From NCBI RefSeq assembly GCF_003634045.1, contig NZ_RBIM01000002.1:248001-312000 (forward strand): 64,000 bases of DNA, given 5' to 3'. The position numbers and the translations under genes are program-made. The notes beneath the pieces are model-generated. The model did not search any database. It saw only the letters and a list, made by a program, of their open reading frames with translations, and was not told where the DNA came from. Below, piece by piece: positions 1-64,000 of the stretch (the stretch's first letter is position 1; each line of letters opens with the position of its first letter). Source of the DNA: Maricaulis maris. Its GTDB lineage: Bacteria > Pseudomonadota > Alphaproteobacteria > Caulobacterales > Maricaulaceae.

Positions 1-34
1 CGGTAATGATGGCGGTTTTCTGTTTCAGTCGCAT
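1..34 (-). CDS. 5' end of a probable short-chain dehydrogenase (partial)
   Basis: Only the first 11 codons lie in the window. Read leftward from the ATG at 34-32 they give MRLKQKTAIIT, which resembles the start of SDR-family oxidoreductases, where the nucleotide-binding glycine motif follows. A good ribosome binding site (CAGGAGA) lies 7 bases upstream, at 41-47. The family call rests on a few residues and is tentative; that a gene starts here is more certain. Confidence 0.5.
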   Translation of the reverse strand, partial: MRLKQKTAIIT

Positions 35-130
35 GCTCAATCTCCTGTTTGCGAACAAACGGAGTTGACCACCCGCCCCGGCGCCTCCCGACCCGATCCT
101 TGTGATCACCGCGCATTTTACGTTTCTTGC

Positions 131-215
131 GCCTAGAGCCGCCCCGCCCGCGGCAATTGCTTGTCGATTAGGCCTGGGCGCCGCGTTCAGGAAAACAATC
201 GGTTACCAAGCGCCG
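131..215 (-). pseudogene. decayed duplicate of the recO 3' end
   Basis: This stretch repeats the end of the intact recO gene located 1.1 kb away. Bases 131-150 match 1221-1240 at 17 of 20 positions, including the TAG stop. Bases 151-168 (CGGCAATTGCTTGTCGAT) match 1274-1291 exactly. Weaker similarity continues to about 205 (GCGTTC-AGGAAA and CGGTTA blocks, matching 1307-1328). About 33 bases of recO (1241-1273) are missing in this copy and the upstream frame is broken, so it is a relic. It would encode IDKQLP followed by RAGRL-stop, where recO encodes IDKQLP, 11 further residues, then RVGRL-stop. It sits immediately downstream of the AbiEii-like pseudogene. Confidence 0.72.
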
Positions 216-216
216 T

Positions 217-908
217 TCAGGCTTGCACGACAGGTCCACCGAATGTGTCCATGATTTCATCAGTGAGGCTAAGGTCCATGGCCATGTCTTGCATGCACAT
301 GCGGAGCCATTCAGGGTTTCGTATACCGGCCACAGCCGCATCGTAGGCGGCATCGATCGCCGAGCCATAGGCCGCGCGCCCTTTCGTCCACGCGGACTCG
401 GGAATCGCCCCCCAACGGGACATCATCAATCCGAGGTCGATAATGTCCCGGCTTCTCACGGCGCGGTCGGCATACCGGTCCGCATTAGCCAGCAATTTCT
501 CGCAATACAGATCCTCGCGAGCCAATACCGGGACATCGAGTTGCCCGGTCATCGCGCCTGACAGGTCCACGCGGCCCTCGCGGATAATTTCGAACTTGAT
601 TTTGATGCCATCCACATCAAGCACAGTTCTGATCCCGTATTGATCGGCGCGTAGCTCGCGAAGCATGTCAATGCGCGCGCCCGGGTTCAGGAGCGGGGAG
701 TTTGCCCCTTGAAGGTGAGTTCACGCAACCGCCGATACCCTTGCGCCGAAGCGCACCGAAAATCGACATCGACGCTTTCGCGATATTCGTCCAGCAACAG
801 AACAATTGCCGTTCCACCGCCAAAATAACATTCGGCATCCTGCAGCAGGTCCGAATTGAATGCGGCAAGAAGCTTGGCGATCGCGTTGTGGTGAGCGCGC
901 TTATACAT
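217..908 (-). pseudogene. AbiEii/AbiGii-type nucleotidyltransferase toxin, frameshifted
   Basis: Two leftward reading frames together make one AbiEii/AbiGii-family nucleotidyltransferase of about 230 residues. The N-terminal part (908-687) holds the nucleotidyltransferase signature FGGGTAIVLLLDEY followed by SVDVDF. The C-terminal part (frame open from before 666 down to 217) holds RADQYGIRT and KFEIIREGRVDLSG, typical of the family core. The span is 692 bases, one short of a whole number of codons, and the frames would join with a single one-base correction near 690-705. The family transfers nucleotides to target RNAs and acts as the toxin of type IV-like toxin-antitoxin and phage-abortive modules. 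A sequencing error or phase variation cannot be excluded. It overlaps the upstream small gene by 8 bases. Confidence 0.75.
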
Positions 909-1203
909 TCATCGCGCCGTTGCCATAGCGGGCAACGAGGGTATCCAGCATCCGGCGTTCGTCGACAGTCAGTGCTTCGGGCACCACAAAGCGCCAATTC
1001 CGTTCGTAGATCGCAAGCGCATCCGCCCCGTCCAAAACCGCGTCAGCGGGACGGTTCCAGCAGAGTTGTTCCAACTGCGGATAGTCTTTAACCCGGACTT
1101 GCATCATCTTCCCTTTGCAGCCCTCAACATAAGCGATCTCGATACCCGTTTCCATAGGCGGCTGTTTCACCCCGTAACGGACAGATTGAAGACCATCCTC
1201 CAT
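901..1203 (-). CDS. small partner gene of the AbiEii-like toxin, candidate antitoxin
   Basis: A 100-residue reading frame whose last codons overlap the start of the nucleotidyltransferase by 8 bases, implying translational coupling. The conserved-looking part begins around residue 35 (VRVKDYPQL) and continues with GADALAIYERNWRFV and an acidic C-terminal helix (TVDERRMLDTLV). Small genes of this kind commonly precede AbiEii-family genes, so an antitoxin role is plausible but inferred only from position. The start is unsure: ATG at 1203 has no clear ribosome binding site, and ATG at 1155 or about 1104 is possible. No DNA-binding motif is obvious. Confidence 0.6.
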   Translation of the reverse strand: MEDGLQSVRYGVKQPPMETGIEIAYVEGCKGKMMQVRVKDYPQLEQLCWNRPADAVLDGADALAIYERNWRFVVPEALTVDERRMLDTLVARYGNGAMNV

Positions 1204-1222
1204 TGCCCGGGAAGCCCCGCCC

Positions 1223-1951
1223 CTAAAGCCGCCCCACCCGCTCCAATTCCGCCGTCAGCCGTCCCCGCGCCTCCGGCAATTGCTTGTCGATCGGCCACAG
1301 CACCCGGCGTTCGAGGAAATAGCCGGTTAGCGCCAAACCGCGCGCAATATCGCCCTCGCCGATCTTGCCGGACCCGGCCATGAAGGGCGGGAGTTCGAGG
1401 AGTTTGGGGGCATAGGGGGCAGCTTCCTCACGGCAGACGGCGCGGCCGGTGCGCGGCGAGATATGGGTCAGATCCTCGGTAACGCCGGTCACGGCACAGG
1501 CCGACATGTCGAGGCCATAGCCGAGGTCAGACAAGAGCCCCGCCTCCCAACGCACATAGAGCGCCGGCCAGATATCGGGATTGTCGAAAGCGTTCAGCAG
1601 CAGCTGGAAACCCTGGTGGACACGCGGATGGGCTTCGCGCTCCGGCAGGCACATCACGGCAACGGCGCAAGCGGAATTGAGGCCGGCCAGCGCGGTGCGA
1701 TCCTCCATCACCATGCCGGCGGTCAAATCATCGGCCTCGATCTGGAACATGCCCAAATGTTCCGACAGGCGGGCACGCCAATTGACCGTGATCTGGTTGC
1801 CCGGCTGCAGAATCGGCCGCATCGACCGCGACCGCCCGCCCCGCACCAGCCCGGCATGACGCCCCTGCCCGGCCGTCAATACCTCGACAATCGCCGACGT
1901 CTCGCCATGCGGCCGCACCGCCAGCACTATGCCCTGATCGCGCCATTCCAT
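1223..1951 (-). CDS. recO: DNA repair protein RecO
   Basis: RecO, 242 residues, loads RecA onto SSB-coated single-stranded DNA with RecR in the RecF pathway. The N-terminal OB-fold is recognisable (WRDQGIVLAVRPHGETSAIVEVLT), followed by the helical domain. The alphaproteobacterial RecO ending FLERRVLWPIDKQLP is intact. It is the last gene of the era operon but is separated from era by 153 bases that hold a palindromic repeat. No strong ribosome binding site is visible before the ATG. A degraded copy of its 3' end lies at 131-215. Confidence 0.93.
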   Translation of the reverse strand: MEWRDQGIVLAVRPHGETSAIVEVLTAGQGRHAGLVRGGRSRSMRPILQPGNQITVNWRARLSEHLGMFQIEADDLTAGMVMEDRTALAGLNSACAVAVMCLPEREAHPRVHQGFQLLLNAFDNPDIWPALYVRWEAGLLSDLGYGLDMSACAVTGVTEDLTHISPRTGRAVCREEAAPYAPKLLELPPFMAGSGKIGEGDIARGLALTGYFLERRVLWPIDKQLPEARGRLTAELERVGRL

Positions 1952-1994
1952 GGGGTGGTTGTAGGTGAGTCTTGTCGCGGAGACACCGTGATTT

Positions 1995-2090
1995 CCCCCT
2001 CACCCGGCCCTGCGGGCCACCCTCTCCCATGGGAGAGGGACAGTATTCCTTCTCCCCGGGGAGAAGGTGCGCGCAGCGCGGATGAGGGGG
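1995..2090. repeat. palindromic intergenic repeat element between era and recO
   Basis: A 96-base element bounded by the inverted repeat CCCCCTCA / TGAGGGGG. It contains two perfect 20-base palindromes, CCCTCTCCCATGGGAGAGGG at 2020-2039 and CCTTCTCCCCGGGGAGAAGG at 2048-2067, plus a GGCCC-TGC-GGGCC hairpin at 2007-2018. It has the look of the small dispersed palindromic repeats found between genes in alphaproteobacteria. It could fold strongly in the era-recO transcript. There is only one copy in this window. Confidence 0.75.
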
Positions 2091-2104
2091 ATCAGCGCTG
2101 CTGT

Positions 2105-3049
2105 TCAGACATCGAAATCCAGACCCACATCCTTGTAGTGCGAGCGCCGTGCCATCCATTTGGCATCGACCTTCACATTGAGGAACAGGTGGACCTTGCA
2201 GCCCAGCACCTCTTCCAGCTCCTTGCGGGAGGCTTCACCGATTGATTTGACGGCGCTGCCGCCCTTGCCCAGCACGATGGGTTTTTGGGTTTCGCGCTCG
2301 ACGATGATGGATTGCTCGATCCGCAGGGAGCCGTCGCGCAGCTTCTTCCAGACCTCGGTCTCGACCATGGAGGCGTAGGGCAGCTCTTCGTGCAGGCGCA
2401 GATAGACTTTTTCGCGGGTGATCTCGGCGGCGAGGATGCGGGCCGGCAGGTCGGCGACCTGGTCGGCGGGGTAGTGCCAGACGCCTTCCGGCATTTGCTG
2501 CGCGATAAATTCGCGCAATTGCGGCACGCCCGAGCCGGTCTTGGCGGAAATCATGAAGACCTCCGAATAAACCCCTGTTTCATATAACTCTTGCGACATG
2601 GCCAAAAGCTGGTCGCGCGGCATGAGATCGACCTTGTTGAGGACAAGGATGGCCTTCTGTTCGGTCTTCTTCAGGCCTTCCGTGACCCGGTCATCATCCT
2701 CGACCATGCGGCTGTCACCGCTCTTGGCGCCACCATGGATCATGCGGGCGCGGGCACCGGCATCGACGACATGCATGATGGTGTCGGCCTCACCGGCGCC
2801 GGACCAGGCCGCCGCCACCATGGACTTGTCGAGCCGGGTTTTCGGCGCGAACACGCCGGGCGTGTCGACAAGGACGATCTGGGTTTCACCGGCCAGGGCC
2901 ACGCCGCGCACGGCGAAACGGGTCGTCTGCACCTTGTGGGTGACGATGGTGACCTTCTCGCCGACCAGCGCGTTGACGAGGGTGGACTTGCCGGCATTGG
3001 GCGAGCCGATGACCGCGGCAAAACCGCAGCGTTTGGGAGTATCAGACAT
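2105..3049 (-). CDS. era: GTPase Era
   Basis: Era is an essential Ras-like GTPase that binds the 3' end of 16S rRNA and assists 30S subunit assembly. The 314-residue protein shows G1 GSPNAGKST near residue 15, G3 DTPG, G4 NKVD and a SAKTG-like G5, then a C-terminal KH domain with VLGKGGSAVKSIG. An insertion of about 20 hydrophilic residues (around ARMIHGGAKSGDSRMVEDDD) lies between G3 and G4, making it slightly longer than the usual 300 or so. Its start overlaps the rnc stop by 8 bases, as expected for coupled translation. Confidence 0.97.
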   Translation of the reverse strand: MSDTPKRCGFAAVIGSPNAGKSTLVNALVGEKVTIVTHKVQTTRFAVRGVALAGETQIVLVDTPGVFAPKTRLDKSMVAAAWSGAGEADTIMHVVDAGARARMIHGGAKSGDSRMVEDDDRVTEGLKKTEQKAILVLNKVDLMPRDQLLAMSQELYETGVYSEVFMISAKTGSGVPQLREFIAQQMPEGVWHYPADQVADLPARILAAEITREKVYLRLHEELPYASMVETEVWKKLRDGSLRIEQSIIVERETQKPIVLGKGGSAVKSIGEASRKELEEVLGCKVHLFLNVKVDAKWMARRSHYKDVGLDFDV

Positions 3050-3728
3050 GCTGTCCTTCGCGTTTCAGCAATTCCTCGGCGGCGGCCCGTTCGGCGGCCT
3101 GCTTGGAACCGCCCTCGCCCACAGCGGGCGCTAGGGGGGTGACCGTGACCTGCACGGTGAAAACGGGTCGGTGATCGGGACCCGAACGTTCGGTGAGCTG
3201 GTAGCGCGGCACGCCATGACCGGCCCGGGCCGCCCATTCCTGCAGCGCCGACTTGCCGTCACTGGGCTTGGCCTTGAGCGCCTCAATGCGCGCGCCCCAA
3301 TGATGATCGTAAAAGGCCTGCACCGCCGGACGCCCGCCATCCAGATAGATCGCCGCCATAAGCGCTTCGCAGGCATCGCCAAGGATCGAGGTCTTGTTGC
3401 GACCGCCACCCTTTTCCTCGGACCGCCCGATCCGCAGCGCGGCGCCCAGATCGACCTCGCGCGCGACATCGGCACAGGTTTCCTTGCGGACCATGGAATT
3501 GAGCCGCGGCGCCAGGGCGCCCTCATCGGCCTTGTCGAAGGACTTGAACAGCGCTTCCGCCGTCATCAGGCCGAGGACGCGGTCGCCGAGGAATTCCAGC
3601 CGCTCATAGGTCGGAATGGTCTTGCGGCCCTCGGCGTAGCTGCCATGGGTCAGGGCGCGCTCGATCAATGACTTGTCGCTGAAGACATAGCCGATACGGG
3701 CTTCCAGATCAGCAATCGGATCAACCAT
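3042..3728 (-). CDS. rnc: ribonuclease III
   Basis: RNase III cleaves double-stranded RNA, including rRNA precursors. With the ATG at 3728 the protein is 228 residues, the normal length. The signature [13 protein letters not shown] carries the catalytic acidic residues, and a C-terminal dsRNA-binding domain spans about residues 155-225 ([13 protein letters not shown] through [13 protein letters not shown]). The upstream in-frame ATG at 3833 would extend the protein inside acpS and is rejected. The start overlaps the acpS stop by 8 bases (ATGGTTGA). In related bacteria lepB normally lies between acpS and rnc; it is absent here. Confidence 0.95.
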
Positions 3729-4149
3729 GGGCGAGACCGTCGAAATGATGGCCGACCGGCCGCGCTTCCAGCACCACGAAGGCTTGGGCCCAGGGATGGT
3801 CGTCGGTGATGGTGATATGGGCGATCGGTTCATGACCGGGCGGGGTCAGGGCCCGCGCCCGTTCCAGCGCCCGACCCTTGAATTCCAGTGTCGGCTTGCC
3901 GCCGGGCAGATTGACCACGCCGATCTCTTTCCACGACACGCCGCGCGCAATCCCGGTCCCAAGCGCCTTGGCACCGGCCTCCTTGGCCGCGAAGCGCTTG
4001 GCATAGCTGGCCGCGCGCATGCGGCGCTTGTCGGATTTGGCTTGCTCGATCTGGGTGAAGACGCGCTGGATGAAGCGGTCACCGAAACGCTCGATCGATT
4101 TCTCGATACGACGGATATCCATCAGGTCTGAGCCGAGGCCGATGATCAT
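3721..4149 (-). CDS. acpS: holo-[acyl-carrier-protein] synthase
   Basis: AcpS transfers the 4'-phosphopantetheine arm of coenzyme A to a serine of acyl carrier protein. The 142-residue protein has the two family motifs, [13 protein letters not shown] at the N-terminus (Mg-binding Asp) and [15 protein letters not shown] in the middle. It overlaps the pdxJ stop by 4 bases (ATGA) and the rnc start by 8 bases, so translation in this operon is tightly coupled. Confidence 0.95.
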
Positions 4150-4886
4150 GAGGCCCGCGCCTCTTCAATCAGCCCGCGCATGGTCCCGACCGCTTCGCGC
4201 AGACCCCGGAAGATTGCCTCACCGATCAGGAAATGGCCGATATTGAGCTCGATCACTTCCGGGATGGCGGCAATCGGCTTGACGGTGTCATAGGTCAGGC
4301 CGTGACCGGCATGGACTTCCAGACCGCGCTCATGGGCCACGGTGGCGGCCGATTGCAGGCGCTTGAGATGATGGTCCACCTTGGCGGTGTCGCCAGCAAG
4401 GAAAGCCTCGCAATAAGCACCGGTATGGAGTTCCACAACGGCCGCCCCCATCGCTTCGGCGACCGCGATCTGGACCGGATCCGGCTCGATGAAGAGCGAG
4501 ACGCGGCAGCCGGCCTCGCCGAGCTGACGGACATAGGGCGCAATCGTGTTGTGGCCAGCCGCCACATCGAGACCGCCCTCGGTGGTGCGCTCCTCGCGCT
4601 TTTCGGGCACCAGGCAGACCGCGTGCGGCCTGTGACGCAGGGCGATGTCGAGCATCTCCGGCGTGGCCGCCATTTCCAGATTGAGCGGCAGATCGATCTC
4701 GGCCATCAGCCGGTCGATATCGGTATCGGTGATGTGGCGGCGGTCTTCGCGCAAATGCGCGGTGATGCCGTCGGCGCCGGCCTCAGAGGCCTGACGGGCC
4801 GCGCGCACCGGATCAGGATGCTCGCCGCCGCGGGCATTCCGGATCGTGGCCACATGGTCGATATTGACGCCGAGACGAATGCTCAC
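4146..4886 (-). CDS. pdxJ: pyridoxine 5'-phosphate synthase
   Basis: PdxJ condenses 1-deoxyxylulose 5-phosphate with 3-amino-2-oxopropyl phosphate to make pyridoxine 5'-phosphate, the last ring-forming step of the DXP-dependent vitamin B6 pathway. The 246-residue TIM barrel begins [17 protein letters not shown] and contains [16 protein letters not shown] and the [11 protein letters not shown] motif, all characteristic. It lies 28 bases downstream of pyrE and is coupled to acpS. Confidence 0.96.
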
Positions 4887-4914
4887 CGGCTGCTCCTGTT
4901 TTGTCCTGCCCGCC

Positions 4915-5499
4915 TCAGGCGAGACCGCGGCTGCCCGGCTTGATGGCGGGAATGGCTTCCAGTTCCGGCGGAAGCTGGTCGGCGGGGTAAGCGGGAACCT
5001 TGTATTCAGTCAGCGCGATCAAGGGCACGCCGACATCGGCCTCGCCGCCGGAGCGGTCCACGAGGCAGGCCTCGGCGATCACCGTAGCACCGGTCTTGTT
5101 GATGGCTTCAATGCATTCGCGCGAGGACAGGCCGGTCGAGACGATGTCCTCGACCACCAATACCTTGTCGTCCTTGCTCAGCTCGAAACCGCGGCGCAGG
5201 GTGAATTCGCCATTCTCGCGTTCGACATAGAGGCCTTTGAGACCCAGTTGCCGTGCCATTTCATAACCCGGCACGATGCCGCCCGTGGCCGGTGAAACAA
5301 TCACGGTCGGGGCATCGCCCAATTGCTCGCGCACCTTGGCCGCCAGCGCCTTGCAGAGGCGTTCAGTGCGGTCCGGCTCGGAGAAGACGCGGGCCTTTTG
5401 CAGGAAAACCGCGCTGCGCAATCCGGAAGACAGGATGAAATGGCCCTCGAGCAGGGCACCGGCGGCGCGGAATTCGGCCAGGACTTCGTCGCGTGTCAT
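4915..5499 (-). CDS. pyrE: orotate phosphoribosyltransferase
   Basis: PyrE joins orotate to PRPP to make OMP in pyrimidine synthesis. The 194-residue protein carries the PRPP-binding motif [14 protein letters not shown], the orotate/OMP loop around [11 protein letters not shown], and a [11 protein letters not shown] segment. This is the compact alphaproteobacterial form. Its ATG overlaps the rel stop by one base (TGATG), typical of coupled translation. Confidence 0.94.
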
Positions 5500-7727
5500 C
5501 AGTCATTTATCTCCTCGACCTCGGCGCGCGCCCGCTCGGCCGAGACAACCGTCTCGCACATGCGGATCGCGGCCAGGATATTTGCCAGATGGCGGGTATC
5601 GAACACTTCGACGTCAAATTCCATATCGAAGAAGTCCGACGAGCGGTTGCGGGTGGTCACGCTGGCGATATTGCCGCGGTTCTCCGACACCGTCTTGGCA
5701 ATCTCGGCCAAGGCGCCCGGTTCGTTGTGCATGACCGCCTTGATACGCGCCATGGACACCGCATTGTCCTCGGCCTCGGCGGTCCAGGCCAGATCGAGCC
5801 AGTCATCCATCGCGCTTTCCTCGAACTGGGCAAGGCGTTCGCAATCGATGGTGTGGATCTCGATACCCTTGTCCTTGCGCAAAAGACCGACGATCCGGTC
5901 CCCGGGCAGCGGCGAACAGCATTCGGCAAAGTGCAGGGTCACGCCCTGGGTCAGACCGCGACCACGCACATAAAGCCGGGCCTGGGAGTCCTGGATGAGG
6001 TCACGCCCCACCGTGTCCGGGCGTTCATCGAGCCGGCCCGGGAAAGCGGCGTTCAGAAGATTGCCCGACGAGATCCGGCCGCGCCCGAGCGTCTCGTACA
6101 TTTCATGGACATCCTTGACCTCGAGCCGCGCCAACGCGTCCTTGAGGTCGGCCTCGATCAGGGTCCGGCCTTCACGGCGGAAGGCGTGTTCGGCCATGAT
6201 CTTGCCGATCCGCTGGAACTCCTCACGCTCGCTCTCGCGGATCAGGCGGCGGATGGCGGCGCGGGCCCGGCCGGTGGCGGCGAGATTTTCCCAACCGGCC
6301 GGCGGTTGACGAACGCCGCCCTTCACGATCGACACAACATCACCATTGCGAAGCCGGGTCCGCAGCGGTCGTTCGCGGCCATTGACCTTCGCTGCCACCG
6401 TGGTGTGACCGAGTTCGGTATGGACGGCATAGGCAAAGTCGAGTGGCGTGGCGCCGACCGGCAGCGAAATCAGGTCGCCCTTGGGCGTGAAGCAATAGAC
6501 CTGGTCGGCGAACATTTCGAGCTTGGCATGCTCGAGAAACTCTTCCGGATCGCCGCCCTGGTTGAGGATTTCCACGAAGGGACGCAAGCGTTCCAGCGGA
6601 TCGCCACCGGCTGCCTGGGCAGCATCTGCGTCATAGGTATAGGTCGAATTCTTGTAGCGCCAATGTGCCGCGACGCCGCTTTCGGCGATCGCTTCCATCT
6701 CCTCGGTGCGTATCTGCAGCTCGACCCGGACATTCTTCGGCCCCATCACCGTGGTGTGCAGGGAGCGGTAGTTGTTCGGCTTGGGCAGGGAAATGAAGTC
6801 GCGGAAACGCTCCGGCACACAGCGCCACGCCTGATGGATGACGCCCAAGGCCCGATAGCAATCATCCGGCGTGTTGACGATCAGCCGGAAGGCGTAAATA
6901 TCGGCGATTTCCTCGAAGGTCAGCCCTTTGCGCTCCAGCTTGCGCCAGATCGAATAGGGCCGCTTCTCGCGCCCGAAAATGCGCCCGTCAATGCCGGCCT
7001 GGGCGAGACTGTCGGTCATCGCCGCCGACACCGCGGAGACTTCCTCCGCATGGGCATCGCGCAAACGTTTCAGGCGGGTATTGATCGATTCATGGGCCGC
7101 CGGATTGAGATGTTCAAAGGCCAGATCTTCCAGCTCGACACAGACCCTGTTGATGCCGATCCGGCGAGCCAGCGGCGCGTAGATCTCCAGCGTCTCCAGC
7201 GCGATCCGCTCGCGTTTGTCCTGACGGGCAATGGCATCCAGCGTGCGCATATTGTGCAGGCGGTCGCACAATTTGACGATCAGGACGCGGACATCGGCCG
7301 AGATGGCGACGACCAGTTTCTGCAGATTTTCCGCCTGTTTGGTGCGCTTGGAACGCAGTTCCATCTGGCCCAGCTTGGTAACGCCGTCGACCAGGCCCGC
7401 AACCTCCTCGGAGAAGGCGTCGGTCAGATCTTCCAGCGTCGCCGGCGTATCCTCGACCGTATCGTGGAGCAGGCCGGTGCAGACCGTCGCAACATCCATG
7501 CGCAGCTCGGCCAGGATCACCGCGACCTGGGCAACATGGGCAAAATAGGGTTCGCCCGACTGGCGGCGTTGCGGCCGGTGCGCTTCCTCGGCAAAGTCAT
7601 AGGCACGCCGAACGAAGTCGGCATCGACTTTGGGAAAATACCGGCGGATACGCGCTATCAGCTCGTCCGCGCTGGGTATGGCGGGCGGCGACGATTCCAG
7701 ATCGGGTGACGTCGCGCCGGGGGTCAA
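5499..7727 (-). CDS. rsh: bifunctional (p)ppGpp synthetase/hydrolase, RelA/SpoT family
   Basis: A 742-residue long RSH enzyme controlling the alarmone (p)ppGpp. The order is an N-terminal HD hydrolase domain (HDTVED near residue 88, [12 protein letters not shown] near 152), a synthetase domain ([18 protein letters not shown]), a TGS domain ([21 protein letters not shown]) and a C-terminal ACT domain ([18 protein letters not shown]). Both catalytic halves appear intact, so it is probably the single bifunctional Rel of the cell. It follows rpoZ by 6 bases, the usual alphaproteobacterial arrangement that links RNA polymerase omega with the stringent response. Confidence 0.95.
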
Positions 7728-7733
7728 GACGCT

Positions 7734-8105
7734 TTAGAGGCGGCCGTCAGGCGCGCCATCCCGGTCGTTTTGCAGCGCCTTGAGCATCTCGGCCTCGTCC
7801 AGCGGCACGGGCGGTGCCGGCAAGGCTTCGAGCGGCTGGCCACGCTCTTCGCGGGCAGCATCTTCCTCGTCTTCGCTCGGCAGCACGCGCTGCAGACCGT
7901 TGATGAGGCTGTCCTTCAGCGCATCCATGTCGAGTGTTTCGTCGGCGATCTCGCGCAGGGCAACGACCGGATTCTTGTCATTGTCGCGATCAATCGTCAG
8001 CTCGGAACCGGCCGAGATGTTGCGGGCACGATGTGCCGCCATCAGGACCAGACGGAAACGATTGGGAATTTTGTCAATGCAGTCTTCGACGGTAACGCGA
8101 GCCAT
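7734..8105 (-). CDS. rpoZ: DNA-directed RNA polymerase subunit omega
   Basis: Omega, 123 residues, binds the beta' subunit and contributes to the ppGpp site of RNA polymerase. The N-terminal [20 protein letters not shown] and AAHRARNI motifs are diagnostic. The C-terminal third is an acidic, proline-rich tail seen in alphaproteobacterial omegas. It is the first gene of the leftward operon that continues into rel, pyrE, pdxJ, acpS, rnc, era and recO. Confidence 0.96.
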
Positions 8106-8153
8106 GCGCGCGAACTCCTTGAACCAGCGCTAGAGGTTTTGGAACCGCGTTAC

Positions 8154-8714
8154 CTAATCCCCTCGCCCTGCAAAAGCAAGGCTGTCGGGTGAGAGTTTTC
8201 CGGCCTCTTGCAGCTTGTATGTTGCGGTGCGATCCGCCTGCGGCAATGCGGCGATCAGATCGCGGATGCTGCGCTTGCTGGCCGGGTCGGACCAGTGCGG
8301 CGCGATCTCGGCCAGCGGCAGGAGGACAAACGCTCGTCCGGTCGCGCGCGGGTGCGGTACCACCAGCCCGTCCGCGTCATTGATCTCGGCACCGCACCAG
8401 TCGATCAGGTCGAGATCCAGCGGCCGCGGTGCATTGCGTTCACCACGGGCCCGACCGAACTCGGCCTCGATCGCGTGCAGCGTGTCGAGGATGTCGCGCG
8501 CCCGGCGGTCCGTTTCAACTTCCACGACTGCGTTGACGTAAGGCGGGTCGCTCGGGTCCGGCCAAGCCGGGCTGTGCCAGTCCGATGATGCCGAGACCAC
8601 CACCAGCCCGGCCTCGGTCAAGGCCTGGCGGGCACGGGCCAGCGTTTCGCGCGGGCTACATACGCCCAGTGGAAGGTTGGCGCCGAGCGCGATATAGATC
8701 GGGGCAGATTGCAT
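8154..8714 (-). CDS. folK: 2-amino-4-hydroxy-6-hydroxymethyldihydropteridine pyrophosphokinase
   Basis: FolK transfers pyrophosphate from ATP to 6-hydroxymethyl-dihydropterin in folate synthesis. The 186-residue protein starts MQSAPIYIALGANLP (the HPPK N-terminal signature) and has PRPLDLDLI and VPHPRATGRAFVLLPLAEI, the Mg/ATP-binding motifs. The ATG at 8714 is chosen because the longer in-frame start would run into the divergent gene. Only 35 bases separate the two divergent starts. Confidence 0.93.
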   Translation of the reverse strand: MQSAPIYIALGANLPLGVCSPRETLARARQALTEAGLVVVSASSDWHSPAWPDPSDPPYVNAVVEVETDRRARDILDTLHAIEAEFGRARGERNAPRPLDLDLIDWCGAEINDADGLVVPHPRATGRAFVLLPLAEIAPHWSDPASKRSIRDLIAALPQADRTATYKLQEAGKLSPDSLAFAGRGD

Positions 8715-8749
8715 CGCCTTATTCACCCTTCCCGTCCAAGGATATTCCC

Positions 8750-9289
8750 ATGGCATTTTACCCCGACGAGCGCATTGGCCTGTTCATTGACGGTGCCAAC
8801 CTGTTTTCGACCACCAAGGGACTCGATTTTGACATTGATTTCAAACGCCTTCTCGATGAATTCCGCAAGCGTGGCAAGCTGATCCGAGCCAATTACTACA
8901 CCGCCCTCCTTGAGCAGGAGGACTATAATCCGCTGCGACCGCTGGTCGACTGGCTCGACTATAACGGCTTCTCGGTGATCACGAAGCCGGCCAAGGAATA
9001 CACCGACGAGCATGGTCGCCGTCGCATCAAGGGCGACATGGATATCGAGCTGGCCGTCGACATGCTGCAGGCCGCCACCTATCTCGACCACATCATCCTG
9101 TTTTCCGGCGATGGCGATTTCCGCTACGCGCTGGCAGCCGCCCGGGCCAAGGGTGTCCGCGTCTCGGTCGTGTCGTCGCTGAAAACCAGCCCGTCGATGA
9201 TTTCCGATGATCTGCGCCGCGAGGCCGATGCCTTCATCGAATTGGACGATCTGCGGGCGATGATCGGACGGGCCCCGGCCAGCTCGTGA
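8750..9289 (+). CDS. NYN domain (LabA/DUF88 family) putative ribonuclease
   Basis: A 179-residue single-domain NYN protein, a PIN-like fold of metal-dependent RNA nucleases. The acidic motif IGLFIDGANLF at the N-terminus, KGDMDIELAVDM in the middle and FSGDGDFRYAL give the set of aspartates expected for catalysis. The ATG at 8750 follows AAGGAT. It overlaps the downstream uracil-DNA glycosylase gene by 4 bases (GTGA), suggesting coupled translation. The substrate is unknown. Confidence 0.88.
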   Translation: MAFYPDERIGLFIDGANLFSTTKGLDFDIDFKRLLDEFRKRGKLIRANYYTALLEQEDYNPLRPLVDWLDYNGFSVITKPAKEYTDEHGRRRIKGDMDIELAVDMLQAATYLDHIILFSGDGDFRYALAAARAKGVRVSVVSSLKTSPSMISDDLRREADAFIELDDLRAMIGRAPASS

Positions 9290-9948
9290 GCGCGCCCGTC
9301 CCACCCGAAGCACCACTGGACTGTCCGCTGTGCCCGCGGCTGGTCGCCTTTCGCGACGCCATCGCCGCCGAGCATCCCGACTGGCATAATGCACCGGTTG
9401 AGTCGTTCGGTTCGGATCAGGCCCGCCTGTTGATCATCGGGCTGGCGCCAGGCCTGCGCGGCGCCAACCGTACCGGACGCCCCTTCACCGGCGACTGGGC
9501 CGGCGATTTGCTCTACGCCACGCTCGACCGGTTCGGCTTTTCGCGCGGCACCTATGCCAGCCATGCCGATGACGGTGTGGAGCTGGTCGACGCCATGATC
9601 ACCAATGCCGTGCGGTGCGTGCCGCCGGAGAACAAGCCGGTCGGCGCCGAAGCCAATGCCTGCCGCCCCTATCTGACCAGCCGGATCGCGGCTATGCCGA
9701 AACTGGACGCCATCCTCTGCCTCGGCAAGATCTCGCATGACAACACGCTGCGCGCGCTCGGCCTGCCGCTCAAGACCGCCGTGTTCGGCCATGCGGCGAC
9801 GGCCGACCTCGACGGCCCCAACGGTCCGGTCCGTCTTTTCGACAGCTATCATTGCTCCCGCTACAACACGAATACCGGGCGTTTGACCGAGGCCATGTTC
9901 GACGCTGTCTTTGCCGATATACGGGCCTGGCTCGACACCAGACCCTGA
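9286..9948 (+). CDS. type-5 uracil-DNA glycosylase (UdgB-like)
   Basis: A 220-residue iron-sulfur uracil-DNA glycosylase of family 5, which removes uracil and other deaminated bases from DNA. Visible features are the N-terminal CPLCPRL cysteine pair of the [4Fe-4S] cluster with further cysteines near NAVRC and AC-RPYL, active-site motif 1 GLAPGLRGANRTGRPFTGD, and motif 2 YHCSRYNTNTGRLT. Family members usually carry a proline after the motif 2 histidine; here it is cysteine. The GTG start overlaps the NYN stop. Confidence 0.88.
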   Translation: MSAPVPPEAPLDCPLCPRLVAFRDAIAAEHPDWHNAPVESFGSDQARLLIIGLAPGLRGANRTGRPFTGDWAGDLLYATLDRFGFSRGTYASHADDGVELVDAMITNAVRCVPPENKPVGAEANACRPYLTSRIAAMPKLDAILCLGKISHDNTLRALGLPLKTAVFGHAATADLDGPNGPVRLFDSYHCSRYNTNTGRLTEAMFDAVFADIRAWLDTRP

Positions 9949-9989
9949 TTTTCTGCCGCTTGTTTATCGTTAACGCCCAGGCGCCTGTA

Positions 9990-10223
9990 TCAAGCCTTAT
10001 CGGCGATGGGCAGGTCCTGGCCTTGACCTGGAGTGGCAGAATGTCCGGGTCCCGCTGCGCGGCAATTGTCAAACATCGAGATCGCCGCTTCGAACTTGTC
10101 ACGACAGCCGGGATTGCAGAACCCGACCACGGCGCCACGATAAATCGTGAGCGCATCCGCTGCGACCGGTTGGCCCGACCACGGACATGTCGCATTGATG
10201 ACATCTTCCAACGCTAGCGTCAT
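9990..10223 (-). CDS. small YHS/TRASH-like cysteine-rich protein
   Basis: A 77-residue protein starting at ATG 10223 after a GAAAGG ribosome binding site. It contains C13-PWSG and GFCNPGCRDKF (C36, C40), a spacing that resembles YHS/TRASH metal-binding domains, plus C53. It probably binds a metal ion, but the ligand and role are unknown. It is divergent from the GlxA-type regulator, sharing a 73-base intergenic region. Confidence 0.65.
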   Translation of the reverse strand: MTLALEDVINATCPWSGQPVAADALTIYRGAVVGFCNPGCRDKFEAAISMFDNCRAAGPGHSATPGQGQDLPIADKA

Positions 10224-10296
10224 CGCGTTAACCTTTCGTCCTGTTTCCAACTGTTTCTGCTGGATAAGCTGGCGGGACAATGGCATAAATGACCAC

Positions 10297-11304
10297 ATGC
10301 TCCCCTTTTCTGCCAAACCGCAACAAATCGAAAGCTGCATCGCATTTCTCACCTATCCGGGTGTGAAACTGCTGGATGTGACTGGTCCGTTGCAGGTGTT
10401 CGAGGACGCCAACCAATTGCTTGGCCGGGCCGCTTATTCGACGCCGATTGCATCCTATTATGGTGGCCCGATCGAGACCGATGCCGGTGTGCTGCTCAAC
10501 ACACGTCGCCTGGCGGGTGTCGGACTGGACGAGTCCGACACGCTGATGATCGCGGGCGGCGGCGGTGTGCATACCGCCTGTCGCGATACCCGCCTGGTGC
10601 AAGCGATCCAGCGCGCGGCAGAAAAGGCCGGACGCGTCTCATCAACCTGTACCGGCGCCTTCCTGCTGGGTGCGGCCGGCCTGCTCGATGGCAAGCGCGC
10701 CGTCACCCATTGGCGCCATTGCGGGCAGTTGGCGGACAACTATCCCGATTGCGACGTCGATCCCGATCCCATCTTCATTGAAGACGGGCGGGTCTGGACC
10801 TCGGCCGGTGTCACCGCCGGCATCGACCTCGCCCTGGCGATGGTCGAACGCGATCACGGTCGCGAGCTGGCGCTGGAACTGGCACGCTCACTCCTGGTCT
10901 ATGTCAAACGCCCCGGCGGCCAGTCACAATTCTCCGAGGCGCTGAAACAGCAAAAACGCTCGGCGACCGGCCGGTTCGACGCCCTGCATTTCTGGATGAA
11001 GGACAATCTGACCGCCGATCTCAAGGTCGAAGCCCTCGCCGAACGCTCCGGCATGAGCCCGCGCAATTTCGCGCGTCTCTACACCGAAGATACCGGCATG
11101 ACGCCGGCCCGCGCCGTCGAGCAATTCCGGGTCGATGCGGCCCGTGCGATGCTGGAAAACCCCAATGTCTCGATCAAGACCGTCGCCAACCAGACCGGCT
11201 TTGGTAATGACGAGCGCATGCGGCGCTCCTTCGCCCGCCTGATCGGCGTGACACCGCAGGCTTATCGCGAACGCTTCGCGGTCGAGGTCACTGACTTGGT
11301 CTGA
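10297..11304 (+). CDS. GlxA-family transcriptional regulator (DJ-1/PfpI plus AraC HTH)
   Basis: A 335-residue regulator. Residues about 10-195 form a DJ-1/PfpI-like class I glutamine-amidotransferase fold with STCTGAFLLGAAGLL at the nucleophile elbow. Residues about 225-330 form an AraC double helix-turn-helix (LAERSGMSPRNFARLYTEDTG and IKTVANQTGFGNDERMRRSF). Such proteins sense small amides or quaternary amines. The ATG at 10297 is preferred; earlier in-frame starts overlap the divergent gene. The target is unknown, though the divergent cysteine-rich gene is a candidate. Confidence 0.87.
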   Translation: MLPFSAKPQQIESCIAFLTYPGVKLLDVTGPLQVFEDANQLLGRAAYSTPIASYYGGPIETDAGVLLNTRRLAGVGLDESDTLMIAGGGGVHTACRDTRLVQAIQRAAEKAGRVSSTCTGAFLLGAAGLLDGKRAVTHWRHCGQLADNYPDCDVDPDPIFIEDGRVWTSAGVTAGIDLALAMVERDHGRELALELARSLLVYVKRPGGQSQFSEALKQQKRSATGRFDALHFWMKDNLTADLKVEALAERSGMSPRNFARLYTEDTGMTPARAVEQFRVDAARAMLENPNVSIKTVANQTGFGNDERMRRSFARLIGVTPQAYRERFAVEVTDLV

Positions 11305-11318
11305 ACGGCGATGTGCGG

Positions 11319-11789
11319 CTAGCCGTAATTCTTCATCAGCCGCGACTTCTGCTTGTTCCACTCGCGATCCTTGATCGTCTGGCGCTTGTCGACGTTCTTT
11401 TTCCCCGTCGCCAACCCGATCTGGAGCTTGGCCAGGCCGCGCCCGTTGAAATAGAGACGCAAGGCGACAATCGTTCGGCCCTGCTGCGTCGCTGCACCGG
11501 TAAGCTTGGCAATTTCCTTGGCCTTCAACAGGAGTTTGCGGTGCCGTTTGGGCTCGTGGTTGAAACGGTTGGCCGGCCCGTAGGGCGGGATGTCGGCATT
11601 GATCAGCCACAACCCCTCCCGCTCCGGGCTGACATAGCTCTCGGCGATATTGGCGCGGCCCTCGCGCAGGGATTTGACCTCCGACCCCATCAGCATCAGG
11701 CCGGCTTCGAAGGTCTCTTCAATCTCATAGTCAAAACGGGCGCGCCGGTTAACGGCGACAGGTCCGGTCTCGGATTTCGGTTTGCTCAT
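11319..11789 (-). CDS. smpB: SsrA-binding protein SmpB
   Basis: SmpB binds tmRNA and delivers it to stalled ribosomes for trans-translation. The 156-residue protein has the expected [20 protein letters not shown] start, the [19 protein letters not shown] motif and the basic tail [17 protein letters not shown]. It sits 11 bases after dapA, the common alphaproteobacterial arrangement. Confidence 0.96.
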
Positions 11790-11800
11790 GGCGCTTTCAA

Positions 11801-12682
11801 TCAGGCCTGGTCAAGCAGGCCGGCATGGACGAGCGCTGCCCTCACCGCCGCGTTCGAGGCCTCATTCGGCTCGGTCATTGGCAGGCGCAGCTCAGTATTC
11901 ATGACACCCAGCACCGACATGGCATATTTCGTCGGCCCGGGGCTGGAGGAGGTGAACAGCGCGTGATGCAGTGGCATCAGGCGGTCATTGAGCGTCCGCG
12001 CTGCCTCCCAGTCTCCGGCCAATGTGGCGTCCTGGAACTGCGCACACAAGTCCGGCGCCACATTCGAGGTCACCGAGATCGCACCGACACCGCCGGTCGC
12101 GTTGAAGCCGAGCGCCGACGGGTCATCGCCGGACAACTGCACGAAATCCGCGCCGGCAAGGCGCCGATGGGCCGATACGCGCGCCATGTCGCCCGTCGCG
12201 TCCTTGATGCCGACCACCCGCTCCAGCTGCGCGATCCGGGCCACAGTCTCGGCCAGGATATCGACCACGGTGCGACCGGGCACATTATACAGCACGATCG
12301 GCAGATCGACGGCGTCGTGGATAGCCTTAAAGTGCTGGTAGAGGCCTTCGGCATTCGGCTTGTTGTAATAGGGCGCGACCACCAGGCCGGCATCGGCGCC
12401 GATCTCCTTGGCACGGCGCTGGTTCTCGATCGCGACGGCAGTGTTGTTGGACCCCGTTCCCGCAATGACCGGCACCCGGCCAGCGGCGGTCTCGACCACG
12501 ATCTCGACGACGCGCATGTGTTCTTCAAAGGTCAGCGTGGCGCTTTCCCCGGTTGTGCCGCAGGGGACTAGGCCATGCGTACCGGCAGCAATCTGGCGCT
12601 CGGCCAGCGCCGCGACAGCAGCCTCGTCAACGGCCCCATTCTTGAATGGGGTGACAAGCGCAGTAATGGACCCTTTGAACAT
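11801..12682 (-). CDS. dapA: 4-hydroxy-tetrahydrodipicolinate synthase
   Basis: DapA condenses pyruvate with aspartate semialdehyde at the branch to lysine and meso-diaminopimelate. The 293-residue barrel shows [23 protein letters not shown], the NVPGRT motif and the Schiff-base lysine in [10 protein letters not shown]. It lies upstream of smpB and divergent from the lytic transglycosylase, both linked to cell-wall metabolism. Confidence 0.96.
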
Positions 12683-12827
12683 GTTTCATTCCCGGATACG
12701 GCCAAATCAGCGCGCGACCATATCGACCGCGTCGCACACGGCCAAGTGTTCTTGTCAAGGCTGGACAGGCGACAGGATTTGCTGTGATGATATGCGTCCC
12801 AGTCGATCAGAGAGTGTCCCGTTTGCC

Positions 12828-14888
12828 ATGATCGCACGTTGCCTTGCCGCGCTTGTGTTGATTGCCGTTTCGGTTCCCGCCGATGCGCAGATTCCGACGC
12901 CTCGTATCCGTCCGGAACCGCTGAATTTTTCGCAATATCTCTCGGATGCGGACTTTACCCGTTTCCGCGAAGGTCTTGATGCTGCCGACGATGAGGACTG
13001 GCAGCGTGTGCGCGAGCTGCGCCTGGAACTGACCGACACGGCTGCGCGCGACATCCTGTTGTGGCGGATCGCCCTGGGCGATGCCCGCTCCAGTTTTCTC
13101 GAACTCGACCTCGCCCTGAGCGAACTCGACAATTGGCCGCGCGACAGTTTCATCCGCTCCGAGGCCGAGTCGAAGATTTCCACATCCGGCCTGACAGCCC
13201 CCTTCATCGTGTCCTGGTTTGAAGACACGCCACCGACCACCGGGCGCGGCAGTATCAGCTATGCCGAAGCGCTGATCGGGGTCGGACGTGTCAGTGAAGG
13301 CGAGAACCTGCTGCGCGAGACCTGGCGGTCAAGCTATCTGGCCAGCACGGTGCAAAGCGACACCTATCAACGTCATAGCGACCTGTTCACCGAAGAGGAC
13401 CACATGGCCCGGATCGACTATCTGATCTGGTCCAACCAACGCACCTTGGCGCGCCGCGTCCTTCCGCTCCTGTCCGGCAGTAATCGCGATCTGGCCGATG
13501 CCCGCCTGCGCCTTGCCGGTCGACAAAGCGGTGTTGATCGCGCCGTCAACCGTATTCCGGCCAGCCTGTCCAACGACCCCGGACTGGTCTTTGAACGGGC
13601 ACGTTGGCGCCGCCGTTCGGGGATGCGGGATTCAACCCTGCCGCTGCTGCTGCAACTGCCCGACAGCCACACTGATGTCACTGCGCTCGAACTGATGTGG
13701 ACCGAGCGCAAGCTGATGATCCTGACGCTGATCCGCGACCAGGAGTTCGACACGGCCTACCAGCTGGCGCGCGCCCATGGCATGAATTCCGGCGCCGATT
13801 TCGCCGACGCCGAATTCCTTGCCGGCTGGCTCGCCCTGGTCCATCTCGACCGGGCCGACGATGCCCTCGCCCATTTCACCCGGCTGCGCGACAATGTCTC
13901 CACCCCGGTCAGCCAGTCGCGCGGTTCCTACTGGATGGCACGCGCGCTCGACACGCTTGGCCGCTCTGACGAAGCCGCCGTTCTCTATGCTGAAGCCGGT
14001 CAGCATTCGACGGCCTATTACGGCCAGATCGCACTGACGCAGCTGACCGATACCAGCGGCCAACTCAGCCTGGAGCGCGATCCGGAACCGACGCCTGAAA
14101 CCATTGTGCGTTTCGAAGCGCGGCCCCTGGTGCGCGCCATGCGCCTGCTCGCCGAACAGAATGAGGAATATTATTTCCGCCTGTTCAGCTATCGCCTGGA
14201 CGACCAGCTGACCGATCCGCAAGAAGCCGTGTTGCTGTCGCGCCTGGCCAGCAATTATCTCTATCTGCGTCAATCGGTGCGCGCCGCCAAGGCCGCCCGC
14301 CTGCGCGGCATCATTCTGCCGCAGAGCGCCTATCCGACCATCACCTTGCCGCCGCAAACCAATGCCCGCGCCCAACGCCCGGAAGACGCCCTCACCCTGT
14401 CCATCATCCGGCAGGAAACCGAGTTCGGGCAGCACGCCATCTCCGGTGCCGGTGCCCGCGGCATGATGCAGCTGATGCCGGGTACAGCCCGGGCAACAGC
14501 CCGCGACCTGGGCGAAACCTATCGCTTCAACTGGTTGACCGATGATCTCGACTATAATCTCACCCTCGCCATGCACCATCTGGCCGAGGTTGTGGATGAT
14601 TATGACGGCTCCTATGTGATCGCCTTGGCCGCCTATAATGCCGGCGCGCACCGGGCCAATCGCTGGATCCGGGATTATGGCGATCCGCGCGACCCCGATG
14701 TCGACCCGGTCGACTGGGTTGAGAGCATCCCCTTCTCGGAGACCCGCAATTACGTGCAGCGCGTGATGGAAAACCTGCAGGTCTACCGCTCGCGTCTGAA
14801 TGACGACGCAGCGGTGCCGCTATTGATCGAGGATGATTTGCAACGCGGCGGCATGCCGGTACGGATCATGGTCGACCCGGACGAGTAG
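12828..14888 (+). CDS. soluble lytic murein transglycosylase (Slt70 type)
   Basis: A periplasmic, 686-residue lytic transglycosylase that cleaves the glycan strand of peptidoglycan to form 1,6-anhydromuropeptides. It has a signal peptide (MIARCLAALVLIAVSVPADA), a long superhelical region of repeats to about residue 500, and a C-terminal catalytic domain with the glutamate E530 in IIRQETEFG, then GARGMMQLMPGTA and IALAAYNAG. An in-frame ATG at 12792 would add 12 residues before the signal peptide; neither start has a strong ribosome binding site. Confidence 0.92.
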   Translation: MIARCLAALVLIAVSVPADAQIPTPRIRPEPLNFSQYLSDADFTRFREGLDAADDEDWQRVRELRLELTDTAARDILLWRIALGDARSSFLELDLALSELDNWPRDSFIRSEAESKISTSGLTAPFIVSWFEDTPPTTGRGSISYAEALIGVGRVSEGENLLRETWRSSYLASTVQSDTYQRHSDLFTEEDHMARIDYLIWSNQRTLARRVLPLLSGSNRDLADARLRLAGRQSGVDRAVNRIPASLSNDPGLVFERARWRRRSGMRDSTLPLLLQLPDSHTDVTALELMWTERKLMILTLIRDQEFDTAYQLARAHGMNSGADFADAEFLAGWLALVHLDRADDALAHFTRLRDNVSTPVSQSRGSYWMARALDTLGRSDEAAVLYAEAGQHSTAYYGQIALTQLTDTSGQLSLERDPEPTPETIVRFEARPLVRAMRLLAEQNEEYYFRLFSYRLDDQLTDPQEAVLLSRLASNYLYLRQSVRAAKAARLRGIILPQSAYPTITLPPQTNARAQRPEDALTLSIIRQETEFGQHAISGAGARGMMQLMPGTARATARDLGETYRFNWLTDDLDYNLTLAMHHLAEVVDDYDGSYVIALAAYNAGAHRANRWIRDYGDPRDPDVDPVDWVESIPFSETRNYVQRVMENLQVYRSRLNDDAAVPLLIEDDLQRGGMPVRIMVDPDE

Positions 14889-14904
14889 ACGGAGCGCCCA
14901 CAGG

Positions 14905-15639
14905 TCAAACCAGCAGATCATTGCCATCCAGCGAGGACGCGAACGCGTCCTTCGGCAGCAGGCTGAATGGCGTGCCAGTCCGTCTGGCCGACAGGATCCG
15001 GTCGCATCGGAACACACGCGACGCGTCCCGGAGATGATCGAAGGCGACCACATACCAGACCGGGTATTTCAGCAGGAGATAGTGAGGCTCGATCTGCCGG
15101 ACGGACGCCTTGCCGTCTTCGCGCCGGTATTTGATCGCCAGAATTTCCTGATCCAGGAAAGCCTGATGCAGGGCCTGCACAACGCTTTTCGGCGGTGCAG
15201 CAACACCCGACTGGACATAGGTAGAGGCCGTATCGCCAATCAGGATTCGGGACTTCATCCGGGTCACCTTGTGGCGTTTGTCCGGAGAGAAGGACGCCAC
15301 AAGCTGTCGCCGCACCGATCCCAAACTGGCCAGAAACATCGGCGAGCGCATCTGTTCGGACACCTCGATGCTGATGAGCAGGTCGACAGCTTCGGCATAG
15401 GACAGGTTCAACCGGCCGATACCCCAATTGCGGTCAAGCCGCACGCCGCCACCGCGCCCGCGGTCCGCGTCGATGGGCAGCCCCTGCTCGCGCATGAGCA
15501 ACAAGTCGCGGGCAATCGTGCGCTCGCTGACACCGTGCTGCCGAGCGAGATCCCCGACCGTGCACAGGCCGTCCTGCTTCAGCTGAACGGCCAGCATGTC
15601 GATCCGCCGCAGCCTGTCTTTCGAATTCGAACGCGCCAT
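14905..15639 (-). CDS. YafY-type WYL-domain transcriptional regulator
   Basis: A 244-residue DeoR-like regulator. An N-terminal HTH_11 domain (LCTVGDLARQHGVSERTIARDL) is followed by a WYL ligand-binding domain (ALHQAFLDQEILAIKYRR, PVWYVVAFDHLRDASRVFRCDRI). It is divergent from the VOC gene and has a 25-base near-palindrome starting 6 bases upstream of its ATG, the likely operator for autoregulation and for control of the neighbour. The ligand is unknown. Confidence 0.9.
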   Translation of the reverse strand: MARSNSKDRLRRIDMLAVQLKQDGLCTVGDLARQHGVSERTIARDLLLMREQGLPIDADRGRGGGVRLDRNWGIGRLNLSYAEAVDLLISIEVSEQMRSPMFLASLGSVRRQLVASFSPDKRHKVTRMKSRILIGDTASTYVQSGVAAPPKSVVQALHQAFLDQEILAIKYRREDGKASVRQIEPHYLLLKYPVWYVVAFDHLRDASRVFRCDRILSARRTGTPFSLLPKDAFASSLDGNDLLV

Positions 15640-15644
15640 CCAAC

Positions 15645-15669
15645 AAATAAGACATAAAATGTCCTATTT
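15645..15669. promoter_or_regulatory. inverted-repeat operator between the WYL regulator and VOC gene
   Basis: AAATAAGACAT and ATGTCCTATTT, separated by AAA, form an 11-base inverted repeat with one mismatch. It lies in the divergent intergenic region, next to the regulator start. This is the best candidate binding site for the WYL protein at 14905-15639. Binding is inferred. Confidence 0.65.
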
Positions 15670-15727
15670 GGCGATACACCTCGGGTCAGACACCAGGACG
15701 GTGCCTTGGCAGACAGGAGCGCAAGAC

Positions 15728-16084
15728 ATGCAAATGAATTATTTCGTCGTCGGCACGAACGACAAGGACGCCGCGACCCGGTTTTATGACTCGTTTTTCA
15801 AGGAGTTCGGCATCAATCAGGTGAAGTCGAATGACAGGATGACCTACTGGCAGAGCGACAGCTTTGCCTTTGCAGTCGCCACCCCGTTCGATGAACAACC
15901 CGCAACCCATGGCAATGGGACCATGGTCGGTTTCGCGCTCGGATCCGTCGACGCCGTGAAACGTCTCCACAGCAAGGTCCTTGAGCTGGGTGGCCGCTGC
16001 GAGGGTGAACCCGGCGAGCGCGGACCGATGTTTTCAGCCTATGTTCGGGACCTCGACAACAACAAGCTTTGCTTCTCCGCTTGA
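15728..16084 (+). CDS. VOC-family (glyoxalase/dioxygenase fold) protein
   Basis: A 118-residue single VOC domain (NYFVVGTNDKDAATRFYDSFF at the start, then GFALGSVDAVKRLH and AYVRDLDNNKLCF). Family members act on small substrates or bind antibiotics; this one has no assigned substrate. The ATG at 15728 follows a good AGGAG. A frame open from 15596 would cross the operator and is rejected. It is likely controlled by the divergent WYL regulator. Confidence 0.83.
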   Translation: MQMNYFVVGTNDKDAATRFYDSFFKEFGINQVKSNDRMTYWQSDSFAFAVATPFDEQPATHGNGTMVGFALGSVDAVKRLHSKVLELGGRCEGEPGERGPMFSAYVRDLDNNKLCFSA

Positions 16085-16102
16085 GGCTGTCAGGCGGCGG
16101 AG

Positions 16103-16474
16103 TCAGTCCGCCGCATCCTCGCCGGTCACCAGTTTCGGGATCGAGCTGATCGCGAAGATCGCCGCCAGCACGCCAGTCAGACCGATCAGGCCACGTTGCA
16201 GGATGAAGAGTTCGCCCATCGTCACCGCCGCCCAAATCGCGGCGGCGGCCCAACCGCCGGTGATGAGAATGATCACCAGGGACTTCACCCGCACACTTAC
16301 ATTAGCCAGCAAGGTCAGCACACCCAGTGCCAGGAAAGCGGTCCCGATTTCGCGATGGAGCGGCATGCGGTCGGCAATGTCGAGCAGACCGGCACGGATC
16401 ACCACACCGACGGCAATGAGAGCGCCCCCGGCAAGCGTGATGCCGATCCGGTCCATGATCGAAAGACGAGCCAT
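16103..16474 (-). CDS. small four-helix integral membrane protein, unknown function
   Basis: About 123 residues from ATG 16474 (earlier starts at 16489 or 16531 are possible; no clear ribosome binding site). Four hydrophobic segments are visible: ITLAGGALIAVGVVIRAGLL, TAFLALGVLTLLANV, LVIILITGGWAAAAIWAAV and LIGLTGVLAAIFAIS. No family is recognised. It is downstream of, and on the same strand as, the HTH membrane regulator at 16543. Confidence 0.65.
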   Translation of the reverse strand: MARLSIMDRIGITLAGGALIAVGVVIRAGLLDIADRMPLHREIGTAFLALGVLTLLANVSVRVKSLVIILITGGWAAAAIWAAVTMGELFILQRGLIGLTGVLAAIFAISSIPKLVTGEDAAD

Positions 16475-16542
16475 GCAATCTGTTAGCATAGCTCGTCGCG
16501 AAACAGGTGAAAATTCGGCGCGATTATCCAATCACCAGCAAT

Positions 16543-16986
16543 TCAGTGCTGTTCCTGGTATCGGGTCACGATGTCCAACAGGACAACCGGGAAGGCGTGC
16601 CCGACGATTCCCACCGTCCACCAGATCATCGGCCACTTCATTGTGAAACCGCCCATGCCGAGACTGATCCCCGCGAAAATCACCATGCCGAGCACATAGC
16701 TGGCCAGATGTATCCAGAAGGACAGCTGCAGCGCCGCCCGCCCCTTGGCTTTATGTTGCCGAATCCGCTCGACGGCCTCCGCTTCCGGGTCGACACACAA
16801 CGCCAGCGCCTCGACATTGAACGCCGCTGCCAGCGCCATCAGCGAGTCGCGGGAGGCCGGCTCGCCATTCTCGATACGCTGGACGGTGCGCAGCCCGATC
16901 CCGGCCAGCTCGGCGAGGTGTTCCTGTGACCAATGACGCTCCTCGCGCCAGCGTTTGATTTTGGCGGCGTCTGCCTTGAAAGCCAT
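16543..16986 (-). CDS. XRE-family HTH protein with 2TM domain
   Basis: A 147-residue protein. The N-terminal Cro/CI-type HTH (KIKRWREERHWSQEHLAELA, LRTVQRIENG) is followed by two membrane helices (HLASYVLGMVIFAGISLGM and WWTVGIVGHAFPVVLLDIV). This is the 2TM-domain architecture of membrane-tethered regulators. The ATG at 16986 has an AGGAG 7 bases upstream. Target genes are unknown. Confidence 0.82.
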   Translation of the reverse strand: MAFKADAAKIKRWREERHWSQEHLAELAGIGLRTVQRIENGEPASRDSLMALAAAFNVEALALCVDPEAEAVERIRQHKAKGRAALQLSFWIHLASYVLGMVIFAGISLGMGGFTMKWPMIWWTVGIVGHAFPVVLLDIVTRYQEQH

Positions 16987-17197
16987 GCTCGTCTCCTGAA
17001 AGGCTGTGCAATCCGATTGGCTCGAAAAACCAGACCGACCGCCGGCTGGCCACGCCAGACATGCGTCACCGACACGCCAAAGCCCCGCCATCATGCCGCC
17101 AAGGCGCCGAAAAGCACAAACTCACTGCCAAGAGTGTTGCGGACGGTCGGTCGGGCAATGTTCACACCGTTTGGCCGGCAATTGCAGCGCTGAACCG

Positions 17198-20182
17198 TCA
17201 GTCATGGACCGCGTTGCGGATGGCATCGCCGATCGGGTCGCCGATACCACTGATCTCGATCAGGACGCCGGCTTCGGTATTGACTAGGGCCTCCGTCACG
17301 GCAGGCAGCGTACCGCCCGCAATCCCCTTGACGGCATCGGTGGCCCGGTCGCCCATCGCACCCGTGATGAACCCCTTGCCAAAGGCGGAGAAATACTCGG
17401 CATAGATGTCATCGGGATTGATCTGACAACCTTCTGCCGCCTGGGCCTGGGCATCAGCCTCCAGCTCGCCGGTCTCTATCGCGTCCGTGACAAAGCCCAG
17501 CATCACCGTGGAAAAGCACCAGAGGCGCAAATTGGTGTCGAGTATGCCGACCAGCCCGCCCAGCTGGGCACCGCTCACCCCCATCGGGGATCCGATTCCA
17601 CTGGCTGTAATCCCCAGCACGGTAAGCATATTCCGAATGCGCTGGAATTCGGCGATCGCCTGCCGTGCCCGCGCGCCCTTCGCGTCCGGGTCGAACAAGC
17701 GCGCCCGGAGCGCTCCGTCGCGATCGATCAACCATCCGGCCCGACCATCAACCGTCGCCAGCAAACTGCCACCCTGGTCGGCCAGAACCCGCCCGATTGC
17801 CGCCGGCCAGGCGTCCGGAATCGCCGTGTCGGGATTGATCAGGACGAGTTCACCGCTATCCGCCAACTGCGCATTGACACCCGAGCCACCCAATACCTGT
17901 GCCTCGGCAACCGCGAGTGCCAGACCGAGCCGCGGCGACACGCGGCCATCGGCATGCCGGGCACGCCCGTCATGCAAGACATCCAGACCGCGCACCAGGT
18001 CCGCGTTTTCGGCATCATGAACATCAACCACAGCCGAGCGCAGGGTCACCAACGGGTCCAGGCGACTCGCACGCTCACCCAATAACCGGTCGACCTGCCC
18101 GACCAGCCCGTTAATTGCGGCCAGCGCATCCAGACTCGGGCCCAGCGGGGCTGGCAACCTGCCTGCCGTGCCGGCATCCGGCGCCAGTTGCGTTTCCAAC
18201 TCGACCCGCCATTCAGCAAAATATCGGCGATACAGGGCTTCCGGAGCAAATTGACCGCCGCCCGAGAAGATGGCGCGGCTCCCCAGCAATTGCTCCTGGC
18301 TGTCATCCCGCGCCAGCTCGATCAGCGTCCGTCGCCCGCCGAGCGCTTGACCACCGCGCATCACCTGCAATTCCAGACGGGCGGATGTCGGGACGGTCGT
18401 CTCCGGCACCGGATACGCGCCATCAACGGCCACACCGCCCTCGCCCAGCGAGAGCTCCACGCTCTGAATCGCGTCGGCAAGCCCCGGCGGGGCGGTGTAT
18501 CGGATTTCCAACTGGGTCCCGAAGGCGCGCCGGATCGAGGCGGCTGTCGCGTCCGGCTGATCGTCGGGCGGCAGCGCCCAGACCTGATCGAAGACCGGCT
18601 GGAACCGGCCTGTTTGCGATTCAGGCACGACGCCAAAGACCCGCCCGGGCAGCGCCTCGACCGCGGCCTGAAACGCCGCCTCGGCATCGCCCAGCTCGCC
18701 ATCCGTCATGACCAGGAAGATCACCTCCCCCCGGGCTTCGGCCGCTGCCAGCTGCAGCGCCGCCGGCAAATCATCGCCGTCGCGGACGACCAGACCGGAA
18801 TTATAGGCGAGCACCGCATCGCGCCGCTGAAAGTAGAGCTGGTTGCCCGCGGCCAGAACGGGCTCGCCGGCGGCGGAGACCGCGACGAAAGACTCCATCC
18901 GTCCCATGGACTCAACCAGGGCACGTCCGAGCAAGCCGGCCGAGAACAAGTGCCCCTCATCAATCATCGAGGGCGACACATCCGTGATGAAGACAACCTG
19001 CGGCGCGCGCCGCGGCTGCGCCAGAATGCGCGGCGTCACAGGCGCGCCATCGACCATCAGGCGAAGATGCGGCGCATACCAGTATGCCCCGTCCGGGGTA
19101 TCGGTCTGGACCGTCAGACCAACTTCCGGCCAGTCGGCCGTATCAATCCCGGTCAGCGTGGCCTGTGTGATCGCCGGTGCGGGTGGCAAGCCTGCGGCCA
19201 GGTCCGGCGGCCCCTCACCCGGAACCGGCAGCAAATCACCGCCGGTGGAAAAACTACGCCCGGCAACGGGGTCGCCGGCCCCCGAAATGACCGGGCGCCA
19301 GGCCGGCACATCGACCGCGCCCGGCGCGCTATCCAGGAATGACCCGAGCTGGGCTGCGGGGAGGAAACGAAGAATCGGTTCATCCGCCATCCGGCCGGCC
19401 CAGTCGAGCAGGCGCTGGCGAGATCCACCCGGCGTCACCAGATCAAGCGCCAACTCGATAGGCGTAAGGCCGGGATCAACATAGGCGGAGGCAGAACGGG
19501 GGCGCGCGAGGTGCGGAAAGACCGGATCCGCAACCAGCCATTCTCCATCAACCTGATACTCGACCCAGACCCAATCAGGATTCGCCCGCTCGACACGGGG
19601 TGCGAGCGGCACACGGAGATAGGTGTCCAGAAGGGCTTCAGCCTGTTCCAGCTCAGCGCGCAGATTGGCGGGGATGGCGCTGGCGTCGGCCAGGGCAGAC
19701 TGTCGGGCAGCCGCCTCGTCGACATCAAGCGCGTCATAAAGCACGGAGAGACTGTCCCGGCGATCACTCTCGACGGTGCCAAGCACCGGGTCCGCATCAG
19801 GCCAATCAGCCCGCTGCAGCCGGACAGGATAACCCTGCATGTCCAGCAACGCCGCCAGCAGCATGGCCTGATCGGCTGAATTGCCGCCGCGCAGGACAAG
19901 GACATCGTCAGGAGACAGGCCGCGCCCGTCATAGGATTGCAGCCAGACCCGATCACGCACAAAGGCCAGCATCGCCTCCGGCGTTGCCAGTTCGGGCGCC
20001 GCTTCAGCCACGGTCAGGCCCGGCGCGGCATAGTCTGCTTCCGCCGCGCGAAGTAGTTCCAACAGGTCGCGCTGACGGTCGGCCTGCCCGCTACCCATCA
20101 AACCCAGGAGCAGCAAGCCGAGCGTGATCACTACCGCGATACCGGCCCGGACCGGTGTCACATGTCGCGTCAATCCGTCCAT
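17198..20182 (-). CDS. exported protein with degenerate transglutaminase-like and VWA domains
   Basis: A 994-residue protein. A hydrophobic anchor or signal peptide (about 14-32) precedes a transglutaminase-like region: residues 83-122 (LRGGNSADQAMLLAALLD) and 204-222 (WVWVEYQVDGEWLVADPVF). In active enzymes the first motif has a cysteine and the second a histidine; here they are S102 and W204, while the aspartate D219 remains, so it is probably inactive. A VWA domain follows at about 395-560 with an intact MIDAS (D401-VSPS and TD494G). The C-terminal third is alanine/glycine-rich with two hydrophobic stretches and no recognised domain. Its start overlaps the secreted gene 20170-20913 by 13 bases. 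The likely role is cell-envelope adhesion or protein binding, inferred from the VWA domain only. Confidence 0.8.
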   Translation of the reverse strand: MDGLTRHVTPVRAGIAVVITLGLLLLGLMGSGQADRQRDLLELLRAAEADYAAPGLTVAEAAPELATPEAMLAFVRDRVWLQSYDGRGLSPDDVLVLRGGNSADQAMLLAALLDMQGYPVRLQRADWPDADPVLGTVESDRRDSLSVLYDALDVDEAAARQSALADASAIPANLRAELEQAEALLDTYLRVPLAPRVERANPDWVWVEYQVDGEWLVADPVFPHLARPRSASAYVDPGLTPIELALDLVTPGGSRQRLLDWAGRMADEPILRFLPAAQLGSFLDSAPGAVDVPAWRPVISGAGDPVAGRSFSTGGDLLPVPGEGPPDLAAGLPPAPAITQATLTGIDTADWPEVGLTVQTDTPDGAYWYAPHLRLMVDGAPVTPRILAQPRRAPQVVFITDVSPSMIDEGHLFSAGLLGRALVESMGRMESFVAVSAAGEPVLAAGNQLYFQRRDAVLAYNSGLVVRDGDDLPAALQLAAAEARGEVIFLVMTDGELGDAEAAFQAAVEALPGRVFGVVPESQTGRFQPVFDQVWALPPDDQPDATAASIRRAFGTQLEIRYTAPPGLADAIQSVELSLGEGGVAVDGAYPVPETTVPTSARLELQVMRGGQALGGRRTLIELARDDSQEQLLGSRAIFSGGGQFAPEALYRRYFAEWRVELETQLAPDAGTAGRLPAPLGPSLDALAAINGLVGQVDRLLGERASRLDPLVTLRSAVVDVHDAENADLVRGLDVLHDGRARHADGRVSPRLGLALAVAEAQVLGGSGVNAQLADSGELVLINPDTAIPDAWPAAIGRVLADQGGSLLATVDGRAGWLIDRDGALRARLFDPDAKGARARQAIAEFQRIRNMLTVLGITASGIGSPMGVSGAQLGGLVGILDTNLRLWCFSTVMLGFVTDAIETGELEADAQAQAAEGCQINPDDIYAEYFSAFGKGFITGAMGDRATDAVKGIAGGTLPAVTEALVNTEAGVLIEISGIGDPIGDAIRNAVHD

Positions 20183-20913
20183 GACCGCACCCCCGCTTCG
20201 GTGCGGACATACACATCCGTCACCGTCTCGATATAGCTTGTTTCACAACTGGTGGAGAGATTGTTCCGTATTCGGGAGCCGCCGATCCGAACCTGACCCG
20301 TGTCTGTGTAGCCAAAGAAAACGGCGTGGACCGGATAAGGTGTCTCCCATTGATCTGGACAGGTTTCGCGGATGCGTTCGGGAAACCGGATAACCGCGAC
20401 AAGGTTGATCAGATTTGGCGCGACCTGTCCGAGAAGCCAGTCGTCCCCAAACATGTAGCGCCATATCTGGTAGTAATCATGGTCGGCATCGACATGGGTG
20501 AAGCGCATTGCCAGCTCACCACCGCGACGCTCATGATAGGCAATCAGCTGGAAACCGCCTGACATCTCCCAGATCCCCGACAGGTCGGTGAACCGCAAGC
20601 CGCAGGGATCAAATATCTCGATCCCGGACTCGCCGGCATCTGGGTCGCGGACATTCAAAGGCGGGCCGTAAGTCCCGAACGGACAAGGCCGGTCAGAGTT
20701 CGGTTCAATCGGACCGGCCGCCCGGATCTGGTCCAACAGCGCCTGCTCGGCACCGGTCAGGGGTGGTTCGACCGCCAGCCGGGTCTCGGCCGACCCGTCG
20801 CCAGAGGGGTCAACGGGTGCAGGGGAAGGCTGGGAAAAGGCCGCGGACGCGCCACCCTGAATGACCAGCGCAGCAGCAATCCCCAAGGCGTACCCGGTTC
20901 TCGACACAGGCAT
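20170..20913 (-). CDS. secreted protein of unknown function, partner of the VWA protein
   Basis: 247 residues with an N-terminal signal peptide (YALGIAAALVIQGGASAAF), then a proline-rich linker and a globular part with several cysteines (PCPFGTYGP, DPCGLRF, RETCPDQW, TSCETSY) that could form disulfides in the periplasm. No family is recognised. It is co-transcribed with, and overlaps, the VWA protein gene, so the two products may act together at the cell surface. Confidence 0.7.
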   Translation of the reverse strand: MPVSRTGYALGIAAALVIQGGASAAFSQPSPAPVDPSGDGSAETRLAVEPPLTGAEQALLDQIRAAGPIEPNSDRPCPFGTYGPPLNVRDPDAGESGIEIFDPCGLRFTDLSGIWEMSGGFQLIAYHERRGGELAMRFTHVDADHDYYQIWRYMFGDDWLLGQVAPNLINLVAVIRFPERIRETCPDQWETPYPVHAVFFGYTDTGQVRIGGSRIRNNLSTSCETSYIETVTDVYVRTEAGVRSWTD

Positions 20914-21011
20914 GCAACCTCCCCGATTTTCGGACGAAGGTTAACAAGCTGGCCGGGTAAGCGCAAACAGGACCCGGTCAGGCCTGACCGGCACGCATAT
21001 CATGTGTGCCA

Positions 21012-22001
21012 TCAAGCCCGGTCGAGGGCTTTTTGAAAGACTGCAGCATCCACATTGCCGCCGGTTGCCAGCACGCAGACTGTCTTGCCGGCAACATCCA
21101 TCTTGCCGGACAGCACAGCCGCCAGCGCCGCGACACCGCCGGGCTCGACGACGATTTTGAGGTGCCGCCACGCAGCCACCATGGCATCAAGCGCCTCGTC
21201 ATCAGAGATCGCGGCGCCAGCGCTCAGCTGGGTTGAATTGAGCGCCCAGGTCAGAGCGCCCGGCGTCGGCGTGATGATCGCATCACAGATCGAGCCGGTA
21301 AGCTTGGTATTGGTCTCGCGCTGGCCGCTGGCGAGCGAGCGCTTGTGATCGTCAAAGCCTTCCGGTTCCGCCGACCAGATCGCGACGTCCGGGAAGGCGT
21401 GGGACATGGCCAAGCCGACGCCGGCGATAAGACCTCCGCCACCGGCGCAACAGACCACAATGTCCGGCGTTTCTCCGAGCGCCTGCAATTGCTGTGCGGC
21501 TTCAAGACCGGCCGTGCCCTGCCCGGCAATGATGTAGGGGTCCTCATAAGGCGGCACGAGAATGCGCCCCTCGGCCTCGGCAATCGCCAGCCCCATCGCT
21601 TCGCGGCTCTCGGTAGCGCGGTCATAGGTCACCACTTCGCCGCCCCAGAACAGGACCCCCTCGACCTTCGAACGCGGTGCATCGGCCGGCATCAGGATCT
21701 TGGCGGTAGTACCGTTCAGCTTGGCCGCCGCCGCGACGCCCTGGGCATGATTCCCGGAGGAATAGGCCAGAATGCCGCGTGCCTTCTCGGCGTCATCCAG
21801 CCGGGAAATACGGTTGAAGGCGCCACGGAACTTGAACGAGCCGGTGCGTTGCAGGCACTCGGCCTTCACAAACAGCCGACAACCCGTCTCGGCGTCGAGC
21901 CGGTCATTGCGCAGGAGCGGCGTGGCGACCGCATGCCCGGCCAGCCTGCCCGCTGCATCGAGAATATCGGCATGGGTCGGCAGGTTGACGGGATGGGTCA
22001 C
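21012..22001 (-). CDS. threonine/serine dehydratase-like PLP enzyme
   Basis: A 329-residue fold-type II PLP enzyme of the threonine ammonia-lyase / serine racemase group. The PLP lysine lies in TGSFKFRGAFN, the phosphate-binding loop is CCAGGGGLIAG, and the SSGNHAQGVA motif is present. It lacks a C-terminal ACT domain, so it is the short catabolic type rather than biosynthetic IlvA. It could be threonine dehydratase, serine racemase or hydroxyaspartate dehydratase. Tdh and Kbl nearby offer a second route of threonine breakdown. Confidence 0.85.
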   Translation of the reverse strand: MTHPVNLPTHADILDAAGRLAGHAVATPLLRNDRLDAETGCRLFVKAECLQRTGSFKFRGAFNRISRLDDAEKARGILAYSSGNHAQGVAAAAKLNGTTAKILMPADAPRSKVEGVLFWGGEVVTYDRATESREAMGLAIAEAEGRILVPPYEDPYIIAGQGTAGLEAAQQLQALGETPDIVVCCAGGGGLIAGVGLAMSHAFPDVAIWSAEPEGFDDHKRSLASGQRETNTKLTGSICDAIITPTPGALTWALNSTQLSAGAAISDDEALDAMVAAWRHLKIVVEPGGVAALAAVLSGKMDVAGKTVCVLATGGNVDAAVFQKALDRA

Positions 22002-22165
22002 GGGCAGAACTCCTCGACAGATGGCAGCACCGGGCGGCGCCTCATGTGCAAAAAACGCATAAGCAATTCAAACCGATTGAGCAAAGGGATTGCGCCGTGG
22101 CCCGTTAGACCGTTTGATTGGCAAAACACAAAAACGGACCAACGGTTGATTATCAGGGGAAATAC

Positions 22166-23809
22166 ATGACTTTGCGCGCACACATGATGGACTGTCCGCT
22201 CATGATCTCGGACATTCTGGTTCACGCGGCAAAATGCCATGGCGATCAGGAAATTGTCACGCGGCTGCCGGAGAGCGGCCAGATCCATCGCCAGAATTAC
22301 ACGACGACCTACAAGCGTACGCAGCAGCTGGCCAACGCCCTGCAAAAGAAACTCAAAATCCGCGAGGGCGACCGCGTCGCCACCATCGCCTGGAATTCGC
22401 ACCGCCATTTCGAGCTTTACTACGCGATTTCCGGGGTCGGCGCCGTCGTCCACACTGTCAATCCGCGCCTTGATCCCAAGCAGCTGATCTGGATGCTCGA
22501 CCATGCGCAGTCCAAGACGGTGTTCTTCGACAAGCAGTTCGCACCGCTGATCGATGCCATCTCGAAAGCGTGCAAATCGGTCAAGAACTGGGTTCTGATG
22601 ACCGACAAGACCCATCTCGAGGGCGTCCAGACCAAGTGCAAGAGCTATGAAGAGCTGATCAGTGATTATCCGGCCGATTTCGACTGGCCGGTCTTCGACG
22701 AATATGCCGCCGCCGGTTTGTGCTATACGTCCGGCACCACGGGCGATCCCAAGGGCGTTTTGTATTCCCACCGTTCGACCGTCCTGCATGCCATGGCATC
22801 GGCCGCCGCTGATGTGATCGGCGTTGGCGCTCGCGGCACGATTTTGCCGGTCGTGCCGATGTTCCACGTCAATGCCTGGGGCATTCCCTACGCCGCGCCG
22901 ATGAATGGCGCCAAGCTGGTGATGCCGGGCGCCCAGATGGACGGCGCCTCCATTCACGAACTGATCGAGGGCGAGAACGTCAATTACGTCGCCGGCGTGC
23001 CGACGGTCTGGCTCGGCCTGCTCAATTATCTCGAGGCCGAAGGCAAGCGCATCGACAGTGTCGAACGGGTTCTGATCGGCGGTTCGGCGCTGCCCGAAGC
23101 CCTGCTGCGCGCCTATGAGGACAAGTATGGTGTGGTCATGCAGCAAGGCTGGGGCATGACCGAAATGAGCCCGCTGGGTACGGTCAATGTCCTTCTGCCC
23201 AAGCATGAAGGTCTCGATCGCGAGGAGATCATCAAGGTCAAGCTGAAACAGGGCCGCCTCGTCTTCGGTGTCGGCATGCGCATTGTCGATGATGAAGGCA
23301 AGGAACTTCCCTGGGACGGCGAGTCCTCCGGTCATGTCCAGGTCCGCGGGCCATGGATCGCTTCCGGCTATTATCGCGGTGCCGGTGCCGAAAGCTTCAC
23401 CGAGGATGGCTGGTTCCAGACCGGCGATGTCGCCCATCTCGACGGCAGCGGTTTCATGACCATCACCGACCGCTCCAAGGACGTCATCAAGACCGGCGGC
23501 GAATGGATTTCCTCGATCGATCTGGAAAACGCCGCCATGGGACACCCGTCCGTGGCAATGGCCGCCGCCGTCGGCATGCCGCACCCGAAATGGCAGGAAC
23601 GTCCGCTGCTCGTCGTCCAGCTCAAGCCGGGTGCCGAACCGGATGCCGCGTCGATCATCGACTACCTGCGCGGCGAGGTGCCGAAATGGTGGCTGCCCGA
23701 CGCGGTCGAGTTCATTGAGGAAATGCCGATCGGCGCGACCGGCAAGATCCTCAAGACCAAGCTGCGGGAAATCTACAAGGATTATGAATTCCCGACAGTT
23801 GAGGCGTAG
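22166..23809 (+). CDS. long- or medium-chain fatty acid-CoA ligase
   Basis: A 547-residue AMP-forming acyl-CoA synthetase. It shows the ATP motif [19 protein letters not shown], the [11 protein letters not shown] motif, the [13 protein letters not shown] segment and the C-terminal lysine in [14 protein letters not shown]. It activates a carboxylic acid through an adenylate for beta-oxidation or lipid use; chain length cannot be read from sequence. The ATG at 22166 follows AGGGGA, and an in-frame ATG at 22118 is less likely. A strong terminator follows. Confidence 0.92.
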
Positions 23810-23833
23810 GTCCTGACACCGCTGGAACGATCA

Positions 23834-23862
23834 AGCCCCGGCTCACTGGCCGGGGCTTTTTC
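23834..23862 (+). terminator. rho-independent terminator after the acyl-CoA ligase
   Basis: A GC-rich stem AGCCCCGG / CCGGGGCT with a CTCACTGG-type loop is followed by TTTTT. It lies 25 bases after the stop codon of the acyl-CoA ligase. Confidence 0.85.
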
Positions 23863-23947
23863 ATGTCCGGCGTCTGACCCGGGACTTAAATCGGATTAAT
23901 CCCCCCTCGTCCTCCCTTGTGCGGTTTCGCAACCGCTCCTACATTCA

Positions 23948-23962
23948 TATCGAAATTCGATA
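23948..23962. promoter_or_regulatory. 15-base palindrome upstream of the Imm-like gene
   Basis: TATCGAA-A-TTCGATA is a perfect inverted repeat with a one-base centre. It lies 42 bases before the ATG at 24005, in the only promoter-bearing gap here. It looks like a repressor site; the regulator is not identified. Confidence 0.5.
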
Positions 23963-24004
23963 AGCCCCTGAACGCACGACCGACGGGGCAAAGGAGACAG
24001 GACA

Positions 24005-24208
24005 ATGGAGGTTTACGTCATGGGTGGTGAAGTCGCGGTGATTGGTCTGCTGGCCTATTTCCTGCCAACCCTGATCGGCCTTCTGCGCGGTCACGACAAC
24101 ACATTCGCGATCTTCCTCACCAACCTGCTTTTGGGTTGGACCTTTATCGGCTGGATCATCGCGTTCATCTGGTCGTTCACAGCCATCCGCCGGCGCGTGC
24201 GGGCCTAG
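24005..24208 (+). CDS. superinfection-immunity-like small membrane protein
   Basis: A 67-residue protein with two membrane helices (VIGLLAYFLPTLIGLLRG and NLLLGWTFIGWIIAFIWSF) resembling the Imm_superinfect family named for T4 Imm. In bacterial genomes such genes are widespread and mostly uncharacterised; phage-exclusion function here is not shown. A good AGGAGACAGGAC leader precedes the ATG. A perfect terminator follows about 107 bases later. Confidence 0.75.
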   Translation: MEVYVMGGEVAVIGLLAYFLPTLIGLLRGHDNTFAIFLTNLLLGWTFIGWIIAFIWSFTAIRRRVRA

Positions 24209-24315
24209 AGGTTTCCCCAAGACCTCGCTCACGGGTTGACCGCCCAGCCTCACACCCCAACGGTCAGCCTTGGCAAACGCGCCTACCCCAACCGGCCCCA
24301 AACCGGACAATGCTA

Positions 24316-24350
24316 CGCCCGGATCGCCCCCAACGATCCGGGCGTTTTTT
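24316..24350 (+). terminator. rho-independent terminator after the Imm-like gene
   Basis: A perfect 11-base stem CGCCCGGATCG / CGATCCGGGCG with a 7-base loop is followed by six T residues. Confidence 0.88.
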
Positions 24351-24539
24351 GTCCGGAACGCGTCACTCATTTAGATCGACTTCGAACTAAAGCTTGCATT
24401 CATTTTGATCATTAGCTAATTATCGAGTTGTAAGCGGGCTCCAACCGTCCCCGGCCAACGGGCCCAACCATCCATCACAACCGGCTGCCCGCCTCATTGC
24501 AGGCGAATGCATCCGGCTGGCCAAATCCCGGAGGGCCAA
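24351..24539. other. intergenic region with AT-rich promoter-like core
   Basis: No gene is seen. Bases 24378-24430 are unusually AT-rich for this genome and contain the 10-base palindrome ATTAGCTAAT at 24411-24420, so this is likely the promoter region of the hydrolase at 24540. A GGAG lies just before that ATG. Confidence 0.45.
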
Positions 24540-26282
24540 ATGCCGATTATCCGAACCATCACCGCCTGGCTGACAGGCCTCGTGATCACATTCCTGATCA
24601 CGATAGCCCAAGCCTCCGCCGACAACAGCCCGAATATCCCCCCATCCGGCGACTGGCTCGGCGTCCTGACAACGCCCGGCGGCGAATTGCGCTTGTTGAT
24701 CACCGCCACGGAACATCCGGACGGCAGTCATCGTGGCGAGCTGGAAAGCCTCGACCAGGCCCCCGGCCAGAAAATTCCCATCGATGAGTTTGCGATCGAT
24801 GCCAACGCGATGCGCTTCGCCATCACCGCGATGGGCGTGTCCTACAGCGGCGAATGGAATGAACAGACCCGGCGCTATGAAGGCGAGTTCAGCCAGGGCA
24901 TGAACCTGCCCCTGGCATTTGCCCGGCCCGAGACTGTCGAGGTGACGGTCATCGACGGTATGGACGGTGTCTGGGAAGGCATGCTGACACGCGGCGAGAC
25001 CGAACTGGCTTTCACCCTCAATATCGAAACCGGCGAGGACGGCACCCAGGCCACGCTCGATTCCGTCACCCAGGCTGCCTATGGCATCCCGGTCACGGAG
25101 TTCACCCGTGACGGTGACGCAGTCGGCTTTCGCATCCCGGCCGCCAATGTCACCTATCGCGGCACGCTGGATGCGGGCGGCGACATGCTGACCGGTCAAT
25201 GGATCCGTCCCGGCTTTCCCGACGCGGAGGTCAGCTTTCAGCGCACGGCCAACCTCGTGACCGGTCCCAACCGCCCGCAGGAACCGGTCGGCCCCTTCCC
25301 CTACCGCGTCGAGCCGGTCCGCTTCGACAATCCCGAGGCCGAAGGCGTGACCCTTGCCGGCACGCTGACCATTCCCGCTGGCGACGGCCCCTTCCCTGCC
25401 GCCATCCTGATCTCCGGTTCCGGCCCCCAGGACCGCGACGAGACCGTGTGGACCCATCGCCCCTTCGCCGTTCTGGCCGATCATCTCACCCGCAATGGCA
25501 TCGCCGTCCTGCGCTATGATGATCGCGGCTTTGCCGAGTCGACCGGCGATTTTGCATCCTCCACCTCGATGGATTTCGCGTCCGATACCGCGGCCGCGCT
25601 GGCCTGGCTTCGGGCCCGGCCGGAGATCGATACCTCCGCCATCGGGCTGATCGGCCATAGCGAAGGCGGTCTGATTGCCCCGGTTGTCGCTGCCGACAAT
25701 GACGCGGTCGCTTTCCTGGTGCTGCTGGCGGGTCCCGGTACGACAGGCGAGCAGATCATCCTGGACCAGTCGCTGGCCGCAGCCCGCGCCGGTGGTCGCA
25801 GCGAGGAAGAGCTGGAAGTGCTGGCCCGCCTGATCCCGCAAATCACCGGCACGGTGAGCGCGGCAGCGGATGAAGAGGCAGCCCGCTCGGCCTTGAACGC
25901 CCTGTTTACCGACGAGACCCTCGCCCTGCTCGGCGCCGCACCGGCGCAGCGCGAACTGCTGGTCAGCCAGAATGTTCGCGCTTGGCAGCGCACCTTCCTG
26001 CGTCACGACCCGGCCGCCTATCTGCCGCAGGTTGATCAGCCGGTGCTGGCCGTGAATGGTTCGCTGGACCTTCAGGTTCTCCCCGGCCCCAATCTGGCCG
26101 GGCTGGAAGCGGGCCTGTCCGGCAATCCCGACGTCACGGTGCTGGAGCTGGAGGGTCTCAATCACATGTTCCAGACGGCGCAGACCGGGACCATCGCCGA
26201 ATATGCCGAGATCGAAGAAACCTTCGCCCCACACGCGCTGGACCTTATCTCGGACTGGATCGCGGCGCGTTTCTTGGACTAG
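24540..26282 (+). CDS. exported alpha/beta hydrolase
   Basis: 580 residues. A signal peptide (TAWLTGLVITFLITIAQASA) is followed by about 240 residues of two related beta-rich repeats, each with a G-x-W-x-G type start (SGDWLGVLTTPGGELRL and DGVWEGMLTRGETELAF). The C-terminal alpha/beta hydrolase domain has the nucleophile serine in IGHSEGG, an oxyanion GSGPQDRDE segment, and the late acid/histidine pair with H in LNHMFQ. This is the layout of periplasmic esterases/peptidases of the YP_/DUF3887-like group. The substrate is unknown. Confidence 0.85.
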   Translation: MPIIRTITAWLTGLVITFLITIAQASADNSPNIPPSGDWLGVLTTPGGELRLLITATEHPDGSHRGELESLDQAPGQKIPIDEFAIDANAMRFAITAMGVSYSGEWNEQTRRYEGEFSQGMNLPLAFARPETVEVTVIDGMDGVWEGMLTRGETELAFTLNIETGEDGTQATLDSVTQAAYGIPVTEFTRDGDAVGFRIPAANVTYRGTLDAGGDMLTGQWIRPGFPDAEVSFQRTANLVTGPNRPQEPVGPFPYRVEPVRFDNPEAEGVTLAGTLTIPAGDGPFPAAILISGSGPQDRDETVWTHRPFAVLADHLTRNGIAVLRYDDRGFAESTGDFASSTSMDFASDTAAALAWLRARPEIDTSAIGLIGHSEGGLIAPVVAADNDAVAFLVLLAGPGTTGEQIILDQSLAAARAGGRSEEELEVLARLIPQITGTVSAAADEEAARSALNALFTDETLALLGAAPAQRELLVSQNVRAWQRTFLRHDPAAYLPQVDQPVLAVNGSLDLQVLPGPNLAGLEAGLSGNPDVTVLELEGLNHMFQTAQTGTIAEYAEIEETFAPHALDLISDWIAARFLD

Positions 26283-26301
26283 CACCGCATAAGCCGCACG
26301 G

Positions 26302-26325
26302 CGCCTGGACCTACAGGTCCGGGCG
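26302..26325 (+). terminator. stem-loop after the hydrolase, possible terminator
   Basis: CGCCTGGACCT and AGGTCCGGGCG pair with one mismatch around a 2-base loop, 20 bases after the stop codon. There is no clear T-tract, so termination activity is uncertain. Confidence 0.45.
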
Positions 26326-26402
26326 TCTGTTGGGCGAACAATGGCCACTGCGACATCTGCTAAATTTGGCCTACGCCCGCCCAGCCCTTCACGGTACAAG
26401 CG

Positions 26403-27098
26403 GTGTCGATGTCAGATTCTTCCCATCCTTCACCTACACAAACAAGCCAAGAGAATATCTCCGCCGGCGAGGTTTGGCTTTTGCGCCAAGTGCTTTCACA
26501 AAGCGCACTTCACGCAATGCGCGAGATGGTCGGGCACCATGATCAACCCGGCAGACGGATTGAGGAAAGCGCGCCCCTCTACGAGAGCAAAGGCATCGCG
26601 GCACTCTGCAAGCGCATCCGCACCATATGGCCGAAAATGCGGCCGGTCCGCATGATTTCATTCAACAAGATAGCCGACACAAACTGGGCGGTGCCGTGGC
26701 ATCAGGATCGCGTCATCGCAGTTCACGACCGAGTTGATATCAACGGGTTCAAAAACTGGTCACGGAAGGACGGTGTCTGGCACTGCGAAGCCCCGGAATC
26801 GGTATTGGCTCGCATGCTCTTTGTCCGCCTCCATCTGGATGATGCGGCAGAGGCCGATGGCGCGATGGAGATCGCATTGGACAGCGCGCGGCATGGCCGG
26901 GTTTCTGCCGATAACGCCGAGGCAATCGCTCGATCCTGCCAGACCACCACCCCTCAATGTGCGGCGGGCGACGCGATCGTGCTACCAATGCTCACGCTGC
27001 ACCGATCCCTCGCATCCCGCTCACTGCGGCCACGGCGCGTAATTCGCATCGACTTTGCCGACCTGGAGCTCCCCGGCGATCTCAACTGGCGGACCTGA
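26403..27098 (+). CDS. phytanoyl-CoA dioxygenase (PhyH)-like Fe(II)/2-oxoglutarate oxygenase
   Basis: About 231 residues. The iron ligands are visible as WHQDR (HxD) near residue 99 and a distal histidine in TLHRSLASRS, followed by an arginine in RRVIRIDFA that could hold 2-oxoglutarate. It resembles bacterial PhyH-like hydroxylases of unknown substrate. The start is a GTG at 26403 or an ATG at 26409; no strong ribosome binding site is seen. Codon use is less GC-extreme than in its neighbours, which may hint at later acquisition. Confidence 0.78.
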   Translation: MSMSDSSHPSPTQTSQENISAGEVWLLRQVLSQSALHAMREMVGHHDQPGRRIEESAPLYESKGIAALCKRIRTIWPKMRPVRMISFNKIADTNWAVPWHQDRVIAVHDRVDINGFKNWSRKDGVWHCEAPESVLARMLFVRLHLDDAAEADGAMEIALDSARHGRVSADNAEAIARSCQTTTPQCAAGDAIVLPMLTLHRSLASRSLRPRRVIRIDFADLELPGDLNWRT

Positions 27099-27131
27099 CC
27101 GCGCTAGCCTGCAACCGTCAGGATTCCCTCA

Positions 27132-27806
27132 TCAAAGCCAGGTCGTGATCTCGTCCAGCCGCTTCTTGACCAGGGCGTGCTCCGGCACGGTCGCATCCTC
27201 GGCCGGATAGCCGCCGACGATCAGCATGTAGGGTTTTTCCCCGGCCGGGCGTTCGCAGACCTCGTTGAGGAAGCGCATCGGATTGGGCGTGTGGGTCAGC
27301 GTGACCAAGCCGGCCTCGTGCAGCGCGGCCAGCAGGAAGCCGCAGGCAATGCCGACGCTCTCGTGGATGTAGTAATTCTTCTTGTCCTGGCCGATCTCCT
27401 CACCACCGCGCTTCTGGGCGAAGACGGCGATCAGGACCGGCGCATGTTCGAGGAAAGGCTTGCTGGCATCGGTGCCCAGCGGCGCCAGCGCGTCGAGCCA
27501 TTCCTGCGGTGCCTTGCCATTGTAGAAGGCCGCTTCTTCCGCCTCGGCCGCCTCACGCAGGGCCCGACGCTTGGCCGGGTCGCTGAGCACAACAAAATGC
27601 CAGGGCTGGTGATTGGCACCTGAAGGCGCCGAACCGGCGGCGATGATGGCCTGTTCGATCACCGCCCGCTCGACTGGCTTGTCGGCATAATCCCGCACCG
27701 TGCGCCGGCGCAACAGGTTCTGCGTGAACCGGCTGACCCGCTCGCGCATCTCGGCTTGCGGATATTCAATGTAGTTTTCAAGCGGTACGCGTTTTTCCAT
27801 ACCCAT
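27132..27806 (-). CDS. nitroreductase-family flavoprotein
   Basis: A 224-residue FMN-dependent nitroreductase fold. RRRTVRDYADKPV gives the phosphate-binding arginines, and SAPSGANHQPWHFVV is the family motif. The C-terminal half has a GIACGFLLAALHEAGL helix. It reduces quinones, nitro or related groups with NAD(P)H; the true substrate is unknown. The ATG at 27806 has GGGAGG in front. It lies 34 bases downstream of tdh. Confidence 0.87.
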   Translation of the reverse strand: MGMEKRVPLENYIEYPQAEMRERVSRFTQNLLRRRTVRDYADKPVERAVIEQAIIAAGSAPSGANHQPWHFVVLSDPAKRRALREAAEAEEAAFYNGKAPQEWLDALAPLGTDASKPFLEHAPVLIAVFAQKRGGEEIGQDKKNYYIHESVGIACGFLLAALHEAGLVTLTHTPNPMRFLNEVCERPAGEKPYMLIVGGYPAEDATVPEHALVKKRLDEITTWL

Positions 27807-27840
27807 CAGGACCCTCCCCGGCCCAAGCGAGGTGACACGC

Positions 27841-28869
27841 TCAATCCCAGTCCAGAACCACCTTGCCGGACTTGCCGGCGCGCATGGCGTCGAAACCCTT
27901 CTGGAACTCATCGGCCTTGTAGCGGTGGGTGATGATGCGCGAGACGTCGAGACCGCTCTCGAGCATGGCGATCATCTTGTACCAGGTCTCGAACATCTCA
28001 CGGCCATAAATGCCCTTCAGCGTGATCGCCTTCAGGACGAGCTGGCCGAAATCGACCTCGATCGGCCTGGACGGCAGACCGAGCATGGCGACCTTGCCGC
28101 CCATCACCATATTGTTAAGCATGGAGCCGAAAGCCTGCGGCGCGCCGGACATTTCCAGGCCGACATCAAAGCCCTCGGTCATGCCGAGCTCTTTGGCCAC
28201 ATCCTCGATCTTCTCTTTCGAGACATCGACCGTGCGGATCTTCGGCGCGACCTGGCTCGCCAGGTGCAGGCGGTGCGTGTTGATGTCGGTCAACACGACA
28301 TGGCGGGCGCCGACATGGCGGGCAATGGCGGCGGCCATGATGCCGATCGGTCCGGCGCCGGTGATCAGCACATCCTCGCCGATCATGTCGAACTGCAGCG
28401 CTGTGTGGACCGCATTGCCGAGCGGATCGAGGATGGAGCCGATCTCGTCGGGCACATCCTCGGACAGCGGCACGACATTGAAGGCCGGCAGCTTCATGTA
28501 TTCGGCGAAGGCGCCGGGAATGTTGACCCCGACACCGCGGGTTTCCGGATCGAGATGGAAACGACCGGCGCGGGCGGCGCGGCTGGTGACGCCAACCACA
28601 TGCCCTTCGCCGGAGACACGCTGGCCGACCTTGACCCGGGTCACGTTCGAGCCCGTATCGACGATCTCGCCGGCATATTCATGGCCGACCACCATGGGCG
28701 TCGGCACATTCTTGGCCGCCCAGTCATCCCAATTGTAGATATGGATGTCCGTGCCGCAGATGGCGGTGCGTTTGATCTTGATCAGGACATCATCCGGACC
28801 GATTTGCGGCTCCGGCACGTCCTCCATCCAGATGCCTTCTTCCGGCTTGGCTTTGACCAGGGCTTTCAT
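27841..28869 (-). CDS. tdh: L-threonine 3-dehydrogenase
   Basis: Tdh oxidises threonine to 2-amino-3-ketobutyrate, which Kbl then splits to glycine and acetyl-CoA. The 342-residue medium-chain dehydrogenase has the catalytic zinc ligands C38 (AICGTD) and H63-E64, and the NAD site [15 protein letters not shown]. The structural zinc lobe is unusual: the four cysteines expected at 93, 96, 99 and 107 are G, S, A and D. The rest of the lobe, including RGVGVN and PGAFAEY, is conserved. The kbl gene lies 3.5 kb upstream on the same strand. Confidence 0.93.
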
Positions 28870-29705
28870 GCAGCGTCCTCACCTTGTGGCGTCCCCGTCT
28901 TGGCGGGTTTGTCGCGAAGATACATCACCGCGGCGATGGGGAAAGTCAGCATCATCGGAATGAGCAGTATGCCCATCAGTTCAGCGACATGTCCGTTCGA
29001 GCCGCTGATCCAGGTCGCGGCGATGGAGAGCGCGCCGACCGCAGCCGGTATGGCCAGGATGCGGCGCCGATCCATCCACAGCATGGCGGCCAGCCAGGCG
29101 GCATAGGCGGCGATCAGCCCCCATTTGATCCAGGTGTCGATGCGCAGCATCTCGATCCGCACCGGCAGGAAGCTGTCAAAGGCATAGGAGACCAATTCGA
29201 CTTCAGGGCTGGCCCGGTCGAAATAGCCGCGCGGCAGGCAATCGCGCAGGACGACATCATCACGCCCGTCCGCCGGTTCGATGTCGGAGCTGCACAGCGG
29301 GTTTTCGATCTCGGCAAGAATGCCGTTGATGGTGGCATTTTCCTGCCAGTCAGCCGGAATGGTCGCCAGCGCCAGTCCGACACCAACTGCGGCGAGAAAG
29401 CGCCCGCGCAGGGCCATGCCAAGAAAGAAGGTCGCTGCCATACCGGCATAGGCGACCGGGAAGAACCAGTCGAGAAACTGGACCTCGACCAGCCAAGCGC
29501 GCAGCGCCGCCGCCGCCTCGCCCTGCAGAAAGGCAATACCCCCAACATCCTCGGCGAACTCCAGGGCGAGGATCGGGGTTTTGAACCCCTCAGCCATCGG
29601 CGCACTGCCCAGATCGGGCGGCGAGCCGAACAACGCCAACGGGAAGGCCAAGGTCGCCAGGGTGAGAACCAGTGTGGCCACAAAGGCCCAGCGTGCAGGT
29701 GTCAT
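28866..29705 (-). CDS. multi-pass membrane protein, unknown function
   Basis: 279 residues with about six membrane helices ([19 protein letters not shown] at the N-terminus, then [66 protein letters not shown] and [17 protein letters not shown]). A periplasmic-looking loop holds two cysteines ([18 protein letters not shown]). The stop overlaps the tdh ATG by 4 bases, so the two are co-translated. No family is recognised. Confidence 0.72.
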
Positions 29706-29750
29706 ATCGCCTCCCGATCCGGCGCCATAGTGGCCTGTCGCCGGGCCGGA

Positions 29751-30860
29751 TCAAGCGGATAAACGTTCCGCCACCGTTTCCCCGATGGCCAGCGAGGCCG
29801 TCAGGCCCGGACTTTCAATCCCGAACAGGGCCATCAAGCCGGCAACGCCATGGCTTTCCGGTCCGTCCATCCGGAAATCCGGCTGCGGCTCACCCGGCCC
29901 ATGCAGCTTGGGGCGAATGCCGGCATAATCCGGCATCAGGCCCCCGTCCGGCAGCGACGGCCAGAAGCGCCGCGCGGTGGCATAAAACGCCTGCGCCCGC
30001 GCCGGATCGACCGTGTAGTCCTCAGCCTCGACAAAGGCGAGATCCGGACCGAACCGCGCCTGCCCACCCAGATCGCGGCGGTAATGCGTGCCCAGCGCGC
30101 CGGGTATCGGCAGCGGATAGACCAGCCGCGAGAACGGCGCTTTTCCGGACAGGGTGAAGTAGACGCCCTTGCCATAATGCAGCGGCGGGATCCGCTCGGC
30201 CGGCATGGTCTCGATCATCGCCGCAGCCGCCTGTGCGCCCAGCCCGGCCGCGATCACCAGATAGCGTGTCGTGACCTCGGTCGCATGCTCGCCGCCCGTC
30301 CGCACGACAAAGCCGCCCCCCGTGAGCGGCGTCGCGCCGGCAAAGGGCGTATTGACGGCGATGGCGCCGCCATGCCCGGCGATCTCGCCGGCCAGCGCAT
30401 CCATATAGGCGTGGGCATCCATGACGCCGCTTTCTTCCGACAACAATGCCGCCTCGGCCCGCAATTCCGGCTCCAACGCCCGCGCTTCGGCACCGCTCAA
30501 CCGCCGCATGCCGCCGACCTGGTTGGCCTTGGCCTGATCGAGGATGGCGTCGAGCCGCTCAATCTCGTGCGGCTCGGTCGCGACGACGAGCTTGCCGCAT
30601 TTCTCGTGTGGCAGATGATGGTGTTCGAGAAAGGCGTAGAGCATCAGCCGGCCCGCCACGCAGAGCCGCGCTTTCAGCGATCCGGTCGGATAATAGAGCC
30701 CGCCATGGATGACCTCGGAATTGCGCGAGGAAATGCCCTGGGCGATCTTGGTGGCGGCTTCCAGCACGATGGTCTCGTGGCCGCGCCGGGCGAAGGCCCG
30801 TGCGGTGGCCAACCCGACGGCACCGGCCCCGACGATGATCGCATCTGTCTCCAAAGCCAT
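29751..30860 (-). CDS. FAD-dependent L-2-hydroxyglutarate dehydrogenase-like oxidoreductase
   Basis: A 369-residue DAO-family flavoprotein. It has the dinucleotide motif IIVGAGAVGLATARAFARRG and the SSRNSEVIHGGLYYPTGS segment that marks the L-2-hydroxyglutarate dehydrogenase group, with GIESPGLTASLAIGE near the end. It likely oxidises an L-2-hydroxy acid and passes electrons to the respiratory chain. The ATG at 30860 follows GGGAGA. Confidence 0.85.
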   Translation of the reverse strand: MALETDAIIVGAGAVGLATARAFARRGHETIVLEAATKIAQGISSRNSEVIHGGLYYPTGSLKARLCVAGRLMLYAFLEHHHLPHEKCGKLVVATEPHEIERLDAILDQAKANQVGGMRRLSGAEARALEPELRAEAALLSEESGVMDAHAYMDALAGEIAGHGGAIAVNTPFAGATPLTGGGFVVRTGGEHATEVTTRYLVIAAGLGAQAAAAMIETMPAERIPPLHYGKGVYFTLSGKAPFSRLVYPLPIPGALGTHYRRDLGGQARFGPDLAFVEAEDYTVDPARAQAFYATARRFWPSLPDGGLMPDYAGIRPKLHGPGEPQPDFRMDGPESHGVAGLMALFGIESPGLTASLAIGETVAERLSA

Positions 30861-30953
30861 GCACAATCTCCCGGCCCGGCGCGCGAAAAACCGCAGTTTG
30901 GCATGAGTCCGTGGCCCGGGAAGACGTTCGGTTGCCTGACCTGGCAACGCCCG

Positions 30954-30985
30954 AAAAAATCCGCCCGGCGCTGGGCGCCGGGCGG
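30954..30985 (-). terminator. rho-independent terminator, leftward
   Basis: A 10-base perfect stem CCGCCCGGCG / CGCCGGGCGG with a CTGGG loop. Read on the minus strand it is followed by ATTTTTTC. It lies 24 bases after the stop codon of the membrane protein at 31010. Confidence 0.85.
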
Positions 30986-31009
30986 TTCTTCATTCAACGC
31001 GACGCGTGA

Positions 31010-32188
31010 TCAGCCTTCCGCTGTACTGACCGGCGGGAAGATGCGACCCAGCGGGCCGACCTGCGGGATCGGCATCAGCAGGATGCGGCGGACCGGGTTC
31101 CAGGCTGCGCCCAGCAGGACCACGATTGCACCCAGGACCAGCAGCGTCACGGCGACGACCGCACCAGCGCCCAGATCGGACCCATTGACAATCACGCCGA
31201 TTGAAACACCCGCCGTGACCAGTCCGGAGACGATCAGGGCGCGGCGATTGATCAGCAGCGAGACCAGGGCAAACAGGCCGATCACTGTCAGCGCCGTAAT
31301 GGCGAGCCGCATCGACTCGGCACTGTCCGATGCCATGGCTGCAAACAAGTTGAGGTTCTCCGGATTGGCGAAATCACTCTCCTGAAGGGTCATGCCGGTC
31401 TGAGTGAAGTTCAGAACGGCCCCCAGCAGGACCGGCGCCGCAAAGAAGTGAAGCCAAAAGGCCGTTCCCGACAGGCGCGTCTCGCGACCCGGATCACGGG
31501 CATCAAACAGGATGCCGGCCAGCAACAGGGCCCCACCGGCAGCAACATTGATGCTCGGTGACCAGATGATCACCGTATAGGGATCGACTGCCAGCAGGGT
31601 CATCACAGCGGTCAGAACCAAACCGACCCCCATCAGCCCGCCGGCGAAGGGCAGACGGTAGCTGACATAATAGGCCGTGACCGGCAGCAGGAAGGCGAGG
31701 CCGAACACGATCGGCATGAAACGGATGGAGACCGGCAATTGCGCCAGCACCATCATCACCGCCTCGCGGCCGAATTCCATATCGTCGACACCGGCTCCGG
31801 CGAGCTCGAAGCTTTCCTCGGAAATTCCGGCACCATGGATCAGGAATTGGGCATAACCCCAGACCAGGACGATCATCGTCGTCACGCCGAAGACCGAACT
31901 GAGCACAATGCCCGGCAGGATGCGGCGTTGCTTGCCGACCAGCAGGGCCGACAACAGCCAGGTAAAGATCGCGATCCCGCCAATCAGCGCCATCAGCGCG
32001 TTCTGGAAGGCCTGTTCGCCCTCTTCCAGGCCAAGCCCGGCCATCACCTGGCCGGCACCGGCACCCAGGCCGGCGAGCAAGATCAAAACCCCGATCGTGG
32101 TGAAGATGTCGTGGAAATTGTTCAGGAAAGGCAGCATCTCGTCCGATGGACGCGCGCTGCTGGCACGCACTTCGCTGGTATCCGTCAT
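31010..32188 (-). CDS. multi-pass membrane protein (about ten helices), unknown function
   Basis: 392 residues, starting at ATG 32188 behind AGGGGA. About ten hydrophobic segments in close pairs are visible (such as FTTIGVLILLAGLGAGAGQV, ALMALIGGIAIFTWLLSALLV, IVLSSVFGVTTMIVLVWG, MPIVFGLAFLLPVTAYYVS, GVGLVLTAVMTLLAV). This is the pattern of DUF2157/DUF4401-like polytopic proteins, but I do not recognise a definite family. It stands alone between kbl and the terminator. Confidence 0.7.
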   Translation of the reverse strand: MTDTSEVRASSARPSDEMLPFLNNFHDIFTTIGVLILLAGLGAGAGQVMAGLGLEEGEQAFQNALMALIGGIAIFTWLLSALLVGKQRRILPGIVLSSVFGVTTMIVLVWGYAQFLIHGAGISEESFELAGAGVDDMEFGREAVMMVLAQLPVSIRFMPIVFGLAFLLPVTAYYVSYRLPFAGGLMGVGLVLTAVMTLLAVDPYTVIIWSPSINVAAGGALLLAGILFDARDPGRETRLSGTAFWLHFFAAPVLLGAVLNFTQTGMTLQESDFANPENLNLFAAMASDSAESMRLAITALTVIGLFALVSLLINRRALIVSGLVTAGVSIGVIVNGSDLGAGAVVAVTLLVLGAIVVLLGAAWNPVRRILLMPIPQVGPLGRIFPPVSTAEG

Positions 32189-32350
32189 GGCAGTCCCCTG
32201 TGTCACATACCCGTGTGATGCCCCCAAGCGATCATTCGGATGCAGATTTCGCCAAAAAAGCGAGTCTGACCGGGGAAGACTACGCGTATTTGGGGAAAGC
32301 GTCAGGGGGACTGGATGGGGCGGCGTCCCGGCGAGCGGGACGAGTACCCA

Positions 32351-33553
32351 TCAAATAACTCCCAACTCCCGGCCCACCTTCGTAAAGGCCGCCACTGCGC
32401 GATCAATCATCTCCGGCGTATGCGCCGCCGACATCTGGGTGCGGATTCGCGCCTTGCCCTTGGGCACGACCGGGAAGAAAAAGCCGATCACATAGACGCC
32501 CTCATCCATCAGTTTCGAAGCCATCTCCTGGGCCAGCTTGGCATCGCCCAGCATGACCGGAATGATCGGGTGCTCGCCGGGCAGAAGGTCGAAACCGGCC
32601 TCACTCATGCCTGTGCGGAAGCGTTTGGCATTGTCGAACAGGCGGGCGCGCAGATCTTCACCCGCGGCGACCATGTCGAGCGCCTTGAGCGAGGCTCCTG
32701 CGATGGCGGGCGCCAGTGAATTGGAGAACAGATAGGGCCGCGAGCGCTGGCGCAGCATGTCGATGATCTCGCGCCGCGCGGCCGTGAAACCGCCCATCGC
32801 CCCGCCCAGCGCCTTGCCGAACGTGCCGGTGATGATGTCGATCTCACCCAGCACACCGCAATGTTCCGGCGTGCCGCGGCCTTGTGCGCCCATGAAGCCA
32901 TGGGCATGGCAGTCATCGACCATGGTCAGCGCGTCATACTGTTTGGCGAGGCGGACGATGGATTTCAGGTCGGCGATATAGCCATCCATCGAGAAGACGC
33001 CATCGGTAACAATCAGGATATGCCGTGCGCCATCCGCCCGGGCCTGTTTGAGCTGGGTCTCGAGATCGGCCATGTCCGAATTGGCATAGCGATAGCGTTT
33101 CGCCTTGCACAGGCGCACGCCATCAATGATCGAGGCATGGTTGAGCGCGTCGGAGATGATCGCATCCTCCGGCCCCAAAAGCGGCTCGAACACCCCGCCA
33201 TTGGCGTCAAAGGCGGCGGCATAGAGGATGGCGTCCTCACAGCCGGCAAAGGCGGCAATCTTGGCTTCCAGCTGCTTGTGCAGGTCCTGCGTGCCACAGA
33301 TGAAGCGCACCGAGGCGACACCGAAACCATGACTGTCCAGCGTCGTCTTGGCGGCCTCGATCAATTCGGGACGATTGGCCAGGCCGAGATAGTTGTTGGC
33401 GCAGAAATTGATGACATGGCTCGACGCCCCGTCCGCCGTCACATCGATCTCGGAGAATTGCTGCGAGGTGATGATGCGTTCGCGCTTGTAGAGCCCGTCC
33501 GCCTCGATCTGCTTCAACTCGTCGGACAGGTGGGCGTAAAAAGCGTCGGACAT
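32351..33553 (-). CDS. kbl: 2-amino-3-ketobutyrate coenzyme A ligase (glycine C-acetyltransferase)
   Basis: Kbl cleaves 2-amino-3-ketobutyrate with CoA to glycine and acetyl-CoA, completing the Tdh pathway. The 400-residue fold-type I PLP enzyme has the cofactor lysine in [30 protein letters not shown] near the N-terminus and [10 protein letters not shown]. The ATG at 33553 follows GGGAG. In many bacteria kbl is adjacent to tdh; here a membrane protein, a flavoprotein and another membrane protein lie between. Confidence 0.94.
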
Positions 33554-33610
33554 GGAGGGCTCCCAAGGGTGAGTCTGTGTTGGCCCTGTTTCTATTGCCA
33601 TGCCTCAAAC

Positions 33611-33685
33611 TTGTCATCCCGGCCACCCGCTTTCGCGGGCGCAGGCTCCTGCCCCGCAAAAGCGGGGCGCAGAGCCGGATGACAA
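33611..33685. repeat. intergenic inverted repeat bounded by TTGTCATCC / GGATGACAA
   Basis: A 75-base element with 9-base terminal inverted repeats and two internal hairpins (CCCGC-TTTC-GCGGG and GCCCCGC-AAAA-GCGGGGC). The right end, GGATGACAATTTGC, recurs in front of the second copy of the 123-base element near 35826, so the two repeats seem to travel as a composite. Confidence 0.65.
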
Positions 33686-33713
33686 TTTGCTGGTAAACAA
33701 GGAGAGGCAAAAC

Positions 33714-33836
33714 CCATTTTTCCCGGCCGCAAACCGGCGAAAGCCGGTTGGAGAGCCGGGACCGACTGCACGTTTTCACAAATGATGAGTATCCGGTCGG
33801 TCCCGGATAGCGCTGACGCGCTTCCGGGAAAAATGG
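33714..33836. repeat. 123-base inverted-repeat element, copy 1
   Basis: The ends CCATTTTTCCCGG and CCGGGAAAAATGG are perfect 13-base inverted repeats. Inside are CCGGC-GAAA-GCCGG and the pair CCGGGACCGAC / GTCGGTCCCGG, so the whole unit can fold into a branched cruciform. A copy of the same length lies at 35863-35985. There is no coding capacity. It looks like a MITE or REP-like dispersed repeat. Confidence 0.8.
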
Positions 33837-33873
33837 AAACCTGGATCTCCTTCCTCGCAACACGGCATTCCCC

Positions 33874-35022
33874 CTACTCCACAAACTGCTCCGGATAGAC
33901 CCACCACCAAGGCATCGGGTTTTCACCCATCGCCTGCTCGACGATCTGCGAATAGATCAGCTCGGCGCGGACTGAATTGGCGAGCAGGACGATGCAGCGC
34001 TGCGTCTCCTGATGACAGGTCGCGCGGTTGCCGGTCCAGGGATTGTGGCCACCCTTGTCGAACCAGTGACCGGTCTCGTCCTGGAAGGTGATCACGCCCA
34101 GTCCGGCTGCCAGTCCGATCGCCGCCGCGCGCGGGTCTTCCTCGGTGGTGATTGTCGGAAACTGGCCTGGCGAACGGATCACCTGAGAGGGGGAGACAAA
34201 TTCGGCACGCGCCTCGGCGCTCAGCCCCTCGCCGCGAACCATGCCGGCCCACATCCGCGCCTGGTCGGCGATGGTCGTGTCCATCGATCCCGCCGCCGAC
34301 ACACCGGAACGTTCATCATGCGGCTCGAACGTGCCGTCCATGGCATAGCCATCGGCGAGATTGTCAGCAAAATCCTCGCGCCATTGCATCGAAGTGTCGG
34401 TCATGCCGAAAAGGTCGAAAATACGGGTCTGCATCTCTTCTTTCAGGTCGAGACCGAGACCTTCCTCGATCACATGCTGGAGGATGTAAAACCCTTCCGC
34501 CGAATAGGCCTGACGTTCGCCCGGCGGGAAATGGAATTGCAGGCGGCCATCCTCTTCCAGCCAGCGGAAATTGGCGAAACCGGTGCCGTTGGACAGGATG
34601 ATCCGCGCTGTCAGATCGCGCCATTGCGGCTGGTCGGCGAGATCGGCCCATTCGTCATACTCGGGCAAGGGCCGCGGCAGATAGTCGGCGATCGAGGCAT
34701 CGAGATCGATCAGCCCCTCATCGACCAGCATCAACACATAATAGCCAAAGGCCGCCTTGGTCAGCGAGGCGCCATACATGATGCTGTCGGTCTCGAGCGG
34801 TGCCGCATTCTTGCGATTGCGATAGCCGAAGGCGGCGACATGGGCGACCTCGCCCTCGTCAATCAGGGCATAGGCCAGTCCGACCACCTCCTCCTCCGCC
34901 ATCAGCGACTGGATCGCGCTGTCGAGTTCAGTGATCTCCGCCTCGCTCCAACCATCGGGCTGGGCCAGGGCGGCCCCGGTCAGAGCGAAAAAAGAGGTGG
35001 CAGCAGCCAACAAGGCACGCAT
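33874..35022 (-). CDS. exported serine hydrolase of the beta-lactamase/class C family
   Basis: 382 residues with a signal peptide (RALLAAATSFFALTGAALA). The catalytic SxxK is present as GASLTKAAFG, and the second motif appears as YSAEGF (YxN-like). The third motif (KTG-like) may be DKGGHN. This is the penicillin-binding-protein-like esterase/DD-peptidase group (Pfam Beta-lactamase), often not true resistance enzymes. The substrate is unknown. It is framed by the two 123-base repeats at 33714 and 35863 together with the membrane gene at 35187. Confidence 0.85.
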   Translation of the reverse strand: MRALLAAATSFFALTGAALAQPDGWSEAEITELDSAIQSLMAEEEVVGLAYALIDEGEVAHVAAFGYRNRKNAAPLETDSIMYGASLTKAAFGYYVLMLVDEGLIDLDASIADYLPRPLPEYDEWADLADQPQWRDLTARIILSNGTGFANFRWLEEDGRLQFHFPPGERQAYSAEGFYILQHVIEEGLGLDLKEEMQTRIFDLFGMTDTSMQWREDFADNLADGYAMDGTFEPHDERSGVSAAGSMDTTIADQARMWAGMVRGEGLSAEARAEFVSPSQVIRSPGQFPTITTEEDPRAAAIGLAAGLGVITFQDETGHWFDKGGHNPWTGNRATCHQETQRCIVLLANSVRAELIYSQIVEQAMGENPMPWWWVYPEQFVE

Positions 35023-35186
35023 GGGATTTCCTTTGCATCGCACGGGGAAAGGTTATGCGCGGCGCTTGAGCGCGGTAAGCGGGACGCTGAGCGCGTGTGT
35101 CTCCCTCCCGCGCATCACCTTGTTTCCCGTTGACACCCATCCCCCCGACCCACACGCTCGCACAACAGGATCCGGGGGGAGACATC

Positions 35187-35831
35187 ATGACAATGACCAG
35201 GCGCGGTGAGCGTTTTTTCTTTTTCTATGCGCTGGCGCTGTTCGCCATCGTGGCGACAGCCTTTCCACTGCATGCGCTGGTCAATGGCGATGAGCTGCCC
35301 CCCCTGCTCCCGCACATGCATGTGCATGCGGTCTCGATGGGGCTTTGGTTCGCTTTGATGATGGGCCAGACGTCGCTGATCGGGCGCGGGAATTACGGTT
35401 TGCACAAGACACTGGGGGTCAGCAGCCTGGCGCTGGTGCCGGTCATGCTGGGAACGGGCCTTTATATCTCCTGGGAGAATTTGGTTCGCACCGGCGACAA
35501 CACCATCCTGATCGCCAACATCGCCAATGCCGCTGTCTTTCTGGTCTTCTATAGCGCGGCCCTGCTCAACCGGGCCAAGGCCGCCCTGCACAAGCGCTTC
35601 ATGCTGTTCGCCGGCCTCGCCCTGATGTTTCCCGCCTTTTCGCGGGTGACCTATATTCTCCACGTGGACGTCTATCTCGTCCTGCCCATGTGGCTGGCCT
35701 TCCTGCTGGCCGTGCCGGTTTACGACCTGATCACCCAGCGCAGGATCACCGCCGCCAGCGCGTTCGCGGTCGCGATCAATGGGATCTACATCGTCAGCCT
35801 AATTCTGGCGACGTCTCCGCCGCCGGGATGA
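35187..35831 (+). CDS. seven-helix-like membrane protein, unknown function
   Basis: 214 residues from ATG 35187 (GGGGAGACATC leader). Hydrophobic segments are regular (FFYALALFAIVATAFPLHAL, VSMGLWFALMMGQTSLI, LGVSSLALVPVMLGTGLYIS, ILIANIANAAVFLVFYSAAL, FMLFAGLALMFPAFS, VYLVLPMWLAFLLAVPV and AFAVAINGIYIVSLIL). Histidines in HMHVHAVSM could bind metal or heme. Its stop codon lies inside the GGATGACAA prefix of the adjacent repeat, so the natural C-terminus may have been trimmed or extended by the repeat. Confidence 0.72.
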   Translation: MTMTRRGERFFFFYALALFAIVATAFPLHALVNGDELPPLLPHMHVHAVSMGLWFALMMGQTSLIGRGNYGLHKTLGVSSLALVPVMLGTGLYISWENLVRTGDNTILIANIANAAVFLVFYSAALLNRAKAALHKRFMLFAGLALMFPAFSRVTYILHVDVYLVLPMWLAFLLAVPVYDLITQRRITAASAFAVAINGIYIVSLILATSPPPG

Positions 35832-35862
35832 CAATTTGCGGGTGAATATGGACAGGCGAACC

Positions 35863-35985
35863 CCATTTCTCCCGGCCGCAAACCGGCGAAAGCCGGTTGG
35901 AGAGCCGGGACCGACCGCGCGTTTTCGCAAGCGATGAGTATCCTGTCGGTCCCGGATAGCGCTGGCGCGCTTCCGGGAAAAATGG
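35863..35985. repeat. 123-base inverted-repeat element, copy 2
   Basis: The same length and structure as 33714-33836, with ends CCATTTCTCCCGG and CCGGGAAAAATGG (one mismatch between the arms). Most internal bases are identical to copy 1, including CCGGCGAAAGCCGG and the long GGGACCGAC / GTCGGTCCC arms. It directly follows a GGATGACAATTTGC prefix at 35826. Confidence 0.8.
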
Positions 35986-36225
35986 GAACGGGTTTCTTCC
36001 CCATTTCATGGGGAAGTGGGCCGGTGCGAAGCATCGGGTCGATGGGGCCGAGCGTGAGCGAGGAAACCCGCACGTCGCCTTCGGCGCCGCCCCTCCGTCT
36101 CGCCCTCCCGGCGATTCCCTTGCTCCTCGCGGAGAGAGAAAGGCGCGCGCTGGATCTTCCTGCTCTCCTAGAGCGAAGGTGGCCCACAGGACCGAATGAG
36201 GGCTACAACGGCGGTGGATTTTCAG
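35986..36225. other. intergenic region with no gene seen
   Basis: Between the repeat and the membrane gene at 36226 there is no supported reading frame. A short inverted repeat CCCCAT-TTC-ATGGGG lies near 35998-36013. The rest has no recognisable feature. Confidence 0.4.
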
Positions 36226-36627
36226 TCAGTCGCGCCCGTGTTGGAACCAACTACCGATGGCTGTGAGAGCTCCCGCATAGGTCATCAGCCACCAGACATA
36301 CGGGAAGTATCCGAACCGATGGCTATGCGGACCAAACCCACCTTGTGTGTAATGAACATAGAGACCGGCAAGACCGGCTATCGCGACGAACACGCCGCCC
36401 GCGCTCAAGAAAACCGAGAAGGTTCCCCAACCCGCAACGACCCGCGGACGCGCGAGCGCCATCAAGCAGCCTGCGATCCAAAACCCCGTCGCCACAGTCA
36501 GTGCCACGCCCGTCAGCAACAACCCGATCCCGGTGCCCAACTCCGCATTGTAAATCATGCCGTCGAAGGCGCTGGCGCAAAAGAAGGAAGCCGCCAGCGG
36601 AATCAGCACAAACAGGAAGCGAAGCAT
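36226..36627 (-). CDS. small four-helix membrane protein, unknown function
   Basis: 133 residues with four predicted helices (LRFLFVLIPLAASFFCASAF, GIGLLLTGVALTVATGFWI, TFSVFLSAGGVFVAIAGLAGL and WWLMTYAGALTAIGSWF). No family is recognised. It lies upstream of hutU's 3' end on the same strand but is separated from it, so no link to histidine use is proposed. Confidence 0.65.
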   Translation of the reverse strand: MLRFLFVLIPLAASFFCASAFDGMIYNAELGTGIGLLLTGVALTVATGFWIAGCLMALARPRVVAGWGTFSVFLSAGGVFVAIAGLAGLYVHYTQGGFGPHSHRFGYFPYVWWLMTYAGALTAIGSWFQHGRD

Positions 36628-36694
36628 CGTGACTCCCCGACCGACGGAATACGTGTTTCACGCTAAGCGCGATGCAGAGTGACCACAACACTCC

Positions 36695-38365
36695 CTACTT
36701 CACACTCGGCAAATCCAACCCCTGCTCCCGCGCGCAGTCCTTGGCAATCTCATAGCCCGCATCGGCATGACGCATCACACCGGTCGCCGGGTCATTCCAC
36801 AACACGCGGCCAACGCGGGCGGCGGCGTCTTCGGTGCCGTCGGCGAGGACGACCTGGCCGGAATGCATCGAATAGCCCATGCCGACCCCGCCGCCATGAT
36901 GCAGCGAGACCCAGGTGGCGCCGGAGGCGGTGTTCAAGAGCGCGTTGAGGAGCGGCCAGTCGGCGACGGCGTCGGAACCGTCCATCATGGCTTCGGTCTC
37001 GCGATTGGGGCTGGCGACCGAGCCTGAATCGAGATGGTCGCGGCCGATCACGACCGGGGCAGAAAGCTCGCCGGTGCGAACCATCTCGTTGAAAGCGAGG
37101 CCCAGCTTGTGACGTTCACCCAGACCGACCCAGCAGATGCGCGCCGGCAGGCCCTGGAAATGGATGCGCTCGCGGGCCATGTCGAGCCAGCGGTGAAGAT
37201 GCGGATTGTCCGGGATAAGCTCTTTGACCTTGGCGTCGGTCTTGTAGATGTCTTCCGGATCGCCTGACAGGGCCGCCCAGCGGAAGGGACCGATACCGCG
37301 GCAGAAGAGCGGGCGGATATAGGCCGGCACGAAGCCGGGGAAATCGAAGGCGTTGCTGACGCCCTCATCATGCGCCATCTGGCGGATATTATTGCCATAA
37401 TCCAGCGTCGGAATGCCCTGCTCCCAGAAGGCCAGCATGGCCTTGACCTGCTCCGCCATGGAAGCTTTTGCGGCGGCTTCAACGGCATCAGGATCGCTCT
37501 CGCGCTTGGCGTCCCATTCCGCCAGCGTCCAGCCGGCCGGCAGATAGCCATTGGCCGGGTCGTGGGCGGAGGTCTGGTCGGTGACCATGTCAGGTTTGAC
37601 GCCGCGCTTCACCAGTTCCGGGAAGACCTCGGCCGCATTGCCCAGCAGGCCGACGGAGACCGCCTCGCCCCTGGCACAGGCCGCATTGATGATCTCCAGC
37701 GCCTCGTCCAGCGTGGTGGCGCTTTTGTCGAGATAGCCGGTCTTCAAGCGCATCTCGATCCGGCTCGGCTGGCATTCCACCGCCAGCATGGAAGCGCCGG
37801 CCATGGTCGCAGCCAGCGGCTGGGCGCCGCCCATGCCGCCGAGCCCGCCGGTCAGGATCCACTTGCCGGTGAGATCGCCGTCATAATGCTGGCGACCGGC
37901 CTCGACGAAAGTCTCATACGTGCCCTGAACGATGCCCTGCGAGCCGATATAAATCCACGAGCCAGCCGTCATCTGGCCGTACATCATCAGGCCCTTTTTA
38001 TCGAGTTCGCGGAAATGGTCCCAATTGGCCCAGTTGGGCACGAGATTGGAGTTGGCAATCAGCACACGCGGCGCATTCTTGTGGGTCGGAAACACGCCGA
38101 CCGGCTTGCCGGACTGGACCAGAAGCGTCTCGTCTTCCTTCAGCCGCTTCAGCGTCGCGACAATGCGGTCATAGCTCTCCCAGTCACGCGCCGCCCGACC
38201 GATGCCGCCATAAACCACCAGCTCTTCCGGCTTCTCGGCCACGTCGGGGTCGAGATTATTCATCAGCATGCGCAAGGGCGCTTCGGCGGCCCAATGGGTG
38301 GCGTCGAGCTTGGAGCCATGCTTGGCGCGGATGATGCGGGAATTGTCGCGGCGGGTCTGGGACAT
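36695..38365 (-). CDS. hutU: urocanate hydratase
   Basis: HutU hydrates urocanate to 4-imidazolone-5-propionate using tightly bound NAD+ as an electrophile. The 556-residue protein is full length with the signature motifs ([49 protein letters not shown] for NAD binding, and [20 protein letters not shown] with its cysteine). It is the last gene of hutI-hutH-hutG-hutU and starts directly after the hutG stop. Confidence 0.97.
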
Positions 38366-39178
38366 TTACTTCACTTCTCCGGAATAGAGATTTTTGGCCG
38401 CGTCGAGCGCGGCTTTCATGACGTCCTTGAGGGCAGCGCGCAGCTGGTCGGCCTTGGCTGTGTCCAGCGTCCAGGGCGGCGCCTCGCTCATATAGGCGGA
38501 CTGGGCGAGTTCCATTTGCAGGGCATGGATATTCTGGCTCGGACGACCAAAGACGCGGGTGATGAAGCCTCCCTTGAAGCGGCCATTGACGATGGAGGCA
38601 TACTCCTCGTGATCCATCATCGCCTTGACCGCCCAGCGTTCGATCATCCGGTCGCAGCTCTCGCCGCCATTCGTGCCCAGATTGAGATCCGGCAGCACGC
38701 CTTCGAACAGGCGCGGCACTTGCGAGGCGATCGAATGGGCATCCCAGAGCAAGGCATAGCCATGCTCCATCCGGGTCGCCATCAAGGTCTCGGTCAGGGC
38801 GCGATGGTAGGGGTCATAGAACTCGGTCCGGCGTTGTTCGATCTCGGCATCGTGCGGGGCCTCGCCGTCCTTGTAGATCGGCGTGCCGTCAAACAGGGTG
38901 GTCGGCACCAGGTCGGTGGTCGCCTGCCCCGGGTAGAGCGACGTGCCGGTCGGGTCGCGATTGAGATCGATGACATAGCGCGAATAATTGGCCCGGATGA
39001 CCGTCGCGCCCATCGCATCGAGGAAATCGTAGAGTTCCGGTATGTGCCAGTCCGTATCCGGCAGCCCGCCTGCAGGCTCGCTCAAGCGATCCGCCAGACC
39101 CGGCGCCAGCGCCGTGCCCGAATGCGGCATGGAAACAACCAGCGGCGACGTACCGCGTCTCAGCGTGAAAACGTCCAT
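38366..39178 (-). CDS. hutG: N-formylglutamate deformylase
   Basis: HutG releases formate from N-formyl-L-glutamate, the last step of the five-step histidine pathway. The 270-residue protein has PHSGTALAPGLADRL at the N-terminus, the DTDWHIPELYDF and YSRYVIDLNRDP motifs, and the metal-binding LLWDAHSI. Its ATG shares one base with the hutH stop (TGATG). Confidence 0.95.
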   Translation of the reverse strand: MDVFTLRRGTSPLVVSMPHSGTALAPGLADRLSEPAGGLPDTDWHIPELYDFLDAMGATVIRANYSRYVIDLNRDPTGTSLYPGQATTDLVPTTLFDGTPIYKDGEAPHDAEIEQRRTEFYDPYHRALTETLMATRMEHGYALLWDAHSIASQVPRLFEGVLPDLNLGTNGGESCDRMIERWAVKAMMDHEEYASIVNGRFKGGFITRVFGRPSQNIHALQMELAQSAYMSEAPPWTLDTAKADQLRAALKDVMKAALDAAKNLYSGEVK

Positions 39179-40707
39179 CAGGCAATCCCGGGAAGCGTGC
39201 CCGCATCCGCAACAAGCCCCCTGCCCGCCACCAGATCGCGCGCATTGGCGATATCGGTGGCAAAGTAGCGGTCATCGCCATAGGCGGGAACCTGTTTGCG
39301 CAATGTCGCCTTGGCAGTTTCCAGCGAGGCGGACGAATTCACGCCGGCATGAAAGTCCGTACCCTGGGCCCCGCAAAGCAGCTCTATTCCCACCACGGCA
39401 TGCAGATTCTCCGCCATTTTCAGGAGGCGGAAGGCACCATGGGTCGCCATCGAGACATGGTCTTCCTGGTTGGCGCTTGTGGGGATGGAATCGACCGAGG
39501 CCGGATAGGCTTTCTGCTTGTTCTCCGAGACCAGCGCTGCCGCCGTCACATGGGCAATCATGAAGCCGGAATTGATGCCCGGATTGGGCGTCAGGAAGGC
39601 CGGCAGGCCGGAGACGGCCGGGTCTGTGAGAAGCGCGATCCGCCGTTCGCAGATCGAACCGATCTCACAGGCTGCCATGGCAATCTGGTCGGCGGCGAAA
39701 GCAACCGGTTCCGCGTGAAAATTGCCGCCGGAAATGGCTTCGTCCGTATCCGTGAAAATCAGCGGATTGTCAGTCACCGCATTGGCTTCGCGTTGCAGTA
39801 CCTCTCCCGCCTGACGCAGGAGGTCGAGCACGGCGCCCATCACCTGGGGCTGGCAACGCAGGCAGTACGGGTCCTGGATTTTCTCGCAGCCGACATGGCT
39901 TTCGAGGATGCCCGAATCGTCGAGCAGACCGCGCAAGGCCGCGGCAACATCGATCTGACCGGGATGGCCGCGCAACGCGTGAATGCGGGGGTCAAACGGC
40001 GCGACCGAGCCCTTGGCCGCATCGACGCTCAGTGCGCCGGAAACAAGGGCGGCCTGGAAACCGGCTTCAACTTCAAACAAGCCGGCCAGGGCCAGCGCGG
40101 TTGAAGTCTGGGTACCATTCAGGAGGGCCAGACCTTCCTTGGGACCAAGCTCGACCGGTTTGAGGCCGGCCTTTTCCAGCCCGGCCCGGGCGGGCATGCG
40201 CTCGCCGCCGACGGTCACGTCTCCGGCCCCGATTAGTGCTGCAGACATGTGCGCCAGCGGCGCCAGGTCGCCGGAGGCGCCGACCGAGCCCTGCGACGGG
40301 ATGACCGGCAGCACATCGGCATCCAGCATGGCCTGCATGGCCTCGATCGTGGCCCAGCGAATGCCGGACGCGCCGCGCCCGAGACTGGCCAGTTTCAGCG
40401 CCATGATCAGGCGCACGATACGGGGGGCGAGCGGGTCGCCGACTCCAGCCGCATGCGACAGGACAAGCCGTTCCTGCAAGGTGGCCAATTCGTCATCGGC
40501 GATACGGGTCTGGGCCAGCTTGCCGAAACCGGTATTGAGGCCATAGACCGCCTTGCCCGAAGCGATCAGCCGGTCGACCGTGGCCGCCGCCGCATCGACA
40601 TCGACCTTTGCAGCCGCATCGATCCGGATCTCGGCGCCGCGCCAGATTTTCGCCCAGTCGGCCAGCGTCATGGCGCCCGGTTTGATGGTCACAGCTGTCA
40701 CTGCCAT
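39178..40707 (-). CDS. hutH: histidine ammonia-lyase
   Basis: HutH removes ammonia from histidine to form urocanate using a 4-methylidene-imidazol-5-one (MIO) group made autocatalytically from Ala-Ser-Gly. The MIO triplet is seen in [17 protein letters not shown]. The protein is about 509 residues. The ATG at 40707 sits almost on top of an AGGAG; a GTG two codons later has ideal spacing, so the true start may be 40701. The start overlaps the hutI end by 10 bases. Confidence 0.96.
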
Positions 40708-41906
40708 TCTCCTGCGAGGATGCGACCATGCAGCGGCCGGCGTCCGATCCATTGAATGATTTCTGCGGGACGTTCGACATCCCAGATGGCGAGGTCAGCC
40801 GCCTTGCCAACCTCCAGCGTGCCGATTTCGTCTTGCAGACCCAGCGCCCGCGCCGCATTGCGGGTCATGCCGGCAAAGGCTTCCGGCAAGGTCAGACCGA
40901 ACAGGATGCAAGCCATGTTCGCAGCGGTAAGGAGCGAGACCATCGGAGACGTGCCTGGATTGGCATCGGTCGCGACCGCCATCGGCACACCCGCCGCCCG
41001 CAGCGCGTCAACTGGCGGTTTCTTCGTCTCCCGGAGCGTATAGAAAGCGCCCGGCAACAGCACCCCCACCGTGCCGGCCTTGGCCATCGCGGCGATGCCG
41101 TCGGCATTGGTGTATTCGATATGGTCGGCCGACAGGCCGCCGAACTCGGCGACCAGCTTGGCGCCGCCCGTGTCGGAGAGTTGGTCAGCATGCAGCTTGA
41201 TCGGCAGGCCGGCGGCCTTGGCGGCGATGAAGAGGCGGCGGGTCTCTTCCGGCGTGAAGGCGATCCCCTCGCAATAGGCATCAACCGCATCGGCCAGACC
41301 TTCACGGGCCGCTTCGCGGATCAGCGGGATGCAGACCTCGTCTATATAGCGACCGCTCTCACCCTTGTATTCCGGCGGCACGGCATGAGCGGCGAGCAAG
41401 GTCGCCGAGACCCGCATGCCCGAGGCTCGGGCGACACCGCGTGCGGCGCGCAACATGGTGCGCTCACTGTCGCGGGACAGGCCATAGCCCGACTTGATCT
41501 CGACGGTGCCGACCCCTTCCTGGGCCAGGGCATCGAGCCGGGTCAGCGCCGACGCGGCCAGCTCGGCGGCACCGGCTTCGCGGGTCGCAACGACCGTGCG
41601 GGCAATTCCGCCGCCTGACCGGGCGATACTCTCATAGCTTTCACCGCCCAGGCGCCGCTCGAACTCGTCGGACCGGTCACCGGCAAAGACCAGATGGGCG
41701 TGGCAATCGATCAGCGCCGGCGTCACCCAGCGACTGGCCAGGCGTTCCGTTTCGCGAGCCTCGCCCGGAATTTCGGACATCGGTCCGATCCAGGCGATCC
41801 GCCCGTCCTTGATGCCCAGCGCCGCCTTCTCGATCACGCCATAGGCATCACGGCCGGCGACCATGGTCGCAAGACGGGCTTCGGTGAGCAGGCGGTCGAA
41901 CATCAT
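40698..41906 (-). CDS. hutI: imidazolonepropionase
   Basis: HutI hydrolyses 4-imidazolone-5-propionate to N-formimino-L-glutamate. The 402-residue amidohydrolase barrel has the metal-binding [28 protein letters not shown], and the distal KLHADQLSD and ATDANPGTS motifs. It is first in the leftward hut operon, facing the hutF-hutC operon across a 104-base gap that contains the HutC site. Confidence 0.96.
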
Positions 41907-41958
41907 CGCGGCGATCTCCCGGCGAGCGGGCTTGTGAAAAGGGCTTTGCTCGCGTCTA

Positions 41959-41972
41959 ATTGTCTATACAAT
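41959..41972. promoter_or_regulatory. HutC operator between the divergent hut operons
   Basis: ATTGTCTATACAAT is a near-palindrome with ATTGT / ACAAT arms. It fits the TTGT-N4-ACAA pattern known for HutC sites in proteobacteria. It overlaps a possible -10 (TACAAT) of the rightward promoter and lies centrally between hutI and hutF, so one repressor could control both operons, with urocanate or formiminoglutamate as inducer as in other HutC systems. Confidence 0.75.
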
Positions 41973-42010
41973 AAATCCCGGTTTTCGAGTCTGTCCAGCG
42001 GGGAGACACC

Positions 42011-43384
42011 GTGTCCACTGATTTTCATCTCGCGCACGCTTTGCTGCCCGATGGATGGGCTAGCAATGTCCGCCTGTCCTGCGATGACGACGGTCATATT
42101 TGCGCGGTAACAAGCGGCGTTTCGGCACAAGCACGCGATACGCGTCTGGGAACCGTCGTGCCGGGCATGGCCAATCTCCACTCACACGCCTTCCAGCGCG
42201 CCATGGCCGGCTTGTCGGAAAGGCGCGGTCCGGGCCGTGACAGTTTCTGGTCCTGGCGCGAGGTGATGTATCGCTTCCTCGACCGACTCGATCCCGACGC
42301 CGTCGAAGCGATCGCCGCGCTGGTTCAGGTCGAAATGCTGGAAGCCGGTTTTACCGCCGTCGGCGAATTCCACTATCTTCACCATGATGCCGACGGTACC
42401 CCCTACGATGACCCGGGTGAAATGGCGGGCCGTATCTGCGCGGCAGCGAACACGAGCGGGATCGCCCTCACCCTGCTGCCGGTCTTCTACCGCCATGCCG
42501 GTTTCAACCAGACTCCCGCCACGCAGGGACAGCGCCGTTTCCTCAATGATCCAGATAGTTATGCCCGTTTGATGGAGCGTGCCCGGCATCATGCCGGACC
42601 CCTGCCAAACGCCCGTGTCGGCATCGCCCCGCACTCGCTGCGCGCCGCCTCGATGGACGATATCACCACCATCCTGCCCCTCGCCGGAAAGGACCCCATC
42701 CACATCCACATCGCCGAACAGACCGGGGAGGTCGAGGCCTGTCTTGCTGCCACCGGCCAGCGCCCGGTCCGCCATCTGCTCGACCACCAGCCCGTCAATG
42801 ACCGCTGGTGTCTGGTCCACGCCACCCACATGGACTCGGGTGAAATTCGCGACCTCGCCGCCTCCGGCGCTGTCGCCGGCCTGTGTCCATTGACCGAGGC
42901 CAGCCTGGGCGATGGCCTCTTCCCGGCCGTCGATTACCTCGCCGCCGGTGGGGCGATCGGCATCGGTTCGGACAGCCATATCCGCATTGATCTGGCCGAG
43001 GAAATCCGTCTCCTGGAGTATGGTCAGCGCCTGACGCACCGCCAACGCAATCTCCTCACACGCCCCGGCACCAGCACCGGCCACAACCTGTTCGATGCCT
43101 GTCTTGCCGGCGGGGCCCAAGCGTTGGGCCAACCGATGGGGCGTCTGCAAGTGGGCCTGCGCGCGGATCTGGTCGAACTCGAGACCCGACATCCCGTGCT
43201 GACCGGTCGCCGCGATGACGCCTTGCTCGACAGCTGGCTGTTTGCCGGTGATGCCCGTCAGGTCCGCAGCGTGCATGTCGGCGGGCGATTGTGCGTGACC
43301 GAAGGCCGGTCCCTTGTCCGGGACGCCGTCGAGCTACGTTATGCCAATACGCTGCAATCGATCTTGGAAGGCTGGTCCGCATGA
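42011..43384 (+). CDS. hutF: formimidoylglutamate deiminase
   Basis: HutF deiminates N-formimino-L-glutamate to N-formyl-L-glutamate, which HutG then hydrolyses. The 457-residue amidohydrolase has NLHSHAFQRAMAG (metal), FHYLHHDADG, HIHIAEQTGEV and GIGSDSHIRI. The GTG start at 42011 follows GGGGAGACACC. The stop overlaps the hutC start by 4 bases. Confidence 0.95.
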   Translation: MSTDFHLAHALLPDGWASNVRLSCDDDGHICAVTSGVSAQARDTRLGTVVPGMANLHSHAFQRAMAGLSERRGPGRDSFWSWREVMYRFLDRLDPDAVEAIAALVQVEMLEAGFTAVGEFHYLHHDADGTPYDDPGEMAGRICAAANTSGIALTLLPVFYRHAGFNQTPATQGQRRFLNDPDSYARLMERARHHAGPLPNARVGIAPHSLRAASMDDITTILPLAGKDPIHIHIAEQTGEVEACLAATGQRPVRHLLDHQPVNDRWCLVHATHMDSGEIRDLAASGAVAGLCPLTEASLGDGLFPAVDYLAAGGAIGIGSDSHIRIDLAEEIRLLEYGQRLTHRQRNLLTRPGTSTGHNLFDACLAGGAQALGQPMGRLQVGLRADLVELETRHPVLTGRRDDALLDSWLFAGDARQVRSVHVGGRLCVTEGRSLVRDAVELRYANTLQSILEGWSA

Positions 43385-44133
43385 GTGATTGGCGAGATCA
43401 GCTCAAGCTCGACGGCGACGGCCCGGTCTATGACCAGATCCGGCGCACCCTGCTCGACCGGATCAGGTCGGGCAGCTGGGAGCCCGGCCATCGCCTGCCA
43501 TCAGAGGCCGATCTCTGCGACCATTTCGGCACCGCCCGAATGACTGTCAGCCGCGCGCTGCGCGCTCTGACTGATGAAGGCCTCGTGGTACGCAAACGCC
43601 GGGCCGGCAGCTTTGTCGCGCGTCCGGATGCCCCGGCGGCCATTCTCAAAATCGTCGACATGGCCAGTGCCATTCCGGCACGCGGCCAGCGTTATGGCTA
43701 TCGCTGCCTGCTGAACCGGACCGGGCCAGTTGATGACGACGTCGCCCGGTTGATGCGCCTCCGACCGGGCGCACGCGTGCAGCATGTCAGCTGCATCCAT
43801 ACCGCCGACGGCGCGGCCGTGGAGTTCGAGGAGCGCTGGATCAATCTGGCGCTGCTTCCCGACGCCGCCCAAGCCGATTTCAACACGGAAGCGCCCGGTG
43901 GCTGGCTATTGCGCAAGACACCGTGGACCGAAGCTGAACACACCGTGTCGGCCATCAATGCCGACGAGACCCTTGCAACTTGTCTCGACATCACCCCAGG
44001 CACGGCCTGCCTTGTGCTGGAAAGGCGGACGTTCCAAGGCGACGAGGTGGTTACCGTCGCCCGGCTGACCCATCCCGGTGACCGCCATGTCATGAGCGAG
44101 CGATTCGGACCGTCCGACACGCGGCGAAGCTAG
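43381..44133 (+). CDS. hutC: histidine utilisation repressor HutC
   Basis: A 250-residue GntR/HutC-family repressor. The N-terminal winged helix (GPVYDQIRRTLLDRIRSGSW, GTARMTVSRALRALTDEGLV) is followed by a UTRA ligand domain (from about residue 90; EFEERWINLALLPDA and CLVLERRTFQGDEVVT). It is coupled to hutF by ATGA. It probably binds 41959-41972 and responds to urocanate. Confidence 0.94.
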   Translation: MSDWRDQLKLDGDGPVYDQIRRTLLDRIRSGSWEPGHRLPSEADLCDHFGTARMTVSRALRALTDEGLVVRKRRAGSFVARPDAPAAILKIVDMASAIPARGQRYGYRCLLNRTGPVDDDVARLMRLRPGARVQHVSCIHTADGAAVEFEERWINLALLPDAAQADFNTEAPGGWLLRKTPWTEAEHTVSAINADETLATCLDITPGTACLVLERRTFQGDEVVTVARLTHPGDRHVMSERFGPSDTRRS

Positions 44134-44200
44134 ACTGTCGCGGATATGCCTGCGACACGCTTTCGACCGGAACCAGCACACACCGCCAGCCGCCGTCCGA

Positions 44201-44830
44201 CTACGCGGTCGGCTTCGATGCCCGCACCGCATGCCGCTTGCGCAGAACATTGACGACATCGTCCAGGCTCAGCTCACGTGATTCCAGCAAGACCATGAGG
44301 TGGAAGAGAAGGTCCGCCGACTCGGCCGCCAGCGCGGTCTTGCTTTCCGACACGGCCGCCATCGCCACCTCGACCCCCTCTTCGCCGACCTTCTGGGCCG
44401 GTCGCTTGGGCGCCTTGGCCATCAAGCTGCCGACATAGGAGCCCTTGGTCTTGTCCTTCTTGCGCTTGCGGATGATCGCCCGCAAATGCGCCAGGAAGCC
44501 AAGCCCCGGCCCCGGATCATCGCCGAAACAGCTGACCGTGCCGGTATGGCAGGCCACGCCTTTCGGCTTGACCTCGACCAGCAGCGCATCGCTATCACAA
44601 TCAGCGGTCAGATTGACCAGCTTGAACGTATTGCCGGAGGTTTCGCCCTTCTTCCACAGGCGCTGTTTGGAGCGCGAGAAGAAATGGACCTTGCCGCTCT
44701 CAACCGTCGCCGCAAGCGCTTCGGCATTCATATAGCCGAGCATGAGGACCTGACGGGTCGCCACATCCTGGACGATCGCCGGGATCAGGCCATCGCCCTT
44801 TTTCCAGTCGAGCGTATCTGCATCAATCAT
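44201..44830 (-). CDS. hisIE: bifunctional phosphoribosyl-AMP cyclohydrolase / phosphoribosyl-ATP pyrophosphatase
   Basis: HisIE carries out steps 2 and 3 of histidine synthesis. The 209-residue protein is a fusion: the cyclohydrolase (about 1-110) has [30 protein letters not shown] and the zinc/Mg site around CDSDALLV and CHTG; the pyrophosphohydrolase (about 118-205) has [15 protein letters not shown] and [14 protein letters not shown] HisI-HisE fusion is typical of enterobacteria, while alphaproteobacteria usually encode hisI and hisE apart. It is coupled to hisF by a 4-base overlap and is last in the operon. Confidence 0.95.
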
Positions 44831-45594
44831 GGCCGAACCCTGATTCCCTCACCACCAAGCCAAGCCTTCAACTGCCCGATCTCGATGACCCCCTTGTGAA
44901 ACACGCTGGCAGCCAGCGCGCCCTCGACCTTGGCAAGTTCGAACACGGATTTGAAGTGCTCTTTTCGCCCGGCCCCGCCGGAGGCGATCAAAGGTGTGGA
45001 ACACACCTGCCGGACCGCCTGCAATTGCTCGATATCATAGCCGTCGCGAACACCATCCTGGTCCATGCAGTTGAGCACAACCTCGCCAGCCCCGCGGTCG
45101 ATTCCCTCGGCGATCCAGTCCAGCGTTCGGCGATGACCGATCACGGTCTTGTCCGGATCGCCAGTATATTGGTGCACTCGCCAAGCGCCCTCAATGATTC
45201 GACTATCGACACCGAGCACCACGCACTGGCTGCCAAACTCGGCCGCCAGCCGATCAATGATGGCAGGATCCTCCAGCGCCGGCGTATTGACCGAAATCTT
45301 GTCCGCTCCGGCAAACAGGCGCGCCCGGGCATCGTCGACCGAGCGGATGCCGCCCGCGACGCAAAACGGAATGTCGAGTTCGCGCGCCACCGCACTGACC
45401 CATTCCGGCTCGACTGTCCGACCGCGGGCGCTGGCGGCGATGTCGTAGAAGACCAGCTCGTCGGCCCCTTCCCGGGCATAGCGACGCGCCAGATCGACAA
45501 TGTCGCCGACATCCTCGTGATCACGAAAGCGCACGCCTTTGACCACGCGCCCGTCACGCACGTCGAGACAGGGGATTATGCGTCGCGCAAGCAT
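44827..45594 (-). CDS. hisF: imidazole glycerol phosphate synthase cyclase subunit
   Basis: HisF forms imidazole glycerol phosphate and AICAR from PRFAR using ammonia from HisH. The 255-residue barrel begins [20 protein letters not shown] and has the catalytic aspartates D11 and the one in LGVDS. The C-terminal LIASGGAG phosphate site is present. It overlaps hisA by 19 bases. The sequence is of the long enterobacterial type ([19 protein letters not shown]). Confidence 0.96.
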
Positions 45595-46310
45595 GCCACT
45601 GCCTCCGCCACGGTGAAGCGTCCCTCATACAGCGCCTTGCCGGTAATCGCGCCAGCCGCGCCGGCCTGTTTGGCGGCGCGCAAATCCTCCAGCGAGGCGA
45701 CACCGCCCGAAGCTTGCCAGGCGATATCGGGATAGTCGGTCGCGAGGCGCGTGTAGAGACCGATATTGGGCCCGGAGAGGTCTCCGTCGCGGCCGATATC
45801 GGTGACCAGGGCATGCGCCAATCCACTCTCAGCATAGGATACGAGGACATCCTCCAACGTGGTGTCGGTCGTATCCGTCCACCCTTTCAGGGCCGGCCGG
45901 TAGCGCCCGCCAATCTGGCGCACATCGAGCGCCAGTGTCAGGCGATCGCCGCCATAGCGGTCGAGCCAGTCTCGCACCCGTTCCGGTTCGGTCACGGCAA
46001 GCGATCCGACGATGACCCGCTCGACACCGCTGGCCAGCAGGTCTTCGATATCCTCCGCCGTGCGAACGCCACCACCGGTCTGCACCCGCAATCCGGTCTC
46101 GCAGATGGTGCGAATAATCGCGCCCTGACGTCGGGCTCCATCGCGGGCGCCGCTAAGATCGACGACATGGATCCATACCGCCCCGGCCTCGCCAAACTGC
46201 TCGGCAACGGCCCGCGGATCGTCGCCATAATCAGTTACGGCGTCGAATTCACCCTTGTGGAGCCGCACGACGCGGCCATCCAAAAGATCAATTGCTGGAT
46301 AAAGTATCAT
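45576..46310 (-). CDS. hisA: phosphoribosylformimino-AICAR ribotide isomerase
   Basis: HisA isomerises ProFAR to PRFAR. The 244-residue barrel has the catalytic D8 in [16 protein letters not shown], the phosphate site QTGGGVRT and the second aspartate in [14 protein letters not shown]. It overlaps hisH by 4 bases and hisF by 19, so the genes are translated as a tight unit. Confidence 0.96.
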
Positions 46311-46906
46311 CTCGAACTCATTGCAAAATTTGCCAGAATACGCGCTCCGGCAGCCCCGGAACGTTCCGGGTGAAACTGGCAGCCAGCGATATGCCGATGC
46401 CGGACCAATGCCGAGACTGGACGCCCATAATCACAGACCGCCGCAGTTACTGGTCCGGGCGGGGCGTAAAACCCATGCACGAAATAGACATGCTCACCGG
46501 TCTCGATTCCGGCCAGCAAGGGCTCGTCCGGATCAAGGATCTCAAGGGCATTCCAGCCCATGTGCGGCCAGACACCGTCAGCCGGCGGTGGCAGTTTTTC
46601 GATCGCCCCCGGGATCAGGCCAAGGCACGCGACCTCCCCTTCGGCCGAGCGCTCGAACAGCATCTGCATGCCGAGACAAATCCCGAGCAAGGGGCGCGTG
46701 TCGGTCGCCAGAGCCTGGTCCCAGCCGGCAGTACGCAGGCGCCGCATCGCCGGGCCGGCCGCACCGACACCGGGCAGGATGAAACGGTCACAGCCAGCCA
46801 TCCTGGCCGGCGTGTCAATGACCCGATAGGTCAGTCCCGCCCGCTCGAGCGCAAATCGGACCGACGCCAGATTGGCGCAGCCCGTGTCGATCAGGCCGAT
46901 GCTCAT
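46307..46906 (-). CDS. hisH: imidazole glycerol phosphate synthase glutamine amidotransferase subunit
   Basis: HisH hydrolyses glutamine and channels ammonia to HisF. The 199-residue class I amidotransferase has the nucleophile cysteine in LLGICLGMQ and the His-Glu pair in CQFHPERSG. The N-terminal LIDTGCANLASV matches the enterobacterial type (DTGCANL) rather than the DYGxGNL found in most others. It overlaps hisDB and hisA by 4 bases each. Confidence 0.95.
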   Translation of the reverse strand: MSIGLIDTGCANLASVRFALERAGLTYRVIDTPARMAGCDRFILPGVGAAGPAMRRLRTAGWDQALATDTRPLLGICLGMQMLFERSAEGEVACLGLIPGAIEKLPPPADGVWPHMGWNALEILDPDEPLLAGIETGEHVYFVHGFYAPPGPVTAAVCDYGRPVSALVRHRHIAGCQFHPERSGAAGARILANFAMSSR

Positions 46907-48801
46907 GCCAGCATGCCCTTGGTCGACGGTAAGGCATCGCCCTCAACCCGCAAGGCCTGACGCAAGGCGCGACCGAAGGCCTTGAAACAGCTTTCCACCA
47001 TGTGGTGGGCGTTCTCGCCCTCGACCTTCACATGGATGGCCGCGCCGAGACTCTCGGCGATTGAGCGGAAACAGTGGGGCGTCATCTCGACCGGGAATTC
47101 GCCGACACTGTCGCCGGGGATTTCCCCATCGAAGCGCGCAAACGGTCGACCAGACAGGTCAATCCAGACCGCCGCCCGGCTCTCATCCATCGGCAGTTCG
47201 AAACCGAAACGACCAAGCCCGCGCTTGTCACCAAGCGCCGTGCGCAGGGCCTCACCAAAGGTCAGGCAGACATCCTCAATCGTGTGGTGGCCATCAATCT
47301 CGAGATCACCTTCCACGGCCACGTCCAGCGCGAAACCGCCGTGCCGGGCAATCTGGTCGAGCATGTGATCGAAATAGCCGATACCGGTGGCGATCCGGAT
47401 CGGGCCGTCGCGATCCAGATTGACCGTCACCGTGACGTCCGTCTCCTTGGTCTTGCGGCGCTTGCTGCCGGCACGCGGGCCGACCGGAGCAGCGGCTGTC
47501 GTCTCCCGCTCCGCCTTTTCGCGCCGCAGGCGCATGGCCAGGGCGTGGGCATCCAGCTGTTCCAGCGCGGCCAGGCGTTCGACCGTCGGTGCCATGGCAG
47601 CGGCGCCGCCCCGGCTGGCGCGCAGGATGGTGGTCGTCTTCTGGAAGCTTTCCACCGAGACGCCGCCATGCGCCTTGGCGGTGCCGGCTGTGGGCAGGGT
47701 GTGGTTTGGTCCGGCGGCATAATCACCCGCCGCTTCCGGCGTCCAGGCACCCACAAAGATCGAGCCGGCATGACGGACCAGCCCGAGCAGGCGCTCGGCG
47801 CTCTCGGCCTGCAGGATCAAGTGTTCCGGCGCGTAGACATTGGCGATATCGGCGGCATCCTCGACCGTGTCGCAGATGAGGATACGCGAGGCCGCAAGTG
47901 CCTGGCGGGCGATATCAGCACGGGGCAGGTCGGCAATCAGACGTCCGACAGATGCCGCCACGCGGTTCGCTGTGTCTCCATCAAAGCAGACCAGCATGAC
48001 CTGGGCCGAGGGATCATGTTCAGCCTGGCTGAGCAAATCGCTGGCGACCAGGTCTGGGTCCGCTTGGCCGTCGGCGATGACCATGACCTCGCTGGGTCCG
48101 GCCGGCAGGTCGACCGCAGGCCCGCCGGGCAGGCTGCTGACATAGGCCTTGGCGGCCGCAACATAGGCATTGCCAGGGCCAAAAATCTTGTCAGCCCGCG
48201 GCAGTCCCGCAACACCCAGCGACAGGGCCGCGACGGCTTGGGCACCGCCGATGGCATAGACTTCGTCGAGGCCCAGCAGATCGGCGGCGGCGAGCAGCGC
48301 CGGATTGACACCGGCCTTGCCCTGGGGCGGCGCGACGACGGCAATACGCGGCACGCCGGCGAGCTGTGCCGGCACGGCCAGCATGATCAGGGAGGACACC
48401 AGCGGCGCCGAACCGGCTGGCACATAGAGTGCGGCCGTGTCGATCGGGGTGGCGCGGCGCGAGGCCGTCACCCCGGGCCAGGTCTCGACAGAATAATTGC
48501 GATAGCCCTGTTCGATGTGAAAACGCCGGACCGCATCGGCTGCCGCCTTGATCGCCTCGGCATCAGCCGGGTCGAGGGAAGCACGTGCAGCGGCAATGGT
48601 GCCGGCCGGGACCCGGAAATCCGACGGCGCATATCCGTCGAGCCGTTGGGCATAGGCGCGGACGGCCGTCTCGCCCTGATCGCGCACGGCATTGACGATG
48701 TCGCGCGCCGCGGCGTCCGCCGTGCCGGCACTGAGCGGCCGGGCCAGCGCGGCAGCGCGATCCTCGGATGAGGTCTGCGTCCAGTTGATGATGTCCAGCA
48801 T
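46903..48801 (-). CDS. hisD-hisB: fused histidinol dehydrogenase / imidazoleglycerol-phosphate dehydratase
   Basis: One uninterrupted 632-codon frame joins two normally separate enzymes. Residues about 1-425 are histidinol dehydrogenase (last two steps), with GSAPLVSSLIMLAVPAQLAG, KIFGPGNAYVA, the substrate site AGPSEVMVIAD, DLLSQAEHDP and the catalytic PEHL pair. After a basic, alanine-rich linker (about 426-452), residues about 453-632 are the HisB dehydratase (step 7), with GIGYFDHMLDQIARHGG, GHHTIEDV, FELPMDE, ENAHHMVESCFKAFG and PSTKGML. Both halves look complete and resemble the enterobacterial proteins (LPRADIARQALAASRI; ALGDKRGLGRFGF). The HisC aminotransferase and HisB-N phosphatase genes that lie between them in enterobacteria are absent. 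GAGG precedes the ATG, 10 bases after hisG. Confidence 0.93.
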   Translation of the reverse strand: MLDIINWTQTSSEDRAAALARPLSAGTADAAARDIVNAVRDQGETAVRAYAQRLDGYAPSDFRVPAGTIAAARASLDPADAEAIKAAADAVRRFHIEQGYRNYSVETWPGVTASRRATPIDTAALYVPAGSAPLVSSLIMLAVPAQLAGVPRIAVVAPPQGKAGVNPALLAAADLLGLDEVYAIGGAQAVAALSLGVAGLPRADKIFGPGNAYVAAAKAYVSSLPGGPAVDLPAGPSEVMVIADGQADPDLVASDLLSQAEHDPSAQVMLVCFDGDTANRVAASVGRLIADLPRADIARQALAASRILICDTVEDAADIANVYAPEHLILQAESAERLLGLVRHAGSIFVGAWTPEAAGDYAAGPNHTLPTAGTAKAHGGVSVESFQKTTTILRASRGGAAAMAPTVERLAALEQLDAHALAMRLRREKAERETTAAAPVGPRAGSKRRKTKETDVTVTVNLDRDGPIRIATGIGYFDHMLDQIARHGGFALDVAVEGDLEIDGHHTIEDVCLTFGEALRTALGDKRGLGRFGFELPMDESRAAVWIDLSGRPFARFDGEIPGDSVGEFPVEMTPHCFRSIAESLGAAIHVKVEGENAHHMVESCFKAFGRALRQALRVEGDALPSTKGMLA

Positions 48802-48811
48802 GGTCTTGGCC

Positions 48812-49696
48812 TCAGGCGAGCATTTTTTCGATCGGCAGGACGAGGATGGCGCGGGCGCCCTCTTTCTCCAGCGCTTCCAGCGTCTCCCAGAAGACGCGTT
48901 CGCGGCAGACGGCATGCACGGCAACGACATCCTCGCGACCGGCGACCTTGGCGATGGTCGGAGCATCCGCGCCCGGCAGCAGCGCCCGGATCGCGTCAAG
49001 CCGATCGGTCGGCGCATTCAGCATGATGTATTTGGTCTGGGCCGACGCGATCACGCCTTCGGCGCGCCGCATCAGGATATTGGCGATGGCATCGCTGTCA
49101 GCCGGGCGCCCGGACTTGCGGCGGATCAGCACCGCCTCGCTGCGCAGGACGGTTTCAAACGCCTTGAGACCATTGGCCTGCAGGGTGGCACCGGACGACA
49201 CCAAATCGCAGATTGCATCGGCAATGCGCAGCCTTGGCGCGACTTCGACCGAGCCGCGCATTTCGACGATCTCGGCCTCGATACCGCGATCCTTGAGGAA
49301 TTGCGCGGTCAGCCCGGGATAGGAGGTTGCGATCGCCTTGCCCGCCAAGTCCTCAACCGAGCGGATATCGCCATCCTGCGGCGCGGCCAGTTTCAGCGTG
49401 CAGCCGGCAAAACCCAGTCGCAGGGCGACTTCGAGTTCACGGGCTCGGACGCTGGAGGCCTGCTCCTCGGCCAGAACATTCTCGCCAACAATGCCGTAAT
49501 CACACGCACCGCTGCCGACGAAATTGGGAATGTCATCATCGCGCACCAGCATCAGGTCGACGGGCATGTTCTCGGCCCGCTGGTGCAGCTTGTCGCGGCC
49601 ATAGGCGAACCGCAGGCCACAGCGTTTCAGCAGGTCCATGCCACCTTCAGCGAGGCGGCCCTTGCTCTGAACGGCAATACGCAGGCGAGAGGTCAC
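48812..49696 (-). CDS. hisG: ATP phosphoribosyltransferase, long form
   Basis: HisG joins ATP and PRPP in the first committed step and is inhibited by histidine. The 294-residue protein is the long form (about 1-225 catalytic, with SGACDYGIVGENVL, MRGSVEVAPRLRIADAICDL and SSGATLQANGL; then a C-terminal regulatory domain ending ILVLPIEKM). Long HisG does not need HisZ; most alphaproteobacteria use the short HisG with HisZ. It overlaps the trpR-like gene by 4 bases. Confidence 0.96.
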   Translation of the reverse strand: MTSRLRIAVQSKGRLAEGGMDLLKRCGLRFAYGRDKLHQRAENMPVDLMLVRDDDIPNFVGSGACDYGIVGENVLAEEQASSVRARELEVALRLGFAGCTLKLAAPQDGDIRSVEDLAGKAIATSYPGLTAQFLKDRGIEAEIVEMRGSVEVAPRLRIADAICDLVSSGATLQANGLKAFETVLRSEAVLIRRKSGRPADSDAIANILMRRAEGVIASAQTKYIMLNAPTDRLDAIRALLPGADAPTIAKVAGREDVVAVHAVCRERVFWETLEALEKEGARAILVLPIEKMLA

Positions 49697-50013
49697 GATC
49701 GGCTCTCCTTGAGACGGTTGAGAATGGTGCGATAGCCCTGCCAGGGTTCCTGGCTGAGAAAGCGTGCGACCCGGGTGACAGTGGTCGTGCTGGCGCCGGT
49801 CATGTCGGAGATTTCCCGATAGGAATGGCCACCCTCGGCGAGCAAGCCGGCGACCCGCCAGCGCTCGGTCAGCGTCTTCATCTCACCCGGCGTCAGCAGG
49901 TCGCGCAGAAAACGTTCGGCCTCGCCGATATCGCGCAAAGCAAGAATGGCCTCGCTCAGGGAAGTCAGGTCGGTCGGTCCGTCGGGTCGGCTGGTGGGCG
50001 TATCGGTCATCAT
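49693..50013 (-). CDS. YerC/YecD-type TrpR-related regulator, candidate his repressor
   Basis: A 106-residue Trp-repressor-like HTH protein. Helices LTSLSEAILALRDIGEAERFL, the LLTPGEMKTLTERWRV segment and the recognition region YREISDMTGASTTTVTRVARFL are as in the YerC/YecD family. It is the first gene of the his operon (AAGGAG leader, 4-base overlap with hisG), with a perfect 12-base palindrome in the promoter, so autoregulation and his control are likely. The corepressor could be histidine; not proven. Confidence 0.85.
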   Translation of the reverse strand: MMTDTPTSRPDGPTDLTSLSEAILALRDIGEAERFLRDLLTPGEMKTLTERWRVAGLLAEGGHSYREISDMTGASTTTVTRVARFLSQEPWQGYRTILNRLKESRS

Positions 50014-50042
50014 GTCGATCTCCTTGAGGTCGATATAGCGTA

Positions 50043-50054
50043 TTAGCGCGCTAA
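50043..50054. promoter_or_regulatory. palindromic operator in the his operon promoter
   Basis: TTAGCGCGCTAA is a perfect 12-base palindrome 29 bases upstream of the trpR-like ATG. Reading leftward, TTGTGT then 16 bases then TATATC form a possible promoter, and the palindrome lies in the spacer. A bound repressor would block RNA polymerase. Confidence 0.65.
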
Positions 50055-50121
50055 CACAATGACAGATTCAGTTGACGTGCAGCATGGCCCGATGATTGCG
50101 GATGACAGGTCCTCCCCTATA

Positions 50122-50143
50122 TAGTTGCGAAGCTACGCAACTA
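50122..50143. promoter_or_regulatory. inverted-repeat operator upstream of bigR
   Basis: TAGTTGCG and CGCAACTA are perfect 8-base arms separated by 6 bases, 12 bases before the ATG of the ArsR-type sensor. The architecture TTGCR-N6-YGCAA is shared with the site at 51056-51071, so both probably bind the same repressor. Confidence 0.75.
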
Positions 50144-50155
50144 CCGGGTCAGCCA

Positions 50156-50470
50156 ATGCAATATGATGACATGAAGCCGATGGCCGAGACCGTCGCCGAT
50201 CTCATGAAGACGCTGGCCCACCCCAACCGCCTTTTGGCCCTGTGTGCGATGATGGAAAAGGAGCGCTCGGTCGGCGAGCTGGCCGAAGCGCTCGGCATGC
50301 GCGACCAGGCGATGTCGCAGCAATTGGCCATCCTGCGCAACAAGGGCCTGGTGACCACGCGGCGCAATGGCCAGACCATCTATTATGGCCTGGCCGATGC
50401 GCGGATTGCGACGGTGATGTCGGCGCTTTATGCGACCTACTGCGCGCCGGAAGACGGCGCAGCGGCTTAG
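50156..50470 (+). CDS. bigR: BigR/SqrR-type ArsR-family persulfide-sensing repressor
   Basis: A 104-residue winged-helix ArsR protein. The recognition helix is DQAMSQQLAILRNKGLV, followed by the wing TTRRNGQTIYYGL. Two cysteines, C30 in NRLLALC and C96 in LYATYC, match the sensing pair of BigR and SqrR, which form a disulfide or tetrasulfide on exposure to persulfide and release DNA. Neighbouring genes (rhodanese, persulfide dioxygenase-like protein, SulP) fit this role. Its stop overlaps the convergent rhodanese stop by 4 bases. Confidence 0.87.
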   Translation: MQYDDMKPMAETVADLMKTLAHPNRLLALCAMMEKERSVGELAEALGMRDQAMSQQLAILRNKGLVTTRRNGQTIYYGLADARIATVMSALYATYCAPEDGAAA

Positions 50471-50994
50471 CCCGGCCGGAAACCGAGACTGGCGAAGACC
50501 GAGCTGGCCGGACAGAAGCCGGTGAAGCTCGCTTGCAGCAACATGGCGCTGACGCCGGCCCCGAGGACCAGGAACCAGGGCGAGAAAACCAGCGACAGGC
50601 CGATAGAGACGAGCACCAGGAAAGACGCCATCGCCATGACCGCCTGCTGGATGGTCATGCCGGTCGGCGCATCTTCTGCACGCAGTGTCGGCAGCTTGCT
50701 GGCCTTCCAGCCGAGGATTCCGCCCTTCACATGGCCGGCGACCTTTATGTCAGCCTCGCGGCACATCTGCAGCGCCCGCCCGGAACGGCCGCCCGACTTG
50801 CAGTGCAGGATGATCTCGCGGTCGTCGCCGCGCGGCAGGCAGTCCGGCTTGAAGCCCGACAGCGGCGCCAAGATTGCGCCGGGAATGCGTTCGTCTGCAA
50901 ACTCGCCGGCTTCACGCACGTCCACCAAGAGATAGCGGCCGGCCTCGAGCCCGGCCTGCACCTCGGCTGGTTCAAAATCCTTGTGGTCTGTCAT
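50467..50994 (-). CDS. rhodanese-domain protein fused to DUF2892 membrane domain
   Basis: 175 residues. A rhodanese domain (about 1-105) has the persulfide-carrying cysteine in LHCKSGGRSGRA. The C-terminal DUF2892 part has two membrane helices (AVMAMASFLVLVSIGLSLVF, FLVLGAGVSAMLLQ) and FTGFCPASSVF. The whole is a sulfurtransferase anchored to the inner membrane, as found in bigR operons. The ATG at 50994 follows GGAAGA. A promoter TTGCAA-N17-TATATA overlaps the operator at 51056. Confidence 0.87.
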   Translation of the reverse strand: MTDHKDFEPAEVQAGLEAGRYLLVDVREAGEFADERIPGAILAPLSGFKPDCLPRGDDREIILHCKSGGRSGRALQMCREADIKVAGHVKGGILGWKASKLPTLRAEDAPTGMTIQQAVMAMASFLVLVSIGLSLVFSPWFLVLGAGVSAMLLQASFTGFCPASSVFASLGFRPG

Positions 50995-51042
50995 AGTGAT
51001 CTTCCATCGAGTGTTGATGCCCGGATGTGGGCCGTTGCGATC

Positions 51043-51071
51043 TATATAATCGTACTTGCATAGTTTTGCAA
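51043..51071 (-). promoter_or_regulatory. promoter of the rhodanese gene with overlapping BigR-type operator
   Basis: Read leftward, -35 TTGCAA (51071-51066), a 17-base spacer and -10 TATATA (51048-51043) form a good promoter for the rhodanese gene. The inverted repeat TTGCA-N6-TGCAA at 51056-51071 overlaps the -35. The same region must also serve the rightward MBL gene. Repression by the ArsR-type sensor is inferred from the matching site upstream of its own gene. Confidence 0.7.
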
Positions 51072-51128
51072 ATATATTATATGAAGGTCTCAACGCGATC
51101 CCATTCGGCAACAGGAAAGGCCGAACTC

Positions 51129-51998
51129 ATGACCCAGACCCCAACCGTCAAGGCCTTCTTCGACGAAGACACCTTCACCGTCAGCTATGTCGTCTCCGAC
51201 CCGATGACCAAGCAGGCCGCCATCATTGACTCGGTCCTCGATTTCGACCCGGCTTCCGGCCGCACCTCGACCCAGTCCGCCGATCGCCTGCTTGAGCACA
51301 TTCGCCGCGAAGGGTTGACCGTCAACTGGGTTCTGGAAACCCATGTCCATGCCGACCATCTCTCTGCCGCGCCCTATCTGGCGCGCGAAACCGGGGGCCG
51401 GATCGGCATCGGCTCGCATGTCACCCATGTCCAGGCAGTGTTCGGCGACCTGTTTGACGCCGAGCCGGACTTCGCCCGCGACGGCTCGCAGTTCGGGCAT
51501 TTGTTCAAGGATGGCGAGCGCTTCAAGATCGGTTCCATTGAAGCCGAAGCGATCTATACGCCGGGCCATACGCCAGCCTGCATGGTCTATCATGTCGGCG
51601 ATGTCGCCTTTGTCGGCGACACGCTTTTCATGCCCGACTTCGGGACCGCTCGCTGCGATTTTCCCGGCGGCGATGCCCGGAGCCTCTACACCTCGATCCA
51701 AAAGATTTTCGCCCTGCCCGACGAAACCCGGCTTTATATGTGCCACGACTACAAGGCGCCGGGGCGGGACCACTACGCTTGGGAAACCACGGTGGCCGAA
51801 CAAAAGGCGGGCAATATCCATGTCCATGCCGGCATCACCGAGGACGAATTTGTGGCGATGCGCACCGCTCGCGACAAGGAATTGAGCATGCCGCGCCTGA
51901 TCCTGCCCTCGGTCCAGGTCAATATGCGCGCCGGCAACCTGCCGCCGCCGGCAGATAATGGCACGCGCTATCTCAAGCTTCCGTTGGATGCGCTGTGA
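51129..51998 (+). CDS. blh: MBL-fold persulfide dioxygenase-like hydrolase (Blh/ETHE1 type)
   Basis: 289 residues. The metal-binding motif THVHADHLSAAPYLA, GHTPACMVYHVGD, GDTLF-MPDFGTARCDFPGG and the CHDY ligand region follow the ETHE1/Blh group, which oxidises glutathione persulfide to sulfite with a single iron. Such genes are the usual BigR target. ATG 51129 (AGG-N8) is preferred over ATG 51081. The next gene starts 1 base after the stop. Confidence 0.9.
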   Translation: MTQTPTVKAFFDEDTFTVSYVVSDPMTKQAAIIDSVLDFDPASGRTSTQSADRLLEHIRREGLTVNWVLETHVHADHLSAAPYLARETGGRIGIGSHVTHVQAVFGDLFDAEPDFARDGSQFGHLFKDGERFKIGSIEAEAIYTPGHTPACMVYHVGDVAFVGDTLFMPDFGTARCDFPGGDARSLYTSIQKIFALPDETRLYMCHDYKAPGRDHYAWETTVAEQKAGNIHVHAGITEDEFVAMRTARDKELSMPRLILPSVQVNMRAGNLPPPADNGTRYLKLPLDAL

Positions 51999-51999
51999 G

Positions 52000-53763
52000 A
52001 TGTTGAAGGTCCTGCGTCGTTTCTTGCCCGGATTGGAATGGCTGGACGGCTATCGCCGGACCCAGCTGACCCGGGACGGTTTGGCCAGCCTGGTCACGGC
52101 CGTCCTGTTGATCCCGCAGAGTCTGGCCTACGCCCTGCTCGCCGGGCTGCCGCCGCAGGCCGGGCTCTATGCCTCGATCGCGCCGCTGATCGCCTATGCC
52201 CTGTTCGGGTCGAGCCGGGTCCTCGCGGTCGGCCCGGTGGCGGTGATCTCGCTGATGACAGCGGCGGCCATCGGTTCGCTTGGGCTCACCAATCCTGCTG
52301 AAATCATGGCCGCAGCGGGGGCCCTCGCCCTCCTGTCGAGCGCCTTTCTCCTGCTCTTCGGCGTCTTGCGCCTTGGCAGTGTCGCCAACTTCCTGTCTCG
52401 TCCGGTGGTCGAAGCCTTCATCACCGCATCGACGGTACTGATCATCGCCAGCCAGCTGCGTCATTTCCTCGGCGTATCAATGGAAGGCGCGACCATTCCC
52501 GAGCTGATCGTCTCCTTTGCGCACGAGTTTGACGGAATCAACGCAGTCGCGCTCCTTGTCGGGCTAATCAGCCTTGCTTTCCTGATCGGCGCCCGCTCCC
52601 TCCTGCCCCAATTGCTCAAGCGGTCTGGCATGGCCGATGGACTCGTCACCTCGCTGACCCGCGCAGCACCGGCAGCACTGGTGGCCCTGACAGCATTGGC
52701 GGCGTGGACGCTCGGACTCAATGAACGGGCTGGGTTGGCGATTGTCGGAGAATTGCCGTCGGGATTGCCGCCGCTTGCCTTCCCGCTTGTGCCGCTGGAA
52801 ACCTGGCGCGCCCTGATCGGACCGGCCGCCCTGATCTCCCTGGTCGGATTTGTCGAGAGCGTATCAGTCGGCCAGTCACTGGCGGCCCGGCGCCGTGAGA
52901 CAATCGAGCCGAACCGCGAATTACTGGGCCTTGGGGCCGCCAATGCCGCCTCGGCGTTGACCGGCGGCTATCCGGTAACCGGCGGGTTTGCCCGCTCGGT
53001 GGTCAATGAGAGCGCCGGCGCCGAAACCCCGCTGGCCGGCGTGTTCACGGCGATCATCATCCTGCTCGTGGCCGTCTTCCTGACGCCACTTTTCTACCAC
53101 CTGCCCAAGGCCGCCCTCGCCGCCACCATTCTCGCTGCAATCTGGCGCATGGCGAATTTCCAGGACGCGTGGCACGCTTGGAAATTCTCCCATGCCGACG
53201 GGGCTGCGGCCTTTCTGACCCTGGTCGGGGTTTTATTCTTGGGTGTTGAGATAGGCCTGACACTGGGTGTCGCCCTGTCAGTCGGCCTGGTGCTGCAACG
53301 CACGATGCGACCACATTGGGCCGAAGTCGGCCAAGTGCCGCGCACCCACCATTTCCGCAATATCAACCGGCATGAGGTGATCTGCTCGCCGCATGTGGTC
53401 TCGCTGCGGATCGATGAAGCCCTCTATTTTGCCAATGCCCGATTCCTGGAAGCACTGGCTGGCGACATCCTGGCCCGCGAAAGCCGCCCGACCGATCTCG
53501 TCCTCTTGTTTCCGGCCGTCAACTTCGTCGACGCCAGCGCGCTGGGCAGCCTGCGCGCGATCAATTCACGACTGTCCGATGCCGGCGTCCGACTTCACCT
53601 CTCGGAGGTCAAGGGGCCGGTCGCCGACAAGCTGATCAACGCTGGCTTCTTTGACGAGCTGTCCGGCGAGGTTTTCCTCTCGCACTACGCTGCCATGCGC
53701 ACGCTCGACCCGAAAACCACCTTGCGGGCGGAAGGGATGATGCCAGACAAGGACGACCTGTGA
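52000..53763 (+). CDS. SulP-family anion transporter with STAS domain
   Basis: 587 residues. The N-terminal part has about eleven membrane helices with the SulP signatures (VLLIPQSLAYALLAGLPPQAGLY, FGSSRVLAVGPVAVISLMT, GGYPVTGGFARSVVN). The C-terminal STAS domain (about 445-560; EALYFANARFLEALA, VDASALGSLRAI) may control transport. SulP proteins move sulfate or bicarbonate; in bigR clusters the likely cargo is sulfite or sulfate made by persulfide oxidation. Confidence 0.92.
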   Translation: MLKVLRRFLPGLEWLDGYRRTQLTRDGLASLVTAVLLIPQSLAYALLAGLPPQAGLYASIAPLIAYALFGSSRVLAVGPVAVISLMTAAAIGSLGLTNPAEIMAAAGALALLSSAFLLLFGVLRLGSVANFLSRPVVEAFITASTVLIIASQLRHFLGVSMEGATIPELIVSFAHEFDGINAVALLVGLISLAFLIGARSLLPQLLKRSGMADGLVTSLTRAAPAALVALTALAAWTLGLNERAGLAIVGELPSGLPPLAFPLVPLETWRALIGPAALISLVGFVESVSVGQSLAARRRETIEPNRELLGLGAANAASALTGGYPVTGGFARSVVNESAGAETPLAGVFTAIIILLVAVFLTPLFYHLPKAALAATILAAIWRMANFQDAWHAWKFSHADGAAAFLTLVGVLFLGVEIGLTLGVALSVGLVLQRTMRPHWAEVGQVPRTHHFRNINRHEVICSPHVVSLRIDEALYFANARFLEALAGDILARESRPTDLVLLFPAVNFVDASALGSLRAINSRLSDAGVRLHLSEVKGPVADKLINAGFFDELSGEVFLSHYAAMRTLDPKTTLRAEGMMPDKDDL

Positions 53764-53848
53764 TGGATTGAATTGGTCTGATTGCCAGTGCGGTCTGAAT
53801 CGCTATCGTTCGGCGACCCTGAAGTGCTGACCCGCGCGGAGCCCGACC

Positions 53849-55800
<1,952 letters not shown>

Positions 55801-55804
<4 letters not shown>

Positions 55805-56322
55805 AACGTGTTTTAGCGCTTGCCTCCACCACCGCCGTGTTGGGTCTGTCAGCCTGTGCGACAGAAACGGTTCCCATGTGTCGGGCGCCGATGACCTATG
55901 AAATGGCGGCCTTCTCCGCGATCATCAGCCACAATGAAACCGCGGTCGCCGACGCGATGGCGCCGGGCCTGCTGCAAAACGCCTTCATCTCGCGCGATCC
56001 GATGGTGCGCAGCCATGTCTGGGGCAGTGACGGCAATACACGCGGCACGGTCACCGGCATGCTGAGCCAACCCCCATTGTGCATTTTCGACGATCCCGGC
56101 TTTGTTGCGACGGAAACCTCGCGCCAGGTCCTGGTCTATCCGCAGCGCGCCCATGACCGGGTCGCCCCACCCGTGGAAACCGCGCTGGCCGACGCGCCGC
56201 TGCCCTGGGGTACTTATCGCGGCGATTACATGACCTGTCGTTTCGAACAGACCGCCACGGGCTGGAAGCTGGCGGATCTGTGCGGTTATCGGATGCCGGG
56301 GGCGCCGAGCGTGACCGGTTAA
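55801..56322 (+). CDS. putative outer-membrane lipoprotein, unknown function
   Basis: 173 residues with a lipoprotein signal peptide ([16 protein letters not shown], lipobox LSAC). The rest has no recognised domain. Several cysteines and conserved-looking acidic residues are present. Its ATG overlaps the acs stop (ATGA), so it is co-translated with acs; a functional link to acetate use is only suggested by position. Confidence 0.75.
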
Positions 56323-56408
56323 ACGAAATGCGGGGCCCGGGCCGGTCTTTTCGACCTCACCCGGACCCCGCGCCTGAGACGACCAACCGTCATCAGCTCA
56401 TTGTTTGA

Positions 56409-58052
56409 CTAGTCCTCGAATTCCATCAGCTTCATCGGAGCCTTGAGTTCCGAGGTCAGCCGGTCATAGGCCGGCAGGGTCAGGAATTCGGCGAACTCGG
56501 TCGACAGGACCAACTCGGTGAGGATGTCGGCAGCAGCACGGATACGGTCGCACAGCTCGGCCTGGTCCGGCACCTCGTCCTGGATCGCGGAACAGATGTC
56601 CTCGATCTTGTTCTCCAGCATCGGGCCGGTCAGCTCGACACCTTCGGCGGTCGACTTGCCGAATGTGCGCCATTGCCAGAGCTGGGCGCGGGCGATCTCG
56701 GCCGTCGCGGCATCTTCCATCAGATTGCGGATCGGCACGGCACCGCGACCACCCAGCCAAGCGGCAATATAGCGGATGGCGACGTCGATATTGTCGTTGA
56801 CGCCGGCATCGGTGATGTCGCCGGCCGGAGCCTCGAGCAATTGCTGCGTGGTCACCGGACGCTCATGCGGATCGGCGGGACGCTCCAGCTGGTTCTGGCC
56901 CTTCATGTGCTGGTTGAAGACCTCCATCGCGACAGGGACCAGGTCCGGGTGAGCGACCCAGGTGCCGTCATGCCCATTCTTGACTTCGCGCAGCTTATCC
57001 TCACGGACCTTCTCGGTCGCGGCGGCATTGGCTTCCGGATCATTCTTGACCGGGATGAAGGCCGACATGCCGCCCATGGCGTGGGCACCACGGCGGTGAC
57101 AGACCGCCACCACGCGGCGCGAATAGGCAGCCATGAAGGGCACGCTCATCGTCACGGCAGACCGATCCGGCAGGACATGGTCGGGGCGTGACTTCAAGCG
57201 CTTGATATAGCTGAAGATATAGTCCCAACGACCGCAATTGAGGCCGACGATATGGTCTTTCAGCTCGTAGAGGATTTCATCCAGCTCGAAGGCGGCCGGC
57301 AGGGTCTCGATCAGCACGGTGGCGCGCAGCGTGCCACGCTCCAGGCCGAGTTCGTCCTCGGCATGCTGGAAGACCAGGCTCCACAGACGCGCTTCCAGCC
57401 GGCTTTCCAGCTTGGGCAGGTAGAAATACGGCGCCGTGCCGCGTTCCTTCAGGGCCGCGTGATTGTGGAAGACATAGAGGCCGAAATCGAACAGTGAGCC
57501 GGAAATGGCCTGGCCGTTGACATGGACATGGCGCTCGTCGAGATGCCAGCCGCGCGGACGGACGATCAGCACTGCCGCATCATCCTTGACCTGGTAACGC
57601 TTGTTATTCTTCGGATCGGTGAAATCGATGTCGCGCAGATTGGCATCGCGCAGATTGATCTGGCCCTCGATCAGGTTCGACCACAAGGGTGCGGTCGCAT
57701 CCTCGAAATCGGCCATGAAACATTTGGCGCCGGAATTGAGCGCATTGACGACCATCTTGCGATCAACCGGACCGGTGATCTCGACGCGGCGGTCCTGCAG
57801 GTCGGCAGGGGCCGGACGGACCTTCCATTCGCCCGAACGGATATCGACGGTCTCGTGCGGGAACATCAGCAAGGCACCCTGGTCGAGTTCGGCCTGGCGC
57901 TCCTTGCGATAGCGCAGCAGGGACTGGCGACGCTTTTCGAAACGGCGGTGCAGGCCGGCCAGGAAGCCGAGCGCTTCATGGCTGAGAATGTCGCGATAGC
58001 CGGGCTCGAGATGGCCCAGGACTTCGACGCCGGAAGGGGCAATGAGGGTCAT
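56409..58052 (-). CDS. aceB: malate synthase A
   Basis: AceB condenses glyoxylate with acetyl-CoA to malate. The 547-residue protein is the AceB type with ALNSGAKCFMADFEDATAPLW, the catalytic-loop TVLIETLPAAFELDEILYEL and the NCGRWDYIFSYIK signature. The ATG at 58052 follows AGGAG. It lies downstream of aceA with 82 bases between, which hold a strong stem-loop. Confidence 0.95.
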   Translation of the reverse strand: MTLIAPSGVEVLGHLEPGYRDILSHEALGFLAGLHRRFEKRRQSLLRYRKERQAELDQGALLMFPHETVDIRSGEWKVRPAPADLQDRRVEITGPVDRKMVVNALNSGAKCFMADFEDATAPLWSNLIEGQINLRDANLRDIDFTDPKNNKRYQVKDDAAVLIVRPRGWHLDERHVHVNGQAISGSLFDFGLYVFHNHAALKERGTAPYFYLPKLESRLEARLWSLVFQHAEDELGLERGTLRATVLIETLPAAFELDEILYELKDHIVGLNCGRWDYIFSYIKRLKSRPDHVLPDRSAVTMSVPFMAAYSRRVVAVCHRRGAHAMGGMSAFIPVKNDPEANAAATEKVREDKLREVKNGHDGTWVAHPDLVPVAMEVFNQHMKGQNQLERPADPHERPVTTQQLLEAPAGDITDAGVNDNIDVAIRYIAAWLGGRGAVPIRNLMEDAATAEIARAQLWQWRTFGKSTAEGVELTGPMLENKIEDICSAIQDEVPDQAELCDRIRAAADILTELVLSTEFAEFLTLPAYDRLTSELKAPMKLMEFED

Positions 58053-58082
58053 GTCAGTCTCCTGGATGGGGCGGAGAGAAGA

Positions 58083-58113
58083 CCGGGGTGCGCTCGGAGG
58101 GATCGCACCCCGG
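58083..58113. other. intercistronic stem-loop between aceA and aceB
   Basis: CCGGGGTGCG and CGCACCCCGG form a perfect 10-base stem with an 11-base loop. There is no T-tract on the downstream side, so it is more likely an RNA stability or attenuation element that sets the aceA:aceB ratio than a terminator. Confidence 0.7.
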
Positions 58114-58134
58114 CAAGGAGCAGTGAGTGTGGCG

Positions 58135-59421
<1,287 letters not shown>

Positions 59422-59558
59422 TTTTGTCTCCGTTCCGGCTTGGCCGGTTTGGCTGGCTTGATATTGACCTCAAGCTGTCAAACGGAACGGGGCCTGTCGA
59501 TATGGCTTTTCCTATAAAGAGGTTTGCGTGTATGATCATTACAATGTGTTGATGTCAG

Positions 59559-59578
59559 TTTGTAAATATTGGTACAAA
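59559..59578. promoter_or_regulatory. inverted-repeat operator at the start of the ScfR/RamB-type regulator
   Basis: TTTGTA and TACAAA, separated by 8 bases, end 2 bases before the ATG at 59581. The site fits autoregulation by the protein encoded here. It also lies in the upstream region of aceA and is a candidate for control of the glyoxylate genes. Confidence 0.6.
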
Positions 59579-59580
59579 TC

Positions 59581-61011
59581 ATGAGCGACAACCAGGCTTT
59601 CGAGAAAATCTTCGCCGGCGCCCGCCTGCGCCGTTTGCGGCGCGAACGCGGCATGACCCAGGCCGAGGCCGCCGAGGTGCTGGGCCTGTCGGCGAGCTAT
59701 CTCAACCTCCTGGAACGCAATCAGCGACCGGTCACCGCGCGGGTACTGCTGGCCCTGGCCGAAGCCTTCGATGTCGATGTCCGCAGCTTTGCCAATGAGA
59801 GCGATCGGCAATTGATTGCCGACCTGGCCGAAGCCGCCGCCGACCCGGTCCTTGCCGGTCTGGAGCTGGACCGGATGGAGCTCAACGAGCTGGCCGACAG
59901 CCAGCCGCGCGCCGCCGAGGCCCTCACCCGCCTCTTCCAATCCTATCGCGAAATGGCGACCGCGACCGCTGACATGGCGACCCGCATGTCTGGCCCCGGT
60001 GCGACGACCGGCGGTCCCGGGGCGGTGCTGGAATCGGTGCGCAATGCCATCGACGCCCATCATAATCACTTCCCGGATCTCGAAGAGGCCGCCGAGGCCC
60101 TGTGCGACCGGGCCGGGCTGCGCAGCCGCAATCGCGACCAGGCGCTGGCCGCCTATCTGCAGGAACAGCATGGCTTCACGGTGCGTGTGCTTGATGAAGA
60201 GGTGATGGCCGGGGCGCGGCGGCGCCTCGATTTCCACGGTCGCCGCCTGCTGCTGTCGGAAACACTCGCCCCCGCCTCGCGCGGCTTTCACATGGCGGTT
60301 GTGCTGGCGTCGTTGGAGCAGGCAGAGCTGCTGGACCGGCTGTGCGACCAGATCGACCTGCCCAGCGCCGAAGGCCGGCGCCTGCTGAAGATCGGCCTCG
60401 CGAACTACTTCGCCGGCGCCGTACAAATGCCCTATGCCGCCTTCCACCGCGCCGCCGAGACCCATCGCTATCATCTCGGCGTGCTGCAACGCCGTTTCGA
60501 AGCCAGCTATGAGCAGGTCTGTCATCGCCTGACGACACTGCAACGCCCCGGCGCGCGCGGCCTACCCTTCTTCATGATCCGCGTCGATGCGGCGGGCAAT
60601 GTCTCCAAACGCTTCGGCGGCGGCATCATGCCCTTTGCCCGCGCCGGCGGCGGCTGCCCGAAATGGAATCTCTACGACGCGCTGCGGATGCCCGAGCGGA
60701 TCCTGACCCAGTCCTTCGAACTGCCCGACGGCACCCGCATGCTGTCGCTCGCCCGAGGCCAGTCGACGCAAGGCCCGACCGGCCAGCCGCCAACCCTGCA
60801 CGCGATTGCCTTGGGCTGTGATTGGGACAATGCCGGCAAGATCGCCCACGCAGACGGGATGGGCGACGCCCGCCCCGCCCCGATCGGCCTCGCCTGCCGC
60901 CTGTGCGAACGCGAGGACTGCGCCCAGCGCGCCTTCCCGCCGCTCAACAGAAAGCTGACCATGGATCCGCACCAGCTGAGGGCCTCGCCCTATGCGTTTG
61001 GGGAGAGTTGA
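59581..61011 (+). CDS. short-chain fatty-acyl regulator of the ScfR/RamB family
   Basis: 476 residues. An N-terminal XRE HTH (LRRLRRERGMTQAEAAEVLG, SYLNLLERNQRP) is followed by a region related to the IrrE/ImmA peptidase fold without the zinc-binding HExxH, and a C-terminal DUF2083 domain with cysteines (GGCPKWNLYDAL, LACRLCEREDCAQRAFP). RamB and its relatives control glyoxylate-cycle genes in response to acyl-CoA. Its divergent position next to aceA supports that here. The TTG codon at 59569 is in frame but inside the operator and is rejected. Confidence 0.88.
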   Translation: MSDNQAFEKIFAGARLRRLRRERGMTQAEAAEVLGLSASYLNLLERNQRPVTARVLLALAEAFDVDVRSFANESDRQLIADLAEAAADPVLAGLELDRMELNELADSQPRAAEALTRLFQSYREMATATADMATRMSGPGATTGGPGAVLESVRNAIDAHHNHFPDLEEAAEALCDRAGLRSRNRDQALAAYLQEQHGFTVRVLDEEVMAGARRRLDFHGRRLLLSETLAPASRGFHMAVVLASLEQAELLDRLCDQIDLPSAEGRRLLKIGLANYFAGAVQMPYAAFHRAAETHRYHLGVLQRRFEASYEQVCHRLTTLQRPGARGLPFFMIRVDAAGNVSKRFGGGIMPFARAGGGCPKWNLYDALRMPERILTQSFELPDGTRMLSLARGQSTQGPTGQPPTLHAIALGCDWDNAGKIAHADGMGDARPAPIGLACRLCEREDCAQRAFPPLNRKLTMDPHQLRASPYAFGES

Positions 61012-61088
61012 GGGGGTGGAGGCTGGCGCCACAACTCAACTAAGGGCGCGCCGCGCGAGGCCATCCATAAATCGCTTGCCGAGAGAAA

Positions 61089-61170
61089 GCCGCATCCGTG
61101 TCTTCAGCTCAAGGGACTTGTCCGCGAAGCGGCGCCTGCGGCGCCCTTGACCTGAAGACACGGATGCGGC
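61089..61170. repeat. 82-base perfect long hairpin in intergenic region
   Basis: GCCGCATCCGTGTCTTCAG and its exact complement form a 19-base stem; after two mismatches a further CAAGGG / CCCTTG pairing continues inward. Outer CGCTTG / CAAGCG (61074 and 61182) may extend it. It has no coding capacity and no terminal T-tract on either strand. It could be a small structured RNA or a palindromic repeat. Confidence 0.7.
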
Positions 61171-61250
61171 CCGCTGGCTAACAAGCGGTCTATGGCCCAA
61201 CGCGCGCAAGCGCGCCCGGTTTTCACTGGTCGCTTGGCCAAGTTGCCGTT

Positions 61251-61267
61251 ATATTCATTTTGAATAT
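61251..61267. promoter_or_regulatory. ParD operator
   Basis: ATATTCA-TTT-TGAATAT is a perfect 7-base inverted repeat 15 bases upstream of the antitoxin ATG. It is the likely site of ParD/ParDE autorepression. Confidence 0.75.
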
Positions 61268-61281
61268 CCAGGAGCACAATC

Positions 61282-61530
61282 ATGGCATCAACCAGCCTCT
61301 CCCTCGGCCCCCACTGGGAATCCTACATCCGGGATGAGGTCGCAAGCGGTCGCTATGGCACCGCCAGTGAAGTCGTGCGGGCTGCCCTGCGAGAACTCGA
61401 AGGACGCGGCGCACGACTTGCTGCCCTGCAACGCCATGTCCGAGAAGGCCTTGGCGAAGCGGACCAGGAAGCCTTTATTGATCACTACGATATCGAAGCC
61501 ATCATCGCCGAGGCTGGGCGAGAGGCATGA
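61282..61530 (+). CDS. parD: ParD-family antitoxin
   Basis: An 82-residue antitoxin. The N-terminal ribbon-helix-helix (SLSLGPHWESYIRDEVASGRY, SASEVVRAALRELE-type) binds DNA, and the acidic C-terminal tail (IDHYDIEAIIAEAGRE) would wrap the toxin. A good CAGGAG leader precedes the ATG. It is coupled to the toxin gene by ATGA. Confidence 0.92.
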   Translation: MASTSLSLGPHWESYIRDEVASGRYGTASEVVRAALRELEGRGARLAALQRHVREGLGEADQEAFIDHYDIEAIIAEAGREA

Positions 61531-61817
61531 CACAACGTGTGCGGCTTACGCCACGCGCCGTTGCAGATCTCAAAGCCACCGCCCGCTACACCACGCAGAA
61601 GTGGGGCCATGCGCAATGTCAGAGTTATCTGCGCAGCTTGGACGCCCGCTTCAGCTGGCTCGCGGAACACCCGACGACCGGGCGTGCACGCGATGACGTC
61701 GCCGATCGTTCGCGGTCATTCCGCCACAATGCGCACATTGTTTTCTATCGCATCCGCGATAACGGTATTGACGTGCTCGCAGTTGTGCATAGCGCCATGG
61801 ATGTCGACGGAGTCTGA
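61527..61817 (+). CDS. parE: ParE-family toxin
   Basis: A 96-residue RelE/ParE-fold toxin (VRLTPRAVADLKATARYTTQKWG, GRARDDVADRSRSFRHNAHIVFYR, IDVLAVVHSAMD). Most chromosomal ParE toxins poison DNA gyrase. It is cotranscribed with parD, overlapping by 4 bases. It appears intact. Confidence 0.92.
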   Translation: MTQRVRLTPRAVADLKATARYTTQKWGHAQCQSYLRSLDARFSWLAEHPTTGRARDDVADRSRSFRHNAHIVFYRIRDNGIDVLAVVHSAMDVDGV

Positions 61818-61820
61818 TCC

Positions 61821-61854
61821 CCAAAAGAAAAGGGCCCCGCGCAATGCGAGGCCC
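61821..61854 (-). terminator. rho-independent terminator of the ferritin-like gene
   Basis: On the minus strand a GC stem (GGGCCTCGC / GCGGGGCCC with one mismatch) is followed by TTTTCTTTT. It lies 34 bases after the stop codon of the ferritin-like gene and may also serve the convergent parE. Confidence 0.75.
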
Positions 61855-61888
61855 CAAGTCCGGGATACTGTGTGTGAGCCGGTCCGGC

Positions 61889-62980
61889 CTACTCGGCCAT
61901 GCCACCTACCGCATGCACATAGGCTGTGCGCACGTCCTGGTGCTTGACGGTGTCGAGCTCCCTAGCGATTTCCTCGTCCTGCTTGGCCAGGGCGTCGAGA
62001 TCCTGGTCGGCATAATGCAGCACGCCCATATCGGCATAGGCGGCCTGGATTTTCGGTCCCCACAGGCCGACATCCTTGACCACCGGTACGATGCGCTGAA
62101 ACAGCAAGGTCTTGAACAACTTGTTCATTTCCGACTGCTCGGCCCAGGCGACGCATTCTTCCACCGGCAAGCCCATGACTTCATAGACTTCCCGCGCCTG
62201 GAAACGGTCGCGCATGTGGTAGCAGGCCTCGACCAGGAATTCCTCGCGCTCGTCGCGCTCGGCCTGGGTCAGGTGGGGATAATAGTCGCGCAGTGACAGG
62301 CGACCGAAGGCAACATGGCGCGCCTCGTCTTCCATCACATAGGCATTGACCATCTTGGCCAACGGATTCTGGGCCAGATCACGGATCGTGCCGAAGGCGG
62401 CCAGGGCCAGGCCTTCAATGACGACCTGCATGGCCAGATAGGTAAAGTCCCAGCGGCTGTCGCGCAGGGCTTGGTCGACCAGTTGGCGCAGCGGTTCGGT
62501 CATCGGATAGGCGACGCCGAACTTGGTCATCAGATTCTTGTAGGCCTCAACATGGCGGGCCTCGTCCATGACCTGGGTGGCGGCGTAGAATTTGGCGTCG
62601 AGATCGGGCACTGATTCGACGATCTTGGCAGCGCAGATCAAAGCAGCCTGCTCGCCTTGCATGAATTGCGAGATATTCCAGGCCTGGGCATGACGGCGGA
62701 ACTCGATCTGTTCCTTTTTCGTCATTTTCTCCCACATCGGAGAGCCGTGCAGCGCGATGCCTTCATCAGGCAGCTGCATCGGGTTTTCCGGGTCCAACTC
62801 GAGCGTCCAGTCGATGCGATTGACCGCATCCCACTGCATGTCCTTGCCCTTCTGGTACAGGTGCATGAGGGTCGAGCGACCTTCGTCATACTCAAAGTCG
62901 AAAGTGGCGTTGAATTGTTCCGGCACCGACCAGTTCTTGTCGATGTCCTGCATCGGATATAGATCGCGAAGCGATGCCAT
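61889..62980 (-). CDS. ferritin-like diiron-carboxylate protein
   Basis: 363 residues. Two pairs of helices carry the iron ligands: EGEQAAL and DEARHVEAY, then EGLALAAF and EDEARHVAFG. This is the E...ExxH...E...ExxH pattern of ferritin-like and R2-like diiron enzymes. It is larger than ferritin and resembles AurF-like or R2-like oxidases; the substrate is unknown. The ATG at 62980 follows GGGGAGG. It stands alone with its own terminator. Confidence 0.83.
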   Translation of the reverse strand: MASLRDLYPMQDIDKNWSVPEQFNATFDFEYDEGRSTLMHLYQKGKDMQWDAVNRIDWTLELDPENPMQLPDEGIALHGSPMWEKMTKKEQIEFRRHAQAWNISQFMQGEQAALICAAKIVESVPDLDAKFYAATQVMDEARHVEAYKNLMTKFGVAYPMTEPLRQLVDQALRDSRWDFTYLAMQVVIEGLALAAFGTIRDLAQNPLAKMVNAYVMEDEARHVAFGRLSLRDYYPHLTQAERDEREEFLVEACYHMRDRFQAREVYEVMGLPVEECVAWAEQSEMNKLFKTLLFQRIVPVVKDVGLWGPKIQAAYADMGVLHYADQDLDALAKQDEEIARELDTVKHQDVRTAYVHAVGGMAE

Positions 62981-63260
62981 GGCGCGTTTCCTCCCCAGGA
63001 GCGACCAAACGTGTCTTGCGTTGTTCCTTGATAGCGCAACGCGAATTGGTGAACAATGTTCACAACACGAACGTCTGTCATATCGAGCCGCTTGGCAAGT
63101 CCTGATACGAAATGTGATCGCAAAATCGGCATGCACCTTTGTCCCCGCACGCGCAAACTACCACGTGCCGCGGCACCTCGCGGTCCTATCGCAAGTAACG
63201 GGTGGGCGCCGCCGGCCGAACGCGGCAGCGTGCCGGCGTCAAATCACGCGGAGACTTGCC

Positions 63261-63728
63261 ATGCCCTTCACGATCACCGGCCTCGCACCGGACGCCTTCA
63301 CGCCCCTCTTCAGCCTCGACGATAAAACCCTCGCCGCCCGCGAGATCGTCCGCACGACCGCGAACGCCAAGCCGGGCTTTCCCTGCCGGGTCACCCTGGA
63401 AGATGCCGAACCGGGCGAAGACCTGCTCCTGCTCAATTATGAGAGCCATTCGGCTGGAACACCCTATCGCAGCAGTTATGCGATTTATGTTCGAAAAAAT
63501 GCCAGGGAAGCCGCCCGCTATCACGACGAAATTCCGCCGGTGATGCGCGGCCGCCCCCTCGCCCTGCGCCTATTTGACGAGACCGGCATGCTGGTCGGTG
63601 CCGACCTATCGCTGGATGGTGACCCGACCAGCAAGATCCAGACTGCCCTGGCCCGCGAGGACGTCGCCTATATCGACGTCCACAATGCCGCGCACGGGTG
63701 CTTTGCGGCGCGGGTCAATCGAAGCTAG
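63261..63728 (+). CDS. DUF1203-family protein
   Basis: A 155-residue protein of the DUF1203 family (ITGLAPDAFTPLFSLDD, GFPCRVTLEDAEPGEDLLLL, NYESHSAGTPYRSSYAIYVR, DVHNAAHGCFAARV). The function is unknown. The ATG at 63261 follows GGAGACTTGCC. The open frame to the left (from 62757) is a GC-rich run-on and is not coding. Confidence 0.82.
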   Translation: MPFTITGLAPDAFTPLFSLDDKTLAAREIVRTTANAKPGFPCRVTLEDAEPGEDLLLLNYESHSAGTPYRSSYAIYVRKNAREAARYHDEIPPVMRGRPLALRLFDETGMLVGADLSLDGDPTSKIQTALAREDVAYIDVHNAAHGCFAARVNRS

Positions 63729-63739
63729 CGCCCCCGGGG

Positions 63740-64000
63740 CTACTCGCCGGCCGGATAATAGGTCGGCGAGCCAGGCCCAACCGGCAGGTCAAATCCGAAC
63801 GTCCACAGGAAAAAGAAGCCGGACCAGAACAATATGAAAAAGATCGAATACGGCAACATCATCGCAATCAGCGTGCCGACCCCGAGATTACGGTCATAGC
63901 GCGTCGCCCAGGCGAGGATGAGGCCGAAATAACTCATCATCGGCGTGATGATATTGGTCGTTGAGTCCCCGATCCGGTAGGCCGCCTGGATCACTTCCGG
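63740..64000 (-). CDS. C-terminal end of an AbgT-family transporter (partial)
   Basis: Only the last 86 or so codons lie in the window; the gene continues past base 64000. It shows the AbgT-family ending IQAAYRIGDSTTNIITPMMSYFG and a final membrane helix (LPYSIFFILFWSGFFFLWTF). AbgT proteins move p-aminobenzoyl-glutamate or sulfonamides. Convergent with the DUF1203 gene, 11 bases apart. Confidence 0.88.
   Translation of the reverse strand, partial: PEVIQAAYRIGDSTTNIITPMMSYFGLILAWATRYDRNLGVGTLIAMMLPYSIFFILFWSGFFFLWTFGFDLPVGPGSPTYYPAGE

Follow-up and report, generated by a model that had tools for sequence, protein, structure and literature searches.

The his operon is a textbook case for gene fusions shaping pathways, and known examples, as given in the portions of the literature available, include hisNB, hisIE, hisHF, HIS4 and HIS7. 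In HisNB (the product of E. coli hisB, a histidinol-phosphatase/imidazoleglycerol-phosphate dehydratase; NF003937), the dehydratase (IGPD) is C-terminal, with another his enzyme at the N-terminus, and occupies the same operon slot as the Maricaulis protein described here; in Maricaulis, however, the N-terminal partner is HisD (in relatives, HisC or a remnant of it) and not a phosphatase. Fungal HIS4 (HisI-HisE-HisD) likewise joins HisD to other his enzymes (PMC1963479, in the text available), but its HisD is C-terminal with partners of steps 2-3, whereas HisD of Maricaulis is N-terminal and its partner is HisB. The heptafunctional his protein of Acanthamoeba is a further lineage-specific fusion of several his enzymes that includes HisD, but it is eukaryotic and its IGPD is, according to the accessible part of the source, a separate gene (PMC6029752). 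In Listeria, Priestia and Clostridium acetobutylicum, hisD and hisB lie side by side, as in Maricaulis, but as separate genes, and no HisC relic was noticed there. The fusions described in the available text of the his-operon papers examined (including PMC1963479) comprise neither HisD-HisB nor HisC-HisB; some of these texts do not contain the term ‘hisC’ at all. Nor was a natural fusion of either kind described in the accessible text of the literature searched, which took in few of the subscription journals (including PMC8305728, PMC12700997, PMC10138114, PMC9413887 and PMC11237513), while the available portions of PMC3828012, PMC6432763 and PMC7696456 refer to hisD-hisB or hisC-hisB as a gene order and not as a fusion.

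Within the window (the whole stretch of 64,000 nucleotides of Maricaulis maris DNA that was analysed), translation and profile searches identified a single stop-free frame of 632 residues at 46903-48801 on the minus strand, which encodes a complete HisD followed by a complete HisB, as the original prediction had claimed; the plus strand of this interval contains stops. TIGR00069 scores 477.5 bits against a curated cut-off of 243.8 over the HisD half, which also matches Pfam Histidinol_dh (PF00815) and aligns with E. coli HisD (1k75) at E=2.3e-105, and the IGPD profile PF00475 is covered from end to end (1-144 of 144; 186.7 bits, above the gathering score). Q259, H262, E326, H327, D360 and H419, which we take to be the zinc and catalytic residues of E. 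coli HisD, have unchanged numbering in the 1k75 alignment. None of them varies among 16 Maricaulis sequences, nor do H479, H505, H506, E509, H576, H599, H600 and E603 of HisB, which form a metal-binding His/Glu pattern. The HisNB model NF003937 reaches 277.5 bits, below its cut-off of 443, and aligns only through its positions 165-355 of 355, so that the fusion has no phosphatase half.

Table 1. Features of the his operon in the window; residue numbers are those of the fusion protein.
Feature	Coordinates	Strand	Evidence
hisIE	44201..44830	-	NF002747, 269.5 bits
hisF	44827..45594	-	TIGR00735, 320.9 bits
hisA	45576..46310	-	TIGR00007, 239.3 bits
hisH	46307..46906	-	TIGR01855, 192.3 bits; start overlaps fusion stop
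HisB half (imidazoleglycerol-phosphate dehydratase, step 6), residues 448-632	46906..47460	-	PF00475 472-613, NF002111 443-631
Junction, residues 431-447: some 8-10 additional residues followed by the start of the HisB N-terminal arm, which lacks an initiator Met	47461..47511	-	Alignment of 16 Maricaulis sequences
HisD half (histidinol dehydrogenase, steps 9-10), residues 1-430	47512..48801	-	TIGR00069 33-426, PF00815 28-426
hisG (long form)	48812..49696	-	TIGR00070 and TIGR03455
TrpR-family YerC/YecD regulator (HisR-like), which opens the operon	49693..50013	-	TIGR02531, 62.2 bits against a cut-off of 42.2; PF01371
Palindrome TGTGTTAGCGCGCTAATACG, candidate HisR operator directly upstream of the hisR-like gene	50039..50058	.	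Differs from the published HisR consensus of proteobacteria at 3 positions

Both halves, with their catalytic residues intact, look active, and a single chain should therefore, as far as its sequence tells, carry out step 6 together with steps 9-10. The two enzymes had been assigned to steps 7 and 9-10; the steps are indeed non-consecutive, but HisB (IGPD) catalyses step 6 and not 7 (PMC10978614, in the part available). We envisage a bifunctional protein in which HisD and HisB would be tied by a short flexible tether, both working within one polypeptide. An AF2 model of the fusion is mediocre (pLDDT 77.5, pTM 0.62, residues 435-440 below 50), and no statement about an interface is based on it. 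The fusion stop (46903-46905) overlaps the hisH start at 46906. Since chance alone would give 0.92 matches to the HisR consensus over the full window, the operator candidate is a weak one, and no Rfam match was found in the window.

The fusion is a genus trait of Maricaulis, to which the closest named record also belongs (Maricaulis sp., 90% identity, the record of the window itself perhaps not being counted there). A stop-free frame of full or near full length was found in 17 of 18 other Maricaulis genomes at 60-90% identity, and in the 18th (G013), where a contig end cuts the gene, residues 265-632 are matched without a stop, so the fusion does recur in related genomes, as had been proposed as a check. 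Across six Maricaulis pairs, which are partly non-independent and saturated, dN/dS was 0.05-0.12 for HisD and 0.01-0.02 for HisB, signifying strong purifying selection, with values of 0.18-0.69 for the 14-16 linker codons in five pairs and an undefined value in the sixth. That an assembly or frame error has joined two genes is extremely improbable given the same frame in congeners represented by both isolates and MAGs and dN/dS far below 1, and nothing was found in its favour. As far as its frame goes, the locus can be counted among his-operon fusions: a single uninterrupted frame holds a pair of his enzymes and is conserved from one species to the next.

Outside the genus, hisD and hisB are matched separately, hisB often within longer frames. 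The relatives keep the gene order hisR-G-D-[X]-B-H-A-F-IE, in which X forms a graded series from an intact HisC fused to HisB, through a HisC without its pyridoxal phosphate (PLP) lysine and a remnant of 186-234 residues, to nothing. We surveyed X in 37 non-fused loci of the order (21 plus 16 named; 34 distinct X sequences, with starts set at the first possible codon), and in all 37 X is HisC or its remnant, so these relatives do not carry separate genes of an unrelated history. The 11 intact sequences consist of a HisC of 355-365 residues fused to HisB; four of middle length (268-289 residues) were recognised as HisC by HMM (E 5e-21 to 3e-42 in the 4-sequence set); and 19 short ones (186-234 residues) are best explained as HisC. 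The SLSK lysine, which we take to be the PLP-binding lysine of HisC, is present in 11/11 intact, 0/4 middle-length and 0/19 short sequences, that is, lost in all 23 of the latter two classes, so that by this residue the remnant X does not qualify as an active HisC.

For the short class, homology to HisC is weak but above controls. The best HMM match in the 19-sequence set had E 0.0014, and hhalign aligned the short remnant with intact HisC at E=2.5e-4 (score 36.0, probability 43%), collinear at the C-terminal end, against a score of at most 20.6 and a probability of at most 1% in 60 column shuffles. The remnant-HisB protein of Marinicauda was modelled with AF2 (pLDDT 85.9), and for this model Foldseek placed 29 IGPD chains first; ranks 30-50 went to chains named as aminotransferases or as other enzymes that use PLP (E 0.009-0.024, TM-scores 0.21-0.29, probability 0.92-0.99), in a table that omits the aligned range of the model. 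Each of these lines is weak, but together with the middle-length forms and the shared place they make descent of the short remnant from HisC likely. In eight partly overlapping pairs, with dS saturated in some, dN/dS was 0.05-0.40 for the remnant against 0.01-0.13 for HisB, which indicates that the remnant is still evolving under constraint.

The original prediction had derived the fusion from the loss of hisC and the phosphatase half of hisB. The loss of hisC from between hisD and hisB agrees with the survey; the loss of a phosphatase half does not, because X in the 37 loci is HisC or its remnant. The one short remnant checked for a phosphatase (L046) matched nothing besides IGPD in a Pfam scan at E up to 0.1, and so lacks a phosphatase domain. 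We find it hardly credible that both parts went in one clean deletion from an enterobacterial-type hisGDC[NB]HAF[IE] operon: the gene order otherwise fits, but no relative of the order that was read has a phosphatase half before HisB, only HisC-HisB or decayed HisC-HisB, hisN is a separate gene, and both fusions known from the order (see below) group with decayed forms.

Among the best matches listed from 398 genomes drawn from the phylum, only the genome of the window had a stop-free fusion, and in one other hisD and hisB abut with a stop between them. Of 289 genomes of the class, 5 have an intact HisC-HisB (E up to 1e-110), and in four of the five HisD was not matched in between. Single matches that span both hisD and hisB numbered 27 in 299 genomes from the phylum of Firmicutes UBA6811 (E up to 1e-90), 26 with stops and one, in G1027, without. 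Because this last frame (695 residues from the first ATG) is stop-free, a HisD-HisB fusion also arose in that phylum. Pairs such as these 26, and the one at L161, in which hisD and hisB share a frame apart from stops, suggest how a fusion might come about by loss of a stop codon between adjoining genes that never had HisC between them, and the G1027 pair is fused; for Maricaulis we consider this very unlikely in view of HisC or its remnant at that place in every non-fused locus surveyed. A plasmid search gave 14 records in which one place covers at least 80% of the query; among the 13 matches listed, the genes are separate where annotated.

As had been anticipated, hisC and hisN are found elsewhere in the genome of the window, at separate sites and both over cut-off: hisC at G000:C8:127021-128073 (307.4 bits against 276.55) and hisN at G000:C1:143709-144455 (TIGR02067; 288.8 bits against 275.15). 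HisN, a separate gene in Maricaulis and relatives alike, was matched at E up to 1e-60 in 60 of 61 genomes, 38 of them over cut-off, with no match in G013 (65% complete). Copies of hisC over cut-off have a complementary distribution. Nine genomes have one in the HisC-HisB fusion only and two (G020 and G024) in both places; a stand-alone copy only is found in 10/10 decayed genomes, in the genome of the window and in 16 of the 18 other Maricaulis, and two MAGs (90% and 69% complete) have none over cut-off. Weaker aminotransferase matches occur in all 61 genomes. Another hisC is mostly absent where HisC-HisB is intact and present elsewhere in genomes with a decayed one, so that redundancy explains the decay of HisC.

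The stand-alone hisC lies in a gloB-methyltransferase-hisC-DUF2125-plsC-ydcF-ftsX-ftsE cluster in the genome of the window, three further Maricaulis, the seven short-remnant genomes read and G024, and G020 shows the same cluster as far as its 6-kb contig reaches; in 3/3 middle-length genomes it lies outside this cluster. No HisC match was found around the cluster methyltransferase in any of the nine fusion-only genomes. In seven of these ydcF, ftsX and ftsE follow the methyltransferase, the other two being without a downstream marker, and in the one checked at that site (G028) chorismate mutase and prephenate dehydrogenase are found. In a HisC tree the stand-alone proteins form one clade (99, starred) and the operon-type proteins another (100, starred).

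Among 299 genomes of the order (E up to 1e-150), genus g234 of family f4 was found to carry a second stop-free HisD-HisB, full-length in ten genomes and partial in one, which shares 48-53% identity with the fusion in the window; here a hisC of the stand-alone type sits beside the his operon, downstream of hisIE. We used a quick tree (51 rows; starred support values), built from a concatenation of seven His proteins, and a careful tree (54 rows), both of them trees of the his operon and not of species. The Maricaulis fusions form one clade (starred 100 in the quick tree, 100/99 in the careful tree), which joins genomes with short remnants only (starred 100; 100/100), intact HisC-HisB falling outside. 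The placement of Maricaulis within the remnant genomes or next to them has little support (49 in the quick tree; 83/34 for the remnants as a group in the careful tree). On our preferred reading Maricaulis itself would have passed through a short remnant, but with such support it could instead have lost HisC in one step from an intact HisC-HisB. In a quick tree of HisD and HisB only, the Maricaulis rows need two changes, of which starred branches force only one.

The g234 fusion is sister to L075 (Hyphomonadaceae, with a middle-length HisC; 100/100), and the two adjoin three more middle-length genomes as well as the short L120; a pair of intact genomes branches outside all of these in the careful tree, by which passage of the g234 fusion through a decayed HisC is well supported. 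A single clade for the Maricaulis and g234 fusions was rejected with HisD and HisB (p-AU 8e-61, 35 rows) and with HisG, H, A and F (p-AU 9e-49, 36 rows), which indicates that g234 reached HisD-HisB independently of Maricaulis. G020 and G021 are labelled family f1, yet they group with g234, which makes a transfer between families possible.

From the architectures, their grouping in the trees, the loss of the lysine and the complementary hisC copies, all of them observed, we piece together a history in which the fusion arose by loss: a HisC fused to HisB died, shrank and vanished, and HisD was joined to HisB (probability roughly 0.8). In the alphaproteobacterial his operon, hisC between hisD and hisB would first have fused in frame to hisB. 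With a second, stand-alone HisC present, mostly in the gloB-ftsE cluster, one copy would then have been spare; some lineages would have dropped the stand-alone copy, and in others the PLP lysine of the HisC half would have gone and this half worn down, from some 360 residues to some 190-230, while it was still translated before HisB. In Maricaulis the leftover would finally have disappeared when HisD was joined in frame to the N-terminal arm of HisB, HisD becoming the new N-terminal partner, and g234 would have come to the same end state on its own. What drives this may be a ratchet, in which a HisB without its own start codon can be made only as a C-terminal passenger; because HisB lost its start on being fused to HisC, a dead HisC would be kept as a leader that is removable only by joining HisB to the next upstream frame. 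We think that the fusion is mainly historical. Living relatives keep the intermediates (intact fusion, dead half, shrunken remnant and new fusion) of a series whose end was reached twice, and two questions become testable: can fusions come from loss and not from an advantage of channelling, and for what reason does selection keep a dead enzyme domain?

The chief alternative to the ratchet is that the N-terminal partner serves a structural purpose. HisD, like HisC, is a dimer. IGPD is a 24-mer with its N-terminal sheet facing outward (PMC10978614, in the part available), and HisB always has an N-terminal partner in genomes of these clades. The same history is compatible with a different cause, in which HisD and HisB were joined because a tether or shared particle helps and HisD may sit outside the HisB shell. 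Two independent HisD-HisB fusions in one order, with a third in the phylum of Firmicutes UBA6811, would agree with selection of this kind; steps 6 and 9-10 are non-consecutive, however, a catalytically dead partner suffices in sister genera, and recurrence within one order is predicted by the ratchet as well, so that selected tethering seems to us rather unlikely. Somewhat less doubtful, though we would still bet against it, is that HisB in this order is an obligate C-terminal passenger, first of HisC, then of a dead HisC under purifying selection and then, twice, of HisD, the N-terminal slot of the 24-mer being required, irrespective of what it catalyses, for the protein to assemble, stay soluble or be translated. 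HisD-HisB would then form a large particle with HisD outside the HisB shell. Were this true, it would provide a general route for swapping a dead fusion domain for a neighbouring enzyme.

At the junction, the short basic linker of the original prediction is, on our reading, largely HisB's own N-terminal arm. The same arm stands behind intact and decayed HisC and forms the N-terminus of the stand-alone HisB in L161. We had considered its RxG/A...RxTxET residues as a fossil of the HisC-HisB junction and dropped the idea; because the stand-alone HisB shares the arm, they show only that HisB is complete. From 25 codons before to 12 codons after the HisB motif, ATG is absent in 14 of 15 named Maricaulis loci, which speaks for the loss of HisB's own start, and three of the 15 have no ATG, GTG or TTG in this interval. 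An in-frame Met423, in the last helix of HisD about 28 codons before the motif, is kept in 15/16 Maricaulis sequences, and a GTG or TTG occurs 5-9 codons past the motif in 10/15 loci; on account of these codons, HisB may also be initiated internally.

In g234, a genus of the same order as Maricaulis with a HisD-HisB fusion of separate origin, a hisC gene of the stand-alone kind adjoins the his operon downstream of hisIE (L204-L214), as if it had rejoined the operon after loss of the operon hisC. At the gloB-ftsE cluster (gloB-methyltransferase-hisC-DUF2125-plsC-ydcF-ftsX-ftsE; loci L139 and L190-L198), hisC is present in Maricaulis and in the relatives that carry a short remnant, probably of HisC, ahead of HisB, and other frames are found in genomes whose only recognisable hisC is a HisC-HisB fusion; at L193, the cluster holds chorismate mutase and prephenate dehydrogenase genes.

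A further HisD-HisB fusion was identified outside this order (see table), and other his genes may also be fused. At loci L086 and L100, which come from Lautropia and Firmicutes UBA6811, the hisD frame extends ~1 to 1.3 kb beyond HisD and ends shortly before hisB, which points to a HisD-HisC fusion at each. In a Bacteroidales MAG and an Anaerolineae MAG (L071 and L081), hisD is followed by hisB frames that are 543 and 591 aa long, which suggests that HisC and HisB are fused there.

Ahead of the hisR-like gene of the Maricaulis operon lies a palindrome, a candidate operator, which differs from the published proteobacterial HisR consensus at 3 positions, with 0.92 such matches expected by chance across the window. 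We also observed that HutF-like and HutC-like genes, both oriented toward the operon, adjoin this biosynthetic locus.

Coordinates of the features described in the text
Feature	Location	Strand	Remark
HutF-like formimidoylglutamate deiminase	window 42011-43384		
GntR/UTRA (HutC-like) regulator	window 43291-44133		
Palindrome TGTGTTAGCGCGCTAATACG	window 50039-50058		directly upstream of hisR-like gene; likeness to HisR consensus
HisD-HisB fusion	L220 3735-5822	-	genome from phylum of Firmicutes UBA6811
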